Assembly (NCBI GenBank): GCA_001942185.1
Contig: MKJV01000123.1
Location: 62,001 to 126,000, forward strand
DNA length: 64,000 nucleotides
DNA from: Pseudonocardia sp. CNS-004
GTDB lineage: Bacteria; Actinomycetota; Actinomycetes; Mycobacteriales; Pseudonocardiaceae
Direction: 5' to 3'
Shown here: positions 1 through 64,000 of the stretch, piece by piece
How positions within the stretch are numbered: position 1 is the first letter of the stretch
Layout: the number at the start of each line of letters is the position of its first letter
Notes under the pieces: generated by a model
What the model saw: the letters and a program-made list of their open reading frames with translations, nothing else
Database searches by the model: none
What the model was told of the DNA's origin: nothing
Made by a program: the position numbers and the translations under genes

Positions 1-118
1 ACGGCGCCCACGCTCGCCCAGGCGATCGAGGTCGCTCGGTGAGCGTCCGGCCCAGCTGTGCACGTGAGGTGACGTCCAGCCTGCGGAAGATCTTGTGCAG
101 GTGGTGGGCGACCGTTCC
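1..118 (-). pseudogene. LuxR-family HTH remnant
   Basis: Read on the minus strand, these bases encode a stretch resembling the second half of a LuxR/NarL-type helix-turn-helix: TVAHHLHKIFRRLDVTSRAQL, i.e. the recognition helix and the segment after it. An in-frame stop (positions 119-121) lies immediately upstream, so the first HTH helix and the sensory part of the protein are missing. The frame runs off the left edge of the window. I read this as the C-terminal remnant of a LuxR regulator truncated at about base 118. It has no visible link to the adjacent operon. Confidence 0.5.
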
Positions 119-193
119 TCAGGACCAGGCTCCCCTTCGAGTCGAGGGTGGCCCTTCGCGCGGTGCGTGCAGCGACGACGAAGCACGGCCGAG

Positions 194-209
194 GTATGTA
201 CCTGCATAC
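194..209. promoter_or_regulatory. Inverted repeat upstream of MFS promoter
   Basis: GTATG (194-198) and CATAC (205-209) form an inverted repeat with a 6-base spacer, about 23 bases upstream of the -35 box of the first operon. It could be an operator for the PadR regulator encoded at the end of that operon, but this is only inferred from position. Confidence 0.3.
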
Positions 210-231
210 GTATCAGGTTCTCCCACACCCC

Positions 232-260
232 TTGACAGCGCTGCATATAGGTTCTTTAAT
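232..260 (+). promoter_or_regulatory. Sigma70-type promoter of the aromatic-acid operon
   Basis: A perfect -35 box TTGACA (232-237) is followed after 17 bases by a -10-like TTTAAT (255-260). This is one of the best sigma70 matches in the window. It lies 73 bases upstream of the ATG at 333, and a 12-base palindrome overlaps the expected transcription start. Confidence 0.5.
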
Positions 261-262
261 AG

Positions 263-274
263 GTATCGCGATAC
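263..274. promoter_or_regulatory. 12-bp perfect palindrome at transcription start
   Basis: GTATCGCGATAC is a perfect 12-base palindrome placed 2 bases after the -10 box, across the expected start of transcription. A repressor bound here would block the promoter. The binding protein is unknown; the PadR gene at 5479 is the nearest candidate. Confidence 0.4.
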
Positions 275-332
275 TGACACGTGCTTGCGAGTCAGCACCG
301 CTCGCGCGACGACGCACGGGAAGGCGGACGGC

Positions 333-1563
333 ATGGCCGAGGTAGCGATCAAGACTTCAGGCCCTCCCACGACAAGGACGGTCGTGGTGGTGTTGTGCTG
401 GGCGCTGGTGTTCTTCGACGGATACGACATCGTCTCCTTCGGCGCGTGGTGCCTGCTCTGTTGAGCTACCCCGGCTGGGACGTCACCCCCGCCGACGTCG
501 GGACGATCGGGGCTTTGACCCTTCTTGCGATGGCGATCGGTGCCGTCGCGGCCGGCAGCCTCACCCGGCGGCTGGGGCGTAGTCGAGTGCTGGCAGTGTG
601 CCTGTGCTGGTTCTCCGTGACGGTCGCCGCCGCCGCGATGGCCCCGACCGAACTGCTGTTCGCTTCCGGCCGGGTACTCGCCGGGTTCGGGCTCGGTTGC
701 CTGCTCCCGGTGGCGAGCGCGCTGGTGCTCGACAACGCCGCGCCCGCGCGCCGGACGTTGGTCTACGGCGTGATGTTCTCGGCCTACCCGTGCGGCGGCA
801 TGGTCGCCGGCATCGCCGCCGGCCAGCTGGGCCTCGACGGTGACTTCCGTACACCGCTCGCGCTGGGTGCGCTCGCGCTGCTCGCCGTGCCCGCGGTCCT
901 GCGGCTTCGCGACGTCGCATCGGTACCGCCGGATCAAAAGGACCCGCTACGGCGTTCGGGTGGGTCCGCCGCCGACCTCTTCGCCGAGCGCGGTGTCTAC
1001 CGCACGGTCCTGCTCTGGATGGCCACCTTCATGTGCCTGCTGGTCATTTACGGCCTCTACACCTGGCTTCCGTCGATCATGCAGGCGACCGGGTACGGGC
1101 TCGCGTCGGCAGTGGCGTTCCTCGCGATCCTCAACCTCGGGGGCGTCGTGGGCATGCTCGTCTCGGGCTGGGCAGCGGATCGGCTCGGCGTGCGGGTGGT
1201 CGGAGGGATGGCCTGTCTCCTGGGTGGGCTCGCCATTGGCCTGCTCAGCCTGCGGCCGCCCACCGCCCTCGGCTATGTGCTCGTTGCGGTCGCCGGGATG
1301 TCCGCCATCGGCGCGCAGGTCTGATCAACGCGTGCGTCGCCGACTTCTACTCCGCCAGGCACCGGGCCACCGCGCTCGGTTGGGCGCTGGGGGTGGGCCG
1401 GCTCGGCGCGATCGCCGGGCCGCCGCTCGGCGCGGTGGTCATCACCGCCGGCCTGCCTGCGGAATGGCATTTCTACTCCTTCGGCACCGCTTCGGTGCTG
1501 GCCGCGCTGTGCCTTCTCCTTGTCGCTCGTGGCTCGAACCGAGAGGAGACAGCACGACCCTGA
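333..1563 (+). CDS. MFS aromatic acid transporter (two frameshifts)
   Basis: This encodes a 12-TM major facilitator protein of the aromatic acid:H+ symporter (AAHS) type, likely importing the substrate of the downstream operon. The N-terminus carries the FFDGYDIVSFGAVVPALL signature of AAHS carriers (TM1, with the Asp motif), and a TRRLGRSR loop 2-3 motif follows. The reading frame breaks twice. Near 448-455 a G is missing in GGCGCGTGGTG, and near 1317 a G is missing before GTCTGATCAACGCG. Restoring both gives an intact protein of about 410 residues, the usual length. ATG 333 is preceded by a purine-rich GAAGGCGG. The stop falls inside a tandem repeat. Both breaks look like sequencing indels, although a real pseudogene cannot be excluded. 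Confidence 0.8.
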
Positions 1564-1640
1564 GACAGCACGACCCTGAGACAGCACGACCCTGAGACAG
1601 CACGACCCTGAGACAGCACGACCCTGAGACAGCACGACCC
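1545..1640 (+). repeat. 16-bp tandem repeat, six copies
   Basis: The unit TGAGACAGCACGACCC is repeated head to tail: five perfect copies (1561-1640) preceded by one copy (1545-1560) differing at the first base. The MFS stop codon is the TGA at the junction of copies 1 and 2, and every later copy repeats the TGA. Changes in copy number therefore cannot alter the MFS protein. The array fills the gap to the next gene's ribosome binding site (GAGGAGG, 1661-1667). Confidence 0.95.
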
Positions 1641-1672
1641 TGGCGACACATCCGCTCACCGAGGAGGACTCC

Positions 1673-2326
1673 GTGACCACGACCGAGAACCGCCGCAACG
1701 CCATCACACCGGAGGAGTACGAACGACTGCTCCCCGGCATGCCCGACATCCGAACCAGCTCGGATGCAGCGAAGGTCCTGACCGCCGACGAGTACTTCAA
1801 GGTCGTGCACAAGCCGGACACTCGCCCTGCGCTGTGGAAGTGGGCGGACGTCCGCGGTGCGCTCGACAAGCTGGCGGACGAGCCGCTGCGCGAGGCGGAG
1901 CGCCGCTTCTGCACCACCATCAACAGCGACACCGGGGAGCTCAACGGCGCCAGCCCGTTCATCTTCATCGGCTGGCAGCTCATTCACCCCGGTGAGGTCG
2001 TCCCGCCGCACCGGCACAACTCCGTGGCGATCTACCACATCCTGCAGGGAAGTGGTTTCACCTCGGTTCAGTCGGAGGGCAAGACCTGGGCCAAGTACCA
2101 CTGGGAGAAGGGCGACACCCTCGCCTGTCCCGCGTGGGCCTACCACGCGCACTACGTGGAGGGCGACGAGGACACGCTCATGTACGTCGTGCAGGACATG
2201 CCGATGCTCGCCGCGAGCCGCACGCTGTTCTGGGAGGAGCCGCTCGGCCAGGAGAACATCCGGCACGAGGTCGCGGGCAAGAGCGCGTCGTGGAGCATCA
2301 CCCGCACCGACGTCGAGAGCGACTGA
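1673..2326 (+). CDS. Single-cupin gentisate-1,2-dioxygenase-like protein
   Basis: This is a 217-residue cupin. The metal-binding motif PPHRHNSVAIYHILQG (about residues 109-124) and the second motif GDTLACPAWAYHAHY (about 149-163) match the N-terminal cupin of gentisate/1-hydroxy-2-naphthoate dioxygenases, Fe(II) enzymes that cleave the ring of hydroxylated benzoates. The segment LWKWADVRGAL near residue 53 also fits that family. Bona fide gentisate dioxygenases are usually bicupins of about 340-380 residues, so this is a one-domain relative. GTG 1673 has a strong GAGGAGG 5 bases upstream. The adjacent FAH-family hydrolase and aromatic-acid transporter support a role in ring cleavage. The substrate cannot be assigned from sequence. 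Confidence 0.75.
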   Translation: MTTTENRRNAITPEEYERLLPGMPDIRTSSDAAKVLTADEYFKVVHKPDTRPALWKWADVRGALDKLADEPLREAERRFCTTINSDTGELNGASPFIFIGWQLIHPGEVVPPHRHNSVAIYHILQGSGFTSVQSEGKTWAKYHWEKGDTLACPAWAYHAHYVEGDEDTLMYVVQDMPMLAASRTLFWEEPLGQENIRHEVAGKSASWSITRTDVESD

Positions 2327-2329
2327 CTC

Positions 2330-3082
2330 ATGGCTGAGTACGTGCGGCTCGGCGACAGCTCCAACTCGCCCGGCGGGGGGAACTCGCCGGGCGGGGTGCT
2401 GGCCCTCCCCGCGGGCAACGGGCCGGCCCCCGCGGTGCTGGTGACCTCGGCGATCGCCGGGCTCAACGACTACGTCAGTGGTGTGGTCGACCAGCTGGCC
2501 GCGGAGGGCTATGTCGCGTTGGGTCTCGACTACTACGCGCGCACCGCTGGGCCGCCCGACCTGGGCTCACCGGACAAGATCATGGCAGCCGTCGCCGCGC
2601 TCTCCGATCCGGACGTGCTCGACGATGTCGCCACCTCCGTCGCGTGGCTGCGGGCATCCTCCCGCTGCGACGGGAGGGTCGGCATGGTGGGGTTCTGCAT
2701 CGGTGGTACCTACGCGTTGCTCGGCGCGTCGGGGGTCGACGATCTGGCGTGCGCGGTGTCGTTCTACGGGACGCTGCGCTACCCGTCACCGAGCGAGTCG
2801 AAGCCGATCGACCCGCTGACGACCGCGGCGAAGGCGCGCTGCCCGCTGCTGGGCCACTACGGGGACGCCGACCACCTCATCCCGGCCGCCGACGTCGACG
2901 AGCTCAGGGCGATCACCCGCGGGATGGCTGCAGAGATCTACTCCTACCCCGGCGCCGGCCATGCCTTCCACGAGGACTTCCGCCCACAGGTGCACCGCCC
3001 GGTGGCCGCGGCCGACGCGTGGCGGCGGACGCTCGTGTTCCTCCGCTACCACCTCACGTCACGGTTCAGCGCATCGTCATGA
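2330..3082 (+). CDS. Dienelactone hydrolase family protein
   Basis: This 250-residue alpha/beta hydrolase has the dienelactone hydrolase (carboxymethylenebutenolidase) layout. The nucleophile elbow is GFCIGG with the Cys nucleophile near residue 123, the acid is in GDADHLIP, and the His is in GAGHAFHEDF. Such enzymes open lactones formed during catechol or muconate degradation. The gene starts 3 bases after the cupin stop and overlaps the next gene by 4 bases (ATGA). Near residues 12-22 the protein has a short duplicated NSPGG stretch, with an imperfect DNA repeat at about 2367-2398. The frame is intact. Confidence 0.85.
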   Translation: MAEYVRLGDSSNSPGGGNSPGGVLALPAGNGPAPAVLVTSAIAGLNDYVSGVVDQLAAEGYVALGLDYYARTAGPPDLGSPDKIMAAVAALSDPDVLDDVATSVAWLRASSRCDGRVGMVGFCIGGTYALLGASGVDDLACAVSFYGTLRYPSPSESKPIDPLTTAAKARCPLLGHYGDADHLIPAADVDELRAITRGMAAEIYSYPGAGHAFHEDFRPQVHRPVAAADAWRRTLVFLRYHLTSRFSASS

Positions 3083-3408
3083 CCGGTGTCGACGAGCGGG
3101 GCTGGGTCCGCCTGGCCCCGCTCGAGGAGCTGCCCCGCGGCCGGGCGGTGCTCGTGGAAGGAGGCGAGCGGCCGATCGCGTTGTTCCACACGGCATCGGG
3201 CGTGCGCGCCGTGGACGGGACGTGCCCACACGCGGGCGGCGAGCTCAGCGGTGGCGACTTCGACGACACCTCCGTGACCTGCCCCCGTCACCTGTGGTGC
3301 TACGACCTGCGCACCGGGAAAAGACGTGACCGAAAGGGAGAGCCCCTCCATGTCTACCGAACTCGCATCATCGACTCCTGGATCTGGCTCCGCGTCGTTC
3401 CGGACTGA
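3079..3408 (+). CDS. Rieske (2Fe-2S) ferredoxin-type protein
   Basis: This 109-residue protein has the Rieske cluster motif CPHAGG (about residues 46-51) and CPRHLW (about 66-71), i.e. Cys-x-His and Cys-x2-His. It is the size of a free Rieske ferredoxin that passes electrons to a ring-hydroxylating oxygenase or monooxygenase. ATG 3079 overlaps the stop of the dienelactone hydrolase gene (ATGA). No oxygenase large subunit or ferredoxin reductase lies nearby, so its redox partner is unknown. Its 3' end overlaps the preferred start of the next gene by about 59 bases. Confidence 0.85.
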   Translation: MTGVDERGWVRLAPLEELPRGRAVLVEGGERPIALFHTASGVRAVDGTCPHAGGELSGGDFDDTSVTCPRHLWCYDLRTGKRRDRKGEPLHVYRTRIIDSWIWLRVVPD

Positions 3409-4519
3409 CGACGCGAAACCCTCGCCGCGTATCGACCGGGTGCAGGTGCGGCTGGCCGAGGTCGGGCTCGGCGCGGCGAGGGGTGGGTCGGGAGCGACCC
3501 GGTTGCAGCTCGTGCACGTCCGGCTCACCGACAGCGACGGCGCGGAGGGGACCGGCTTCACCTACGCGCTGGGATCGGGCTGCGAGGCGGTCATGGCCAT
3601 GCTGTCCGAGGTGCACATCCCCGCGGTCGCCGGACTTCCGATCTCGCACTGGCCGCGGACGTGGTACGCGCTTCGGGAACGCACGGCCCGGCTCGGCCGC
3701 GGGATCGCGCAGCTGGCGACGTCCGCGCTCGACATCGCGGTGTGGGACCTGATGGGCGTCCGGTCGGGCGTTCCGCTCTACGAGCTGCTCGGGGGACACC
3801 GCGACGAGGTGCCCGTCTACGGGAGCGGGCGGGCGACTCACGGCATGTCGACCGACGAGCTCGTCGAGGGCGTGCAGGCCTATCTCGACGAGGGGTACCG
3901 CGCGATCAAGCTACGGGTGGGCGTGCACGGCGGGCCCGTCGACGTGCGGCGCATCGCGGCGGTGCGGGAAGCGGTCGGCCCGGACGTCATGATCATGGTG
4001 GACGCCAACGAGCGGCTCGACCTCGCCGGCGCCCAGTGGCTGGTACGCAAGCTCGGTGAGCTCGACGTGTACTGGCTGGAGGAGCCGCTACCGGCTGCCG
4101 ACATCGCCGGTCATCGCAGGCTGGCCGCGATCTCCCCGGTCCCGCTGGCCGTGGGCGAGCACCTCCAGGGGGTCGGCGAGTTCGTGCCGTACACCGGTGC
4201 GGCCGCGGTTCTCCAACCCGACGCACCCGTCACCGGCGGTGTCTCCGAGTTCGTCAGGATCGCGGCATTGGCCGAGGCGCACGGGCTGACGGTCTCCCCG
4301 CACTTCCTCCCCGAACTGCACGTGCACCTCGTCGCCGCTGCCCGCTCCGCCACCTGGGCCGAGCACTTCCCGCTCATCGACGACCTGCTCGGTGAGACCC
4401 TCAACCCGAGGGACGGGGTGATCACCCTACCCCGCCGCCCCGGGCACGGGATGATCTGGAACGACGCCGCGCTGGAACGACACACCGTGAACGGTCTCGA
4501 CTCCTGGAGCTCATCGTGA
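3350..4519 (+). CDS. Mandelate racemase/muconate lactonizing enzyme family
   Basis: This enolase-superfamily enzyme of about 389 residues shows the expected order of metal and acid/base motifs. IKLRVG carries the Lys region, MVDANE the first metal ligand, LEEPLP the second, VGEHLQ the third, and SPHFLPELH the C-terminal loop with a possible His base. Such enzymes abstract the proton alpha to a carboxylate, as in mandelate racemase, muconate cycloisomerase and sugar-acid dehydratases. I chose ATG 3350; an in-frame GTG at 3326 would add 8 residues. The gene overlaps the next by GTGA. Placement beside dienelactone and FAH hydrolases favours lactonisation or dehydration of a ring-cleavage product. 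Confidence 0.8.
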   Translation: MSTELASSTPGSGSASFRTDDAKPSPRIDRVQVRLAEVGLGAARGGSGATRLQLVHVRLTDSDGAEGTGFTYALGSGCEAVMAMLSEVHIPAVAGLPISHWPRTWYALRERTARLGRGIAQLATSALDIAVWDLMGVRSGVPLYELLGGHRDEVPVYGSGRATHGMSTDELVEGVQAYLDEGYRAIKLRVGVHGGPVDVRRIAAVREAVGPDVMIMVDANERLDLAGAQWLVRKLGELDVYWLEEPLPAADIAGHRRLAAISPVPLAVGEHLQGVGEFVPYTGAAAVLQPDAPVTGGVSEFVRIAALAEAHGLTVSPHFLPELHVHLVAAARSATWAEHFPLIDDLLGETLNPRDGVITLPRRPGHGMIWNDAALERHTVNGLDSWSSS

Positions 4520-5400
4520 AGCTCGCCATCTACGACGACAACCGGCTCGGCGCGGTGGACGTGGAGGCCGCGACGATCACGCCGTTGACGGGCCCGCCCG
4601 GCAGTGCTGATCCCGACGCACTGGGTGCGGGCTGGTGGGTGCGGATGTGTCGTGACCTGCACGCCGGGTTGGTCCGGCCCGCCGCCGCCGGGCCACCGGT
4701 GCCGTTGCGTGATGTGACACTGCGGGCGCCGGTGCTCAACCCGGGCAAGGTGATCGCCTGCGCATCGAACTACGCGGCACACGTGGCGGAGATGCGGGAC
4801 CAGGTACTGACCCGCACCGGAATGAGCACCGACTCCTGGCTCCTGGACTTCGACGTGTTTCTCAAGGCGCCGTCGTCGATCGTCGGCCCCGGCATCGCGA
4901 TCGAGCTGCCGGCAGAGGCCGTGGCCGCGGCGCAGGAGGTGCATCACGAGGCGGAGCTCGCCCTGGTGATCGGGCGCGGCGGCCGGGACATCCCGGTGGG
5001 GGAGGCCGCGGATCACGTGCTCGGATACCTCATCGCGCTCGACCTCACGGTGCGCGGCAAGGGGGACCGGTCGCGGCGCAAGAGCCACCCGACGTTCACC
5101 CCGGTCGGGCCGTGGCTCACGACCGCCGACGAGGTCCCGGACTGGGCAGGGCTCACGATCGACCTCGCCGTCAACGGAGACCGGCGCCAGCACGTCAGCA
5201 CCGGCGACATGCTCGTCGGGGTGCCGGAGATCGTGTCGCACGCGTCGCGGGTGATGGGGCTGCAGCCCGGCGACCTGATTCTCACGGGCGCTCCGCCCGG
5301 CGTCGGGCCGATCCACCCCGGCGACACCGTCGACGTCGTGATCGACCGGCTGGGCTCGATCCGGCATCCCGTAGTGGCGGAGTGCCGACCACGGTCCTGA
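4516..5400 (+). CDS. Fumarylacetoacetate hydrolase family protein
   Basis: This 294-residue protein belongs to the FAH/2-oxohepta-3-ene-dioate family. The conserved segment VIACASNYAAH near residue 80 opens the domain, HHEAELALVIGRGG (about 143-156) carries the metal-binding Glu residues, and ILTGAPPGVGP (about 255-265) is the C-terminal signature. The family hydrolyses or decarboxylates acylpyruvate-type ring-cleavage products such as fumarylpyruvate. GTG 4516 overlaps the upstream stop (GTGA). Together with the gentisate-type cupin this suggests an acylpyruvate intermediate in the pathway, which is an inference. Confidence 0.85.
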   Translation: MKLAIYDDNRLGAVDVEAATITPLTGPPGSADPDALGAGWWVRMCRDLHAGLVRPAAAGPPVPLRDVTLRAPVLNPGKVIACASNYAAHVAEMRDQVLTRTGMSTDSWLLDFDVFLKAPSSIVGPGIAIELPAEAVAAAQEVHHEAELALVIGRGGRDIPVGEAADHVLGYLIALDLTVRGKGDRSRRKSHPTFTPVGPWLTTADEVPDWAGLTIDLAVNGDRRQHVSTGDMLVGVPEIVSHASRVMGLQPGDLILTGAPPGVGPIHPGDTVDVVIDRLGSIRHPVVAECRPRS

Positions 5401-5478
5401 GACGCAGCGGTGACATGGGTCGGTGCATAGTGTTCTCGGAACGTACCGACGATGGCCCCGAGCGGCTTTGGAGCACCC

Positions 5479-6086
5479 ATGTCACTGCGCCACGCGCTGC
5501 TCGCAATCCTCACCGCCGAGCCGATGACCGGATACGAGCTGGTCAAGTACTTCGACGGCACGGTCGCCTACGTCTGGAGTGCACCACAGAGCCAGATCTA
5601 CCCGGAGCTACGCCGGATGGAACGGGACGGTCTGCTCGACGTCGAAGTGGCTCCTCGCGGCGAGCGCGCGACCAAGCGCATCTACGCGATCAACGACGCC
5701 GGGATCGACGAGCTCCGCAGCTGGCTGACCGAGCTCGCGACCTATCAGCCGAGCAGGGACCCGTATCGTCTCCGCGCCGTCTACTTCGAGCTCGCCTCCT
5801 ACGAGGCGGCCCGTCGCCAGCTCCGCGAGCACATCAACCACTACACCAAGGCCCTCAGCGGCTGGAAACAGATCCTCGACGATATGGAGTCCCGACGTGT
5901 CCCGCTCCTACGCGAGCGGCTGGCCCGGCGGCCCGAGGCCGAACACGAGCCATCATCGCGTTCAAGCTCTTCGGCTTCCGCGGCGAGGTCGCCAGGGCCG
6001 AGGCCGAGCTCACCTGGGCGGAGGAGGGCCTGGCACTCATCGACGACCTGGAGCGTCGCAACGTCCCGCTGTGGAGCGCCGGCTGA
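5479..6086 (+). CDS. PadR family transcriptional regulator (one frameshift)
   Basis: The N-terminus, MSLRHALLAILTAEPMTGYE, is a classic PadR winged-helix start. It is followed by a wing (SQIYPELRRMERDGLL) and a C-terminal Vir-like coiled segment (LTWAEEGLALIDDLERR). The frame breaks near 5951, where one G is missing in CACGAGCCATC; restoring it gives 202 residues, the normal size. A near-palindrome, TCGGAACGTACCGA (5436-5449), lies just upstream and could be an autoregulatory site. PadR proteins typically repress phenolic-acid or drug-efflux genes and are relieved by ligand, so this is the likely local regulator of the 333-5400 operon. Confidence 0.8.
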
Positions 6087-6149
6087 GTCCTGCCCCGCGG
6101 CGGCCTGCCGTCGAACCGAGGTCTCACGGCCGGGTCCACTGGTCGGACC

Positions 6150-6410
6150 TGCCGTTGTCCGCGGCTCTCCTTGGTCTCGACAGTTCGCGGCGACCTGGGT
6201 CTCCTGCAGGTCGGTGGAGGGTTCGGGGCCGAGCGCGAGCGCGCCGCCGCGGCGGCATGCCGTTTCGATGTGCAGCCGCAGGATGTGTGCGTCGAGGGCG
6301 GGGTCGTCGCCGGTCGTGGCCGCCACCTGAACGATCTCCGTGAGCCGGGTGTCGGCGACGGCGCGGCGGGTCGAGGGTGGCCGGCGCGGCTTGTCGACCT
6401 TCTTGGCGTC
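6150..6410 (-). pseudogene. Tyrosine recombinase (integrase) remnant
   Basis: On the minus strand this stretch encodes KPRRPPSTRRAVADTRLTEI and then ILRLHIETACRRGGALAL. It resembles the start of the catalytic domain of actinobacterial phage-type tyrosine recombinases, where the Arg of TACRRGG is the first catalytic Arg. No start, C-terminal His-x-x-Arg or Tyr nucleophile region is present, and similarity fades at both ends. It is a decayed fragment of a mobile-element integrase between two regulator genes. The assignment is by recognition of the motif, not by alignment. Confidence 0.5.
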
Positions 6411-6463
6411 GCAAAAATGTACTACATGGCTCGGACTGCAGTAGCTCCGAGCTTCGGGTCGTG

Positions 6464-6523
6464 TTCTATGGGGAATCGATCACTCAAGTGCAGCGCACCT
6501 GCACAATGCAGGTGTCCATAGAA
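6464..6523. promoter_or_regulatory. Nested inverted repeats
   Basis: An outer pair TTCTATGG (6464-6471) and CCATAGAA (6516-6523) flanks an inner perfect hairpin CACCTGCA-CAA-TGCAGGTG (6496-6514). The element lies between the integrase remnant and the 3' end of the tandem GntR gene. It may be a recombination or transposon-end structure, or part of a terminator for the minus-strand gene, although no T-run follows. Confidence 0.45.
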
Positions 6524-6612
6524 TCAATGGTGCAGGACAGGCCGGGCGGACTGTGATGACGACCAGCGGTCGTCGCGTCGAGGTCTGTGCGCTCCGCTGG
6601 CGGGCGGCGAGG

Positions 6613-8139
6613 TCAGGCCGACGAGCGGGTGGACAGCGCGACGCCGGCGGCGGCGTAGTAGCTGTGGCTGAACTCGCAGGGCGTGCCGCATCTGTCGATC
6701 AGTAGCCGCTCCTTCAGCAGCAGGAGCGTCGATGGCGGGACGTCCAGCAGTCGCCCGGTGCGTTCGTGCGCCCGGACCGCGTGCACGGTCGTCTCGATCC
6801 GGTTCACCTCCGACCCGTGAGCCTGGGCGAAAAGCTCGTCGAAGTCCGCGGGGGAGTCGCAGCTCAGCGGCCGGGTGGGGACACCTGCCCGGGAGTAGCG
6901 CAGGTACACGATGAACGGCCGTCCGTCCCGGTACACCCGGTACTCGTCGACGGTGATCGTCGGTTCGTCGGTGCGCAGGATGCGGGCGAGGAAGGGTGGG
7001 GTCGGCACCGTGGCCACGGACAGTCGTTCCGCCCGGTACCGTCCGGTCTCCGCCGGGTCCCATCCGGTTCCGTTGCCCAGCGTGAGGTCGGCGATCGTCC
7101 GCTCGATCGTCGTGCCCGTCCGCCGGTTGCGACGTACGAGGCCCTCCTCGGCCAGCCGGGCCAGGCCGCGGCGTATCGAGTTGCGGCTGACACCGAAGCG
7201 CGTGGCGAGCTCCTGCTCGTCGAGCCGGGTACCGACGGGGAGCAGCCCACTGCGGAGTGCGGCGCGCAGTTCGCCGTGCACGGACGTCGCCGAGTGCCGG
7301 AGGGGTGGCCCCGCTGGACCGGCTTCGGTGCGGGGCCGGGGAACGACCACCCGCGCCGGCACCGGACGGGTGGTCCGGCCACGTCGGGTCCGGGTGCTCA
7401 GCACGGTCCGCGCAGCGAGGTAGTGGGAGACGCTGTACTCCCGGGGGACCCCGTCCGCGCTCCACAGCACCCGGGACTTCACCAGCAGCGCGGTGCCGGC
7501 CGGCACCCGGAGCCGAGCCGCGACCTTCCCGTCCGCCTCCACCGCCTCCACCCAGCAGTCCACTGCGCCCAGTGGGCTGCCGTAGGTCTGGGTGAACTCT
7601 TCGTCGAAGTGGGTGTCCGAGGAGCTGAGCACCAGCCTGCGCTCGGCGCCGTCCGACAGGCTGAACCGCGTGTACAGCATCGTCGGCTCGCCCCGGCGGA
7701 CCAGCACGAGCTCCGTGAGATGGACCCGCGGCCCGTCGTCCGCCAGGTACCAGCGGGTGAGCGGGGTGGCCGCGACCCAGCGCGTTCCAGGACCTCGCAG
7801 TGGTACGCCTCGGTGCCCGCGGTCCGCCAGCCGACACCGTTGTCGATCTGAACGTTCGTGATGTCGGAGCGGACGACGGTCCCCGCGCGCGGGACCGGGA
7901 GACGATCCCTTCGTCCACCAGGAGGCCGAGTGCGGCGCGCACGGCGTTTCGGCTCACCGAGAACCGGTGGACCAACGTGGACTCGTCCAGGCGATCGTCC
8001 GCCTCGATCAGGCCGGTACGCAGGCTGGAGCGCAAGCGCCGTGGACGCTGGTCACCGACCGCAGCCGGACCCGGTGGTCCCGGAGGGCGCGCTCGCGGAT
8101 TGCGCGGCGGTACTCCAATTCGTCCTGTGCGGCGTGCAT
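6613..8139 (-). CDS. Tandem GntR/UTRA-type regulator (three frameshifts)
   Basis: With three single-base losses restored (near 8040, 7893 and 7790), this minus-strand gene encodes about 509 residues. They form two consecutive GntR winged-helix plus UTRA-like modules. The first HTH (LVHRFSVSRNAVRAALGLL) is mirrored by a second (ELATRFGVSRNSIRRGLARL), each preceded by TSVHG..LR and followed by a parallel ligand-domain stretch (NGVGWRTAGTEAY versus NGTGWDPAETGRY). HutC-type GntR regulators are normally about 240-260 residues, so this looks like an internal gene duplication. The second module is uninterrupted from 7707 to 6613. The gene is divergent from the LLM monooxygenase cluster and is its likely regulator. 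Confidence 0.7.
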
Positions 8140-8561
8140 AGGTCCTCCAGCCTGACCCGGCGGGTTGGTCGACGGGCCGCTGCACTGGGGCACACGCAGA
8201 TGGTTGAACGGGCAGGTGCCGGCCCTGTCACCGGTTCGTAACGACCTAGTTGCGCCAGTTCGCCCAGGCGTACGGGCCGACAGCGGAAATCGGCGGGAAA
8301 CGGCGTGTCGCCGGTCACAAGGAATGGCTCCGGCGGAGTGGTGCGCCGCGCGCCTGCTGGCCATCGAGTGGCGATCCGCGTGTTCCTGAGATCCCTGTCC
8401 ATGCCCGGTGAGCTGCGTGTTCGGTGCTCCGCCGGGCGCGGTCCAGCCCGTGCGCATCGGCGTAATTCCGGCTTGACCCCAGGTGTCACGCCGCCGCAAT
8501 ACGGCCTCCCTACGGTTCTCGTCATCCCCTCCGACGCCGACGAAGATCCGGTGATGTCCGT
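8140..8561. other. Divergent intergenic region
   Basis: This 422-base gap between the divergent regulator and the LLM cluster has no convincing gene. The only promoter-like element I can point to is TTGACC (8473-8478) and CAATAC (8497-8502). I see no clear repeats. Confidence 0.6.
8473..8502 (+). promoter_or_regulatory. Putative promoter of the LLM cluster
   Basis: TTGACC (8473-8478) and CAATAC (8497-8502) are separated by 18 bases and lie about 60 bases upstream of the first monooxygenase start. The -10 match is moderate, so the call is tentative. Confidence 0.3.
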
Positions 8562-9869
8562 ATGAGTGCACCCCCTTTCCACCTGGGATGGTTCTATTCC
8601 AAGGGTTTCGGCCCGAAGGCCTGGAAGCACGGGTGGGCGGGTCCGCGAGCGGCGGTGGCGCGGTTCACGAAGCCGGACCTCGCCGTCGATCTGGCGCGGG
8701 CGATGGAGCGCGCTCGCTTCGACTACCTCATGATCGAGGACTCGTCGAACGTCCCGTACACCTACCAGGGCTCGCACAACGCCTACCTGCAGCACTCCGT
8801 CGACACGCCGAAGCTCGACCCGATGGTGCTGGCCCCGTTCCTGCTGCAGGCGACCGAGAAGCTCGGCGTCGTCGTCACGTGCTCGACCACCGAGTACCAC
8901 CCGTTCATGCTGGCCCGCGCGATGAACGCCCTCGACCACGCGTCGGACGGACGGGCGGGCTGGAACGTGGTCACCGGGTCGAACGACGGCGGGGCGCAGA
9001 ACTACGGCCGGGACAGGCAGTACCCGCACGACGAGCGCTACGACATGGCGGACGAGTTCCTCGAGGTCACGCACGGGCTGTGGCGCAGCTGGGACGACGA
9101 CGCCGTGGTCCTCGACCTGGAGAAGGGTGTCTTCGCGGACGGCGACAAGGTCCACCCGCTGAACCACGAGGGGACCTACTTCCGCTCCCGAGGTCCGCTG
9201 TCGGCGCCGCGGTCGCCGCAGGGCTCGCCGGTGATCTGCCAGGCGGGCGGATCCGGGCGTGGCCGGGCGTTCGCCTCCCGCTGGGCAGAGACGATCATCT
9301 GCGCGGCCCGCGGTGTCGACGCGATGAAGGCCTACCGCGAGGACGTCCGGGGGCAGGCCGCCGCCGCAGGCCGCGACCCCGACTCGATCAAGGTCCTGTT
9401 CCTGATCTCGCCGATCGTCGACGAGACGCCGGAGGCGGCGCAGGAGCGCCGGCAGGCGCGCCACGACTTCGCGGAGAGCGAGGTCGAGTTCGGGCTCGCC
9501 GCGCTGTCGCGCGGCTCCGGGATCGACTTCTCGCAGTTCGCGCTCGACGAGCCGCTCCCCGCCCTGGAGTCCAACGGGCACCAGTCCAGCGTCGCGCAGA
9601 TGGAGGGCAAGGTCCTCCGGGACGTGCTGCGCTACCAGCGCCACCTCGAGTGCGTTCCGCTGACCGGCACCGCGGCGAGCATCGCTGCCGAGATGCGGGA
9701 GCTCATGGCGGAGGTCGGCGGGGACGGGTTCCTGCTCAACGAGAGCTACTTCTCCCGGCGGTACGTCACCGAGATCTGCGACGGACTGGTGCCAGAGCTC
9801 CAGCGACTGGGTCTGACCCGAACCGAGTACGCGTTCGACACCTTCCGCGAGAACCTCCTGGCCTTCTAG
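8562..9869 (+). CDS. LLM flavin-dependent monooxygenase, NtaA/SnaA/DszA type (copy 1)
   Basis: This 435-residue luciferase-like monooxygenase belongs to the NtaA/SnaA/DszA/EDTA-monooxygenase branch. These are two-component enzymes that use FMNH2 from a separate reductase to cleave C-N or C-S bonds. Visible landmarks are FDYLMIEDSS, TTEYHPFMLAR, GWNVVTGSNDGGAQNYGRD, HDERYDMADEF and GSPVICQAGGS (the phosphate-binding region). It is a close tandem paralogue of the next gene, sharing FHLGWFYSKGFGPKAWKH at the N-terminus. It is the first gene of a six-gene LLM run, 13 bases before the next start. The upstream ribosome binding site is weak. The substrate is unknown. Confidence 0.85.
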   Translation: MSAPPFHLGWFYSKGFGPKAWKHGWAGPRAAVARFTKPDLAVDLARAMERARFDYLMIEDSSNVPYTYQGSHNAYLQHSVDTPKLDPMVLAPFLLQATEKLGVVVTCSTTEYHPFMLARAMNALDHASDGRAGWNVVTGSNDGGAQNYGRDRQYPHDERYDMADEFLEVTHGLWRSWDDDAVVLDLEKGVFADGDKVHPLNHEGTYFRSRGPLSAPRSPQGSPVICQAGGSGRGRAFASRWAETIICAARGVDAMKAYREDVRGQAAAAGRDPDSIKVLFLISPIVDETPEAAQERRQARHDFAESEVEFGLAALSRGSGIDFSQFALDEPLPALESNGHQSSVAQMEGKVLRDVLRYQRHLECVPLTGTAASIAAEMRELMAEVGGDGFLLNESYFSRRYVTEICDGLVPELQRLGLTRTEYAFDTFRENLLAF

Positions 9870-9881
9870 AAGGAATCCGTC

Positions 9882-11195
9882 ATGAGCACACGACCTTTCC
9901 ACCTGGGCTGGTTCTACTCCAAGGGGTTCGGCCCGAAGGCGTGGAAGCACGAATGGGCCGGTCCGCGGTCCTCGGTGGCGCGGTTCACCAAGCCCGACAC
10001 CGCTGTCGACCTGGCCAGGGCCATGGAACGGGCCTGCTTCGACTACTTCATGATCGAGGACTCGTCGAACGTCCCCTACACGTTCCAGGGGTCGCACAAC
10101 GCCTACCTGAAGCACTCGGTCGACACGCCGAAGCTCGATCCGACCGTGCTCGCGCCTTATCTCATCGCCGCGACCGAGAAGCTCGGAATCGTCGTGACCT
10201 GCTCGACGACCGAGTACCACCCGTTCATGCTGGCCCGGAAGATGAACGCGCTCGACCACGTCTCCGACGGTCGGATCGGGTGGAACGTGGTCACCGGCTC
10301 GAACGACGGCGGGGCGCAGAACTACGGCCGGGACAAGCAGTACCCGCACGACGAGCGCTACGACCGGGCGGACGAGTTCCTCGAGGTCGCACACGGCCTC
10401 TGGAACGGGTGGGACGAGGACGCGCTGGTCCTGGACCTGGAGAAGGGCGTCTTCGCGGACGGGGACAAGGTCCACCCGCTCCACCACGAGGGGACCTACT
10501 ACCGCTCGCGCGGCCCGCTGTCGGCGCCGCGGTCTCCGCAGGGCTCACCAGTGATCTGCCAGGCAGGCGGGTCGGCGCGCGGGCAGGCGTTCGCGGGCCG
10601 CTGGGCGGAGACGATCATCGCCTCCGCCTCCACCCCGGAGAAGATGAAGGCCTATCGGGAGAACGTCCGCGCCACTGCCGCAGCGCACGGCCGCGACCCG
10701 GACCACATCAAGATCCTCTTCCTCGTCTCGCCGACCGTCGACGAGACCCAGGAGCGCGCCGAGGACCGCTACCGGCGCAGCCTGGAGATCGACGACAACG
10801 AGGTCGAGTACCAGCTCGCATCGCTCTCGCGGCAGTCCGGGATCGACTTCTCGCAGTTCGCGCTCGACGAGCCGCTGCCCGAGACGCTCGTGAGCAACGG
10901 GCACCAGTCGATGGTCGCCCAGTGGCAGGGCCGGGTGCTCGGCGACGTCATCCGCGGCAACCCGCTCAACTCCGGCTCCGGTGCGTTCGTCGGCACCCCG
11001 GACCGCGTCGCCGCGCACATGGACGAGGTGGTGCAGGAGGTGGGCGGGGACGGGTTCCTGCTGGTCAACAGCTACTTCGCGCGCCGGTACGTCACCGAGA
11101 TCTGTGACGGGCTCGTGCCCGAGCTCCAGCGCCGCGGGCTGACCCGCACCGCGTACGAGCACGACCGGTTCCGCGACAACCTGCTCGCGTTCTAG
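9882..11195 (+). CDS. LLM flavin-dependent monooxygenase, NtaA/SnaA/DszA type (copy 2)
   Basis: This 437-residue paralogue of the preceding gene is almost collinear with it along its whole length, with the same HDERYDRADEF, GSPVICQAGGS and SRQSGIDFSQFALDEPLP segments. ATG 9882 has a good AAGGA ribosome binding site. Differences concentrate in the C-terminal third, where copy 2 has GSGAFVGTPDRVAAHMDEVV while copy 1 has a shorter, more diverged version. Tandem duplication followed by divergence suggests either two related substrates or a heteromeric pair. FMNH2 is probably supplied by the reductases at 25788 and 27412. Confidence 0.85.
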   Translation: MSTRPFHLGWFYSKGFGPKAWKHEWAGPRSSVARFTKPDTAVDLARAMERACFDYFMIEDSSNVPYTFQGSHNAYLKHSVDTPKLDPTVLAPYLIAATEKLGIVVTCSTTEYHPFMLARKMNALDHVSDGRIGWNVVTGSNDGGAQNYGRDKQYPHDERYDRADEFLEVAHGLWNGWDEDALVLDLEKGVFADGDKVHPLHHEGTYYRSRGPLSAPRSPQGSPVICQAGGSARGQAFAGRWAETIIASASTPEKMKAYRENVRATAAAHGRDPDHIKILFLVSPTVDETQERAEDRYRRSLEIDDNEVEYQLASLSRQSGIDFSQFALDEPLPETLVSNGHQSMVAQWQGRVLGDVIRGNPLNSGSGAFVGTPDRVAAHMDEVVQEVGGDGFLLVNSYFARRYVTEICDGLVPELQRRGLTRTAYEHDRFRDNLLAF

Positions 11196-11206
11196 GGGGT
11201 CACACG

Positions 11207-12103
11207 ATGATCATCACTGCTCAGCTGGCCCTCGGGCCGGACAGCACCCTCGACGCCGTCGAGTCTGCAGTACGTGGTCTGGAGGCCGCGGGCGTCGCCG
11301 CGGTCTGCCTGCTCGACGCCGCCGACACCGGCGCGGCGAGCCCGTTCGAGTCGACCACCCTATGCGGGCGGCTGGCCTCGACCACGTCGGAGATCGGGCT
11401 GGTCGCCGCCAACTCCGCGCTCTACGGCTTTCCCTACCACCTGGCCCGGCGGCTCGCGACCGTCGACCACTTCTCCGACGGGCGCTCCGGCTGGCTGCTC
11501 CGAACCGGGACCGCCGCCTCGGAGCAGTCGGCCTACGACTGGCGCTCCACCCGCGGGCGCACCGCCGAACTGCACCGCGCCGCCGAGTACGCCGAGATCG
11601 CCCTCGAGCTCTGGAACTCGTGGGAGGACGGCGCCCAGTACCCGGACAAGGTGACCGGGGACTACAAGGACGACTCCCGGATCCACGCGATCGACTACCG
11701 CTCCCTGGCCTTCCGGGTCGAGGGTCCGCTGGACGTCCCGCCGTCGCCGCAGCGGCGTCCCGTGCTCTTCGCCGAGGTCGGCACGGCCGAGGAGGCCGGG
11801 TACCTCGCCCCGGCGGTGGACGTCGCGCTGGTCCCGGACGCAGCGCTCGCCGAGGCGGCGCGGGAGGCGGACCCGACGACGCTCGTCCTGCTCGTCCTGC
11901 CCGTGGACATCCCGGCCGCCGAGGCCTCGCGGCGGCGCACCGAGGCGGCCGCCGCCGGCGTCGCACTCGAGTGCTCGACCGACACCGCCGACGCCGCGGC
12001 CGCGCTGGCTGCTGCGCTCGGTGCCACCCGCGCGCCGGGCGGCACGCTCGCCGCCGCCCTCGGCCTCGCCGAGACCCTCACCCACGGAGGACGCGCCGCA
12101 TGA
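11207..12103 (+). CDS. Short LLM-family protein
   Basis: This 298-residue protein keeps the LLM barrel start and middle: YHLARRLATVDHFSDGRSGW, AAEYAEIALELWNSWEDGAQ and the RVEGPLDVPPSPQRRPVLF segment. It lacks roughly the last 130 residues of its neighbours. It also has an Ala-rich C-terminus without the QAGGS phosphate-binding motif (the sequence is FAEVGTAEEAG there). It may be a catalytically weak or structural partner of the full-length enzymes. The frame is intact, it starts at ATG 11207, and it overlaps the next gene by ATGA, so it is not simply an assembly truncation. Confidence 0.7.
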   Translation: MIITAQLALGPDSTLDAVESAVRGLEAAGVAAVCLLDAADTGAASPFESTTLCGRLASTTSEIGLVAANSALYGFPYHLARRLATVDHFSDGRSGWLLRTGTAASEQSAYDWRSTRGRTAELHRAAEYAEIALELWNSWEDGAQYPDKVTGDYKDDSRIHAIDYRSLAFRVEGPLDVPPSPQRRPVLFAEVGTAEEAGYLAPAVDVALVPDAALAEAAREADPTTLVLLVLPVDIPAAEASRRRTEAAAAGVALECSTDTADAAAALAAALGATRAPGGTLAAALGLAETLTHGGRAA

Positions 12104-13394
12104 AGCGCATGCACTTGAGCCTCAACCTCACCGAGTACGGCCGACACTCCGGCGGTTGGCGACACGCCGTCAGCGACGTCAGCCGGATCCCGAACCTCGA
12201 GGCATACCGGCACGCCGTGCGGACGGCGGAGCGCGGGCTGTTCGACCAGGCCTTCATCGCGGACACCCCGGTGCACAACTGGGGCCGGTCCAGCGCCACC
12301 ACCACCCGCATCGACCCGCTGGAGATCGCGGCGGCGCTCTCCACCGAGACCGAGCACATCGCGATCATCGCGACGCTCTCCACCAGCTACAACGAGCCCT
12401 ATGACGTGGCCCGCCGGGCGGCGTCGGTCGACACGATCACCGGCGGTCGTATCGGGATCAACTACGTCGCGTCGACCGGCGACGCGACGGCGCGCAACTT
12501 CCACCGGGCCCGCCAGCTCCCGCACGACGAGCGCTACGCACGGTCCAACGAGTTCATCGAGGTCGCCACGAAACTGTGGGCGAACGCCCCGACGGCCGAC
12601 CGGCCCGGCTCCCGGGTCGTCCACCACGGCCGCTTCTTCGACGTCGACGCCGTCCTGGACGTCCGGCAGCCGATGCACGGCAGGCCGCTGATCGTGCAGG
12701 CCGGCTCCTCGGCGGAGGGCCGCGACCTGGCCGCCCGCTGGGCCGACGCGATCTACGCGGGTGGGTCCACCCTGGAGCGGGCCCAGGAGTACTACCAGGA
12801 CATCAAGGCGCGCGCCGCCGCCTACGGCCGGGACCCGGACAGCATCAAGGTGCTGCTCGGCATCGCCCCGTTCCTCGGCGACACCGCCGAGGAGGCGGCC
12901 GAACTGCAGGCCGTGCTGGACGCCAACCACGCCGAGGGGGCTGACCTCGTCGGGCACCTGTCCGACCTGCTCGAGTACGACCTGCGCGCGCACGACCCGG
13001 AGGGCCCGCTGCCGTTCGACCTGCTCCCGGAGGTGAAGTCCGCGAGCGTCAGCCAGGCCACGCTGTTCACCCGCATGCGCGCGAGGAGAACCTGACGATC
13101 GCGCAGACCGCCTACCGCTCCTACGTCGGCGGGCTAGCGAACATGCAGTTCGTCGCCACCGGGACGTCGATGCACGTGGCGGACGTGATGGAGGAGTGGT
13201 TCCGCGCGGGCACCTGCGACGGCTACTCGCTCGTCGCGCCGATCCTGCCGCAGACCATCGACGCCTTCGTGGCCGGCGTGGTGCCGATCCTGCAGGAGCG
13301 CGGCCTGTTCCGGACCGCCTACGAGGGCCGCACCATCACCTCCCACTTCGGCCTGTCCTCGCTGGATCCCCGCGTCCCGGCGGCGGTGGCCTGA
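12100..13394 (+). CDS. LLM flavin-dependent monooxygenase (one frameshift)
   Basis: This is a full-length NtaA/DszA-like enzyme of about 431 residues once one base missing near 13079 (in CGCGCGAGGAG) is restored. Landmarks are LFDQAFIADTPV, ATLSTSYNEPYDVARR, GGRIGINYVASTGDATARNF, HDERYARSNEF and LIVQAGSSAEGRD. It is more distant from copies 1 and 2 than they are from each other. ATG 12100 overlaps the previous stop (ATGA), and the next gene overlaps it by TGATG, which supports the restored C-terminus ending at 13394. Confidence 0.8.
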
Positions 13395-14726
13395 TGGCCG
13401 GCCGCACGCACGACGTGGCGCCCTTCCACCTGGCCTGGTTCACCTCGTTCACCGCCCCGGCGTGGCGCTCGACGTTCGGCGGGGACACCGGCACCGAATG
13501 GATGACGGGCGAGTACTACGTGTCGATGGCCCGCCAGCTGGAGCGCGCGGGCTTCGACTTCATGATGTTCGAGGACTCCACGATGGTCTCCGAGGCGCTC
13601 GGCGGCACCATGGAGCAGGACCTCAAGCACAGCCTGCACTCGCCGAAGCTGGACCCGTTCCCGCTGCTCCCGCTGCTGGCCAAGCACGAAACACATGGGC
13701 TTCATCGCCACCGGGTCCACGTCGTTCTACTCGCCGTTCATCCTGGCGCGCGTCATGGCCACGATGGACCACCTCACGGCGGGCCGGGTCGGCTGGAACA
13801 TCGTCACCTCGTCAGAGGACGTCGCGGCGCAGAACTACGGCATGGAGGCGCTCCCCCCGCACGACGAGCGCTACGACCGTGCCGAGGAGTTCGTGCAGGT
13901 CGTCAAGGCGCTCTGGGACTCCTGGGAGCCCGGCGCGATCGTGATGAACCGGGAGACCGGGCACTACGCCGACCACACCAAGGTCCACCGGATCGACTAC
14001 CGCGGGAAGTACCACGCCTCCCGGGGCCCGCTGAACATGCCCGCGGGTCCGCAGGGACATCCGGTGCTCTGCCAGGCCGGCGGCTCGCCGAAGGGCCGGG
14101 ACTTCGCCGCCAAGCACGCCAACGCGATCGTCGCGACCAACCCGAACGTCGAGAAGATGGCCGCCTACCGGGCGGACATCCGGGAGCGGGCGGCCCGGCA
14201 CGGCCGAAACCCCGACGACGTGAAGGTCCTGTTCCACGCCGCGCCGATCATCGCGGAGACCACGCAGGAGGCCCAGGCGGCCTACCACCGGATCTTCGGG
14301 ATGGACGACCCGCTGCAGATCGAGCAGACCCTGGCCATGACCGCGGCGGTCACGGAGATCGACTTCTTCCGGTACGACCTCGACGCGCCCATGCCGCAGG
14401 ACCTCAAGACCAACGGTCACCAGTCCGTGCTGGACGACTTCATGAAGCGCAACGAGGGCAAGACCCTGCGGGAGTCGCTGGGCGAGCGCCTCCGGCTCGG
14501 CCCGCTGCTCGTCGGGACGGTGTCCGAGGTGGCGGACCAGATGGAGGACATCGTCGCCCGCACCGGCGGCGACGGCTTCCTGATCCGGGCGGAGACGGGG
14601 CTGTCGCACACCCGGCGCTACATCGACGAGATCTGCTCCGGCCTGGCCCCCGAGCTGCGCCGCCGCGGGCTGATCCGCAGCGACTACCCGAACCCCCTGT
14701 TCAAGGACAACCTGCTCCAGTTCTAG
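13394..14726 (+). CDS. LLM flavin-dependent monooxygenase (one frameshift)
   Basis: This LLM enzyme of about 443 residues has FDFMMFEDSTMVSEALGG, STSFYSPFILARVMATMDHL, GWNIVTSSEDVAAQNYG, HDERYDRAEEF and HPVLCQAGGSPKGRD. The frame changes near 13688, where the sequence appears to have one extra A in GAAACAC; removing it gives KHEHMGFIATGS. This is one of only two breaks that read as an insertion rather than a loss. The gene starts at ATG 13394 overlapping the previous stop, and a GGAGAGAAG site 11 bases on serves the next gene. Confidence 0.8.
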
Positions 14727-14737
14727 GAGAGAAGAAC

Positions 14738-16039
14738 GTGACTGCCAACCCCTTCCACCTCGCCTGGTTCGGCGCGGGCGGCTTCGGTGTGAAGTCCTGG
14801 AACAAGACCTGGTCCGGTCGCGGCGGGGTGGACTGGGCGAGCCCGCAGCTGTGGGTCGACGTCGCGCAGGCCCTGGAACGGGCGCGCTTCGACTACATCA
14901 TCATCGAGGACTCGTCCTACGTCCCGGACGCCTACGGCTCCAACTCGAAGGCGTACCTGTCCAGCGCCACGGCCACACCCAAGATGGACCCGACGGTGCT
15001 GGCGCCGATCATGGCCCACCTGACCAGCCGGATCGGCATCGTGCCGACGCTGTCGGTCACCGAGTACCACCCGTACATGCTGGCCCGCAAGATCAACACC
15101 CTGGACCACATGTCGCAGGGCCGCACCGGCTGGAACGTCGTCACCTCCTCCAGCCACCGGGCCGCGCAGAACTACGGCAAGGACCTGCTGGAGGAGCACG
15201 ACCTCCGCTACGACATCGCGGACGAGTTCTTCGACGTCAGCTGCCGCCTGTGGGAGTCGTGGGAGCCGGACGCGGTCACCGTGGACGAGCAGAACGGCGT
15301 GTGGGCGGACTACGAGAAGGTCCACACGATCGACTTCGAGGGCAAGTTCTTCAAGGTCCGCGGCCCGCTCAACGCCCCGCAGTCGCCGCAGGGGCGGCCG
15401 GTCTTCACCCAGGCGGGCGGCTCGCCGCGGGGGAAGCGGTTCGCCGCACGCACCGCGAACTCGGTGATCTCGGGCGTCGAGGGCGGCGTCGAGGCGATGA
15501 AGCGGTTCCGGGACGACATCCGCGAGCAGGCCCTCGCCTACGGCCGCGATCCGAACGACGTCAAGGTGCTGTTCATGGCCTCCCCGGTCGTCGGCGAGAC
15601 GGACGAGGAGGCCCAGGACAAGCGGAAGCGTCAGATCGCGTTCGCCGAGGCACATCCCGAGATCGGGTTGCTGCACCTGTCCCGGCACTCCGGCATCGAC
15701 TTCGCGCAGTTTCCGCTCGACGAGCCGATCCCGGACACCGCGACGACCAACGGCCACCAGCAGATGCTGGCCCAGGCGATCGGCAAGACGCCGCGGGAGT
15801 TCCTGCGCAAGAGCCTGTCCACGATGGAGTTCGTCGGTAGCCCCGACACCATCGCTGCGACGATGGACGAGGTCATGCAGGAGGTCGGCGGGGACGGCTT
15901 CCTCATCGCGAACTTCGACCTGAACCGCCGCTACGTCAGCGAGATCGCCGACGGCCTGGTCCCCGCGCTGCAGCGCCGCGGCCTCACCCGGACCGAGTAC
16001 ACGCACTCCCACTTCCGGGACAACCTGCTCGAGTTCTGA
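14738..16039 (+). CDS. LLM flavin-dependent monooxygenase (sixth in array)
   Basis: This intact 433-residue LLM monooxygenase starts at GTG 14738, with GGAGAGAAG just upstream. Landmarks are FDYIIIEDSSYVPDAYGS, SVTEYHPYMLARKINTLDH, GWNVVTSSSHRAAQNYGKD, LRYDIADEFFDV and RPVFTQAGGSPRGKRF. It resembles EDTA/NTA and dibenzothiophene-sulfone type monooxygenases in layout. It closes the monooxygenase run and directly precedes the ABC importer genes. Confidence 0.85.
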   Translation: MTANPFHLAWFGAGGFGVKSWNKTWSGRGGVDWASPQLWVDVAQALERARFDYIIIEDSSYVPDAYGSNSKAYLSSATATPKMDPTVLAPIMAHLTSRIGIVPTLSVTEYHPYMLARKINTLDHMSQGRTGWNVVTSSSHRAAQNYGKDLLEEHDLRYDIADEFFDVSCRLWESWEPDAVTVDEQNGVWADYEKVHTIDFEGKFFKVRGPLNAPQSPQGRPVFTQAGGSPRGKRFAARTANSVISGVEGGVEAMKRFRDDIREQALAYGRDPNDVKVLFMASPVVGETDEEAQDKRKRQIAFAEAHPEIGLLHLSRHSGIDFAQFPLDEPIPDTATTNGHQQMLAQAIGKTPREFLRKSLSTMEFVGSPDTIAATMDEVMQEVGGDGFLIANFDLNRRYVSEIADGLVPALQRRGLTRTEYTHSHFRDNLLEF

Positions 16040-16083
16040 CCCGCACCCGGCTCCGGGCTGCCGACCCCCGAATCGAGGACCCC

Positions 16084-17036
16084 GTGACCGAACCCGACAC
16101 CTCGCGCCCGCAGCCGACCCGCTGCTCGCCGTCCGCGACCTGACCGTCCGCTACGGCGGCGGTGCCGACGGCACGGTCGCGGTGCACCGCGCCACCCTCA
16201 CGATCGAGCGCGGCGAGCATGTCGCGATCGTGGGGGAGTCCGGCTCGGGCAAGACCACGCTCGCACTGGCCGTCGCGGGCCTGCTCCCGCCGGAGGGCGT
16301 GGAGTGGACGACGGAGTCCTTCCGGTTCGCGGGCGTCGACATGGTGCGGGGCCGGCCACACGCGATCCCGCACCGCACGCCGGGCATGTCGATGGTGTTC
16401 CAGGACGCCATGACCTCCCTCGACCCGGTCGCGACCATCGGCTCGCAGTTCACCGACGTCCTGCGCGGCGTGCGTCGGGTCGCCCGCCGCGAGGCGCGGG
16501 CACTCGCCGTCGAGTGGCTCGGCAAGGTCGGGCTGCACGATGCCGACCGGGTGCTCGAGCTCCGCCCCTACGAGCTCTCGGGCGGCATGCGGCAGCGCGT
16601 GATGCTCGCGCTCGCGCTGTGCAGCGAGCCGGAGCTGCTGATCGCGGACGAGCCGACGTCCGCACTGGACGCCTCGCTGAGCCGGGACGTCATGGACCTG
16701 TTGCGGGACATGACACAGCGCACCGACGCGAGCCTGCTCGTCGTCAGCCACGACATCGAGCTGTGCCGGATGTACGTGGACCGGATCGTCGTCATGTACC
16801 ACGGCCGGATCGTGGACGTGGTCCGCGCGGACCGGGTGGAGCAGGACGCCACGCACCCCTACACGCTGGCGCTCACCGAGTGCGTGCCCACCCTCGACTC
16901 GGCCCGGCTGCACAGGCTGCCGACCCTGTCCGTCGCAGCCCGTTCCGAGTTCGACCGGATCTCCGCGGAGCAGGCCGCGGGGGAGCCCCGCACCCCCGCC
17001 GCCGCGCGCGCCGAGCTCGAACAGGTGTCCGCGTGA
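16084..17036 (+). CDS. Oligopeptide/nickel-type ABC transporter ATPase, DppD-like (one frameshift)
   Basis: This ABC ATPase of about 317 residues has Walker A GESGSGKTT, Q-loop FQDAMTSLDP, signature LSGGMRQR, Walker B LLIADEPTSALD, and a THPYTLALTECVP tail typical of OppD/DppD. GTG 16084 begins MTEPDTSRPQP. One base is missing near 16116 (in CAGCCGACCCG), which otherwise ends translation after 19 codons. It forms an importer with the second ATPase, two permeases and the binding lipoprotein at 17033-22974. Confidence 0.85.
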
Positions 17037-17842
17037 ACCGCCCCGTCTCGCTGCGGGCGGAGGGGCTGATGCGCGCGTTCGGGCGGGGTGCCACCCGGCA
17101 CGTCGCCGTGCAGCCGCTGGACCTGGAGATCACCTCGTCCACGTCCCTCGGGATCGTCGGTGAATCCGGCTCGGGCAAATCGACGCTCTCCCGGCTGCTG
17201 GTGGGGCTGGACCAGCCCACCGAGGGCACGGTGACCCTGAACGGCGCCTCCGTGGCGCAGCTGCTGCGCAGCCGGTTCGGGACCCGTGACCTGCGCCGCA
17301 CCGTGCAGTACGTCGCCCAGGACACGTTCTCCTCGTTCGACCCGCGCCGCACCCTGTTGGACGCGGTGGCCACTCCGCTGCGGGTGCTGCGCGAGCTCGA
17401 AGGGGCCGCGGCCGAGGCGGAGATCCTGCCCGTGCTGGACCTGCTCGAGCTGGACCGGCGGATGCTCGACCGCTACCCGAGCCAGCTCTCCGGCGGGCAG
17501 CGGCAGCGGTTCGCGCTGGCCCGCTCGCTCGTCGTCCGGCCCCGGATCCTGCTGTGCGACGAGGTCGTCTCGGCCTTGGACGCCTCCGTGCAGGGCGCCG
17601 TGCTCAACATGATCCGGGACTACTGCGAGGAGCACGAGGTGGGCCTCGGGTTCATCTCGCACGGGCTGCCGGCGACCGCCTTCGTGGCCGACGAGCTGCT
17701 CGTCATGTGCCGGGGCGAGATGGTGGAACACGGGCCGACGCAGCAGGTGCTGGACCGCCCGACCCACCCCTACACGATCGCCCTGCTCGACGCGTACCGC
17801 CGCGGACCGCGGCACCTCGTCCCCCTGGCGGAGCCGGTGTGA
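17033..17842 (+). CDS. Oligopeptide-type ABC transporter ATPase, DppF-like
   Basis: This intact 269-residue ATPase has Walker A GESGSGKST, Q-loop AQDTFSSFDPR, signature LSGGQRQR, Walker B ILLCDEVVSALD, and a THPYTIALLDAYR tail. GTG 17033 overlaps the upstream stop (GTGA), and its own stop overlaps the next gene's start in the same way. It is the second ATPase of a DppDF-type pair, as in the importers that accompany EDTA monooxygenase genes. Confidence 0.88.
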   Translation: MNRPVSLRAEGLMRAFGRGATRHVAVQPLDLEITSSTSLGIVGESGSGKSTLSRLLVGLDQPTEGTVTLNGASVAQLLRSRFGTRDLRRTVQYVAQDTFSSFDPRRTLLDAVATPLRVLRELEGAAAEAEILPVLDLLELDRRMLDRYPSQLSGGQRQRFALARSLVVRPRILLCDEVVSALDASVQGAVLNMIRDYCEEHEVGLGFISHGLPATAFVADELLVMCRGEMVEHGPTQQVLDRPTHPYTIALLDAYRRGPRHLVPLAEPV

Positions 17843-19335
17843 CGCTGTCCCACTCCACGTCCCGGCGGCGCCGGACCCGGCCACCCGGCGTGGCTGGACC
17901 GTCCTGGTCGTCACGACGTTCGGCAGCCTGCTGATCTTCCTGAACAGCACGGCCACGAACGTCGCGCTTCCCGCCATCTCGGCGGACCTGTCGATCGCGG
18001 CGGCGACGGCGGACTGGATCCTGCTGTCGTTCATGCTCACCCTGTCGATGTCCGTGCTGATCGTGTCGCGGATCTCGGACATGGTCGGACGGCGCCGGAT
18101 CTACCTCGCGGGGCTCGCGGTCCTCGTGGTGTCCAGCGTCGGCGCCGCGTTCGCCGGCGGGCCGGCCCTGCTCGCCGCACTCCGCGGGGTGCAGGGCGTG
18201 GCCGCCGCGATCATCATCACCGGTGCCACCGCGGTGATCTCGGACGTCTTCCCGGCGCACCGGCTGGCGGGCGCGCTGAGCATCAACATCATGATGGCGT
18301 CGGTGGCCGGGATGCTCGGGCACTGGTCGGGGCGCTGCTGCTGGAGCCTTCGGCTGGCGGTCGCTGTTCCTGGTCAACGTGCCGTTCGGGTTGGTCGCGC
18401 TGGTGCTCGCGGCCACGGTGCTCCCGCACGACCGGCGTGGGCCCGCCGCGGGGGAGTCGCTGGACGTGCCCGGGGCCATCCTGTCGGCCGTCGGGCTCGC
18501 GTGCCTGCTGCTCGCGGTGAACCGCTCGTCCGCCTGGGGCGTCAGCGACCCGCGGGTGCTCGGGCTCGCCGCCGCGGCGGTGGCGGTGCTGGGCGCGTTC
18601 GTGATCGTGGAGCGCCGGGCAGCCCGGCCGCTGGTCGACCTCGACCTGGTGGCCGACCGGAACCGGGCGCTGGCCTACGCCACCGCGTTCCTGATGGCCC
18701 TGCCGCAGGCCGCTTCGCTGGTCCTCGTGGTGCTCTACCAACAGACCGTGCTCGGCGCCCCGAGCATCGAGGCGGGTGTCGCCGCGACGGTGGCCGCTGC
18801 CGCGCTCGTCGTCACCTCGCCGGTCGCGGGCGTCCTCGCCCGATTCCTGACCCCCCGCTCGGTCTCCTCGGCGGGCTGCGGGCTCGCCGCGGTGGGCTAC
18901 CTGCTGCTCGGCCTGTCCATGACCGGCACGGGCGCCGGCCCGCTGTTCCACCTCGGTCTCGTGCTCGTCGGGGCGGGCAACGGGATCTTCATGGCGCCCA
19001 ACACGGCGTCGATCGTGCGCGGTCTGCCGGTGGACCGGCGCGGGATCGCCAACGGCATCCGCTCCCTGATGTTCAACAGCGCCCAGACCCTCGGCGCCGC
19101 AGCGGCCCTGCTGCTCGCCGCCGCCGGGCTGTCCGGAGCGGGGATCGGCGGCTACGACGGAGTCGCCGCCGATCCCGCCGGCGCCCTCTGGGGCTTCCAC
19201 GTGGCCGCCGCCGTGCTCGTCGGCTGCGCGCTCGCCGCGACCGTGACGTCGCTGCGGCGATCCGGCGCATGGCTCGTCACACCCACCCCCGCAGCACCGG
19301 CGACGTCGCCCGCACCGAGAGGAGAGGACCTTTGA
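17839..19335 (+). CDS. DHA2-type MFS transporter (three frameshifts)
   Basis: With one base restored near 17880 and two between 18320 and 18350, this encodes about 499 residues with 14 TM segments, the DHA2 drug:H+ antiporter pattern. NSTATNVALPAIS marks TM1, DMVGRRRIYLAG is motif A, and FLVNVPFGL is the motif-C region. It sits between the importer ATPases and permeases, an unusual place for an exporter. It could remove a toxic oxidation product. It is paralogous to the MFS gene at 23027. Confidence 0.75.
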
Positions 19336-20375
19336 CCCCCTTCCTGGCCCGGCACCGTTGGTGGCTCACCCGCACGCTGGCGCTGCCGCTGCACATCGCG
19401 GTCTTCGCGAGCGCGGCGTTCTTCCTCGTCCGGCTCGTGCCCGGGGACCCGGTCATGGCCCGGGTGGACGCCAGTGGCGGCTTCACCCCGGAGGACTACG
19501 CCCGAGCGGCCGAGCAGATGGGACTGGCCGGCTCGACCTGGGAGCAGTTCGGCCGGTTCTGGTCCGAGCTGATCATACTCGACCTGGGCACCTCGCCCGT
19601 GACCGGCCGCCCGGTGTGGGAGGAGGTGATGTCGCGGCTGCCGTCCACGATCGAGCTCGTCACGGTCGGGCTGTTCGGGGCGGTGGTGCTGGCGCTGCTC
19701 CTCGCGCTGATCACGCTCAGCACGCGCAGCCAGCGGCTGCACGCGGTGCTGCGGGGCTACGGCAAGCTCGCCGGCTCGGTGCCGGACTTCGCCGTGGCGA
19801 TCCTCGGCCTGGTGCTGTTCTTCGTGGTGCTGCAGGTGATCCCCGCCCCGCTCGGCCGCGTCGACCCGCGGATGGCACTGCCGGACGTCACCGGCTTCCC
19901 GTTGCTGGACAGCGTGATCACCGGCCGGTGGGAGGTGTTCCGGGCCATCGTGGCGCGCTACGTGCTGCCACTCTCGGTGCTGGTCCTGGTGCACACCCCG
20001 AGCCTGTGGCGGCAGCTGAGCCTCGGCCTGTCCGAGCAGGTCGCGGCGCCACCCACGCTGTTCAAGGTCGCGTCCGGTGCCACCCGGCTCTCGGTGTACC
20101 TGTCCGTGCTGCGCCGGGCCAGCGCGTCGTCGGTGGTGATGCTCGGCGCGATGTTCGGCGGCCTCATCGGCGGCGTCGTCGTGATCGAGGAGCTCTTCGG
20201 CTTCGGCGGCGTCGGACAGTTCGCGATCACGTCGGTGGAGCAGCTCGACTTCGTGGGCCTGCAGGGCTTCCTGGTCGTGGTCGCCGGGCTGTGCCTGCTG
20301 GTCTTCTTCCTCGTCGACCTCGTGAACATGATCCTCGACCCCCGACGCCGCCCGGGCGTCCGAGTGGACGGCTGA
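19332..20375 (+). CDS. ABC transporter permease, DppB-like
   Basis: This is a 347-residue inner-membrane permease of the DppB/OppB family. The N-terminal TM is followed by LVRLVPGDPVMARV and a periplasmic loop, and the EAA-like region is VASGATRLSVYLSVLRRA with GGVVVIEELFGFGGVGQ after it. I chose TTG 19332, which overlaps the previous stop (TTGA) and has GAGAGGA upstream. The gene is intact and translationally coupled. Confidence 0.85.
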   Translation: MTPFLARHRWWLTRTLALPLHIAVFASAAFFLVRLVPGDPVMARVDASGGFTPEDYARAAEQMGLAGSTWEQFGRFWSELIILDLGTSPVTGRPVWEEVMSRLPSTIELVTVGLFGAVVLALLLALITLSTRSQRLHAVLRGYGKLAGSVPDFAVAILGLVLFFVVLQVIPAPLGRVDPRMALPDVTGFPLLDSVITGRWEVFRAIVARYVLPLSVLVLVHTPSLWRQLSLGLSEQVAAPPTLFKVASGATRLSVYLSVLRRASASSVVMLGAMFGGLIGGVVVIEELFGFGGVGQFAITSVEQLDFVGLQGFLVVVAGLCLLVFFLVDLVNMILDPRRRPGVRVDG

Positions 20376-20380
20376 TCGCC

Positions 20381-21259
20381 ATGTCCGAAGTCCTCGTCGC
20401 GGTTCCGATCCCCTCCGCCATGACCCCGCGCCGGGGCGCGTCGGCATGGCGCACCTGGCTGCCCGCACTGCCGTTCGCGGTGCTCGTGCTGCTCACGATC
20501 GTCGCCCGCTGGGTGGTCCCGTTCGACCCGGAGACGGTCGTCGCGCCCGCCAACCTCGCCCCGGACGGCATCCACCCGTTCGGCACCGACTCGACCGGCA
20601 TGGACGTGTTCTCCCGGACGATCGCCGCCACCCGGATCAACCTCGTGATGGCCGTGCTGGTCACGATGATGGCCACTGCCATCGGCCTGGTGCTCGGTCT
20701 CGTGCTGGGCATGAACGAGGCGGCCGGCGGTGTCCGCGGGCTGTTCGGCCGCGGCATGACCCGGTTCACCGACCTGACCGACGCCGTCCCGCCACTGATC
20801 GTCGGCGTCGTCGCGGTCGGGCTGTTCGGGCCGTCGCTGGTCAGCCTCAGTGTTGCCCTCGCGTTGATCCTGATGCCCAACCAGGTGCGGCTCACCCGCG
20901 CCGAGGTGCTGAAGGTCCGCGGAGATGCCTACGTCGACGCCGCACGGATGGCGGGCCTCTTCCCGTGGCAGGTCATGGTCCGCCACGTCCTGCCGAACTC
21001 GGCGCGACCCGCGATCGAGAACAGTTCCAACATCTTCGGCGTCTCGATCATCGTCTCCGCGTCGCTCGGCTTCCTGGGTGTCGGCCTGAACCCGCCGACG
21101 CCGGAATGGGGCGTGATGATCTCCAGCGGCATCTCCGACGTCATGCTCGGCGGCTGGTGGACCACGCTCTTCCCAGCGCTCGCGCTCTGCGTCGCCGTGT
21201 CGTCCGCCGCGCTGCTCACCGGTGTCATCACCCGCCTGACCCGCGCCCCGGGCCACTGA
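20381..21259 (+). CDS. ABC transporter permease, DppC-like
   Basis: This 292-residue DppC/OppC-type permease has the family's N-terminal segment HPFGTDSTGMDVFSRTIAATR. Its EAA loop is YVDAARMAGLFPWQVMVRHV, followed by LGFLGVGLNPPTPEWGVM near the C-terminus. It starts at ATG 20381, five bases after the partner permease stop. The DppBC pair is complete. Confidence 0.88.
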   Translation: MSEVLVAVPIPSAMTPRRGASAWRTWLPALPFAVLVLLTIVARWVVPFDPETVVAPANLAPDGIHPFGTDSTGMDVFSRTIAATRINLVMAVLVTMMATAIGLVLGLVLGMNEAAGGVRGLFGRGMTRFTDLTDAVPPLIVGVVAVGLFGPSLVSLSVALALILMPNQVRLTRAEVLKVRGDAYVDAARMAGLFPWQVMVRHVLPNSARPAIENSSNIFGVSIIVSASLGFLGVGLNPPTPEWGVMISSGISDVMLGGWWTTLFPALALCVAVSSAALLTGVITRLTRAPGH

Positions 21260-21292
21260 TCCCTCCGCTGCGCCACCCCCTAGGAGATCCCC

Positions 21293-22974
21293 GTGACCCA
21301 ACCCGACTCCCCGAAGAACTCGGCATTCGGCCGCCGCCGCTTCATCACCGGCGGCCTGTCCGGCCTCGGCCTGCTCGCCCTCGCCGCGTGCGGCGGCGGT
21401 GGCGGGAGCGCCGCGGGCGGCGGCGGGGGCGGCAACCGCTCGCTCGTCGTCGCCGTGCCTGCCCTGGCACCGACGCTGGACGGCGTCGTCGGCGGCGGGG
21501 GCCTGACCCTGGAGGCGTTCGAGATGAACGCCAACCTCCAGGCAGGCCTCGTCCGCAACCCCTACATCGCCGGCACGACGCCGAACACCGTGGTGCAGGA
21601 CTTCAACACCTACGCCGGCTACCTCGCCGAGTCCTACGACGTCTCACCGGACGGTCTGACCTACACCTTCCACCTGCGCCCCGGGCTGATGAGCCCGCTG
21701 GGCAACGCCATCACCGCGGACGACGTGCTGTGGTCCTTCGAGCGCAAGTGGAACACCCCCACCTACTCGAGCACGGTCTGGCAGGGCGGGTTCGCAGGCC
21801 CGCAGGCGATCAGCAAGGTCGACGACCGGACCGTCGCGTTCGCCCTGACCAACGCCGGCTTCGGCCTCACCTTCCTCGGGCTGCTCGCGAACCTGCAGGG
21901 CCACATCTACGACTCGACGGCCCTCAGGCAGCACGCCACCTCGGCGGACCCCTACGCCCTGGAGTGGGCGAAGGCCAACGGCGGCTGGGGTCTCGGCCCC
22001 TACCACGTCACCGCACAGACCCCCGACCAGGAGATGGTGCTGACCGCCAATCCGAACTACGCCTACGGCGCCCCGGCGATCGGCCAGGTCACGCTGCGCG
22101 TGGTCGGCGACGCCGCACCCGGGCCTCGCTGGTGGCCAGCGGGGACGTGGACATCGCCGAGGGCACGCGGCCCACCGACCAGGCCCGGCTGGCGGGGAAC
22201 AACGCCGTCGTCGTGCCCGAGGCGGACCCCATCGAGTACGTCGACCTGACCCTCGTGACCAACAAGGCGCCGTTCGACGACGAGCGCGTCCGCCGGGCGA
22301 TGGCACTCGCCGTCCCGTACGACCAGATCATGGAGCAGATCTACGCGGGCCGGGCGGTCCCGATGGTCGGCAACATCAACCCGAACACCCGCAACTACGA
22401 CGTCTCGCAGCTGCCGACGCCGTCGTCCGACCCCACCCGGGCACGGGCCCTGCTGGCCGAGGCGGGCCATGACCGGATCGCCTACACGCTCTCGGTGTCC
22501 ACTGCCACCCAGGACCTCGTCGACGCCAGCGTGCTGATCCAGTCCTACGCCCGCGAGGCCGGTTTCGACATCACCATCGACCAGCGGACGGCCGCGGACT
22601 TCTCGACCGTCCGCAACGGGGCGACCGGGCAGGCGATCATCTACCGCAACCGGTCCCAGGTCCAGACGCCGACCTACTCCTGCACGATCTTCTGGAAGCC
22701 CAACGACGACGCGTCCAACCCCTCCCGCTGGGAGGACGCCTCCGCGGCGCGCTTCTGGGAGGTCGTGAACCAAGCCCAGGCCATCGCCGACCCGCTCAGC
22801 CCCGAGGCGGGCGCACTCTGGGTGCAGGCCCAGCAGATCCTGGCGGACTCGTCGCCGGAGATCTTCGTCTGCTCCATCCAGCCGTCCCAGATCTTCCGCA
22901 CCGACGTCGGCGGCTTCACCTACCGGTCGGAGAACGCGATCGACTTCGGCAACACCACCTTCCTCGACGCCTGA
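21293..22974 (+). CDS. ABC transporter substrate-binding lipoprotein, SBP family 5 (one frameshift)
   Basis: This is the extracellular binding protein of the importer, about 560 residues after one base missing near 22115 is restored. The N-terminus has a twin-arginine-like RRRF motif, a hydrophobic stretch and a lipobox LAAC. A Gly-rich linker follows, so it is probably a Tat-exported lipoprotein. Family-5 landmarks include LAESYDVSPDGLTYTFHLRP, ITADDVLWSFERKW and RRAMALAVPYDQIM. GTG 21293 has a TAGGAGA site. The DppA-like fold binds peptides, Ni chelates and other small organic ligands, so the true ligand is open. Confidence 0.85.
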
Positions 22975-23026
22975 TCCCGGACCGGGTCGCGGCAGTGCCG
23001 GCGCGTCCCGTTCCCCTACCAGGGAA

Positions 23027-24522
23027 GTGACGAACACGCCCCCCGACGCCCGGCGGCGGCCTCGACCGCACCGACCGGTACCCCATCCGCCCCCACCCCC
23101 TACGCCGTCCTCGCCGTCACCAGCCTCGCGCTGGCCCTGGTGCTGATCAACGGCACATCGATCAACGTCGCGTTGCCGGAGCTCTCGCGCGACTTCGACG
23201 CCCCCGCCGGCCTGGCCGACTGGTTCCTGCTGGCGTTCCTGCTCGCGAACACCGCGTCCATCCTCGTGTTCGGCCGCATCTCCGATCTCGTGGGCAGACG
23301 CCGGATCTACCTCGCGGGAATGACGGCCTTCATGGTCCTGAGTGTGCTGGCGACCGTCGCGCCGGACGCCGGCACGTTCATCGCGGTGCGTGCGCTGCAG
23401 GGTGTGTCCGCCGCGACCATCGTCGCGAACACCGCGGCACTGGTCACCGACGCCTTTCCCGAGCACCGGCTCGCCTACGGACTCAGCCTCAACCTCACCG
23501 CCGCCTCCGTGGCGAACACCGCGGGTCCCGCGATCGGAGGACTGCTCGTGTCGGCCGCCGGTTGGCAAGCGGTGTTCCTGGTCAACGTGCCGTTCGGGCT
23601 CGCGGCTCTGCTGCTCGGGCTGCGTGTGCTCCCCGCGCCGCGCCCGCGGACGGGGCCGCGCGAGACCTTCGACGCCACGGGCGCGACGCTGTCGGCGGCC
23701 GCTCTCGCAGCACTGCTGTACGGCGTGAACCGGGTGTCGACGGCAGGTCCGGCGGACCTCGGCGGGTGGGTGCTGCTCACCGCAGGTGTCCTGCTGTTCG
23801 TCACCTTCGGGCTGCTCGAGCGGAAGCTGGAGCACCCGCTCGTCGACCTCGCGCTGATCCGCGACAAGGGGCGGGCGTGCGCCTACGGGGCCGCGTTCTT
23901 CCAGTCCTTCGGCCGGGCGGGCGTAACCGTGCTCGTGGTGCTCCAGCAGCAGATCGTGGCCGGCCGCTCCGCAGCCGAGGCCGGAGTGACCGGAATGGTC
24001 ATGGCGCTGGCGATGGTGATCGCGACGCCCGTGTCGGGTCGGCTCGCTGCGGTCCTCACCGCACGAACCCTGACCGCGATCGGCGGAATGCTGTCCGTGG
24101 TGGGGCTGGTGGGTCTCGCTCTGTCGCCCGGCACGGCCCCACTCCCGCTGACGATGGCCTGGCTGGTGCTGGTCGGGGCCGGCATCGGCACCTTCACCAC
24201 GCCCAACACGGCCGCGATCATGCGCGGTGTCCCCGCCGCCCGGCGCACGGTGGCGAACGCGGTGCGGTCGATGCTCTACAACAGCGCCGCGGGGCTGGGG
24301 ACGAGCGTCGCGCTGCTGGTGGTGTCGGCCTCCGGCATCGCAGGCTACGACGTGCAGGATGCCGGCTCGGCCGTCCGGGCGGCGTTCACCGTCGCGCTGC
24401 TGGTCTGCGCGGCCGCCGAGGCCGTCGCCTTCGGGTTCGGGGTGGCGCGAGGTGGCCCGTGGCGGGTGCGGCCCTCTGCCCGGCAGCGACCGCTGTCCGG
24501 GGTCGGGGGAGCGGCGGCATGA
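23027..24522 (+). CDS. DHA2-type MFS transporter (one frameshift)
   Basis: This is a 14-TM transporter of about 498 residues. TM1 is NGTSINVALPELS, motif A is DLVGRRRIYLAGM, and FLVNVPFGLAALLLG corresponds to the matching segment of the transporter at 17839. The start I favour is GTG 23027 with AGGGA upstream. It requires one base to be restored in the C-run near 23040; otherwise an internal GTG at 23140 would start within TM1. It is the second exporter-like gene of this cluster. Confidence 0.78.
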
Positions 24523-25539
24523 GCGATCCGGTCGGGATGACGGAGGACTGTGAGATGGGCCTGGGTGCCGTGCTGGTGACCGACGAACTGCAGCTGCGGG
24601 CGCTGGGCGCGCCTCCTGCGGGCTGGCGGCACGCCCTGTGGGAGGAGTTGGAGGCCGGCGCGGTGCCGGATGCGGACGTCCGGTTCGTGGCGATCGACCG
24701 ACGAGGAGGGGCCGCCCGTCGCCATCGGATGCGGGCGCTTCCCGGAGTGGAGCGCGTGCAGGTGCTCAGCGTGGGTTACGACTACGTGGCCGAATACGTG
24801 CCCGCGGGTGCGCGCGTGCACAACGCCGCGTCCGTGATCGCCGAGACGACCGCCGAGCAGGGGCTGCTCGGGATCCTTGCGGCACTCCGCAGGCTGCCCG
24901 ACTACGTGCGCGCCCAGGACCGCGGCGACTGGGTCGCCGTGAACGACCCGACGAGCGCGATCCCGGCGTCGGCTTTGGAGAGTCTCGTGGACGCGACGGT
25001 GGTGCAGCTCGGGCACGGAGTGGTGGGGAAGGCATTGGCCCGCAGGCTGGAGGCCTGCGGAGCGACGTCGTGCCGTTCGCCCGCACCGCGCGGGTCGAGG
25101 CCGGGCGCCAGGTCCGTTCCCTGGACGAGTTGGACGGTTGGTTGCCGCGAGCGGACGTCGTGGCCTCGGCGCTGCCTCTCGGCCCGCAGACGCGCCGGAT
25201 CGTCGACGCCGCTTTCCTGGCGCGGCTGCGCGACGGCGCCCTGTTCGGCAACGTCGGGCGGGGCGCCACCGTCGACACGGGCGCCTCACAGCAGAGCTCG
25301 CGACCGGGCGTATCCGGGCGAGCCTGGACGTCGTCGATCCCGAGCCGCTCCCGGCCGACCACCCGCTCTGGCGGATGCCGAACGTGCTCCTCACCCCGCA
25401 CATGGCCGGCGACGCCCGGGCCACGGCGCGCGATCTCGCGGCGCTGATCGCGGCTCAGGTCGAGGCGTACCGGACAGGGCACCCGTTGATCGACGACGTG
25501 ACGGACCACCTGCTGCGCCGGGCTGAACCCGTGTCCTGA
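24519..25539 (+). CDS. D-2-hydroxyacid dehydrogenase family protein (two frameshifts)
   Basis: This NAD-dependent dehydrogenase of about 340 residues has the nucleotide loop VVQLGHGVVGKALARRL, NVGRGATVDT with the expected Gly-Arg-Gly, DPEPLPADHPL with the catalytic Glu, and LLTPHMAG with the catalytic His. One base is missing near 25062 and one near 25280. ATG 24519 overlaps the MFS stop (ATGA). It could reduce or oxidise a 2-oxo/2-hydroxy acid released by monooxygenase cleavage, for example glyoxylate from an N-carboxymethyl group. That role is inferred from the NTA/EDTA monooxygenase parallel. Confidence 0.75.
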
Positions 25540-25787
25540 CGCGAGCCGGACGTCGTCGCTCCGGCGCGGCGGGCGAGCCCGGCCCGGTACCCGTCCCCCC
25601 ACCGTCGGCGGCGGGGACGACGCCGCCCGAAGCCGTGGCGTATTGCCCCCGTTCTTCGAGGTCGGCGCTGGTCAACGTTCTGTTCGGAGGGTTCTCGGTA
25701 GCGCAATCCGTCGACCGTCACCCGTAACGCGCGGGCAACACTCGGCGGGTTCGGTAGACCTCACCGCGTTGTGACAGGAGGCCTTTG
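25540..25787. other. Intergenic gap inside the LLM cluster
   Basis: This 248-base gap separates the transport/dehydrogenase genes from the flavin-supply genes. It holds no convincing gene. A strong AGGAGG (25776-25781) precedes the flavin reductase start. Confidence 0.6.
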
Positions 25788-26285
25788 ATGATCGTCCCCG
25801 ATCCGACCGAATCGAGTGCGTTGCGGCGGGCCTACGGCGCCTTCCCCAGTGGGGTGACCGCGGTCTGCGCGCTGCGCGACGGCACCCCGGTGGGCATCGC
25901 CGCCAGCTCGTTCGTGTCCGTGTCGATGGACCCGCCGCTGGTGTCGGTGTGCGTGCAGCACACGTCCACGACCTGGCCGCTGCTGGCCGACCGGCCCCGG
26001 CTCGGGCTCTCGGTGCTGGGGTCGACGCATGACCGCGCCTGCCGGCAGATCGCCTCGAAGACCGGGGACCGGTTCGCGGGCATCGGCTTCACCGCCACCG
26101 AGGAGGGTGCGGTGCTGCTGCACGACGCCGCGGCGTGGCTCGACTGCTCGGTCCACGAGATCGTCGCCGCCGGCGACCACGACCTGGTGCTGCTGCGCGT
26201 CGAGGCCCTGCAGACCCACGACGACATCGCCCCGCTGGTCTTCCACGGCAGCCGCTTCCACGCGCTGTCCGCGCTGGCGGCCTGA
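25788..26285 (+). CDS. Flavin reductase family protein
   Basis: This 165-residue protein of the split-barrel flavin:NAD(P)H reductase family (HpaC/DIM6/NTAB) has the typical start [18 protein letters not shown], then [20 protein letters not shown], which lines the FMN pocket, and [10 protein letters not shown] at the end. It would supply FMNH2 to the LLM monooxygenases; the NTA monooxygenase component NtaB is a member. ATG 25788 follows AGGAGG. It overlaps the next gene by TGATG, tying it to flavin biosynthesis. Confidence 0.88.
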
Positions 26286-27415
26286 TGTCCGTCCAGCCCG
26301 ACGACCTCACCCCCGTCGACCGGATCGGTCCCGCCTTGGCCGCCCTGCGCGCCGGACGCCCGGTCCTCGTCGCCGACGACGCCGGCAGGGAGAACGAGTA
26401 CGACGTGATCCTCCCGGCCGCGCTGGCGGAGCTCGGTGGACCGCCTGGGCCATCCGGCACACGTCCGGGCTGCTCTGCGCCCCGCTCACCGGCGAGCACG
26501 CCGACGCGCTCGCCCTGGACCCCATGGTCCGTGACAACCAGGACCCGCGCGGCACGGCCTACACGGTTTCGGTCGACGCGGCGCACGGCATCAGCACGGG
26601 AATCAGCGCGACGGATCGGGCTCGCACCGCCCGGACCCTCGCCGACCCGGCACCCGGCCCACCGACCTCGTCCGGCCAGGCCACCTGCTCCCGCTGCGGG
26701 CGCGCGCGGGTGGGGTGGTCACCCGGCCAGGGCACACCGAGGCCGGGGTGGATCTGTGCCGGCTGGCCGGGCTGCCCCCGGTCGCCTGATCGCCGAGCTG
26801 GTCGGTGAGGGCGCCGGCATGGCCGGCGGCGAAGACGCCGCCCTGCTCGCCGCGCGACACGACCTGCCCGTCCTCGACATCGCCGAGCTGGTGGACCACC
26901 GGCTGCGGTTCGGTGACGGGGAGCGGTGCCGGGTCACCCGGGCCGCCACCACCCGGATGCCCACCGAGCACGGCCTGTTCGACGCCGTGGGGTACCGCGA
27001 CGAGGTGACCGGCGCCGAGCACATCGCGCTCGTCGGGCGCGGGCATGCGAGCCGGCCGCTCGTGGCGGTGCACGCCGAGTGCGTGACCGGGGACGTCTTC
27101 GGCGCCTTGGGATGTGACTGCGCCCGCCGCTTCGCCGAATCCGCGACCCTGGTCACCCGCGAGGGCGGGATCCTGGTCTACCTGCGCCGCCCGCGCGCCC
27201 GGGCCGTGGGCGCGCTCGACGGGCACACCTGGACGCCGGCCGACGACGGCGCCGCAGGGCGAATCCTCGCCGATCTCGGCCACCGTGCCGTGCGGCTGCT
27301 CCCCGGCCCGTCGACGGCCGTTCGCCTCGCCCGGCCCGACCTCGCCGTCCTGCCGGTTCCCGCGCCCACCTCGGGGCCCTCGCCCCGCCCCGCCCGCCTC
27401 CTGGAGATCTCGTGA
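26285..27415 (+). CDS. RibBA-like protein, degenerate GTP cyclohydrolase II half (three frameshifts)
   Basis: Three single-base losses (near 26434, 26651 and 26788) restore about 377 residues. The N-terminal half is a 3,4-dihydroxy-2-butanone-4-phosphate synthase domain: [30 protein letters not shown] and [12 protein letters not shown] are all in place. The C-terminal half keeps the zinc ligands of GTP cyclohydrolase II ([20 protein letters not shown]). The region that should read EGRGIGL plus the following loop is replaced by [12 protein letters not shown] and is shortened by roughly 50 residues. The second activity is therefore probably lost, as in RibBX-type proteins. It likely boosts flavin supply to the reductase/monooxygenase pair. 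Confidence 0.75.
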
Positions 27416-27912
27416 CCGTCACCGTCGTCGTCGGCAACCCGAAGCCGGCGTCCCGCACCCGGGCGGCAGGTGAGCTGCTGGCCGAGCGGCTCACCGGGTC
27501 CGTGCCGGACCACGTTGTCGAGCTGACCGAGCTCGGCCCCCGCCTGCTGGGATGGGGCGACGAGGCCGTCGCGTCGGCGGTGAAGACCGTGCAGGCATCC
27601 TCACTCGTCGTGTTCGCCAGCCCGACCTTCAAAGCCACCTACACCGGCCTGCTGAAGCTGTTCCTCGATCAGTTCGCGGGCGGCACCGGGCTGCAGGACG
27701 TCGTCGCCGTGCCGCTGATGCTCGGTGCCGGACCCGCGCACGCGATGGCTCCCGACCTGACGCTCAAGCCCGTCCTGGCCGAGCTCGGCGGCACCTGCGC
27801 CCTCCCCGGCCTCTACCTCCTCGACACGGGCTTCCGAGACGACCCCGCGCTCCCCGCCTATACCGAACGATGGGGCCCGGTAGCGCGCGCCCTGATGGCC
27901 CTGCGGACCTGA
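27412..27912 (+). CDS. NADPH-dependent FMN reductase, SsuE/MsuE-like
   Basis: This intact 166-residue flavodoxin-like reductase has GNPKPASRTRAAG at the N-terminus for the FMN phosphate and the family motif SPTFKATYTGLLKLFLDQF (about residues 68-86). It starts at GTG 27412 overlapping the RibBA-like stop (GTGA). It is the second, structurally unrelated FMN reductase of the cluster and ends it. Confidence 0.85.
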   Translation: MTVTVVVGNPKPASRTRAAGELLAERLTGSVPDHVVELTELGPRLLGWGDEAVASAVKTVQASSLVVFASPTFKATYTGLLKLFLDQFAGGTGLQDVVAVPLMLGAGPAHAMAPDLTLKPVLAELGGTCALPGLYLLDTGFRDDPALPAYTERWGPVARALMALRT

Positions 27913-28084
27913 CAGTTCACCCGGCGGTTCGCCCTGGTCGGAGTCTTCGAGAGCACCACGCCCCCTGAAGGCGGCTTCCTGTTCGCCCACCGCCACAACC
28001 GCTGGGTTTGCGCGCATGCGTTCGTCGCAGTGCGACGGCGCGCGACGTGAACGTGCCGTTGCGGTCCTCGCGGTCGGCCGACGC

Positions 28085-28945
28085 TCACGGTCGGACCCGC
28101 TGCTGTGCGGCGGCGTCGAGCAGACCGGCCACTGTCCGACGGGCCGGGGCGGGGATGGTCGGGGCGGTGTCGCCGCGGAAACCGTGCAGCAACTCCATAC
28201 GCACCCGTGCCGCCTCACCCTGGGCGACGCGAGCCAGGAGACGGTCCTTGTCGGCCACCGGCAGGCGGGTCACCCAGGCGGTGAGGTCGGCGGGATCGTC
28301 GGCGGCCTCCGCGAGCGGCGGAGACGTCTGAGCCGCGATGGCGAGCAGGTCGTCGTCGAGGCGGAGGAAGCCGGCCATCGACCGTTGTGGCGCGGAGAGC
28401 GTGCCCAGCCCGGGCGGAACTGGTGGCTCGAGGTCATCGTCGGCGTGCCGGTCGAAGGCGTCCTCGTCACGTTCCCAGGCGCCGTATGCGGCGAGCCAGG
28501 CGAGGTAGAGCGGCCGGAGATCACCGGCGGCGAGCTCGGCACGAACTCCGACGATCGACGACAGCAGCGTCTCGGCGTCGTCGTCGGAGTCGAACTCACC
28601 GGCGTGGTCCTCGCTGGTGAAGTCGAGCACGATGGATCCGTCCGTGGCCCAGGCGCTCAGTTGGTCGCCGATGCAGTAATCCTCGACGACGTCAGGATCG
28701 AGCAGTTCACTCGGCAGCCGGAACATCACCCGATGGGTTCCCCAGTTGGCCACATACAGGTGCGCGTCGTAATAGCGCTCCAGCAAACTGTTCGGGTCAC
28801 CCTTGAAATCGCCCCAGTGATACTCGTTCACGAAACTGGTAGCAGTGATCCTTGCCCGAGTGGACAGCGACCGGACCTCGGCCTGCGCGTCGTCGTCCAG
28901 CGGCCGGTCGATCGCCAGGAATTCGTAGAACTGGTACTCGCTCAC
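28085..28945 (-). CDS. Conserved hypothetical protein
   Basis: This is a 286-residue soluble acidic protein starting MSEYQFYEFLAIDRPLDDDA. The N-terminal half (FVNEYHWGDFKGDPNSLLER and YVANWGTHRVMFRLPSELL) looks conserved; the C-terminal half is Ala/Asp-rich with LGTLSAPQRSMAGFLRLDDD. I recognise it as a type found in actinomycetes, sometimes near SWIM-type zinc-finger genes, but know no function. GTG 28945 overlaps the stop of the aminotransferase gene (GTGA), so the two are coupled. Confidence 0.65.
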   Translation of the reverse strand: MSEYQFYEFLAIDRPLDDDAQAEVRSLSTRARITATSFVNEYHWGDFKGDPNSLLERYYDAHLYVANWGTHRVMFRLPSELLDPDVVEDYCIGDQLSAWATDGSIVLDFTSEDHAGEFDSDDDAETLLSSIVGVRAELAAGDLRPLYLAWLAAYGAWERDEDAFDRHADDDLEPPVPPGLGTLSAPQRSMAGFLRLDDDLLAIAAQTSPPLAEAADDPADLTAWVTRLPVADKDRLLARVAQGEAARVRMELLHGFRGDTAPTIPAPARRTVAGLLDAAAQQRVRP

Positions 28946-29925
28946 TGCCCGTCCACTCGATCGTCAGGGGTTACGTCTTGCCATGAGGCGGCAGGGTAGC
29001 CATCGCGTGGAAGATCCGTACGACGTGCCGCCATCCGACCCCGCTGGTCCCGTGCGGTGCGGAGGTGGGTGAGTGCCGCGGCGTGCAGATCGGCGTCCCA
29101 GGTGCGCGGTGTCCCGTCGAGGGTGCGCACCGGCACGGCCAGCCGGCCGCTCGAGCACACCCACAGCGTGTCCGCGCCGTCGAGGTCGTCGACCTTGAAT
29201 CGCTCGTACGAGGTGGACAGACCCCGCTCCTGCGCCCACCGGAAGAGCCGCGCCTGGCTGGTGCCGGCGAGGATCCCCAGGTCGGTCGGGGGTGTCACCA
29301 GCCGATCGCCGAACTTCGCGACGAGGGTGGAGTTGGGGCCCTCGAGGACCACGCCCTCGGTGCTGACGAAGACCGCGTCGTCGGCGCCGCACGCCCGGGC
29401 GTAACGCAGGGCGGCCATGTTCATCGCGTAGGAGATGGTCTTCGCGCCCTGCAGCAACCACGGCGCGGCCGTCATCACGTCGGCGGGGTAGGCGCGGTCG
29501 AGCGTCACGAGGTCGATGCCCTCGGTGCGCTGCCGGCTGAAGTCGGTGTTCGGGAACGCGACCACCCACCCGGTGCACCGGTCGCCGCCCTCGACGCCTC
29601 GTGTCATGACCAGCTTGAGCAGCAGTTCCGGGACGCGCGGGTGGGCGTCGAGCGCGGCGAGAGCCGCGCGGCGCCACGTTTCCACCGCAGGCGCGGGCAG
29701 TTCGAGCATCGAGGCGGAGAGTTCGAAACGTGCCAGGTGGGCATCGAGGGCCTGCGGGTAGCCGTCGACGGCGTTGATCGTCTCGAAGATCCCGTCGCCC
29801 CGGGTGACGCCGAGATCGTCCACCCGCAGGATCGGCGCCAACGCGTCGGTGCGGACCGGGTCGGCGGCTGGGTGGTCGGTCGTGGGGGAGTGCAGGACGA
29901 ACAGCACGGGCGATGAGACGGTCAC
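28942..29925 (-). CDS. Aminotransferase class IV, aminodeoxychorismate lyase-like
   Basis: This 327-residue PLP enzyme of fold-type IV has GVTRGDGIFETINAVDGYP, which is typical of PabC/IlvE. The PLP-Lys is expected in QGAKTISYAMNMAALRYARA, and VFVSTEGVVLEGPNSTL and GILAGTSQARLF bind the cofactor phosphate. It is likely 4-amino-4-deoxychorismate lyase for folate, or a related branched-chain/D-amino acid aminotransferase. GTG 29925 has GGAGGAG 5 bases upstream. It appears unrelated to the flanking catabolic clusters. Confidence 0.8.
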   Translation of the reverse strand: MTVSSPVLFVLHSPTTDHPAADPVRTDALAPILRVDDLGVTRGDGIFETINAVDGYPQALDAHLARFELSASMLELPAPAVETWRRAALAALDAHPRVPELLLKLVMTRGVEGGDRCTGWVVAFPNTDFSRQRTEGIDLVTLDRAYPADVMTAAPWLLQGAKTISYAMNMAALRYARACGADDAVFVSTEGVVLEGPNSTLVAKFGDRLVTPPTDLGILAGTSQARLFRWAQERGLSTSYERFKVDDLDGADTLWVCSSGRLAVPVRTLDGTPRTWDADLHAAALTHLRTARDQRGRMAARRTDLPRDGYPAASWQDVTPDDRVDGQ

Positions 29926-30629
29926 GGTCTCCTCCGGGTGCGGATACCGGGTCACTCGGCGTAGTCGTGGAGTACGGCGCTCAAGCGGTCCCGCTTGGCC
30001 AGCCGCCGGCGCGCGCCCTTGGCGCTCGCGGTCGTGAGGGCGCTCAGCAGGTGCGAGATCGTCGTGCCGTCGATCAGTGAGACCTTCGACAGGCCGGCCG
30101 CGAAGTCTCAGGCCAGGAGGGTCGCGTAGGCGAAGCTCTTGCCGTACGAACCGCCGGCGTGCCGCGACGACGAGCGAGGACGTGCCCGGCTGGATGCGCT
30201 CGGCGTACCGATCCGTTGGGCTCGACAGCTCGCGGTCGTGCCGGACGCCGGCTGGAGGCGTCATCGGGCTACCTCCGCTCGTCGCGATGCTGGGCTCGGT
30301 GCAACTTACGTGCCGCATGTTTCACGGAAGTAAGCGACGTGAGGTGGGATCACCAGGCCGTTGACCGGTCGGGCCGCGGGCTGTGAGCCATCATTCCGGA
30401 AAGACGATTCGTAGCCATGCCCTGTCCAAGGGTCCTCGTTCGCCGGAGGGAGGGCTCGCCCGTGGCGCGATGGACGGAGGGGCCCGTCGATCGGTGTGCG
30501 GTGGCGCCGACGGGGGTCACCTCCCGCCGGGTGCTCGCGCCAATCTCTTAACTGCAGAATGGCGCCATGACATTCTCATCTCCATCGTCCGGCCCTCGTC
30601 AGGGCCACGATCTGAATCGAGGCTCTCCT
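29926..30629. other. Gene-poor region with a possible decayed minus-strand fragment
   Basis: No supported gene lies in these 700 bases. On the minus strand, about 30160-29956, one frame encodes AGGSYGKSFAYATLLA, then a stop, then a stretch ending RDRLSAVLHDYAE. It has the codon bias of real coding DNA but I cannot name it; it may be the tail of a decayed gene. The rest shows nothing I can support. Confidence 0.5.
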
Positions 30630-31070
30630 ATGAGTGGACGGAAGAAGGCGTCACGCCTTCTGGTCGGTCTGGTCGCAGTGGGGACGACCGTCGGGGCGCT
30701 GTTCGTGGATGCCGTCCTGCCGGAGACGGCCCGACAGCACATGCGCAATCCCCACTGGCCCGCGCACGCGAAGTTCCACAACGCCCAGTACATCGTCATG
30801 AGCGCGGTGCTCGGTGGCGTCGGCCTGCGCCTGCTGACTTCACCGAACGGCAATCCGGACCACAACCGGGTCATCGCCACGACGATCTTGTCCGTGCCGT
30901 ATGCGGGCATGTTCGGCGCTGCCGTCTTCCCGGGCACCGCGCTGAGCGACGAGGAGTTCAGCGACTCGCCGGCGAACAGGGTCATGGGTGTCGAGGTCAA
31001 CATCCTCTCGGCGTCGATCTGTCTGGCCGTTCTCGGAACCTCACTCGCACTGGGGCGTCGCGCCCGCTGA
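30630..31070 (+). CDS. Small integral membrane protein, unknown function
   Basis: This protein of about 146 residues has four hydrophobic segments: LLVGLVAVGTTVGALFVDAV, YIVMSAVLGGVGLRLL, ATTILSVPYAGMFGAAVF and ILSASICLAVLGTSLAL. A conserved-looking loop, NPHWPAHAKFHNAQ, follows the first. I chose ATG 30630 with GAGG 8 bases upstream; an in-frame ATG at 30567 would add 21 polar residues. The function is unknown. It converges on the gene ending at 31139. Confidence 0.65.
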   Translation: MSGRKKASRLLVGLVAVGTTVGALFVDAVLPETARQHMRNPHWPAHAKFHNAQYIVMSAVLGGVGLRLLTSPNGNPDHNRVIATTILSVPYAGMFGAAVFPGTALSDEEFSDSPANRVMGVEVNILSASICLAVLGTSLALGRRAR

Positions 31071-31138
31071 GTCGGGCAAGGCAGACGTTGCGGCCGGGCG
31101 CCGTGTGCTCGTGTGGCGTCGGCCTGCGACACGGCCGG

Positions 31139-32361
31139 TCACGGGACCGGCAGCGGGGTCGCGGCCCCGCCGACGTACGGGAGCACGTCCACCGCGCCGT
31201 CGTCGCGTATCCCGCCGGGATAGGTGCTGCGCAGCATGCAGAGCGCGAGGCCGTCCTGGAGCGTGCACGGGGCTGTGGGGGCGACCGAACCGGGTTGCGG
31301 GTGCGGCCTGGCAGCGATCTCGACCCGCTCGACGTCCGGTGCGACCGTCATCAGCACGACGATCAACACGTCGGGACCGTCGGAGCTGTACTTGCGGTCC
31401 GCGGTGACGATGCGCGTATCGGTGACGGGTGCGTCCGCGAGGGTGTTCCCACCGGAGACCGGTCCCTCCGGGTCGTCGTAGCAGTACGTGGCCCAGCTCC
31501 CGGCGACGCGACCGGCGAGGGCGCGCGGGGTGTCGCCCCGCGCCTCCTGTCGCAGGACCATCTCCTGCTGTTGAGGGGGTGCGTACTTCGTCGCGGGCAG
31601 TGCGGCGCGCACGCAGTCCTCCAACGACTGGCCGGGTGTCGGCTGATCCGTCCCCAACCGGTCCCGCACCTGGATCGGGGGAGAGCCGGGATCGGGGATC
31701 GGTCCGTCGTACGAGCCGGGTACGACGAGGCGCCGGCTCGACCAGTCTGCTTCTTCGTCGGGACCCGCGCGCAAGGAGAGGATCTGGTACGGCTCCGTCG
31801 ACGTCCGCTCCTCCCCGTCGTCGCGGTCGGCCTCGACCGGCAGCCGCTGCGGATTGAACAGGACGAGCTGCCGCGAGCCGAGGGCGGCCACGCGGACCCA
31901 CCCACCGGTCGACCGCCCACGGTCGTGAGCCGGAGTCCGTACGCGTCGGTGTCGCAGACGAACGAGCCGTTGATGGCCAGAGTCACGCCGCCCCAGAAAC
32001 CTGACCAGTCTCGCTCCACGACGTCGGTCACCCGCCATTCCGCCGTCGGCGGGTACTCGGTCCGGTGCTCGGATGCGTTGACCGCCGCGGCGCAGCGGTT
32101 GATCGCCTCGTCGAGGTCGTCGTCGCCGATGCGGGCGGGCGGTCCGGAGACGGGCTGGTCGGCGGGACGGTGGTCCTCCGTGTCCGTGCTGGTGAGGGCG
32201 ACCGCCGTGGTGACCGCCAGCGTCAGCACGACGGCCGCCGCGGCGACCAGTGGGGCGAGGCGTCGGCGCGGGGCGGTGGTCCCGTGCAGGACGGTGCGCA
32301 GCGCGCGCTCGCGCACCTCGGCAGGCAACGGTGGGGCGGGCGGCAGCTGCAGCTCGTTCAT
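31139..32361 (-). CDS. Membrane-anchored partner of ECF sigma factor (one frameshift)
   Basis: This protein of about 407 residues has a cytoplasmic N-terminus of some 35 residues, one TM segment (LAPLVAAAAVVLTLAVTTAVAL) and a long extracytoplasmic domain. One base is missing near 31907. It overlaps the upstream sigma gene by ATGA. That pairing is typical of anti-sigma factors or of large exported proteins controlled by the ECF sigma factor. No canonical zinc-binding anti-sigma HxxxCxxC motif is visible at the N-terminus, so its role as an anti-sigma factor is an inference. Confidence 0.6.
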
Positions 32362-32963
32362 CGGATCTCCTCGGGCAGGACGCTGCGCAGGGTCGTGCGG
32401 GCGCGGTGGACGCGGGAACGCAGCGTCGGCTCGGACACCCCCAGGACCCGAGCCGCCTCCGCGTAGGGGACTTCTGCGACCAGGCACAGCGCAACGGCCT
32501 CGCGCTGCTTGGCCGGGAGGGCGTCGATGGCGGCGAGGACGCGGTGGACCCGTCGGCGGTCGTCCAGCGATTCCACGACCGCATCGGAGTGGTCGACGGT
32601 GTGCGGCTCGGGACCGACCCGCCGGAAGAGCCGGTACCGCCGGTGCATGCGCCGCCTCTCCGTGCGCGCCTCGTTCCCCGCGACCGCCAGCAGCCACGGC
32701 CGCAGTGAGCCGCCGACGATCTGCACCTCACCGCGGCGTCGCCAGGTGGTCAGGAACGTCGCAGCGAGGACGTCCTCGGCCGCCGTCGGGGAGCTGGTCA
32801 ACCGGTGGGCGTGACGCCACACCGCGTCGGCGTGCCGGTGGTACAGCTCGGTGAACGCCTGCCGGTCATCGGCCTGGGCCGCTGCCCACAGCGCGTTCTC
32901 CCCACCGGCGTCCCCCTCGCCCGGAGGCGCGGCTGCGCGCGATGCACCCTTGCTGGTCGTCAT
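32358..32963 (-). CDS. ECF RNA polymerase sigma factor
   Basis: This 201-residue sigma-70 family protein has region 2 (FTELYHRHADAVWRHAHRL, then AAEDVLAATFLTTWRR) and region 4 (LPAKQREAVALCLVAEVPYA plus the HTH AARVLGVSEPTLRSRVHRAR). I chose ATG 32963; the reading frame stays open upstream but those residues do not look like sigma factor sequence. The gene is divergent from the MHS-permease operon and coupled to the downstream membrane protein. It probably controls its own operon. Confidence 0.85.
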   Translation of the reverse strand: MTTSKGASRAAAPPGEGDAGGENALWAAAQADDRQAFTELYHRHADAVWRHAHRLTSSPTAAEDVLAATFLTTWRRRGEVQIVGGSLRPWLLAVAGNEARTERRRMHRRYRLFRRVGPEPHTVDHSDAVVESLDDRRRVHRVLAAIDALPAKQREAVALCLVAEVPYAEAARVLGVSEPTLRSRVHRARTTLRSVLPEEIR

Positions 32964-33043
32964 GACCGGAATATGGCCGGCACCGGCCTGCGCGTTGCGT
33001 CGGCCGCCCAGGGTTCTTGACGGGAGACCGGGCAGGGCGCTGC

Positions 33044-33083
33044 TTGCCGTCCTACGGGCCGCAATGTATACAGTGGTACACAT
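33044..33083 (+). promoter_or_regulatory. Promoter with overlapping GntR-type operator
   Basis: TTGCCG (33044-33049) and TATACA (33067-33072), 17 bases apart, form a plausible promoter for the operon starting at 33130. The -10 lies inside the imperfect palindrome ATGTATACAGTGGTACACAT (33064-33083), whose arms match at 7 of 8 positions. Sites of this TGTAYAC type are typical for FadR/FCD-family GntR repressors. The operon's own GntR gene at 40434 is the natural candidate. Confidence 0.5.
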
Positions 33084-33129
33084 TGAGCTCGAACGGGCCA
33101 GCGGTGGCGGCACCGCGGGAAGGTCGACG

Positions 33130-34479
33130 ATGACGCAGAACACAACGCCCGACAGGGAGGTCGGCACGGCCCGGATGCGGCGCCGGGTCGTCCGTGCGAG
33201 CTTCGTGGGCACGGCGATTGAGTGGTACGACTTCTACCTCTACGGCACCGCATCGGCGCTGATCTTCAACCAGCTGTTCTTCCCGTCGTTCGACCCCGCC
33301 GTCGGCACCATCGCCGCGTTCGGCACCTTCGCCGCAGGCTTCCTCGCACGGCCGATCGGTGGCGTCGTCTTCGGCCACTTCGGGGACCGCCTGGGCCGCA
33401 AGAAGATGCTGATCTGGAGCCTGGTCGGGATGGGCGTCGCGACGACCCTCATCGGCGTCCTGCCCACCTACGGGCAGATCGGCGTGGCGGCCCCGGTCCT
33501 GCTCATCGTGCTGCGGCTGGTCCAAGGCTTCGCCGTCGGCGGTGAGTGGGGCGGCGCAGTGCTCATGTCGGTCGAGCACGCGGACAAGGGCAGGCGCGGC
33601 CTGGCCGGCAGCTGGACGCAGACGGGGTCACCGGCGGGCCTGGTCCTGTCCACAGTGGCGTTCGGACTCGTCTCGCTCCTCCCGAGCGAGCAGTTCACCT
33701 CGTGGGGCTGGCGCCTGCCGTTCCTGTTCAGCGCCGTGCTGGTGATCGTGGGCCTGTTCATCCGGCTGCGCGTCGTCGAGAGCCCTGCGTTCGCCGCCGT
33801 GGAGAAGGCCGGCCGGAAGTCCACGATGCCGCTGCTCGACGCGCTCCGCCGCCACCCGCTCAACATCCTGCTCGCCATCGCGACCTGCCTCGCGCCGTTC
33901 GTGAACTTCTACCTGTTCGCGACGTTCATGCTCACCTACGGCACCACCGAGCTGGGGATCGAGCGACCCGTCGTGCTGACCATCGTCGCGATCGCCGGGA
34001 CGATCGCGATCGTCACCACCCCGGTCGCCGCGGCGCTGTCCGACCGGTTCGGCCGGCGCAGCGTGTTCCTCACCGGCACGGTGCTCCTCGCGTCGTACGC
34101 CTACCCGTTCTTCCTCATCAACGAGGCCGCCGATTCCGCCGTCGTCCTGGGGATCACCTCCGTCGTGGGCCTCTCGTTCATCCACCCGCTCATGTACGGG
34201 CCGCTGGCGACGCTGTTCGCCGAGCTCTTCTCGCCCGAGGTCCGCTACAGCGGCGCGTCGCTCGGGTACCAGATCGGCGGCATCCTCGGCGGTGGGTTCG
34301 CACCGCTGATCCTGACCGCGCTGGTCGCCACCGGGGCCGGCGCCGCCGTCGCGATCCCGCCGTACGTCATCTTCGTGTCGCTGGTGACCTTCGTCGCCGT
34401 CTGGGTCGCCACCGGGCCGGGACGTCGCTTCGAGGACGACGAGGTCGCGCCCGCCACCCCCACCGGTGCCGCGGCATGA
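33130..34479 (+). CDS. MHS-family MFS transporter
   Basis: This intact 449-residue permease of the metabolite:H+ symporter (ShiA/ProP/citrate-type) group starts with the group signature RASFVGTAIEWYDFYLYGTA. It continues with ARPIGGVVFGHFGDRLGRKK (motif A), QGFAVGGEWGGAVLM and SGASLGYQIGGILGGGFAP. It probably imports the organic acid degraded by the operon. ATG 33130 was chosen because the conserved N-terminus follows directly. It overlaps the hydrolase gene by ATGA. Confidence 0.88.
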   Translation: MTQNTTPDREVGTARMRRRVVRASFVGTAIEWYDFYLYGTASALIFNQLFFPSFDPAVGTIAAFGTFAAGFLARPIGGVVFGHFGDRLGRKKMLIWSLVGMGVATTLIGVLPTYGQIGVAAPVLLIVLRLVQGFAVGGEWGGAVLMSVEHADKGRRGLAGSWTQTGSPAGLVLSTVAFGLVSLLPSEQFTSWGWRLPFLFSAVLVIVGLFIRLRVVESPAFAAVEKAGRKSTMPLLDALRRHPLNILLAIATCLAPFVNFYLFATFMLTYGTTELGIERPVVLTIVAIAGTIAIVTTPVAAALSDRFGRRSVFLTGTVLLASYAYPFFLINEAADSAVVLGITSVVGLSFIHPLMYGPLATLFAELFSPEVRYSGASLGYQIGGILGGGFAPLILTALVATGAGAAVAIPPYVIFVSLVTFVAVWVATGPGRRFEDDEVAPATPTGAAA

Positions 34480-35716
34480 CGCCGACGCGCCCACCGTTCT
34501 CCGACGCGCCCGCCTGGGTGAACCGCTGCGCCGCCGATGTCGAGCTCCAGGTCGCGGGCCGCGACGCCGCGGTGACGTTCGCGGTGCGGTCCGGCGGCGC
34601 CCGGGTCGTGGTCAGCTGCGACCGTGGCCGGATCGCCCTCGGCTCGGCGGCGCCGGAGTTCGAGCTCGAGGCGACGCCGGACGCGTGGTCGCGGTTCTCG
34701 CACCCGATCCGGAGCCCTGCCACCACCACTTCCTGGCGATGCGGATGCGCGTCCCCGGCACCGCCGTCGAGGGGGACGAACGCGCCTACGCGCAGCACGC
34801 CCGGATCGCACACCGGGTACTGGCGCTCGGCCGGGAGCTGCGGCACGGCCCGCCCGAGCCCGCCCCCGACCCGGTGATCGACCGCTCCCGCATCGGCGAG
34901 CGGTACGTCATGGTCGAGGTGGAGGGCTCACCCGTGGACCTCCACGTCGCCAGCGCCGGAACGGGCACCCCACTGCTCGTGCTCCACACCGCGGGCGCCG
35001 ACTCGCGCCAGGCACACGCCCTGATGTCGGACCCCACCCTCACGGCGCGGCACGAGGTGATCGCGTTCGACCTGCCGGGCCACGGCTCGTCCGGGCGCCT
35101 CCCGGGCCCGATCGGGTCGTGGACGCTGACGACGCGCCGGTACGGCGACACCATCCTCGCGGTCGTCCGCGCGCTCGGCCTCGACCGCCCGATCCTGCTG
35201 GGTGCCTCCATGGCGGGCGAGGTCTGCCTCGAGATGGCCCACCGGGCACCGGAGGCGTTCCGCGGTGTGATCGCCTGCGAGGCCAGCGAGAAGGTGCCCG
35301 GCCGGACGACCCCGTGGGCCCGGGACCCGCGCGTCGACACCGCGACCTTCGTGCCCGAGTGGATCGCGGGACTGATCGCCCCACGCAGCCCGCGGTCCTG
35401 CCGGGAGGACATCCTCTGGACCTACTCGCAGAGCGGGGCGGGCACGTTCGCCGGGGACATCGACTTCTACAGCGGCGACTGGGACGGCACCGAGAAGGTG
35501 CCTCACATCGACACCGCCGCGTGCCCGGTCGTCATGATGACGGGGGAGTACGACTACTCGTGCACGCCGAGGATGTCCGAGCAGACCGCAGTGCGGATCC
35601 CGGGCGCGGTGTTCTGGGAGATGCCCGGCCTCGGCCACTTCCCCATCTGCGAGAACCCGGCGGCGTTCGCGCCCCATCTCGCCCGTGCGCTCCAGCACCT
35701 GAAGAGGACCCCATGA
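34476..35716 (+). CDS. Alpha/beta hydrolase with extra N-terminal domain (one frameshift)
   Basis: With one base restored near 34720 this encodes about 413 residues. Residues 1-130 are not hydrolase; patterns such as ADVELQVAGRDAAVTFAV and the C-terminal helix RIAHRVLALGRELRHG suggest an SCP2 (sterol-carrier)-like fold, a tentative call. From about residue 145 a standard alpha/beta hydrolase follows: LLVLHTAGADS, DLPGHGSSGR, nucleophile elbow GASMAGE (Ala where Gly is usual in GxSxG), acid TGEYDYS, and His GLGHFP. It may hydrolyse an ester, lactone or C-C bond of a hydrophobic substrate. It is coupled to the MHS permease and to ALDH. Confidence 0.72.
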
Positions 35717-37185
35717 CTGACACTCGGATGCTCATCGGTGGCACCCGGCCCGCGGTCGACCCCGCCACGTCGATGGCGGTCACCAGTCCCGTCGACGGCC
35801 GGGAGCTCGGCCGGATCGCCGACGCCACGGCCGACCAGGTCCACGACGCCGTCACCGCGGCCGCGGACGCCTTCCGGCCGTGGCGGCGGACCTCCGGCGC
35901 CGAGCGCGCCCGGCTCATGCACGCCCTCGCCGGGCTCATCGAACGAGACGCCGAGGACCTGGCCCGGCTGGAGACCTCGGACAACGGCAAGCTCCTGCGG
36001 GAGACGCGCACGCAGGCCCGGTTCGCGGCGCGCAACTACCGCTTCTTCGCCGGTCTCGCGGACAAGATCCACGGCCGTACGGTGCCGCTCGACGCGTGGG
36101 ACACGTTCGACTACACGGTGCGCGAGCCGGTGGGCGTCGCCGCGCTGATCACCGCGTGGAACTCCCCGATGCAGCTGCTGGCCAACAAGCTCGCGCCGGC
36201 ACTGGCCGCCGGCTGCACCGTCGTGGTCAAGCCGAGCGAGCTGGCCCCCCTGACGACGCTGCGGCTGGCCGAGCTGGTGGCCGAGGCGGGCTTCCCCGAC
36301 GGCGTGATCAACATCGTGACGGGCGGCGCCGACGCGGGGGTCGCGCTCACCACCGACGCGCGGCTGGGCCGGATCAGCTTCACCGGCTCGGTCGCGACCG
36401 GCCAGGCGATCCAGCGCGCCGCGACGGCGGCGCTCGTCCCGGTCACGCTGGAGCTCGGCGGCAAGTCCGCCAACATCGTCTTCGACGACGCGGACCTCGA
36501 GCGGGCGCTGCCCGGCGCGGTGGCCGGCATCTTCGGCGCAGGCGGCCAGACCTGCATCGCCGGAAGCCGGTTGCTGGTGCACGAGCGCGTCCACGACCGG
36601 CTCGTCGAGCAGGTCGCCGAGACCGCGCGCCACATCGTGCTCGGCGACCCCACCGACGACGCCACCCAGATGGGCCCGGTCGCGAGCCAGGCTCAGCGCG
36701 AGCGGATCCTCGCCCGCATCGACCGCGCCCGCACCGACGGCGCCCAGCTGCTGGCCGGCGGCGGAGTGCCCGACGACGCCGCCCTCGCCACCGGCTCCTA
36801 CGTCCGGCCGACGGTCTTCGCGCACGTCGACCCGGCGTCGGACCTCGCCCAGCAGGAGGTGTTCGGGCCCGTGCTCGCCACCCACCGCTTCGCCGACGAG
36901 GAGGAGGCCGTCGCCATCGCCAACGGCACGGAGTACGGCCTCGCCAGTGGCATCTGGACCTCCGACGTCTCCCGGGCCCACCGCGTCGCGCGCGAGCTCG
37001 CCGCGGGCACGGTGTGGGTGAACACCTACCGCTACAGCGCCGCGCAGGCCCCCTTCGGCGGGGTGAAGAAGTCCGGGTACGGCCGGGAGCGCGGCGTCGA
37101 GGCCATCGACGAGTACCTGCACACCAAGAACGTGCTCATCGACCTCTCCGACGAGGTCCGTGACCCGTTCGCGATCAAGGCATGA
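35713..37185 (+). CDS. Aldehyde dehydrogenase family protein
   Basis: This intact 490-residue NAD(P)-dependent aldehyde dehydrogenase carries AWNSPMQLLANKLAPALAAG (with the active-site Asn), VKPSE, FTGSVATGQ, ELGGKSANIVFDDADL (the general base Glu), GGQTCIAGSR with the catalytic Cys, EVFGPVL, and PFGGVKKSGYGRERG. It oxidises an aldehyde intermediate to the acid. ATG 35713 overlaps the hydrolase stop by ATGA. Confidence 0.9.
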   Translation: MTDTRMLIGGTRPAVDPATSMAVTSPVDGRELGRIADATADQVHDAVTAAADAFRPWRRTSGAERARLMHALAGLIERDAEDLARLETSDNGKLLRETRTQARFAARNYRFFAGLADKIHGRTVPLDAWDTFDYTVREPVGVAALITAWNSPMQLLANKLAPALAAGCTVVVKPSELAPLTTLRLAELVAEAGFPDGVINIVTGGADAGVALTTDARLGRISFTGSVATGQAIQRAATAALVPVTLELGGKSANIVFDDADLERALPGAVAGIFGAGGQTCIAGSRLLVHERVHDRLVEQVAETARHIVLGDPTDDATQMGPVASQAQRERILARIDRARTDGAQLLAGGGVPDDAALATGSYVRPTVFAHVDPASDLAQQEVFGPVLATHRFADEEEAVAIANGTEYGLASGIWTSDVSRAHRVARELAAGTVWVNTYRYSAAQAPFGGVKKSGYGRERGVEAIDEYLHTKNVLIDLSDEVRDPFAIKA

Positions 37186-37195
37186 CGGAGTGCGC

Positions 37196-38103
37196 ATGAC
37201 CACCGACCGGATCGCCCTCTGCGGCCTCGGCCAGATGGGGCTGCCCGTCGCGCGCCGGCTGGCGACGGCACACGACGTCCTCGCGTACGACATCTCCGAG
37301 GGGCGCCGCGCACTGGCCGAGGCGCGCGAGCGGGTCACCACCACCGACCGGCTCGCCGACCTCGCCGCCTGCGACAGGATCGTGCTGTGCCTGCCGAACC
37401 CGGCGGTGTCCCGGTCGGTGCTCGGCGACCTGGCCGCCTCGATCGGCCGCGGCACGCTCGTCGTCGAGACGAGCACCGTCCTGCCGCACGACGTGCGCGA
37501 GTGCGCAGAGCTACTGGCCCCGGCCGGCGCGCGGGTGCTCGACGCGGCGATCCTCTCCGGTGTCGGGCAGATGGACAGCGGCGCCGCCACGCTGCTCGTC
37601 GGCGGGAGCGCGGCCGACATCGACGCCGTCCGCAGCGTCCTCGACGCCCTCGGCGGCGCCGGCTGGTCCCGGCTCGGTGACCTCGGCGCCGGGATGGCGG
37701 CGAAGGTCGTCAACAACGGCGTCGCGCACGCCGTCATGGTCGTCCTCGCCGAGGCGTTCGCCATGGCGAGAGCGGAGGGCATCGACCTGGCGGACGTGGC
37801 CGCCGTCCTCGAGCGCCCCGACGGCGGTCTGCTGCGGCCGCTGACCCACCGCGTCATGGAACGGGTGGCGCGTGGGGACTACGAGGGGGGCATGCCGCTG
37901 GAGGCGGCGCGCAAGGACTCCACGCTCGCCCTCGCCATGGCGCAGCGGTCCGGCACGCCCCTGTTCGCGACGCAGGCCGCGCAGAGCGTGTACGACCTGG
38001 CCCTCGCGGCCGGTCTCGGGCGGGCCGACTACGCCGCCGTCGCACGCTGTGGGAGGGCTGGGGCGGCGCGCCGCTGACGTTCGAACCGAGGACCGGGTCG
38101 TGA
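37196..38103 (+). CDS. 3-hydroxyisobutyrate dehydrogenase-like NAD(P) oxidoreductase (one frameshift)
   Basis: This beta-hydroxyacid dehydrogenase of about 302 residues has the nucleotide loop GLGQMGLPVARRLA, the substrate motif DAAILSGVGQMDSG (usually DAPVSGG), and the catalytic Lys in GAGMAAKVVNNGVAHA. One base is missing near 38047. Restoring it gives the tail ATLWEGWGGAPLTFEPRTGS and a stop that overlaps the next start by GTGA, which strongly supports the correction. It probably oxidises a short-chain 3-hydroxy acid or reduces a semialdehyde. Confidence 0.82.
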
Positions 38104-38924
38104 CCGGGTCAGCGACGCGGAGGGTCTTCGCCCTCCGGTACGCCTACCGGACCGCGTCGGTCCGCGGGGAGCACTTCTACGGCCATCCGGTCGGATGCCT
38201 CGACCCGTGGCCCATCGACTACTTCACCTGGGTCGTCCTCGACGACGACCGCACCGTCGTCGTCGACGCCGGGTTCACGCCGGACACAGCCGGGCGCCGG
38301 GGGGACCGGCCCTACCTCGCCACCCCGGTCGACCTGCTCCGCCGCCTCGGCCGCGAGCCCGGGGACGTCTCCGACGTCGTGCTGACGCACCTGCACTACG
38401 ACCACACCGGGTTCGTCGGCGCCTACCCCGCGGCGCGGGTCTGGCTACAGCGGCGCGAGCTCGAGTTCTGGTCCTCGCCCATGGCCGGCCGGGGCGGGTT
38501 CTCGCACCTGCTCGACGCCGACGACCTCGCCACGGTCCGCAGGCTGGTCGACGACGGCCGCGCCGAGGTCGTCGACGGTGACGCCGTCCTCGCCCCCGGC
38601 GTCGGTCTGCACCTGGTCGGCGGGCACACGCCGGGGACGCAGGTGGTGCGCGTGGACACCGGCGACGGTGTGGTGGTGCTCGCGTCGGACGCGAGCCACT
38701 TCTACGCCAACCTCGGCGAGGACCGGCCCTACGGCGTGGTGTGCGACCTGCCCGACATGTACCGCGCCTTCGATCGACTGCGCGACCTGGCCGGGCCGGG
38801 CGGCGTCGTCGTGCCCGGGCACGACCCCCGCGTCACGCAGCGGTACCCCGCCGTGGCCGGCACCGCCGACCTCGTCCACGACCTCACCGCGCCCCGTCGG
38901 CGCCACTTCCCGAAGGAGAGCCGC
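38100..38924 (+). CDS. MBL-fold metallohydrolase, N-acyl homoserine lactonase-like
   Basis: This metallo-beta-lactamase-fold hydrolase has TVVVDAGFTP, the metal motif THLHYDHTG (HxHxDH), VGGHTPGTQ, ASDASHFY and VVPGHDP. It resembles the lactonase (AiiA/AttM) branch and could open a lactone intermediate. GTG 38100 overlaps the previous stop (GTGA). The frame has no stop before the next gene and runs on into the FAD dehydrogenase. Either the two are fused, or one base is missing near 38900; in that case the protein would end at 38944 (281 residues, overlapping the next start by 20 bases). The end given is the base before the next start codon. Confidence 0.75.
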
Positions 38925-40390
38925 ATGCCCGAGTCCAGCGCTGACGTCGTCGTCGTCGGAGGCGGCAACGCCGGGTTCTCGGCGGCGCACGCGGCCGCCG
39001 AGCGCGGGCGACGGGTTGTGCTGCTCGAGCGTGGCACCCCGGAGACGGCCGGCGGGAACTCCTTCTACACCGCAGGGGCCACCCGCATCGCGCACGGCGG
39101 GCTGGACGACCTGCGCGACGTCGTCGAGCCGGACGAGCGGCACGCGGTGACGGAGGTCCCGCCGTACAGCCGTGAGGAGTACCGCGCCGACCTCGAGCGT
39201 GTCACCGAGGGCCGGACCGACCCGGCCATGGCGCAGGTGCTGGTCACCGAGGCGGCCGACGGCGTGCGCTGGCTGCACGGGCTGGGTCTGCGGTACCGCC
39301 TCATGTACGAGCGCCAGGCCTACAGCCGTGCCGACGGGACGTACCTGTTCTGGGGCGGCCTGCACGTCGGCAACGTCGACGGCGGGGTGGGCCTGATCGC
39401 CGACCACACCCGCGTCGCGGACCGCCTCGGCGTGGAGGTCCGCTACGGCGCCGACGTGCGCCGCCTGCTCACCGCGTCGGACCGCGTGGCGGGCGTCGCG
39501 TACGCGGACGCGGGCGGCGAGCACGAGCTGCGGGCGGAGAGCGTGGTGATCGCCGCCGGCGGGTTCGAGGCCAACCCCGAGATGCGCGAGCGCCACCTCG
39601 GCACCGGCTGGGAGAACGCCAAGCTGCGGGGCACCCCGCACAACGACGGCACGATGATCGTCGCCGCGCTCGAGGTCGGAGCGGCCCGCGGCGGCGACTG
39701 GTCCACCGCGCACAGCGTGCAGTGGGACGCGTGCACGCCGCAGAACGAGTCGAACCGGGAGCTGACCAACCGGCTCACGCGGCAGAGCTATCCGCTGGGG
39801 ATCATCGTGAACCGCGACGGTGAGCGCTTCCTCGACGAGGGCGCCGACTTCCGCAACTACACCTACGCGAAGTACGGCCGGGCGATCCTCGCCCAGCCGG
39901 GCAGCATCGCCTACCAGGTCTTCGACGCGGCGCTGCGCCCCAGCCTGAGGCCGGAGGAGTACGAGATGCCGGGCATCAGCGAGGTGACCGCGGACTCGAT
40001 CCGCGAGCTCGGTGACCGGCTGGGGGTGGACGCGACCGGCTCGTGCACACCGTGGAGGAGTTCAACGCCGCGATCGCTCGCGACCGCCCGTTCGACCCCA
40101 CGGTCAAGGACGGCCGGCGCGCCGACGTCGTGCCGCCGAAGTCCCACTGGGCGGCGGCGCTGGAGACGCCTCCGTTCTACGCGTACCCGGTCACCTGTGG
40201 AATCACGTTCACCTTCGGGGGCCTCAAGGGTGATCTCGACGGGCGGGTGCTCCGCCCGGACGGCTCGCCGATCCCCGGGCTGTTCGTGTGCGGGGAGGCG
40301 CTCGGCGGCCTGTTCAGCGGGAACTACCCTGGCGGTTCGGGGCTCGCTGCGGGGATCGTGTTCGGTCGTCGTGCGGGCTCGGCTGCGTAG
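38925..40390 (+). CDS. FAD-dependent dehydrogenase, TcuA/fumarate-reductase flavoprotein type (one frameshift)
   Basis: This flavoprotein of about 488 residues has the FAD Rossmann motif VVVGGGNAGFSAAHAAAERG, GGNSFYTAGATR, VVIAAGGFEANPEMRERHLG and the C-terminal GGLFSGNYPGGSGLAAGIVFGR. It belongs to the tricarballylate dehydrogenase/succinate dehydrogenase flavoprotein-like family that desaturates carboxylates. ATG 38925 has a strong GAAGGAG upstream, supporting a separate gene despite the open frame from the metallohydrolase. One base is missing near 40038. Confidence 0.82.
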
Positions 40391-40433
40391 TGCAGGAGCG
40401 CCGCCCGTCAGCGGCCTGGGGAAGTGGGGGCTC

Positions 40434-41120
40434 ATGGCGACCGGCGTGTACGAGCGGATCCGCGAGGCGATCGTCAGTGGTGAGTTCGCCCCCGGGGAGT
40501 CGCTCGGTGAGGTCGCGCTCGCCCGCCGGTTCGGCACGAGCCGGACTCCGGTGCGCGAGGCCCTGCACCGGCTGGAGATCGAGGCGATCGTCGAGCCCAC
40601 CTCGCGCGGCGTCCGGGTCCGGCCTTCCTCGCCGGAGGAGATCCTCGACATCTACGAGGTGCGCATCACGCTCGAGAGCGCGGCCGCCAAGGCGGCCGCC
40701 GCCCGTGCGACGGAGTTCGATCGGGTGCGGCTGCGGGCCGCGCAGGACGCGATGGTCGCGACCGGCGACTCACCGGTCGAGCGGGCGAACGCCAACCGGG
40801 TCTTCCACGAGGCGATCTGGCAGGCGAGTCACAGCCCGACGCTCGTCGACCTGCTCCACCGGCTGAACGTCCACCTGATCCGGTACCCGAGCACCACGCT
40901 CGCCCACGGCGACCGCTGGGATGTCGTCCTGCGCGAGCACGAGGAGCTGCTGGCGGCCATCGAGCGCGGCGACGCCGAGGCCGCACTCCGCATCGCCGAG
41001 CAGCACATGACCGGCGCACGCGAGGTCCGGCTGCGGATGTACGCCGAGGCCGCCGTCCAGCCGCCGCGCAGGCCGCCGTCCGACCGGTCCGCGTCGTCCT
41101 CGACGGGCAGCAGTCGATGA
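40434..41120 (+). CDS. GntR family regulator, FCD (FadR) subfamily
   Basis: This intact 228-residue regulator has a GntR winged helix (VYERIREAIVSGEFAPGESL and FGTSRTPVREALHRLE) and an FCD all-helical ligand domain (ILDIYEVRITLESAAAKAAA, then FHEAIWQASHSP, with REHEELLAAIERGDAEAA supplying the metal-binding residues). It lies at the end of the MHS/ALDH operon, and FCD regulators usually sense the carboxylate catabolised by their operon. The palindrome at 33064-33083 is a suitable operator. Confidence 0.88.
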   Translation: MATGVYERIREAIVSGEFAPGESLGEVALARRFGTSRTPVREALHRLEIEAIVEPTSRGVRVRPSSPEEILDIYEVRITLESAAAKAAAARATEFDRVRLRAAQDAMVATGDSPVERANANRVFHEAIWQASHSPTLVDLLHRLNVHLIRYPSTTLAHGDRWDVVLREHEELLAAIERGDAEAALRIAEQHMTGAREVRLRMYAEAAVQPPRRPPSDRSASSSTGSSR

Positions 41121-41158
41121 GGCTCGTGCCTCGATCTCACCGAACACCGCGTCTCAGA

Positions 41159-41470
41159 TCACAGTTTCCAGGAATCTTCGAGTGCCTTCACGGCACAGTG
41201 ATGCGGAATGTGCTCGAGGCAACGCCGCAGCACGACAATCCGGAGGTGCTCGCACATGCTGTCGGTGAACCACGGGTCGTCGCGGACGCCCACCAGATCC
41301 AGGGTGTAGCAGTAGCCGGCGAGCCGTTCCCGCAGCGGGGCGGCCTCCGGACCCGCCAGGAGATCGACCGTGAACGGCGACACGTCCACGCAGATCGGAC
41401 CGCCCTCATGCTCGACGGCAACCAGCCGGTGCGGCGCGCTGACGAGGGCTGTCGTGGCGGTGTACCTCAT
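41159..41470 (-). CDS. Small hypothetical protein
   Basis: This 103-residue protein starts MRYTATTALVSAPHRLVAVE and contains two His/Cys-rich patches near the C-terminus (DSMCEHLRIVVLRRCLEHIP). ATG 41470 has an excellent GAGGAG ribosome binding site 7 bases upstream, so I believe it is a real gene. I recognise no family. It lies between the end of the GntR gene and the LacI gene and is transcribed away from its upstream region at 41471-41699, which holds no other gene. Confidence 0.55.
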   Translation of the reverse strand: MRYTATTALVSAPHRLVAVEHEGGPICVDVSPFTVDLLAGPEAAPLRERLAGYCYTLDLVGVRDDPWFTDSMCEHLRIVVLRRCLEHIPHHCAVKALEDSWKL

Positions 41471-41699
41471 TTTGCAGCTCCTCTCGGAAAAGGTGAGGGG
41501 GCATTGCGTGAACTGTCGATGCTCCGCGAGCTCGCTCGATCTGACTATCGACCTCGATGTTCGGTCGTTAGCGAACTCCGGTAGATCGCTACCTCATCGA
41601 GTGATACGTCACGGCTGTTCGGCAGGTTTCATCCTGTGGCGGATGCGACAGGAGATTCACTCCTCGATCCTCTGGCCACCCGTATCCGACAGCCGACGG

Positions 41700-42682
41700 T
41701 CAGGGCGCCGGCGTCGACTCGCGGACCTGCAGGGCGGGTGTGATGGCGATGCTGCGCGGGCCGTGTCCGGCCGGTTCGAGGAGCAGCCGGACGCACTCGT
41801 CCGCCATCGCGTCCCATGCTGGCGCACGGTGGTCAGGGGCGGGTCGGCGATCCCGGCGAAGGGGATGTCGTCGAATCCGGTGACGGCCACGTCGTCGGGT
41901 ACCCGCACGCCGGCCTTCCGCAGCGCGCGCAGGACCCCGAGCGCGATCGCGTCGTTGCCGCACACGATCCCGTCGACCGCGTCCAGTTCGACCCGCTCCG
42001 CCGCCGCGAGGCCCCATTCCACTTCGAATGCCCCCAGCAGCGGACCCTGTGCCGCGGTCAGGCCGTGCCGGCGTAGCGCCGCGTTCACGGCGTCGAGCCG
42101 GGCCCGCGCCGAGTAGTTCGTGAGTTCCGAGCTGACGAACACCAGCCGCCGCCTGCCTCTCGCCACCAAGTGGTCGACGACCTGCGCGAACCCGGCCGCG
42201 TCGTCGACACCCACCCAGTCGGTGAGCGCGCCGTCGACGCGGCGGTCCACCTGGATGATCGGCAGCTGCCCGACGAGCGCCGTCACCGCCGGAGCGCTCG
42301 CCGTGAGGTCGTACGGGCTGATGATCACGCCGTCGACCTGGCGTTCGACGAGCGCGCGCAGCCGTCGCGCCTCCACAGCGACGTCGCGCTGGGAGTCGCA
42401 GAGGAACAGCTCGAGGCCCTCGCGGGCCAGCCGGCGCTCGACGGCCTCCACGAGCGCGGGGAAGAACGGGTTGGAGATCTGCGGCACGAGCATGCCGATG
42501 GTGCCGGATTTCTGCGTGCGCAGCGCACGGGCGACGGCGTTGTAGCGGTAGCCCAGCTGCTCGGCGGCGGCCAGTACCTTGCGGGTCGACTCGGGCTGCA
42601 CGGCGCGCGAGCGCGACAGCACGCGGGACACGGTGGACGTGGACACCCCCGCGAGCTCGGCGACGTCGTGGATGGTGGCCAT
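41700..42682 (-). CDS. LacI family transcriptional regulator (one frameshift)
   Basis: This LacI/PurR-type repressor of about 327 residues has the HTH TIHDVAELAGVSTSTVSRVL followed by the hinge YRYNAVARALRTQKSGTIG, then a periplasmic-binding-protein-like domain (LVPQISNPFFPALVEAVE, VDGVIISPYD, GFDDIPFAGIADPPLTTVRQ). One base is missing near 41815; restoring it gives RQPWDAMADECVRLLLE and an end at 41700. It is divergent from the ribose-type importer, and two LacI-type operators lie between them. Confidence 0.85.
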
Positions 42683-42693
42683 GGCTCCCCGGC

Positions 42694-42709
42694 TGGTAAT
42701 CGTTTGCCA
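42694..42709. promoter_or_regulatory. LacI-type operator 1
   Basis: TGGTAATCGTTTGCCA matches the LacI/PurR-type pattern TGGCAA-N4-TTGCCA with one change in the left arm. It lies 12 bases upstream of the lacI-family start codon, so it may mediate autoregulation. It is 80 bases from the second operator. Confidence 0.65.
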
Positions 42710-42731
42710 GCATGTTAACTGCTGGTTTGCC

Positions 42732-42761
42732 TTGACGACACCAGGGATCTGCTCCTACTCT
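42732..42761 (+). promoter_or_regulatory. Promoter of the ribose-type ABC operon
   Basis: TTGACG (42732-42737) and TACTCT (42756-42761) are spaced by 18 bases. Operator 2 begins 13 bases after the -10 box, across the expected initiation region, so repressor binding would block initiation or early elongation. Confidence 0.5.
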
Positions 42762-42773
42762 CCGCCGCAATCC

Positions 42774-42789
42774 TGGCAATCGTTTGCCA
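42774..42789. promoter_or_regulatory. LacI-type operator 2
   Basis: TGGCAATCGTTTGCCA has perfect TGGCAA/TTGCCA arms around a TCGT centre. It lies just downstream of the putative -10 box and 20 bases before the ATG of the binding-protein gene. Confidence 0.75.
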
Positions 42790-42808
42790 AGCCCTCGATG
42801 GAGGCATC

Positions 42809-43795
42809 ATGCGAATCGCGCGTCTACGCACCGCGGCCGTCGGTGCGGCCGCGCTGGCCACGGCCGCGGCCCTGCTCGCGGGTTGCTCCCGCGACGACCA
42901 GCCCGAGGCGGGTGCGAGCGGTGCGGCTGCGTCGGACGGGGCGGTCAAGGTCGGGTTGGTCCAGATCAACCAGCAGGCGATCTTCTTCAACCAGATGAAC
43001 GAGGGCGCGCAGCAGGCGGCGGACGAGAGCGGGGTCGAGCTGACGATCTTCAATGCCAACGATGACCCGGTCCAGCAGAACCAGGCCGTGCAGAACTTCG
43101 TGCAGCAGGGCTTCGACGCCGTGATCGTGGTCGCCATCGACGTCGAGGGCATCAAGCCGGCGATCCAGCAGGCCGCGGGTGCCGGGCTGAAGGTGATCGC
43201 GGTCGACGCGATCGTCGACGACCCCGCGGTGAACGTCCAGGTGGGGGTGGACAACGCGGCGGCGGGCAAGCAGATCGGCGAGTTCGTCAACTCCTACGCC
43301 GAGGACAACGGCGTCCAGCCGAGCATCGGCGTGGTCGGCGCGCTGAACTCCTACATCCAGAACGTGCGCAAGGACAGCTTCGCCGAGACCGTCACCACGG
43401 CCGGCGCGCAGATCGTGCAGACCGTCGACGGCAAGAACACCCAGGAAGGCGCGGCCACGGCGGCCGAGAACCTGCTGACCGCGCAGCCGGGGATGAACAT
43501 CGTCTACGCGACCGGCGAACCCGCGCTGCTGGGCACCGTGGCCGCGGTGCAGTCGGGCGGTGCCGGGGACCGGGTCGAGGTGTTCGGCTGGGACCTCACA
43601 GAACAGGCCATCGCCGGCATCGACGCCGGGTTCGTCGCAGGTGTCGTGCAGCAGGACCCGAGGACGGAGGGCGTCGAGGCGGTCGAGGCCGCGAAGGCGC
43701 TGGTGGACGGCCAGCAGGTCGGTGAGCAGATCGACGTCCCGGTCACGATCGTCACGAAGGACAACGTGGCCCCGTACCGGCAGATCTTCGGCTGA
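42809..43795 (+). CDS. Sugar ABC transporter substrate-binding lipoprotein, RbsB-like
   Basis: This intact 328-residue type-I periplasmic binding protein has a signal peptide and lipobox LLAGC near residue 25. The domain pattern resembles ribose/galactose binders: INQQAIFFNQMNEGAQQAA, FDAVIVVAIDVEGIKPAIQQ and VGVDNAAAGKQIGEF. It delivers a sugar or nucleoside-like ligand to the importer that follows. It is the first gene of an apparent six-gene LacI-controlled operon. Confidence 0.88.
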   Translation: MRIARLRTAAVGAAALATAAALLAGCSRDDQPEAGASGAAASDGAVKVGLVQINQQAIFFNQMNEGAQQAADESGVELTIFNANDDPVQQNQAVQNFVQQGFDAVIVVAIDVEGIKPAIQQAAGAGLKVIAVDAIVDDPAVNVQVGVDNAAAGKQIGEFVNSYAEDNGVQPSIGVVGALNSYIQNVRKDSFAETVTTAGAQIVQTVDGKNTQEGAATAAENLLTAQPGMNIVYATGEPALLGTVAAVQSGGAGDRVEVFGWDLTEQAIAGIDAGFVAGVVQQDPRTEGVEAVEAAKALVDGQQVGEQIDVPVTIVTKDNVAPYRQIFG

Positions 43796-44589
43796 TGGCA
43801 GGGGAGTACCGCGTCGAGCTCGTCGACATCCGCAAGCGCTACGGGATGATCGACGCGCTGCGGGGCATCACGATCCGGGTCCGGCCGGGCGAGGTGCTCG
43901 GCCTGGTCGGCGACAACGCCGCGGGCAAGTCCACCGCCATGAAGATCCTCTCCGGGGCGGTGATCCCGGACTCCGGCGAGATCCGGGTGAACGGGGAGCG
44001 CGTCGCGTTCAGCACGCCGCGCGAGGCCCGCGACGCCGGGATCGGCATGGTCTACCAGGACCTGGCGCTGTGCGACGACCTCGACGTCGCGTCCAACCTG
44101 TTCCTCGGCCGGGAGCCCCGCGCCGGAGGCGGGATGTTCCTGGACAAGCGGCGGATGCACGCCGAGGCCCGCCGACAGCTCGACGCGCTCAACATTCGCA
44201 TCCCGTTGACGAACGTGCTCGTGCGCAACCTGTCCGGCGGCCAGCGGCAGGCGGTCGCGATCGCGCGTGCGGTGTCGTTCGACCCGCAGGTGCTGATCCT
44301 CGACGAGCCGACGGCGGCGCTCGCGGTCACCGAGGTGGAGACGGTGCTGGAGCTGATCCGCACGGTCTCCGCACGGGATGTCAGCGTCATCCTGATCACC
44401 CACCGGCTGCAGGACCTCTTCCGCGTGTGCGACCGGCTCACCGTGATGTACGAGGGCACCGTGCGAGCCGACCTCGACGCCGCGACGACCAGCCTCGACG
44501 AGCTCGTCGCGCAGATCGTCGGCCACGGGGAGGCGAGCGGGCCGGTGCCGGCCTGCGGGGGAGGCGCGCAGGGAGCGAGGAACGAGTGA
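43795..44589 (+). CDS. Sugar ABC transporter ATPase, single-domain RbsA/FrcA-like
   Basis: This 264-residue ATPase has Walker A GDNAAGKST, Q-loop VYQDLALCDDLDVASNLFLG (typical of sugar importers), signature LSGGQRQ, and Walker B VLILDEPTAAL followed by AVTEVE. It has one nucleotide-binding domain, unlike the double-domain RbsA, so it resembles the FrcA-type. ATG 43795 overlaps the binding-protein stop (TGATG). Confidence 0.88.
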   Translation: MAGEYRVELVDIRKRYGMIDALRGITIRVRPGEVLGLVGDNAAGKSTAMKILSGAVIPDSGEIRVNGERVAFSTPREARDAGIGMVYQDLALCDDLDVASNLFLGREPRAGGGMFLDKRRMHAEARRQLDALNIRIPLTNVLVRNLSGGQRQAVAIARAVSFDPQVLILDEPTAALAVTEVETVLELIRTVSARDVSVILITHRLQDLFRVCDRLTVMYEGTVRADLDAATTSLDELVAQIVGHGEASGPVPACGGGAQGARNE

Positions 44590-44666
44590 CCGAGCACCGG
44601 AGGAGCAGGACGGCACCTGAAGGGCCCGCGAGCAGCCGGAGCGGAGCGGAGGCGAAGGAGCAGAGC

Positions 44667-45662
44667 GTGATCACGAATGACCGGGTGGTGACCACGAGGT
44701 CGGCGCGGACCCACGCGTTCCTCGGCACCCACATCCAGACCGTCGCGATCGGCGCGATGCTGCTGGTGGTGCTCGTCGTGTTCGCGGCCACCGCCGACAC
44801 GTTCGGATCCGTCGAGAACGTGCTCAGCGTGCTGCGGCAGAACAGCCCCGCGCTGATCGTCGCGGTGTTGATGACGTTCGTGATCACGACTGGCGGCATC
44901 GACCTGTCCGTCGGTTCCGTGCTCGCGCTGTCGGGTGCGCTGCTCGGCATCCTGATCTCGGCGGGCATCGACCCGACGCTCTCGTTCCTCGCGGTGCTGC
45001 TGCTGGGCGCCGTGGTCGGGGCCGTGAACGGCTGGTTCTCCCACTACCAGGGGATTCCCGCGTTCATCGTCACGCTGGCGATGCTCGGGATCATCCGCGG
45101 CACCGCCCTGCGGGCCACCGACGGCTACTCGATCTCGATCCCGAAGGACAGCTGGGTCGGGTTCCTCGGCCAGGGGCGGATCGCGGGGGTCCCGGCCCAG
45201 GCGGTGATCGCGATCGTCGTCGCGGTCGTGGGCTGGGTGGTGTTCACCAAGACGCCGTTCGGCCAGTACGTCACGGGCCTGGGCAGCAACCGCGAATCGC
45301 TGCGGCGGGCGGGTGTCAACGTCCGGCTCGTCGGGTTCACTGTCTTCGTGCTTGTCGGGGTCGCGGCCGCGCTGGCAGGCGTGCTCGTGGCGATGCGGTT
45401 GGGCAGCGGTTCGGCCAACCAGGGCGTGAACTTCGAGCTCGCCGTCATCACGGCGGTGGTGCTCGGCGGCACCAACCTCTTCGGTGGGCGCGGGACGGTG
45501 CTCGGCACCGTGCTCGGCGTGCTGACGCTGGGTTTCATCGAGAACGGGCTCCAGCTCGCGCACGTCAGCCCGTTCTACGTGCAGATCGTGCAGGGCGCGA
45601 TCCTCCTCGCCGCGATCCTGGCCAACGCCAAGCTGTTCAGCCGGTTCACGGTGGCGAGATGA
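44667..45662 (+). CDS. Sugar ABC transporter permease, RbsC-like
   Basis: This permease of about 331 residues has 8-10 TM segments, the RbsC landmarks TGGIDLSVGSVLALSGALLG and FIVTLAMLGIIRG, and the loop LGSNRESLRRAGVNVR. I chose GTG 44667 because GAAGGAG lies 6 bases upstream. A GTG at 44586 overlapping the ATPase stop would add 27 polar residues and is the alternative. It completes the importer. Confidence 0.88.
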   Translation: MITNDRVVTTRSARTHAFLGTHIQTVAIGAMLLVVLVVFAATADTFGSVENVLSVLRQNSPALIVAVLMTFVITTGGIDLSVGSVLALSGALLGILISAGIDPTLSFLAVLLLGAVVGAVNGWFSHYQGIPAFIVTLAMLGIIRGTALRATDGYSISIPKDSWVGFLGQGRIAGVPAQAVIAIVVAVVGWVVFTKTPFGQYVTGLGSNRESLRRAGVNVRLVGFTVFVLVGVAAALAGVLVAMRLGSGSANQGVNFELAVITAVVLGGTNLFGGRGTVLGTVLGVLTLGFIENGLQLAHVSPFYVQIVQGAILLAAILANAKLFSRFTVAR

Positions 45663-46719
45663 CCGGGACGACCGGAACAGCAGTAATGACCGTGACCGGC
45701 CCGGTCGACGCCCGCGAACTGGGTGTCACGCTCATGCACGAGCACCTGCTCAACGACTGCTCGTCCTGCTGGAACCCGCCCGAGCCCGAGGACGTCGAGG
45801 GCGTCGAGATCGCGGATTCGCCGGTCCGGATGGAGTACCTCGGCCGGCTGCGCAACGACCCGTTCCTGTCACGCGACAACTGCCGGCTCGACGATGTCGG
45901 TACCGCGATCGCCGAGGCCCTCCGGTTCACGGCCGCGGGCGGCGCACGATCGTCGAGCAGACGTGCGCCGGTATCGGTCGGGACCCGCGCGGCCTGGTCC
46001 GCATCGCGGGTGCGACCGGGCTGAACGTCGTGATGGGCTGCGGGTTCTACCTGGAACCGAGCCACCCGGCGTCCGTGCGGGACATGAGCGTCGAAGCCGT
46101 GGCGGAGCACATCGAGCGGGAGGTCCGCGACGGTGTGGACGGCGTCCGCCCGGGGATCATCGGCGAGATCGGCGTCTCGGCGGCGTTCACCGCCGATGAG
46201 GAGAAGGTGCTGCGCGGGGCCGCACGAGCTCAGGCCCGCACCGGGCTGCCGCTCTCGGTGCACCTGCCGGGCTGGGAGCGGCACGGCCACCGCGTCCTCG
46301 ACGTCACGGCCGAGGAGGGAGCCGACCCGCACGCCATCGTGCTCTGCCACCTGAACCCCAGCCTCGATGACCGGGCGTACCAGCACTCCCTCGCCGAGCT
46401 CGGGGTCTGGCTCGAGTACGACATGGTCGGGCTGGAGTTCTACTTCGCCGACCAGGACGCGCAGTCTCCATCCGACGAGGAGAACGCGCACGCGGTGGCC
46501 GCGCTGATCGAGGCCGGGTACGGCGACCAGCTGCTGCTCTCCGGCGACGTCTTCATCAAGACCATGCTCGTGCGCTACGGCGGCTACGGGTACGACCACC
46601 TGCTCACGAGCTTCCCCGCCCGGCTGTTCCGTCACGGGGTCTCCCCGGGGGACGTCGAGCGGCTGCTCGTGCACAACCCGGCCGCTGTCTTCGCGGCCGC
46701 GAAAGGAGATCGGCGATGA
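45659..46719 (+). CDS. Phosphotriesterase-family hydrolase (one frameshift)
   Basis: This binuclear amidohydrolase of about 353 residues has GVTLMHEHLLND (HxH metal motif), SVHLPGWERHG and LCHLNPSLDD (two metal His), and LLSGDVFIKT with the catalytic Asp. IIGEIGVSAAF carries a Glu where phosphotriesterase has the carboxylated Lys, as in the Glu-bridged PHP/lactonase homologues. One base is missing near 45945. With a sugar importer and nucleoside hydrolase around it, lactone or ester hydrolysis is more likely than organophosphate degradation. Confidence 0.8.
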
Positions 46720-47465
46720 CGAGCGTGCTCGTCGCAGGCGAGTCATGGGTGAGCGAGGCGACGCACTACAAGGGCTTCGACGCGTTCACCTCGGTCACCT
46801 TCCACACCGGTATCGACCCGTTGCGCGACGCGCTCACCGGGGCGGGCATCGAGGTGACCCACATGCCGGCGCACGACGTGCCGGCGCGGTTCCCGTCGAG
46901 CGTCGAGGAGCTCGCGGCGTTCGACGTGGTGATCCTCTCCGACATCGGCGCCAACTCGATCCTCCTGCACCCCGACACCTGGATCGAGGGCAGGCGCAGG
47001 CCCAACCGCCTCGCCGTGCTCGCCGAGTGGGTCCGCGGGGGCGGCGGGCTCGCGATGGCGGGCGGGTACCTGAGCTTCCAGGGGTTCGAGGGCAAGGGCT
47101 TCTACCGCGGTACCGCGGTCGACGAGGTGCTCCCGAGCGTCATCTCCCCGTACGACGACCGCGTGGAGACCCCGGAAGGCGTCGACCCGAAGGTCGTCGA
47201 CGAGAGCCACGCCGTTGTGTCCGGGGTGGACGGTGAGTGGCCGTTCCTGCTCGGCTACAACCGCTTCGCCGTCAAGGACGACGCTCAGGTGCTCGCGGAG
47301 GTCGCGGGCGACCCGCTCCTGGCCGTGCGCGGGGTCGGACAGGGGCGGACCCTGGCCTGGGCGTCCGACATCGGGCCGCACTGGTGCCCGACCGAGTTCG
47401 TGGAGTGGCCGGGGTACGCCACGCTGTTCGGGAACGCCGTGCGCTGGTTGGCTCGCGAGTCGTGA
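46716..47465 (+). CDS. Glutamine amidotransferase-like (ThuA/DUF1355-type) protein
   Basis: This intact 249-residue class-I-glutamine-amidotransferase-fold protein starts TSVLVAGESWVSEATHYKGF. It contains FDVVILSDIGANSILLHPDT, GGGLAMAGGYLSFQGFEGKG and, near the end, LAWASDIGPHWCPTEF. No canonical nucleophile Cys in a GxCxG elbow is evident (the elbow reads MAGGYLS), so glutaminase activity is doubtful. ATG 46716 follows AAAGGAG and overlaps the previous stop by ATGA. Relatives sit in sugar-utilisation operons. Confidence 0.75.
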   Translation: MTSVLVAGESWVSEATHYKGFDAFTSVTFHTGIDPLRDALTGAGIEVTHMPAHDVPARFPSSVEELAAFDVVILSDIGANSILLHPDTWIEGRRRPNRLAVLAEWVRGGGGLAMAGGYLSFQGFEGKGFYRGTAVDEVLPSVISPYDDRVETPEGVDPKVVDESHAVVSGVDGEWPFLLGYNRFAVKDDAQVLAEVAGDPLLAVRGVGQGRTLAWASDIGPHWCPTEFVEWPGYATLFGNAVRWLARES

Positions 47466-48406
47466 CGCCGATCATCCTCGACTGCGACCCGGGCCACGAC
47501 GACGCGATCGCGATCATGCTCGCGGCCGGTGACCCGGCCGTCGACCTGCTGGCGATCACCACGGTCGCCGGGAACCAGACGCTCGAGAAGACCACCCTCA
47601 ACGCGCTGCGCGTGTGCACCCTGGCCGGAATCCACGACGTGCCCGTCGCAGCCGGGTGCGCTCGGCCGCTGACCCGGCCGTTGCAGATCGCGGAGGACGT
47701 GCACGGCGCGTCCGGCCTCGACGGGCCGCGCTTCGGTGAGCCCACGGTCGACGTGGTCGACGAGCACGCCGTGGACCTGATGCACCGGATCTTGCAGGAG
47801 CACCCCGAGCCGGTGACCCTCGTCCCCGTCGGGCCGCTGACGAACATCGCGCTGTTGCTCACCCGGTATCCGCAGGACGTGGCGAGGATCCGCGAAATCG
47901 TGCTGATGGGCGGTTCCACGGAGCGCGGCAATGTCAGCCCGTACGCCGAGTTCAACATCTTCGTCGACCCGGAGGCCGCGGCGATCGTGTTCGGCGGCGG
48001 CGTGCCGGTGACGATGTGCGGGCTGAACGTCACGCATCAGGCGCTCGTGACGCCGGACGTCGTGGCGCGGCTGGAGGCGCTCGGGGGTGAGCTCGGCCCG
48101 GTGTGCGTGGAGTTGATGACGTTCTTCGCCTCGACGTACCGGAAGCTGTGGGGCTTCGAGGCGCCACCGCTGCACGACCCGGTGGCGGTGGCGAGGGTGA
48201 TCGACCCGTCGCTGGTGGCGTGCGTGGACGCGTACGTGGCGATCGAGGTCTCGGGGGAGCACACCCGCGGTGCCACGGTCGTCGACCTGCACGGGTACCT
48301 CGGCAGGACACCCAACGCGAAGGTGGCGGTCGGGCTCGACGCGACCCGGTTCTGGGACCGGGTCGTCGCCGCCCTGGGTGACCCGGAGGCTCGGCCCACG
48401 AACTGA
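47462..48406 (+). CDS. Nucleoside hydrolase (inosine/uridine-preferring type)
   Basis: This intact 314-residue enzyme has the family signature DCDPGHDDA, with Ca2+-binding Asp residues at the N-terminus. It continues with AGNQTLEKTTLNALRV, VHGASGLDGP, VPVGPLTNIALLL, EIVLMGGS, EFNIFVDPEAA, and the C-terminal PLHDPVAVA with the catalytic-site Asp. It cleaves the N-glycosidic bond of ribonucleosides. GTG 47462 overlaps the previous stop. It is the strongest clue that the operon handles nucleosides or nucleoside-like glycosides. Confidence 0.88.
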   Translation: MTPIILDCDPGHDDAIAIMLAAGDPAVDLLAITTVAGNQTLEKTTLNALRVCTLAGIHDVPVAAGCARPLTRPLQIAEDVHGASGLDGPRFGEPTVDVVDEHAVDLMHRILQEHPEPVTLVPVGPLTNIALLLTRYPQDVARIREIVLMGGSTERGNVSPYAEFNIFVDPEAAAIVFGGGVPVTMCGLNVTHQALVTPDVVARLEALGGELGPVCVELMTFFASTYRKLWGFEAPPLHDPVAVARVIDPSLVACVDAYVAIEVSGEHTRGATVVDLHGYLGRTPNAKVAVGLDATRFWDRVVAALGDPEARPTN

Positions 48407-48582
48407 TCCGCTGGTTCCGCCGCCGGGGAGACCGCGCGGCTCTTCCGGTCGGGCCGGGAAGGGTGCTGATCTGCATCGACCGCGGCGAGTACTGGCGGAT
48501 CGCCGACGTCATCCCCAGCGAGGGCTACGCGGCCGTGCCGGCCGCCGGCCTCGACGAGTTCCGAGCGAACATCAGCCCGTGA
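48400..48582 (+). pseudogene. FAD-dependent monooxygenase C-terminal remnant
   Basis: This frame encodes LIRWFRRRGDRAALPVGPGR, then VLICIDRGEYWRIADVIPSE and LDEFRANISP, ending at the TGA of 48580-48582. It matches the pattern of the substrate-domain segment of PHBH/UbiH-type FAD monooxygenases (LWFRLPR...GRV...DRGDYWQ...IPKG). There is no start and no FAD-binding domain. It is a small leftover fragment directly after the nucleoside hydrolase. Confidence 0.45.
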
Positions 48583-48684
48583 CCGACTGGGCGCGGCGGC
48601 GTGGCAAGAAGTTCTGGTGCGTCTACCGATCGTCTGGTTGGTTGAAGGGGTCACGCGACGGCATTGTCGATCGGAGGTAGGGCG

Positions 48685-49513
48685 ATGGGGCGAGTTGACG
48701 GGAAGGTCGCTTTGATCACGGGGGCGGCGCGGAGCCAAGGCCGCTCACACGCGGTGCGGCTCGCGGCGGAGGGTGCCGACATCATCGCGATCGACGCCTG
48801 TGCTCCGATCGCCGCGGCGCCGATCCCGATGTCCACGACCGACGACCTGGCCGAGACCGCCCGGCTGGTCGAGGACCTGGACCGGCGCGTGGTCACCTGG
48901 CGGGCCGATGTCCGGGACACCGCGGGCCTGCAGGCCGCGGTGGAGGCCGGGCTCGCCGAGCTCGGCCACATCGACATCGTGTGCGCGAACGCGGGGATCT
49001 TCCCGACCGCATCCCTCATGGACACCACCGACGAGGTGTGGTCCGAAGTCATCGACGTCAATCTCACCGGGGTCTTCAAGACGATCCGGGCGGTGGCTCC
49101 ATCGATGATCGAGCGGGGGGAGGGAGTCGATCATCATCACCAGTTCGTCGGCCGGCATCAAGGGCGTGCCGAACACCGCGCCCTACACCTCCTCCAAGCA
49201 CGGGGTGGTCGGGCTGATGCGCACGCTCGCCAACGAGTTGGCCCCGCACCGGATCCGGGTGAACACCGTGCACCCCACCGGGGTCGACACGATCATGATC
49301 CAGAACGAGCCGACCTACCGTCTGCTGCTGCCCGACGCCGACGCTCCTACTCGGGAGCAGGCCATTCCGATCTTCCAGGCGATGAACGCGCTGCCGGTGC
49401 CCTGGGTGGAGGTGGCCGACGTCAGCAACGCGATCCTGTTCCTCGCCTCCGACGAGTCCCGCTACGTCACCGGCTCGATGCTTCCGGTCGACGCGGGGAT
49501 GACGCAGAAGTGA
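48685..49513 (+). CDS. Mycofactocin-type SDR oxidoreductase (one frameshift)
   Basis: This short-chain dehydrogenase of about 275 residues has GKVALITGAARSQGRSHAVR (nucleotide-binding TGxxxGxG), an insert between beta2 and the next helix (DLAETARLVEDLDRRVVTW) typical of the mycofactocin-coupled subgroup, NAGI, the catalytic Ser-Tyr-Lys in ITSSAGGIKG and YTSSKHG, and ILFLASDESRYVTGSMLPVD. The frame changes near 49125 and is repaired by removing one base (or adding two). ATG 48685 follows GGAGG. Members hold tightly bound NAD and use mycofactocin as electron acceptor. Confidence 0.82.
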
Positions 49514-49546
49514 GTGCATCGACGGGTCCACCCGTCCGTCGCCCTA

Positions 49547-49562
49547 CCAAACGATTGTCTGG
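49547..49562. promoter_or_regulatory. Shared operator, copy 1 (acyl-CoA dehydrogenase)
   Basis: CCAAACGATTGTCTGG lies 18 bases before the acyl-CoA dehydrogenase start. It fits CCAWAC-N4-GTNTGG, the element repeated at 51649, 54216 and 56559. A TATTCT (49568-49573) follows closely, suggesting a near-leaderless transcript. Confidence 0.6.
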
Positions 49563-49579
49563 GCGGCTATTCTCCCGGC

Positions 49580-50742
49580 ATGGACTTCGAGCTCACCGAG
49601 CAGCAGGAGCTGTTCCGTAGGACGGTCCGCGACTGGGTGGACCACGAGGCGCCCAAGGAATGGGCCAGAGAGCTGGAGAAGGACGAGCACGCGTTCCCGC
49701 ACGCGCTGTGGGACAAGTTCACCGAGGCCGGCTTCCACGGCATCGGGCTGCCCGAGGAGTACGGCGGGCAGGGCGGGGACATCCTCACCCAGATGATCCT
49801 TGCCCGCGGGCTCGCGCGGTCGCTGGCCGGCTTGACCTGGGTCTGGGGCATCACGTCCTTCGCCGGCGGGAAGTCGGTCGGCCTCTACGGCTCCGATGAG
49901 CAGAAGCGCAAGCACCTCACCGCCATCGCCGAGGGCCGCGAGAAGTGGGCGATCGGCTTCACCGAGCCCGGCGGCGGCACCGACCTGCTCGGCGGCATGC
50001 GCACCAAGGCCACCAAGGTCGAGGGGGGCTGGGTCGTCAACGGGCAGAAGACGTGGAGCTCGATGTCCCACGTGGCCGACTACATCCTGCTGCTCGCCCG
50101 CACCAGCGAGTACACCGAGAAGCGCCACCAAGGGGTGTCGCTGTTCATCCTGCCCACGAACGGCGAGGGGGTGACGATCCGCGACATCCCCAAGGTCGGG
50201 ATGCGCTCGCTGGGGTCCTGTGACGTCTACCTCGACAACGTGTTCATCCCGGAGGAGAACCTCCTCGGGGAGGAGAACCGGGCCTGGTACATGCTGCTGC
50301 CGACGCTGAACAACGAGCGGATCATGCTCTCCTCGTTCTGCGTCGGGATCATGGACGGCATCCTCGAGGATGCGCTGCGCTACGTCCGGGAGCGCGAGGC
50401 CTTCGGTGGTCCGATCGGGCGGTTCCAGGCGCTGCAGCACCACATCGCCAACATCGCGATGTGGCGGGACCAGGCCGAGTTGATGGTCAACCGGGCCGCA
50501 TGGCTGCAGTCGCTCGGCCGGCCGTGCGGGCAGGAGGCGAACATGGCCAAGGTGGTGGCCTCCGAGCTCGCGGCCAGGCTGCGGACCTGGGCATGCAGAT
50601 CCTCGGCGGAATGGGCTACTCGGCCGAGACCGACATGCAGCGGTACTGGCGCGACGTCCGGCTGTTCCGCATCGGGCCGGTGACCAACGAGATGGCTCGA
50701 AACGGCATCGCGGAGGGCCTCGGCCTGCCACGGTCCTTCTGA
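49580..50742 (+). CDS. Acyl-CoA dehydrogenase (one frameshift)
   Basis: This flavoprotein of about 387 residues has the N-terminal start MDFELTEQQELFRRTVRDWV, the FAD region WAIGFTEPGGGTDLLGGMRT, GQKTWSSMSHVADYILLLAR, NNERIMLSS, GGPIGRFQALQHHIANIAMW, and ILGGMGYSAETDMQRYWRD. One base is missing near 50580. At the C-terminus the usual I-x-EGT is replaced by IGPVTNEMARN, so the catalytic Glu at that position is absent, as in a subset of actinobacterial relatives. It desaturates an acyl-CoA made by the ligase at 51687. Confidence 0.85.
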
Positions 50743-51190
50743 TGACGGGAACGGTCGACCACCCGCCGGCTGGTCTCGTCGGCAGCCGGTGCCCGGCGGC
50801 CGGTACACCCTCGCGGGTTACGAGAGCTGGCTCGGGCACGACGCGCTGTACTCCGAACCGGAGGAGCGTCCGCACCCGGTGATGGCGTTCGTCGCCGCGC
50901 AGCGAGGCCTCGGGGTCACCGTCGCCGAGCTCTTCCGCATGTGGGGCACCGAGATGTCGGACGGGCCGATGCTCACGGAGTCCACGCTGGAGTTCCCCGG
51001 GGAGTTCCGCGCCGACACCGAGTACGACGTGCGGGGCACGGTCACCTCCGTGGTCCGCAAGTCCGGCCGCACGCTCGGCGTCTTCGACCTCGTGACCGCC
51101 CGGTTCGAGGTCGTCGAGCCGGGTGGGGATACGCCCGTCGCCGTCGTGACCAACACCTACGCCCTGCCCCGGCGGGAGGCGACGGAATGA
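50742..51190 (+). CDS. MaoC-like hydratase subunit, FAS1-type hotdog (one frameshift)
   Basis: This hotdog-fold protein of about 149 residues has GRYTLAGYESWLGHDALYSE and LFRMWGTEMSDGPMLTESTLEF near the N-terminus and GVFDLVTARFEVVEPGGDTP towards the end. One base is missing near 50788. It resembles the non-catalytic half of split MaoC enoyl-CoA hydratases. ATG 50742 overlaps the dehydrogenase stop (TGATG), and its own stop overlaps the next gene (ATGA). Confidence 0.65.
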
Positions 51191-51600
51191 GCGCAGACGA
51201 GATCCTCCCGGAGTGGGCTCTCGCCGAGGTCGACCCGGAGAAGATGAAGGTGCTGGCGCTGCTGCTCGCCGACCCCAACCCCCTTCACTTCGACCCGGCT
51301 GTCGCCCCGCGCCTCGGGGTGGCCGAGCGCCCGGTGAACCAGGGGCCGTCCAACATGGCGATGCTCGTGAACCTGCTGCGCGCCGCCTACCCCAGGGGTC
51401 GGCTCCGGCGGCTGACGGTTCAGCTACGGGGCAGCGTGGTCGCAGGCCAGAGCGTGCGGGCCACCGGCCGCGTGACCGGCCGGGAGCGGCAGGGCGCCAC
51501 GGAGACGGTGCGCTGCGAGGTCGCCCTCGAGGTGGACGGAGGGCGGCTGGTCCTGTCGGGCGAGGCCGAGGTCGAGGTCCCGGTCGTGGCTTCCGGCTGA
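51187..51600 (+). CDS. MaoC-like enoyl-CoA hydratase, catalytic half
   Basis: This intact 137-residue hotdog protein contains LLADPNPLHFDPAVAPRLGV, which matches the hydratase-2 motif with the catalytic Asp and His, and ERPVNQGPSNMAML. It most likely pairs with the preceding small protein to hydrate the enoyl-CoA made by the dehydrogenase. The two genes overlap by four bases. Confidence 0.75.
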   Translation: MSADEILPEWALAEVDPEKMKVLALLLADPNPLHFDPAVAPRLGVAERPVNQGPSNMAMLVNLLRAAYPRGRLRRLTVQLRGSVVAGQSVRATGRVTGRERQGATETVRCEVALEVDGGRLVLSGEAEVEVPVVASG

Positions 51601-51648
51601 CTGCTGCTGGATCCCGGTGGGTCTGCTCGTGGCCGTTGTAGAGCCCGA

Positions 51649-51664
51649 CCAAACGATTGTATGG
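51649..51664. promoter_or_regulatory. Shared operator, copy 2 (acyl-CoA ligase)
   Basis: CCAAACGATTGTATGG is a full match to CCAWAC-N4-GTWTGG. It lies 22 bases before the ATG at 51687; the embedded TATGGT may serve as part of a -10 box. Confidence 0.65.
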
Positions 51665-51686
51665 TACTTTGTCCAGGAGGTGTGTC

Positions 51687-53330
51687 ATGGGTGACACCGT
51701 TCTCACGGTTCCTGCGCTGATCGAGCGGGCCGCCCGGCTGCAACCCGACAACGACGCTTTCGTGTTCCCCGAGGTGCGGCAGACCTATCGTGAGCTGGAG
51801 GCCTCCGCGCTGGCGGTGGCCCGCTCGCTGACCGCGTCGGGGATCGGCCGGGGCGACGCGGTCGGAACCCTGATGCCCAACTGCCTGCAGTTCGTCCACG
51901 CGATGGTGGGTGCAGCGATGGTCGGAGCGACGTTCGTTCCGATCAACGCGCGGCTGGCCCCCCGTGAGGTCGCCTACGTCGTGCGCGACTCGGGCATGCG
52001 GCTGCTCTTCACCACGGACGTGGTCGACGAGTACGTCGACTACGTCGGCCGGCTGCACCAGGCCTTCCCCGAGCTGGCCGCCGCCGTGGCCGGCGCGACC
52101 CCCGCGGTGGTCGATGCCCCGCGGCTCGAGCGCGCGGTCCTGCTCGGGTCGCGATCAGCGGGCGGGTTCTGGGCGGAGGCCGAATTCCTCGCGCTGGGCC
52201 GCGCCGTGGACGAGGAGACCGTCCGGGCGGCGGCCGTCGACGTCGCCCCCGACACGCCGTACATCATGATGTACACCTCCGGGACCACCGCGGAGCCGAA
52301 GGGCTGCCCGCTGACGCACGAGTCGGTGGTGCGGCTGGGCGCCGCGGTCGGCGAGGAGGCGTTCCGCATCCAGGCGTCCGACCGGATGTGGAACCCGCTG
52401 CCGATGTTCCACGTCAGCGCCCAGGCGCCGATGATCGGTGTCCTGAACGCGGGGGCGTGCTACGTCTCGATGACGCACTTCGAGGCGGGCGCGGCCCTCT
52501 CGCTCATCGAGCGGGAGCAGGCCACCTTGATGTGGCCGGCCTACCCGACGCTCACCGGGCCGCTGCTCGCCCACCCCGACTACGGTCCGGACCGCTTCCG
52601 GCGCGTCCGTGGCCTGCTGACGGTCGGCCCGCCCGACCTGCTGCGGGGCTTCCAGCAGCAGCTGCCGCACACCCGGCACGTGAGCTGTTACGGCTCCACC
52701 GAGTTGGGCGGCGTCGCCGTGATGGGCCGGCTCGACGACCCGCTCGAGGAGCGCCTGACCTGCGGAAAGCCGTTCACCGGGGTGGAGGTGCTGGTACGTG
52801 ACCCCACGACGGACGAGCCTGCGGCGACGGGGGAGACCGGCGTGCTGTACGTGCGCGGGTTCAACCTCTTCCTCGGCTACCACGACGACGCGGCGAAGAC
52901 CGCGGCCGCGATCGACGCCGACGGTTGGTTCTTCACCGGCGACCTCGCCTCGATCGACGGGAACGGCAACCTGACCTTCCGCGGGCGGACCAAGGACATG
53001 CTCAAGGTCGGCGGTGAGAACGTGGGGTGCCTCGAGGTGGAGTCCTACCTCGTGCGGCATCCCGACATCCAGCTCGCCGCGGTCGTCGGGGTGCCGGACC
53101 CGCTGTACGACGAGGTGCCGGCGGCCTTCGTCGAGCTGCGGGAGGGCGCGGCCCTCACCGAGGGCGAGGTGATCGAGTACTGCCGCCGGGGACTCGCGAA
53201 GTACAAGGTGCCGCGCCACGTCCGATTCACCACCGAGTGGCCGATGTCGGCCACCAAGGTCCAGAAGTTCCGGTTGCGGGACCGGCTGGTCGCCGAGTTG
53301 GAGTCGGGGGGTGCGCCCGCGACGGTCTGA
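51687..53330 (+). CDS. AMP-dependent acyl-CoA synthetase/ligase
   Basis: This intact 547-residue ANL-superfamily enzyme has the P-loop YTSGTTAEPKGCPLTHES, A5 motif CYGSTELGG, DGWFFTGDLASIDGNGNL and GRTKDMLKVGGENVG, and the C-terminal Lys region MSATKVQKFRLRDRL (Lys in KVQKF). It activates a carboxylic acid to its CoA thioester for the dehydrogenase and hydratase genes. I chose ATG 51687 with AGGAGGTG upstream over an earlier in-frame start that would lie inside the operator. Confidence 0.88.
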   Translation: MGDTVLTVPALIERAARLQPDNDAFVFPEVRQTYRELEASALAVARSLTASGIGRGDAVGTLMPNCLQFVHAMVGAAMVGATFVPINARLAPREVAYVVRDSGMRLLFTTDVVDEYVDYVGRLHQAFPELAAAVAGATPAVVDAPRLERAVLLGSRSAGGFWAEAEFLALGRAVDEETVRAAAVDVAPDTPYIMMYTSGTTAEPKGCPLTHESVVRLGAAVGEEAFRIQASDRMWNPLPMFHVSAQAPMIGVLNAGACYVSMTHFEAGAALSLIEREQATLMWPAYPTLTGPLLAHPDYGPDRFRRVRGLLTVGPPDLLRGFQQQLPHTRHVSCYGSTELGGVAVMGRLDDPLEERLTCGKPFTGVEVLVRDPTTDEPAATGETGVLYVRGFNLFLGYHDDAAKTAAAIDADGWFFTGDLASIDGNGNLTFRGRTKDMLKVGGENVGCLEVESYLVRHPDIQLAAVVGVPDPLYDEVPAAFVELREGAALTEGEVIEYCRRGLAKYKVPRHVRFTTEWPMSATKVQKFRLRDRLVAELESGGAPATV

Positions 53331-53385
53331 CGGTGCCCGACCCCGCCGTGGGGCCGGCGGTCGAGTCCTGGCAACTCCGCCTCGT

Positions 53386-54207
53386 TCACACCGAGGTCGC
53401 GCCGAGGTCGACGGGAAGTGCGATCCCGGTGACCGTGCGCGACTCGTCCGAGGCCAGCCACAGCACGGCGTCGGCGATGTCGCGCGGTGCTGCGACCTTC
53501 GGCTCGCCCAGCACCTGGCCGAACGACGCGAGGTAGTCCGGGTGTGCGCGCAGCACCCCGACCAGCACCTCGTCGTGCGCCATCGCCGTCTCCACCGCCC
53601 ACGGGTGCACCGAGTTGGCCCGGATGCCGTAGGGGGCGAGTTCGAGGGCGGCCGTGCGGGTGAGGCCCACCACGCCGTGCTTGGCGGCGCTGTAGTGCGC
53701 TTGGGCGGGCAGCGACTTCAGGCCCGCGACGGAGCTGATCGTCACGATCGACCCACCGTTGCCGGCGTCGATCATCACGGGGATCGTGGCCTTCAGCGTG
53801 TGCCACACCCCGGTGAGGTTGGTGTCGAGCACCGCGCGCCACTGTTCCGCGGTGATCTCCCACAGGCGGCCCCACGCGCTGATTCCGGCGTTGGCGACGA
53901 CGACGTCGAGCCGGCCGAAGGCTCGGACCCCGTCGGCGACGACGGCCGACACGTCCTCGAGCGACCGCACATCGGCCCGACCCGCGACGACGCGGGCACC
54001 GGCCCGCTCGGCGAGACGAACCGTCTCGTCCAGCTCGCCGGTGGTCGCCGACGGGTAGCCCAGTTCGGTCACGGCGGCGCAGACGTCGAGGAGTACGAGA
54101 TCGGCACCTTCTTCGGCCAGTCGGAGTGCGTGCGCGCGGCCCTGCCCCCGGGCCGCGCCCGTCACGAGAGCCACCTTGTCGCACACGCGTCCGAGTCGGC
54201 CGTTCAT
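53386..54207 (-). CDS. Mycofactocin-type SDR oxidoreductase
   Basis: This intact 273-residue SDR has DKVALVTGAARGQGRAHALR, the subgroup insert ELDETVRLAERAGARVVA, NAGI, TISSVAGLKSLPAQAHYSAAKHG with the catalytic Tyr and Lys, and VLWLASDESRTVTGIALPVD. It is a paralogue of the SDR at 48685. I chose ATG 54207; the shared operator ends 9 bases upstream, so the transcript is probably leaderless or nearly so. It converges on the ligase gene. Confidence 0.85.
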   Translation of the reverse strand: MNGRLGRVCDKVALVTGAARGQGRAHALRLAEEGADLVLLDVCAAVTELGYPSATTGELDETVRLAERAGARVVAGRADVRSLEDVSAVVADGVRAFGRLDVVVANAGISAWGRLWEITAEQWRAVLDTNLTGVWHTLKATIPVMIDAGNGGSIVTISSVAGLKSLPAQAHYSAAKHGVVGLTRTAALELAPYGIRANSVHPWAVETAMAHDEVLVGVLRAHPDYLASFGQVLGEPKVAAPRDIADAVLWLASDESRTVTGIALPVDLGATSV

Positions 54208-54215
54208 GCTCCCAA

Positions 54216-54231
54216 CCATACGGTAGATTGG
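54216..54231. promoter_or_regulatory. Shared operator, copy 3 (SDR, minus strand)
   Basis: CCATACGGTAGATTGG fits the shared pattern with one mismatch in the right arm; on the minus strand it reads CCAATCTACCGTATGG, close to the copy at 56559. It lies directly upstream of the SDR start at 54207. Confidence 0.55.
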
Positions 54232-54259
54232 GCAGCTTCCTCCGGGCGGCCGTTCTTGC

Positions 54260-56481
54260 TCAGCGAGTGGTGGGGGCGAGCGTCACCGGCACGCCGGTGA
54301 AGTACGGCGTGCCGGTCAGCGGTTCGCAGGCGAGGTCGTCGGTGAGGTCGTTGACGTTCACCCCGGGCTCGGCGACGGCCGCGCTCAGCCGCAGGTCGCC
54401 GCCGTCGTGGCCCCAGCCGTGTGGGAGGGAGACGACGCCGGGTGGGACGCCGTCCGTGATCTCGACCTCGGCCTCGACCTCGGCCGTCGGCGACCGCACC
54501 ACGGCGCGCCCCGCGTCGGACAGGCCCGCGGTCGTGGCGTCCGCCGGGTTGACCTGCAGCGTGCAGCGGCCGGAGCGGGTGAGTGGCAGCGCGTTGTGCA
54601 GCCACGAGTTCATGCCGCGCATCTGCCGGCGACCACCAGGACGAGGTCCGGCCGGGGAGCGGACAGGCCGGCGCGCAGACGCTCCACGTCGGTGACGATC
54701 AGCGACGGCGCCAGGTCGATGCGCCCGGTCGGCGTCCGCAGCGCGCCGGGCAGGCGGGGTCGCAGCGGTCCCAGGTCGATCCCGTCGGGGGCGGCGAGGA
54801 GACGGTCGAGGGTGAGTCCGTCCGGTTCGTCCCCGAAGCGGTCGCCGTAGGGGCCCGCGCGCAGCGCGATGTCGAGCAGGCGCTCGGCCCCGGTGCGCGG
54901 GGCCACCGCGGCGAGCGCGATCACCGGATCGGCAGACGCGCGGCGGGCCGCCCGATGCGCGAGTGCGTCGTCAGCAGCGCGGAGGTCGGGACGCGGGCCG
55001 GTGCCGGCGGCGATCGACGCCAGCCGCAGCATGATCTCGTCCTCGCCGAGCTCGCCCGGGGCGCGGGCGAGCAGGGGAGGGGAGTAGCGGGCGGCGTTGC
55101 GCACGGCGGTCTGGTTGATGACGAGGTCGAAGTGGCCGCGGGTTGCCAGTCGGGGCGCGGGGAGGATCACGTCGGCGTGTCGCGTGGTCTCGTTGAGGTA
55201 GCTGTCGACGCTGACCATGAAGTCCAGCCTGCCGAGCGCCTGCTCGAGCCGGGTGCTGTTCGGGGCGGAGCGGGCCGGGTTCCCGCCGAAGGTGATCAAC
55301 GCCCGGACCCGGCCCTCGCCGCCGGTGTCAATCTCCTCGGCGAGGCAGGCCAGCGGCAGTTCGCCCTGCAGCTCCGGCGCCTTCCGGACCCGGCTCGTCC
55401 AGCGGCCGTGCGGCCATCCGGCGCCCGTCGCCGGGCGGGTGGTCGCCGACCCGGCCGGGGGTAACGCGAACATGGCCCCGCCTTCGCGGTCGAGGTTGCC
55501 GGTGACGACGTTGAGCACGTCGACGAGCCAGCTGCAGAGCGTCCCGAACTCCTGGGTGGTGGTGCCGATGCGTGCGTGGACCGCGGCCCGCTCCGCGCGG
55601 GCCAGGTCCCGGGCGAGGCGGCGGATGACGTCGGCCGGGATGTCGCACCGGTCGGCGACGGCTTCGGGTGGGAACCCGGCGGCCAGCTCGAGAACGGTGT
55701 CGAGGCCGTCGACGAGGCCGTCCACGGCGCGGAGCCGGACCAGGTCGTCCTCGGCGATCACCGCGACCATGGCGAGCAGCAGGTAGGCGTCGGCGCCGGG
55801 CCGGATCGGGATGTGCTCGTCGGCGGCAGCGGCGGTCCGGGTCCGGACCGGGTCGACGACCACGAGGCGCCCGCCGCGGCGGCGCAGCGCCCGCAGCCGG
55901 TGTGGCAGGCCGGGTGCGGACATCGTGCTGCCGTTGGAGACCAGGAGGTTGGAGCCGAGCACCAGCAGGTGGTCGGTCCGGTCGATGTCCGGGACGGCGA
56001 TTCCGAATCCGGTGCCGAACATGAGCCCGGTGGCCAGGTGCTTGGGCATCGAGTCGACCGACGCGGCGCTGAAGAGGTTGCGGGTGCGGAGTGCCGACAG
56101 CAGTGCCGGGCCGTAGAGCTGCAGGTCGAGGTTGTGTCCGTACGGGTTGCCGAGGTAGACCGCGCACGCGTTGCTGCCGTGCGCTGCGAGAAGCGGCGGC
56201 AGCGCCCTGTCGACGGCCGCGAACGCGTCGTGCCAGGACACTTCTCGCCAACCGCCGCCGTCGCGGACCAGTGGCGTGCGCAGCCGGTCGGGATCGGCGT
56301 CGAGGCTCGCCAGCGCCAAGCCCTTCGGGCAGGCGTACCCATGGCTGAACACGTCGCGCGGGTTCGGGCGGACGGCGGTGATCCGCTCGCCGTCCACGGT
56401 GACGTCCAGCCCGCAGCAGGCCTCGCAGAGCGGGCAGATGCGGGTGGCGGTGCCGGACGGGGCCGTGCGTGATGCGGTCAC
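54260..56481 (-). CDS. Molybdopterin-dependent oxidoreductase (one frameshift)
   Basis: This DMSO-reductase-family enzyme of about 740 residues has the N-terminal 4Fe-4S motif CPLCEACCGLDV with a later YACPKGLA. The molybdopterin domain (YLGNPYGHNLDLQLYGPALL, LVLGSNLLVSNGSTM, VDPVRTRTAAAADEHIPIRP, ITFGGNPARSAPNSTRL) is followed by the C-terminal dinucleotide-binding beta-barrel (MNSWLHNALPLTRSG, SLPHGWGHDGGD). One base is missing near 54616, just before that last domain. GTG 56481 has GAGGAG upstream. It is a soluble single-subunit form, perhaps an oxidoreductase of the pathway; the substrate is unknown. Confidence 0.82.
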
Positions 56482-56558
56482 GTCTCACTCCTCGACGGCG
56501 TGGTCACGTTGCACCGGATGACTCCTTGACAGTCCTGGTCGTGGGCATCAGGCTCTGC

Positions 56559-56574
56559 CCAAACTACCGTATGG
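56559..56574. promoter_or_regulatory. Shared operator, copy 4 (binding protein/oxidoreductase divergence)
   Basis: CCAAACTACCGTATGG fully matches CCAWAC-N4-GTWTGG. It lies in the 116-base divergent region between the molybdopterin enzyme (minus) and the importer operon (plus), so one site could control both. Confidence 0.65.
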
Positions 56575-56597
56575 TTGTCAGTGTCAGGAGGCCCGTT

Positions 56598-57749
56598 GTG
56601 AGGAAGCCGGGGAGCATCGTCGCTCTCGCCTCGCTCGTCGCTCTCGCCCTCGCCGGCTGTGGCGGGGGCTCGTCCACCGGTGCGGCGCAGGAGGCGGGCG
56701 GGACGCCCACCGTCGTCACCGCGACCATGCTCGCCGACCTGACCGGCGGGGCCGCGTTCTGCGGCGTGGCCGCTCGCACCGGCGCCGAGACCGCGGTCAA
56801 GAAGATCAACGAGGAACGAATGCTCGGGGCGACCACCCTCGAGCTCGCCGTCGAGGACACCGCCACCGATCCCCGCCAGGCCGCCTCGTTGATGAGCCGG
56901 GTCGCCGGAGGTGACTCGCAGGCCATGCTGTTCGGCTGCGCCAGCCAGGTCGCACAGGCCATCGCGCCGGTCGCCCAGGACGAGGGCATCCCGCTCGTGG
57001 CGATGCAGTCCGGCTCCGACGGCGTGCTCGACGCCGGCGAGTACCTCTTCCGGTCGACCGCGCCGCAGGCCAGCTACCAGGACATCGTCGTGGATCAGCT
57101 CGTCGAGCAGGGCGTGCGGTCCGCGGCGGTCGTCTACCAGGCGGAGAATCCCACGCTGGTCGAGCTCGCCGAGGACACCTACCCGCCGCTGTTCGCATCG
57201 GCGGGGATCTCGATCGTGGCAAGCGAGAAGTTCCAGGGCACCGGGTTCGACTTCGCCGCGCTGACCTCGAGCGTCGCCGGCCGCTCGCCGGACGTCGTGG
57301 TCATGCTGGGCCAGGGCACGCCGAACGTCACGGTCATCACCCAGCTCCGGCAGGCCGGCTTCACGGGCCCGGTGGTCGGGTCCGCGAGCTTCTCCGCCGA
57401 TGTGCTCGCGCCGCTCGGTGGGCAGGCGAACGGCGCTCTGTGGGCCTCGGACTTCAACGTCGCCGGCACCGCGCCGTCCACCCAGGAGTTCGTCTCCTAC
57501 TTCCGCAGCGTCAACGGGTCCGATCCGTCGCAGTTCGCCGCGCAGGCGTGGGACGCGGTCATGCTGCTGGCCGCGGGGATCGAGGCGGCCGAGACCGTCG
57601 ACCGCGAGGGGGTGCGGGCCGGGCTGGAGACGGCCGCGGCCCGTGGGTTCGACGGAGCGGTCGGCCCGGTCACGTTCGAAGGCCGGGACGCGCGCGTCGG
57701 CGGGGTGCTCGTGTCCTGGCAGGACGGTCGTGAGCAGCTCGTCGGCTGA
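56598..57749 (+). CDS. Branched-chain-amino-acid-type ABC substrate-binding lipoprotein
   Basis: This intact 383-residue type-I binding protein of the LivJ/aliphatic-amide family has a signal peptide with lipobox LAGC near residue 20. Domain landmarks are AVKKINEERMLGATTLELAV, GIPLVAMQSGSDGVLDAGEY and LRQAGFTGPVVGSASF. GTG 56598 follows AGGAGG. LIV-type importers often carry aromatic or aliphatic acids in catabolic clusters, so the likely ligand is the acid activated by the ligase. Confidence 0.88.
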   Translation: MRKPGSIVALASLVALALAGCGGGSSTGAAQEAGGTPTVVTATMLADLTGGAAFCGVAARTGAETAVKKINEERMLGATTLELAVEDTATDPRQAASLMSRVAGGDSQAMLFGCASQVAQAIAPVAQDEGIPLVAMQSGSDGVLDAGEYLFRSTAPQASYQDIVVDQLVEQGVRSAAVVYQAENPTLVELAEDTYPPLFASAGISIVASEKFQGTGFDFAALTSSVAGRSPDVVVMLGQGTPNVTVITQLRQAGFTGPVVGSASFSADVLAPLGGQANGALWASDFNVAGTAPSTQEFVSYFRSVNGSDPSQFAAQAWDAVMLLAAGIEAAETVDREGVRAGLETAAARGFDGAVGPVTFEGRDARVGGVLVSWQDGREQLVG

Positions 57750-57785
57750 GATGCGCCGCCCCGAACCGGCTCCGAGGAGGATGCG

Positions 57786-58680
57786 ATGCTCGCCCAACTG
57801 ACCAACGCCGTCGTGCTGGGAAGTCTCTACCTGCTCTTCGCCCTGGGGCTCACGCTGTGCTGGGGCGTGCTCGACGTGCTCAACCTCGCCCACGGGTCGA
57901 TCTTCATGTTCGGCGCGTTCGGGGTGTACCTGGTGATCCGCGAGTCCGGTGTGGTGCTCCCGCTCGTGCTGCTGACGGTGCTCGCGTCGGCGATCGGCGC
58001 TGTGCTGTCGGTGCTGTTGCAGGTGCTCGTGTTCCGCCCGCTGCGCCGACGCGCGGAGACGGGCGGGACCGGGGAGCTCGGTGTGCTGATCGCCAGCATC
58101 GGGGCCGGGCTGATCCCGGTGGCCCTGGCACTGAACCTCGCCGACGCCGAGGTGGTGAACCTTCCGGGTGAGGTCGCGCAGAGCACGGTGCACGAGCTCG
58201 GGCCGGTCCGGATCACGAGCCTGCAGGTGGCGATCGTCGTCCTCGCGGTGGGCTTGACCGCCGTTCTGGCCGTCTGGATCGCGCGGACCGGACGGGGCGG
58301 GCCCTGCGCACCATCGCCCACCAACCGCACACCGCCGAACTGCTCGGAATCCCGGTCGCGCGGCTCTCCGCCGTGACGATGGCGATCAGCGGCGCTCTGG
58401 CGGGCGGCAGCGGGCTGCTGCTCGCCGCCAACGCGAATGCGATCGACCCGCACATGGGCGACGGCCTGCTGCTCAAGCGTTCGCCGTCATCGTGCTCGGT
58501 GGTGTCGGCAGCATCATCGGCGCTGCGGTCGGCGCGTTCGTCCTGGCGTTCACGGAGACGTTCGCCGTCGCCTACGTCTCCGGGGAGGCCCGCGACATCC
58601 TCGCGTTCGGCCTCATCCTGGCGGTGCTCGTGCTGCGGCCCCAGGGGTTGGTCCGGCGAGCGTCGGGGCAGCGGGCATGA
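57786..58680 (+). CDS. ABC permease, LivH-like (two frameshifts)
   Basis: This permease of about 298 residues has the LivH start LTNAVVLGSLYLLFALGLTL and LNLAHGSIFMFGAFGVY. Its EAA-type loop is RTIAHQPHTAELLGIPVARL, and it ends VAYVSGEARDILAFGLILAV. One base is missing near 58299 and one near 58480. The restored stop overlaps the next ATG (ATGA), supporting the correction. Confidence 0.82.
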
Positions 58681-59552
58681 TCGGGTGGTTCACGTCGAAC
58701 GAGACGTTCCTGCTGACCGCCCTCGCCTATTACCTCGTCGGGCTGAGCTTCCAGGTCGTGTTGCGCAGCGGGGTCTTCTCGCTCGCCGCCGCGGGTTTCT
58801 GGGGTATCGGGGCCTACACGAGCGCGCTGCTGTCCGAGTCACTCGGCTGGGCCGTCGCGGTGGTCCTCGCCCTCGTCCTCGCCGGGGCACCGGCCCTCGG
58901 GCTCGCCGCGGTCGTCGCCCGGCTGCGCGGGCTCTACCTGGGCATGGCGACGATCGCCTTCGACCTGCTCGTGGTCTCCCTGGCCTACGGCTGGGACTCG
59001 CTGACCGGCGGCGCGCTCGGCCTGTTCGGGATTCCTCGCTCGGCAACCCTGCTCTCGGTCGGCGGGCTCGCCGTGGTGGCGACGTTCGTGGTGGCGATGC
59101 TGCAGTCCCGGGCCGGCGGGCGCTTCGTCGACGCCCTGCGAACGGACGAGACACTCGCCCGTTCACTCGGGATCGAGACCGGCCGCCTGCGGGCCGCGAC
59201 GATCGTGCTCAGCGGTGTGCTCGGCGCGCTCGCGGGCGCTGTCACCCCATTGATCTTCGGCGTGCTGGGGCCGGAGGAGAGCGGGTTCCCGCTGGTCGTT
59301 CTCGGGTTGACGATCGTCGTGATCGGCGGGTCGGGCTCCTGGGCCGGCCCGGCGATCGGGGCTGTGGTGGTCACCGCGCTGCCCGAGGTGCTGCGCGGCG
59401 TCGACGAGTGGCGCGACGTCGTCTACGGCGCGCTGATCGTCCTGATGGTGATCTTCGCACCGTCGGGGCTGCTCGGCCTTGCCCGGTCGGGACGCCACGG
59501 GCTGCGACGCCGTGTGGTGCGAGCGCCGGTCACGGAAGGAACGGGCCGGTGA
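58677..59552 (+). CDS. ABC permease, LivM-like
   Basis: This intact 291-residue permease has LLTALAYYLVGLSFQVVLRS at the N-terminus, the cytoplasmic loop ALRTDETLARSLGIETGRLR, and GLTIVVIGGSGSWAGPAIGA, all typical of LivM. It overlaps both neighbours by four bases (ATGA and GTGA). Confidence 0.88.
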   Translation: MIGWFTSNETFLLTALAYYLVGLSFQVVLRSGVFSLAAAGFWGIGAYTSALLSESLGWAVAVVLALVLAGAPALGLAAVVARLRGLYLGMATIAFDLLVVSLAYGWDSLTGGALGLFGIPRSATLLSVGGLAVVATFVVAMLQSRAGGRFVDALRTDETLARSLGIETGRLRAATIVLSGVLGALAGAVTPLIFGVLGPEESGFPLVVLGLTIVVIGGSGSWAGPAIGAVVVTALPEVLRGVDEWRDVVYGALIVLMVIFAPSGLLGLARSGRHGLRRRVVRAPVTEGTGR

Positions 59553-60358
59553 CCGACGCGCTCGTGTGCGACGACGTCGAAGTGCACTTCGGCGGGGTGA
59601 AGGCCGTCGACGGCGTCTCCATCACCGTCGCCCCGGGGAGCCTGTGCGGGCTCGTCGGCCCGAACGGCTCCGGCAAGACCACCCTGCTCAACGCGGTGTC
59701 GGGGCTCGTCCCGCTCACCGCGGGGCGGATCACGGCGCACGGCGAGGCCTTGGCGGGCCGCCCGGTGCCGCAGATCGCGCGGCGGGGGGTGCGCCGGACG
59801 TTCCAGGCGATCCGGCTGCTGTCCACGCTGACGGTCGTCGAGAACGTGGCGCTCGGCGCCGACGACGGGCGCCGGTTGTTCGACGGCCTGCTGCGACCCC
59901 GGCGGTCGGCGCGCGCCGACCACCGGTCACGGGAGCTGGCCCGGGACGCCCTGGAACGCGTCGGGTTGTCCGACGTGGGAGACCGGCTGCCCGGGGAGCT
60001 GCCCTACGGCCACCAGCGCCGGGTCGAGATCGCCCGAGCGCTGGCGGCCCGTCCGCGTCTGCTGCTGCTCGACGAGCCCGTGGCCGGGATGTCGGTGGAG
60101 GAGCGGCGGGAGATCGCCGACCTGTTGCTCGAGCTGAAGGCCGAGGGGCTCACCCAGGTCCTCGTCGAGCACGACCTGGAGTTGGTCACGCGGATCACCG
60201 ACCACCTGGTCGTCGTGGACTTCGGGCGTGTCATCGCCGACGGGGACCCCGACGAGACGGTGCGCAACGAGGACGTACGGGAGGCATACCTTGGCCGGCG
60301 ACACGACGCTGCGGGTCCGCGGTCTCACGGTGCGGTACGGGCGGCTGACGGCGGTTGA
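59549..60358 (+). CDS. ABC ATPase, LivG-like
   Basis: This 269-residue ATPase has Walker A GPNGSGKTT, Q-loop TFQAIRLLSTLTVVENVALG, signature LPYGHQRRVEIARAL, Walker B LLLLDEPVAGMS and VLVEHDLELV. The LivG-type C-terminus is followed by about 20 atypical residues where it overlaps the LivF start, so a missed indel near the end is possible. Confidence 0.87.
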   Translation: MTDALVCDDVEVHFGGVKAVDGVSITVAPGSLCGLVGPNGSGKTTLLNAVSGLVPLTAGRITAHGEALAGRPVPQIARRGVRRTFQAIRLLSTLTVVENVALGADDGRRLFDGLLRPRRSARADHRSRELARDALERVGLSDVGDRLPGELPYGHQRRVEIARALAARPRLLLLDEPVAGMSVEERREIADLLLELKAEGLTQVLVEHDLELVTRITDHLVVVDFGRVIADGDPDETVRNEDVREAYLGRRHDAAGPRSHGAVRAADGG

Positions 60359-61012
60359 CGGAATCGACCTCGACGTCGCCGCGGCCGTATCCACGTCGTG
60401 CTCGGCGCCAACGGCGCGGGCAAGAGTTCCGCGCTGCGCGGGATCTGCGGCAGCGTGGGCCCCGCCGCCGGGACCGTCGAGCTCGGCGGGCGCGACCTGA
60501 GCGGCCGGCCGGCATGGCGGGCGGCACGGGCCGGGCTGGTGCTGGTGCCGGAGGGGCGCGAGATCGTCGCCCCGCTGACGGTCGAGGAGAACCTGCTGGT
60601 CGGCGGGTACCCGAACCGGTCGGCGAGCCGCCGGCGCCGCACACTGGATGAGGTCTACACGATGTTCCCGGTGCTCGCGGGGCGGCGTGGCTCACCGGGT
60701 GGCCTGCTGTCCGGCGGCGAGCAGCAGATGCTCGCCTTCGGCCGGGCGCTCATGGCCGACCCGGCGGCGGTCCTGCTCGACGAGCCCTCGATGGGGCTGG
60801 CGCCGGTGATGGTCGAACGGGTCCTCGGGGCCGTCCGGGGGATTGCCGACCGCGGCATCGCGGTGCTGATGGTGGAGCAGAACGCGACCGCGCTCGGGCT
60901 CGCCGCCGACGCCTCGGTGATGGAGCGCGGCAAGCTCGTGCTCGGCGGGCCGGCGGCGGACGTCGTGGACGACCCTCGGGTCACGCAGGCGTTCCTGGGG
61001 GTCGCCTCGTGA
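60291..61012 (+). CDS. ABC ATPase, LivF-like (one frameshift)
   Basis: This second ATPase has about 240 residues: LRVRGLTVRYGRLTAVDGID, Walker A GANGAGKSS, VPEGREIVAPLTVEENLLVG (the LivF-type Q-loop region), signature LSGGEQQMLAFGRALM, and Walker B AVLLDEPSMGLAP. One base is missing near 60390. I chose TTG 60291 because GGGAGG lies 6 bases upstream. It completes the five-gene LIV importer. Confidence 0.82.
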
Positions 61013-61050
61013 ACGGCATCTCGACCATCCGACGACATGAAAGGTCATCC

Positions 61051-62018
61051 ATGCGTGCCGCGGTCGCCACGAAGATCTCCGCCGAGGACCCGGTTGCGGG
61101 GGTCGAGATCGTTGACGTTCCCGAGCCCGAGGCCGGTCCGGGTCAGGTTCTCGTGACGGTCAGGGCCGTCTCGCTCAACCACCACGACCTGTGGACCCTG
61201 CGCGGGGTCGGCGTCACCGAGGAACGCCTGCCCGTGGTGCTGGGCTCGGATGTCGCGGGCGTCACCGCGGACGGGCGCGAGGTCGTCGTGCACTCCCTCG
61301 TGGCAGATCCGGAGCGGGGCGGCGGGGACGAGCTCCTCGACCCGCGCCGCGGGATGCTCGCGGACGCGGTGCAGGGCGGGCTCGCGACCACGGTCGCCGT
61401 ACCGGCCCGCAACCTGGTCGACAAGCCGGCCTCGCTGTCGTTCGAGGAGGCCGCCTGCATGCCCACCGCCTGGCTGACCGCGTACCGGATGCTGTTCGTC
61501 CGTGGCGCCGCCCGCCCCGGGCAGACCGTCCTGGTCCAGGGTGCGGGCGGCGGGGTCGCCACTGCGGCGGTCACGCTGGCGACCGCGGCAGGTCTCCGGG
61601 CCTGGGTCACCGGGCGCAGCCCCGAGAAGCGCGAGAAGGCCCGGGCCCTCGGCGCGGACGCGTCTTCGAGACGGGTGCGCGGCTGCCCGAGCGGGTGGAC
61701 GTCGTGATCGACACCGTCGGCCACGCGACGTGGGAGCATTCGGTGCGCTCCGTCCGCCCGGGCGGGACGGTCGTCGTCGCGGGTGCCACGGCCGGTTCGG
61801 TGGTGAAGACCGACCTGTTCCGGCTGTTCCTGCAGCACATCACGGTGTGCGGCTCGGCGATGGGCAGGCGCGAGGAACTCGTCGACCTGCTGGCACTGTG
61901 CGACGCCCGCGGGGTGCGCCCGCAGATCGACTCCGTGCACCCGTTGGAGGACGCCGTGGGGGCGTTCGAGCGGCTCGCCTCGGGCCAGGCGTTCGGCAAG
62001 GTGCTCGTCACGCCGTGA
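61051..62018 (+). CDS. Quinone oxidoreductase-like MDR protein (one frameshift)
   Basis: This medium-chain reductase of about 322 residues has LNHHDLWTLRGVG, the nucleotide loop VLVQGAGGGVATAAVTLATA, GRSPEKREKARALGAD and VDVVIDTVGHATWEHSVRSV. It has no structural-zinc Cys cluster, so it is zinc-independent (QOR type). One base is missing near 61665. I chose ATG 61051 with GAAAGG upstream; GTG 61009 overlapping the LivF stop is the alternative. It probably reduces an enone or enoyl intermediate with NADPH. Confidence 0.8.
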
Positions 62019-62983
62019 ACCTCCCACGTCTCGGGCTCTACCTCGACCTGCGCAACCCCGACGGATCTCGGTCGACCACGGATGTCTACCGCCGATCGTT
62101 AGAGCGGGTCGAGTACGGCGAGCGGCACGCGCTCGGCGCGGTGTGGACCACGGAGCACCACGCCTCGCCCGACGGCTACCTGCCCGCGCCGCTGACCGCC
62201 CTCGCCGCGGTGGCCGCCCGGACGTCGCAGGTGCGGCTGGGGACCGCGGTGGCGCTGGCGCCGCTGCGGCATCCGATCACGCTCGCCGAGGAGGCCGCGG
62301 TCGTGGATGTGCTCAGCGGGGGTCGGCTCGAGCTCGGACTGGGTGCGGGCTGGAGGCGGTCGGAGTTCGACGCGTTCGGCGCGGACTTCGACGCGCGGTA
62401 CCGGACCACCGAGCGGGTGCTGCGTGAGCTCCCGGAGATCTGGGCGAGTGGGCGGGCGACCCCACGCCCCGTGCAGGACCCGGTCCCGCTCTGGTGGGGC
62501 GCCCGCGGTCCGATCGGGGCGCGCCGCGCCGGGCGTCTCGGGATCGGGCTGCTGTGGCTCGACCGGGACCTGTGGGAGCCGTACGCGGAAGGGCTCGCCG
62601 AGGGTGGTCACCACGTCGCCGCGGCCCGCATGGGTGGGTTGGTCAACGTATTCCTCGCCGACGACCCGGATCGCGCCCGCGCACTCATCACCCCGCACGC
62701 CAGGGCAGCCCGCGGCGCGACCTACCGCGGAGCACAGACGCCCGGCCGGCCGTCCTCGCTGCCCCGGCTGCAGTTCCGCACCCCGGAGGACGCCGCCGCC
62801 GACGTGGCCGGGCGGATCCGCGGCCTGCCGGTCACCGACGTCTTCTGCTTCGACCGGATCGGCGGGGCGCCGGAGGAACTGTGCGACCGCCACGTCGAAC
62901 TGCTCTGCGGGGCGTTCCGGACCGCGCTCGCGCGGGATCCGCGGCCAGGAAATCGACCCACTGTTAGGTTGGGCGGGTGGTGA
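62015..62983 (+). CDS. LLM-class flavin-dependent oxidoreductase
   Basis: This intact 322-residue luciferase-like protein is shorter than those at 8.5-16 kb and belongs to a different branch: VWTTEHHASPDGYLPAPLTA, VRLGTAVALAPLRHPITLAE, ELGLGAGWRRSEFDAFG and PLWWGARGPIGARRAGRLG. It could use FMN or F420. GTG 62015 overlaps the reductase stop (GTGA). Confidence 0.82.
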   Translation: MNLPRLGLYLDLRNPDGSRSTTDVYRRSLERVEYGERHALGAVWTTEHHASPDGYLPAPLTALAAVAARTSQVRLGTAVALAPLRHPITLAEEAAVVDVLSGGRLELGLGAGWRRSEFDAFGADFDARYRTTERVLRELPEIWASGRATPRPVQDPVPLWWGARGPIGARRAGRLGIGLLWLDRDLWEPYAEGLAEGGHHVAAARMGGLVNVFLADDPDRARALITPHARAARGATYRGAQTPGRPSSLPRLQFRTPEDAAADVAGRIRGLPVTDVFCFDRIGGAPEELCDRHVELLCGAFRTALARDPRPGNRPTVRLGGW

Positions 62984-63627
62984 ACAGGCGACGGGCGCCG
63001 CGCGCGGACACCGCGCCTCCGTTCCGGGCGGACGACGGGCGCTGGCAGGAGCTGCTGGAAATTGCCGCGCGTATCTTCGCCCGCAAGGGGTACCGGTCCA
63101 CCACCCTGCAGGACATCGCCGACGAGTTCGGCGTGCTGAAGGGCAGCCTCTACCACTACATCCGCAGCAAGGACGACCTCCTGTTCGAGGTCGTCCGCTC
63201 CGTCCTCAGCACGGGGCTGGACAATCTCCGAAGGCTCGCCGGGTCCGAGCACGACCCCGTGGAGCGGCTGCGTGCAGTGATCCGTGGTCACGTCCTCTAC
63301 CTGATCGACAACCTGGTCGAGACCACGGTGCTGCTGCACGAGTTCGACCAGCTCTCCGACGAGCGGCGGGCGGAGATACCGATCCGTGAGTACCAGACGA
63401 TCATCGCCGGCCTGATCGCGGACGCGAAGGCCGACGGGCTGGTGAAACCGGACGTGGATCCGCAGCTCGCCGCACTCGCGGTGCTCGGTGCGGTCAACTG
63501 GGTCTACCGGTGGTACCGGCCCGGTGGCGGCCGGATGCCGGAGGAGATCGCGAACCAGTACGCCGACCTGCTGGTCGACGGGATGCTGGTCCACGGTGAG
63601 GTCAGGCCGGCTTCGGGGCCTCGGTGA
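62977..63627 (+). CDS. TetR family transcriptional regulator
   Basis: This intact regulator of about 216 residues has the TetR HTH ARIFARKGYRSTTLQDIADE and KGSLYHYIRSKDDLLFEVV, then an all-helical ligand domain resembling KstR2/FadR-type acyl-CoA-responsive members (VLLHEFDQLSDERRAEI, VNWVYRWYRPGGGRM). GTG 62977 or 62980 may start it, within the end of the LLM gene. It is the best candidate to bind the shared 16-bp elements at 49547, 51649, 54216 and 56559. Confidence 0.85.
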   Translation: MVNRRRAPRADTAPPFRADDGRWQELLEIAARIFARKGYRSTTLQDIADEFGVLKGSLYHYIRSKDDLLFEVVRSVLSTGLDNLRRLAGSEHDPVERLRAVIRGHVLYLIDNLVETTVLLHEFDQLSDERRAEIPIREYQTIIAGLIADAKADGLVKPDVDPQLAALAVLGAVNWVYRWYRPGGGRMPEEIANQYADLLVDGMLVHGEVRPASGPR

Positions 63628-63671
63628 TCCCGAGTTCCGCCGGCTCCTAGGTCGCCCTCCTTCGGCGTCGC

Positions 63672-64000
63672 TCAGTCGTACATGATCACGCCGCGGAGGT
63701 TGAGCCCCTTCTGCATGTCCGCGAACGCCTGGTTGATGTCCTCGAGCCGGTAGGTGCGGGTGATCAGCTCGTCGAGTTCGAGCCGGCCGCTGCGGTACAG
63801 CTCGCACAGCAGCGGGATGTCGTTGCGCGAGTTCGTGGAGCCGTAGAGGGTGCCCTGCAACCGCTTGCCGGACATGGCGAAGGTGAACAGGTCGATCTCC
63901 ACATCGCGTTGGAGCACCGGCGCTGCCGACGTCATCACGATCACGCCACCCCGACGGGTCATGGCCTGGGCGGGTTCGAGCAGGTTGCCGTGCATGACCC
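63672..64000 (-). CDS. Zinc alcohol dehydrogenase, C-terminal part (cut by window end)
   Basis: The last 109 or so residues of a medium-chain alcohol dehydrogenase are present; the 5' part lies beyond the window. GGVIVMTSAAPVLQRDVEID, FAMSGKRLQGTLYGSTNSRN and the tail LEDINQAFADMQKGLNLRGV match NDMA-dependent (nicotinoprotein) alcohol dehydrogenases, which in actinomycetes depend on mycofactocin. It converges on the TetR gene. Confidence 0.75.
   Translation of the reverse strand, partial: VMHGNLLEPAQAMTRRGGVIVMTSAAPVLQRDVEIDLFTFAMSGKRLQGTLYGSTNSRNDIPLLCELYRSGRLELDELITRTYRLEDINQAFADMQKGLNLRGVIMYD

Follow-up and report, generated by a model that had tools for sequence, protein, structure and literature searches.

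A 16-bp inverted repeat present at four promoters of a catabolic gene cluster is very probably, judging from sequence, the operator of the TetR-family repressor P0001, which would be released by an acyl-CoA so that uptake and catabolism are induced together. The DNA analyzed (the window, 64,000 nucleotides) lies on contig C123 of the 9.2-Mb genome (G000) of a soil actinobacterium. An earlier note had proposed a candidate TetR regulon from this shared motif, and the proposal is now strongly supported in silico by a matrix search in other genomes, a conservation footprint and an exact motif match in Actinomycetospora. We observed the sites themselves, how they are conserved and linked to the regulator gene, and a matrix preference for P0001 over its paralogue, TetR2.

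All four 16-mers were exactly as previously claimed: CCAAACGATTGTCTGG before the acyl-CoA dehydrogenase gene (operator 1, 49547..49562, + strand; a block conserved across nine genomes), CCAAACGATTGTATGG before the ligase gene (operator 2, 51649..51664, +), CCAATCTACCGTATGG, read on the − strand, before an SDR gene (operator 3, 54216..54231, −) and CCAAACTACCGTATGG before the importer genes (operator 4, 56559..56574, +; identical in G021, P. kunmingensis). With gene starts taken from a simple in-house caller, the gap to the start codon is 17 bases at the dehydrogenase (49580), 22 at the ligase (51687), 8 at the SDR (54207, −) and 23 at the importer binding protein (56598). The operator would read CCAAAC-N4-GTMTGG, mostly with a GCCCTA or GCC-type flank ahead. 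The SDR site has one GTATGG arm and one CCAATC arm, a variant also seen at TetR2-type sites; the SDR homologue of G026 has CCAAACTATCGTATGG upstream. G021, G026 and G054 all retain CTGTTAGGTTGGGCGGGTG at the TetR promoter. The TetR promoters of G026 and G054 carry a site with two mismatches, and that of the window carries the weak operator-like site CCCACTGTTAGGTTGG (62957..62972, +; 14.1 bits, eighth best on the 190-kb contig).

The four gene groups probably take up and degrade an organic acid, as read from their sequences. The acyl-CoA dehydrogenase (49580..50742, +; PF02771, PF02770 and PF00441, first part only) is a single 387-aa gene in P. kunmingensis and occupies two frames in this assembly, with a split near 50575. 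Two MaoC-like hydratases follow: a probable one (50743..51190, +), homologous to G021 gene 153192, named after its neighbour and by eye apparently frame-split at its start near 50785, and a second with PF01575 (51187..51600, +). Next come the AMP-binding acyl-CoA ligase (51687..53330, +; PF00501, PF13193) and the SDR (53386..54207, −; PF13561), of the mycofactocin-coupled subfamily (TIGR03971, 356 bits, cut-off 300). The importer comprises a substrate-binding protein of ABC type (56598..57749, +; PF13458) and permeases and ATPases (57786..61012, +; gene calls named from their translations, the first permease frame-split), and is by layout of the branched-chain amino acid type. It is followed by a frame-split zinc-type alcohol dehydrogenase or quinone reductase-like gene (61051..62018, +; domains scanned in the G021 homologue), a probable LLM-type oxidoreductase (62015..62983, +; a gene call named by inspection) and the proposed repressor, TetR regulator P0001 (62977..63627, +; PF00440, PF17932). 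The number of split frames is a lower bound, because short shifted ends go undetected.

The importer and a molybdopterin oxidoreductase (54260..56481, −; PF00384 and PF04879, first part; frame-split near 54610) had earlier been taken together as one target unit. The importer retains its operator in G021, but independent support for the molybdoenzyme is lacking and it is unproven as a regulon target; P. kunmingensis has no called gene between the ligase and the importer. The cluster also includes a BVMO-like flavoprotein, an esterase, a carboxylase and mycofactocin-coupled SDRs, and its gene content suggests, with nothing decisive, a cyclic ketone, a terpenoid or a branched acid as the substrate.

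A random frequency of the motif across the genome had been named as evidence against the regulon. In the whole 9.2 Mb, the original pattern with one mismatch gave seven matches and its reversed form six, which means that the motif shows no genome-wide excess. The total is thus random, but the positions are clustered: four of the seven matches fall within 7,028 bases (0.005 expected), and a fifth lies on the same contig, 38 kb off. With two mismatches allowed, the window held 5 matches versus 1.62 expected, a number reached in 3 of 100 shuffles, and this count taken alone is weak evidence. A refined pattern, tuned on these same sites, had five exact matches in 9.2 Mb, all inside 29 kb of C123 and one of them a TetR2-type carboxylase site; its one-mismatch totals showed no excess over control. 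The motif background was similar over the 62 genus genomes, and in eight other Pseudonocardia genomes 37 one-mismatch matches (12 of them in P0001 loci) stood against 31 in the control. Genome-wide over-representation was therefore set aside as an uninformative test. Because the pattern was drawn from the window sites, the decisive tests are those made out of sample (the other-genome matrix, the footprint and the exact Actinomycetospora match), and all three were positive.

A search of 61 other Pseudonocardia genomes found P0001 orthologues in nine. Eight loci were read (G016 was left out, its matches being equal to those of G015), and in all of them a dehydrogenase orthologue with an upstream site lay no more than about 11 kb from the TetR gene. 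Across the dehydrogenase promoters of nine Pseudonocardia genomes, window included, identity was 0.91 in the 16-mer and 0.31 and 0.39 in its flanks; the G020 site has two mismatches. The four window sites alone served to train a matrix, which was then run over 348,236 bases (nine segments from eight other genomes). Its top 12 matches lay upstream of system genes, and the 13th (15.8 bits) was intragenic. Above 15 bits there were 13 real matches versus a mean of 1.36 in 50 shuffles of 2-base blocks, which are not a strict dinucleotide model (maximum 5), and the reversed control gave no match above 12 bits. Eight segments had been picked for their TetR orthologue and the ninth (G022:C285) for its exact match; since only the latter was fetched in this way, 11 of the 12 top matches do not depend on that selection.

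In the opposite direction, a P0001 matrix trained on sites from other genomes placed the window sites first, second, third and fifth on the 190-kb contig, with operator 1 as the top match. This matrix holds 13 hand-chosen sites and omits G015 (= G059), all G000 and G021 sites and the weaker matches around the G022 and G026 TetR genes. Exact matches occurred in 7 of the 62 genus genomes, that is in 4 of 10 P0001 carriers versus 3 of 52 others, a modest separation (p 0.01). In Actinomycetospora, the operon containing the TetR orthologue is headed by an exact motif match. Orthologous sites share descent and do not count as independent. Because relatives keep the operator beside the regulator gene, it is very likely that regulator's binding site.

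P0001 carries the N-terminal TetR HTH (PF00440, 53.9 bits, cut-off 24) and the helical ligand-binding C-terminal domain TetR_C_24 (PF17932, 112.9 bits). Its structure model is helical and resembles TetR structures at middling confidence (mean pLDDT 74.5), and HTH residues 41–66 are invariant across eight aligned sequences. As for members of the TetR family, a palindromic operator was found in silico at promoters of linked genes. Seventeen NCBIfam models matched P0001 (FadR, KstR, FasR, AcuR, MftR and others), none reaching its curated cut-off. Its structural near relatives include FadR with acyl-CoA and AibR, from Myxococcus xanthus, which is the second-best PDB relative by sequence (5k7f) and is likened here by sequence and structure, not by operator letters. 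AibR has been solved in the presence of isovaleryl-CoA and operator DNA, a point in favour of an acyl-CoA ligand; by analogy with these relatives, and with a ligase in the regulon, an acyl-CoA is the most likely ligand of P0001.

The earlier note had also suggested that TATGGT, contained in three of the four operators, acts as a −10 box, and the whole motif might then be a core-promoter element (such a −10, or an alternative sigma site) rather than an operator. At the ligase, TATGGT is a possible −10: the window has TTGTAG-N18-TATGGT with the −10 inside the operator, and TTGTAG or TTGTGG stands at 18 bases across G000 and G021. It is also a possible −10 at the SDR (54207), where a permissive search revealed no TTG-type −35 in G000 or G026. 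As a general −10 it was rejected at the dehydrogenase, which has TCTGGG there and a separate TANNNT at a fixed 5 bases downstream of the 16-mer in 9/9 genomes (TATTCT in the window, 49568..49573, +, the likely −10). It is disfavoured at the importer, where a promoter-like pair lies directly upstream of the operator in the three genomes examined (permissive search); the likely promoter is TTGACA-N17-CAGGCT in the window (56526..56554, +) and in G021, and TTGACG-N17-TAGCGT in G026. Moreover, what is conserved is an inverted repeat of 16 bp, and exact matches in seven genomes of the genus are too rare for a general promoter element, so that a core-promoter role for the motif is highly improbable. 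That four unrelated promoter sequences are alike by chance would fit a two-mismatch window count mildly above shuffles and a genome total equal to the control, but it is contradicted by the out-of-sample prediction, the footprint and the cross-genus exact match, and is hardly credible.

The main regulator of the four promoters could instead be TetR2 (C123:135899), encoded 10 kb downstream of P0001 and about 50% identical to it, or both proteins could bind. The half-site CCAAAC is common to both, and their recognition helices are nearly identical (LKGSLYxYI). Within the genus, all 10 genomes with P0001, counting the window's own, also had TetR2, as had 8 of the 52 others; so did the Actinomycetospora genome with the P0001 orthologue. 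As every P0001 genome carries TetR2, presence or absence cannot separate the regulators; only linkage and matrix scores do. The sites follow P0001. In Actinomycetospora and in seven of the nine further Pseudonocardia genomes it lies on a different contig from TetR2; the two genes are at least 1.3 Mb apart in G026, and among other genomes only in G021 are they close (12 kb). A TetR2 matrix was built from 23 hand-chosen sites in eight genomes without P0001, chance-looking matches being dropped. All four window sites scored higher with the P0001 matrix (24.5–35.0 bits) than with the TetR2 matrix (6.9–21.6), each matrix favouring its own class; with the latter, operators 1 and 2 reached 20–22 bits, but the importer and SDR sites only 6.9 and 8.7. 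A leading or shared role for TetR2 at these promoters is therefore unlikely, and P0001 is preferred. A weaker relative with a GTCTGG right arm (48632–48637) had been noted before the SDR at 48685. This site (CCGATCGTCTGGTTGG, 48626..48641, +) is present and conserved in P. kunmingensis, but it fits the paralogue better (19.8 bits with the TetR2 matrix vs. 12.6 with the P0001 matrix). A rather doubtful extension is that the two paralogous TetRs, with a common half-site CCAAAC and different partner arms, split one large catabolic region, and that mixed operators, such as the SDR site with its CCAATC and GTATGG arms, might be bound by the two proteins alike or by a heterodimer, bringing two acyl-CoA signals together at a single 16-bp site.

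With P0001 as the repressor, we infer binding, repression, promoter positions and ligand as follows. A P0001 dimer would bind both arms at each promoter and block RNA polymerase. Its place on the dehydrogenase promoter would be the stretch that separates the −35 region from the −10; the −10 itself would possibly be covered at the ligase and SDR, and the transcription start at the importer. Binding of an acyl-CoA to the C-terminal domain would release the repressor, the simplest candidate being the thioester that the regulated ligase produces. Release would lead to joint induction of uptake, activation and the first beta-oxidation-like steps.

KstR2, a regulator of cholesterol catabolism in Mycobacterium and Rhodococcus, is related to P0001 by sequence (4w97, E 3.2e-24), with common HTH elements (TTxxDIAD and GSLYH). 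As far as the excerpted account goes, KstR2 is a TetR repressor whose catabolic regulon is local, with three motif-bearing promoter regions near its gene, and its 14-bp motif, AnCAAGnnCTTGnT, lies 22–82 bp from the starts of repressed genes (PMC3068626). In contrast, the operators described here have CCAAAC/GTMTGG arms with a 4-base centre and other target genes. CAAGnnCTTG of the KstR2 motif occurs in none of the four window sites, which speaks against P0001 as a KstR2 orthologue. PfmR (TTHB023) of Thermus thermophilus is close to P0001 in sequence and fold (3vpr). Its consensus, in the excerpt of its source, is a 16-bp palindrome, (a/c)Y(g/t)A(A/C)YGryCR(g/t)T(c/a)R(g/t), and the PfmR sites tested, from two promoter regions, were also bound by another TetR, SbtR (PMC7022988), a precedent within that excerpt for operators common to two TetRs. 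The window sites agree with the PfmR consensus at 11–12 of 16 positions; as 3.4% of random GC-rich 16-mers reach 11, this likeness is a lead and not an identity. The mycobacterial TetR repressor BkaR is described, in the part of its source drawn on here, as autoregulated and controlling a local regulon through a 16-bp core, GTTA(N)T(N4)A(N)TAAC (PMC3920632). By that description it is like the window operator in its 16-bp core, two arms and 4-base centre, whereas arm letters and genes differ. Table 2 of PMC4482099 shows motifs as logos. Among the literature matches listed, no title concerned this operator or regulon. By analogy, the P0001 system is most likely of the same kind as those of KstR2, BkaR, AibR and PfmR, with a repressor released by an acyl-CoA.

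The mechanism is ordinary, another case of familiar gene control. The predicted operator, regulator and gene set are open to direct test in culturable Pseudonocardia such as P. kunmingensis DSM 45301, and so offer a way into the catabolic pathway. The paralogue pair with its common half-site provides a compact natural case of TetR operator divergence after duplication.

The four 16-mers that the earlier note had placed at promoters, as fits or near fits to CCAWAC-N4-GTWTGG, were all present, before the acyl-CoA dehydrogenase (49547, 17 bases from the start codon), the acyl-CoA ligase (51649, 22 bases), an SDR (54216, minus strand, 8 bases) and the importer (56559, 23 bases). The setting comprises an SDR gene at 48685; the dehydrogenase gene, then two MaoC-like genes (the first named without a domain scan); the ligase gene, then a second SDR and a molybdopterin oxidoreductase gene; and the ABC importer, then genes for an alcohol-dehydrogenase-like and, by inspection, an LLM-like protein, and the TetR-family gene (62977–63627; product P0001). 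Among 49 called Pseudonocardia kunmingensis genes compared, 46 match the window's contig, C123 (on which the window spans 62001–126000), at >75% identity, and 16 of these are split over two or three frames in the genome under study. The split genes (48685–62018 and beyond) include those for the dehydrogenase and the alcohol dehydrogenase, the SDR gene at 48685 and a permease gene. The splits look like uncorrected assembly indels; that these genes are pseudogenes is a possible alternative.

Because the pattern was derived from the same four sites, its match counts in the window (5 with two mismatches vs. 1.62 expected) and in the 9,203,094-base genome (7 with one mismatch vs. 6 for the reversed control) are descriptive. 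In the genome-wide scan proposed by the earlier note the total was thus near the control, but 4 of the 7 matches cluster in 7,028 bases of the window, where 0.005 are expected, a figure that is descriptive for the same reason. Two others, CCATACGACCGTATGT and TCATACGACTGTATGG, lie in tandem on contig C67 (36624–36657; L003:1501–1534), with starts 18 bases apart, directly 5′ of another TetR-like gene (by eye), and are probably that gene's own operator. The seventh lies on C123, 38 kb beyond the window sites, before a P450-like gene (by eye).

Of the 61 other genomes of the genus, 9 carry an orthologue of P0001 (74–96% identity). A family-wide sample gave matches at E 1e-60 in 9 of 346 genomes, the window's own counted. 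A named collection yielded 20 matches: 10 at 70% identity or more, in nine Pseudonocardia and one Actinomycetospora, and 10 at 24–41% in other groups. We read the loci of eight of the nine Pseudonocardia and of the Actinomycetospora (L103); G016 was omitted, its matches being equal to those of G015. A matrix built from the four window sites only was applied to 9 segments of 8 genomes (348,236 bases), with the genome under study and P. kunmingensis excluded. The top 12 matches all lie 5′ of genes of the proposed regulon: all 7 Pseudonocardia genomes have one before the dehydrogenase, G026 has three more (SDR, importer and quinone-reductase-like gene), and the other two precede an alcohol dehydrogenase in G022 (contig C285; no prediction, since the segment was fetched for its exact match) and the ligase in L103, both placed by tblastn. 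The 13th is intragenic and the 14th lies at the G026 TetR promoter. Above 15 bits there were 13 matches (five above 26) vs. a mean of 1.36 in 50 block shuffles (maximum 5; top score 22.5 bits), and the reversed control over the same bases gave none above 12 bits. Even with two mismatches allowed, the exact match CCAAACGACCGTATGG is the only one in the 20.6 kb of L103; it heads a series of genes for a ligase, a dehydrogenase, two MaoC-type proteins and TetR.

When nine dehydrogenase promoters, the window's included, were aligned on the site, mean pairwise identity was 0.91 in the 16-mer, 0.31 upstream and 0.39 downstream. Together with the out-of-sample matches and the L103 operon, this footprint argues for the shared predicted operator of a TetR regulon that the earlier note had proposed. 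The six bases immediately 5′ of the site, GCCCTA, are invariant, and TANNNT lies exactly 5 bases 3′ of it in 9 of 9 promoters; the dehydrogenase operator would therefore occupy the −35/spacer position. For the importer, ligase and SDR, we infer promoters from a permissive search. At the importer, TTGACA-N17-CAGGCT (P. kunmingensis and the genome under study) or TTGACG-N17-TAGCGT (G026) lies just 5′ of the site, so the operator would cover the presumed transcription start. At the ligase (TTGTAG or TTGTGG-N18-TATGGT in the former two genomes) the −10 would fall within the operator. At the SDR, TATGGT lies 7 bases 5′ of the ATG, a spacing compatible with a leaderless transcript, and that search found no TTG-type −35 there in the genome under study or G026, nor at the G026 quinone-reductase-like gene. 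The suggestion that the embedded TATGGT doubles as −10 box is thus tenable at the ligase, but not at the dehydrogenase, with its separate TANNNT, and is unlikely at the importer, with its probable promoter upstream; at the SDR it is possible, although the permissive search found no TTG-type −35. The TetR transcript itself is possibly leaderless, from the position of TAGGTT, which lies 6 bases before the GTG start (62965–62979) and is kept in P. kunmingensis, G026 and G054.

P0001 has TetR_N and TetR_C_24 domains, and no NCBIfam equivalog reaches cut-off. Its best PDB relatives by sequence are 3dcf, AibR, PfmR, 2ibd and KstR2; its structure model (mean pLDDT 74.5) retrieves much the same set, including AibR with isovaleryl-CoA and operator DNA and, lower down, FadR with stearoyl- or lauroyl-CoA. 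This likeness supports, but does not show, acyl-CoA as ligand. Most likely, a P0001 dimer would act as a repressor seated on core promoters, released by the acyl-CoA product of the regulated ligase. The TetR gene of G059, G015 and G020 lies immediately 3′ of the ligase within the dehydrogenase operon, and the dehydrogenase operator would therefore give autoregulation too. G026 and G054 carry a two-mismatch site directly before the TetR gene, and the genome under study merely a weak one. Divergent from the dehydrogenase operon, G015 carries a molybdopterin/NADH-dehydrogenase-like complex, a halogenase/PhyH-like oxygenase and a carnitine acyltransferase-family gene (L070:5950–13307), a set also found, judged by gene sizes, in G059 and G020; it is unusual company for this regulator.

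KstR2 and BkaR likewise have local regulons with palindromic operators near gene starts; their operator letters differ from the P0001-type sites; the 16-bp PfmR operator is of similar build, and the window sites are compatible with it at 11–12 of 16 positions. No paper on the P0001 regulon was among those listed in the literature searched. Judged from sequence, the four sites are real and well conserved, and the predicted regulon is ordinary relative to known TetR systems.

A paralogue, TetR2 (C123:135899), is 47–54% identical to P0001, with a nearly identical recognition helix. Within the genus, each of the 10 genomes with P0001 also has TetR2 (E below 1e-50), as do 8 of the remaining 52 (Fisher p 4e-7, uncorrected for descent), and the Actinomycetospora carries a TetR2 too (73% identical to that of P. 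kunmingensis). In the 8 genomes that have TetR2 and no P0001, copies of a CTACCAAAC block lie at the promoter of TetR2 and at other points in the surrounding 20 kb. With matrices from hand-picked sites (13 P0001-type, 23 TetR2-type; P. kunmingensis and the genome under study excluded), the window sites, in order, scored 35.0, 30.5, 24.5 and 30.7 bits for P0001 vs. 21.6, 20.0, 8.7 and 6.9 for TetR2. The TetR2 score is the higher at C123:135694 (before the TetR2 gene), 140178 (carboxylase), 153442 (flavoprotein-like) and 156360 (P450-like, both by eye). The weaker site 5′ of the SDR at 48685, which the earlier note had listed as a weaker relative, scores 12.6 with the P0001 matrix vs. 19.8 with the TetR2 matrix, and is therefore more likely a TetR2 site. 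The stretch CCAACCARACGATCGGYAG is common to window 48623–48641, before this SDR, and C123:129463–129482, before a hydrolase/BVMO-like unit (129393; same letters in P. kunmingensis), and is possibly a further operator variant. We consider the P0001/TetR2 paralogue pair the most interesting part of the finding.
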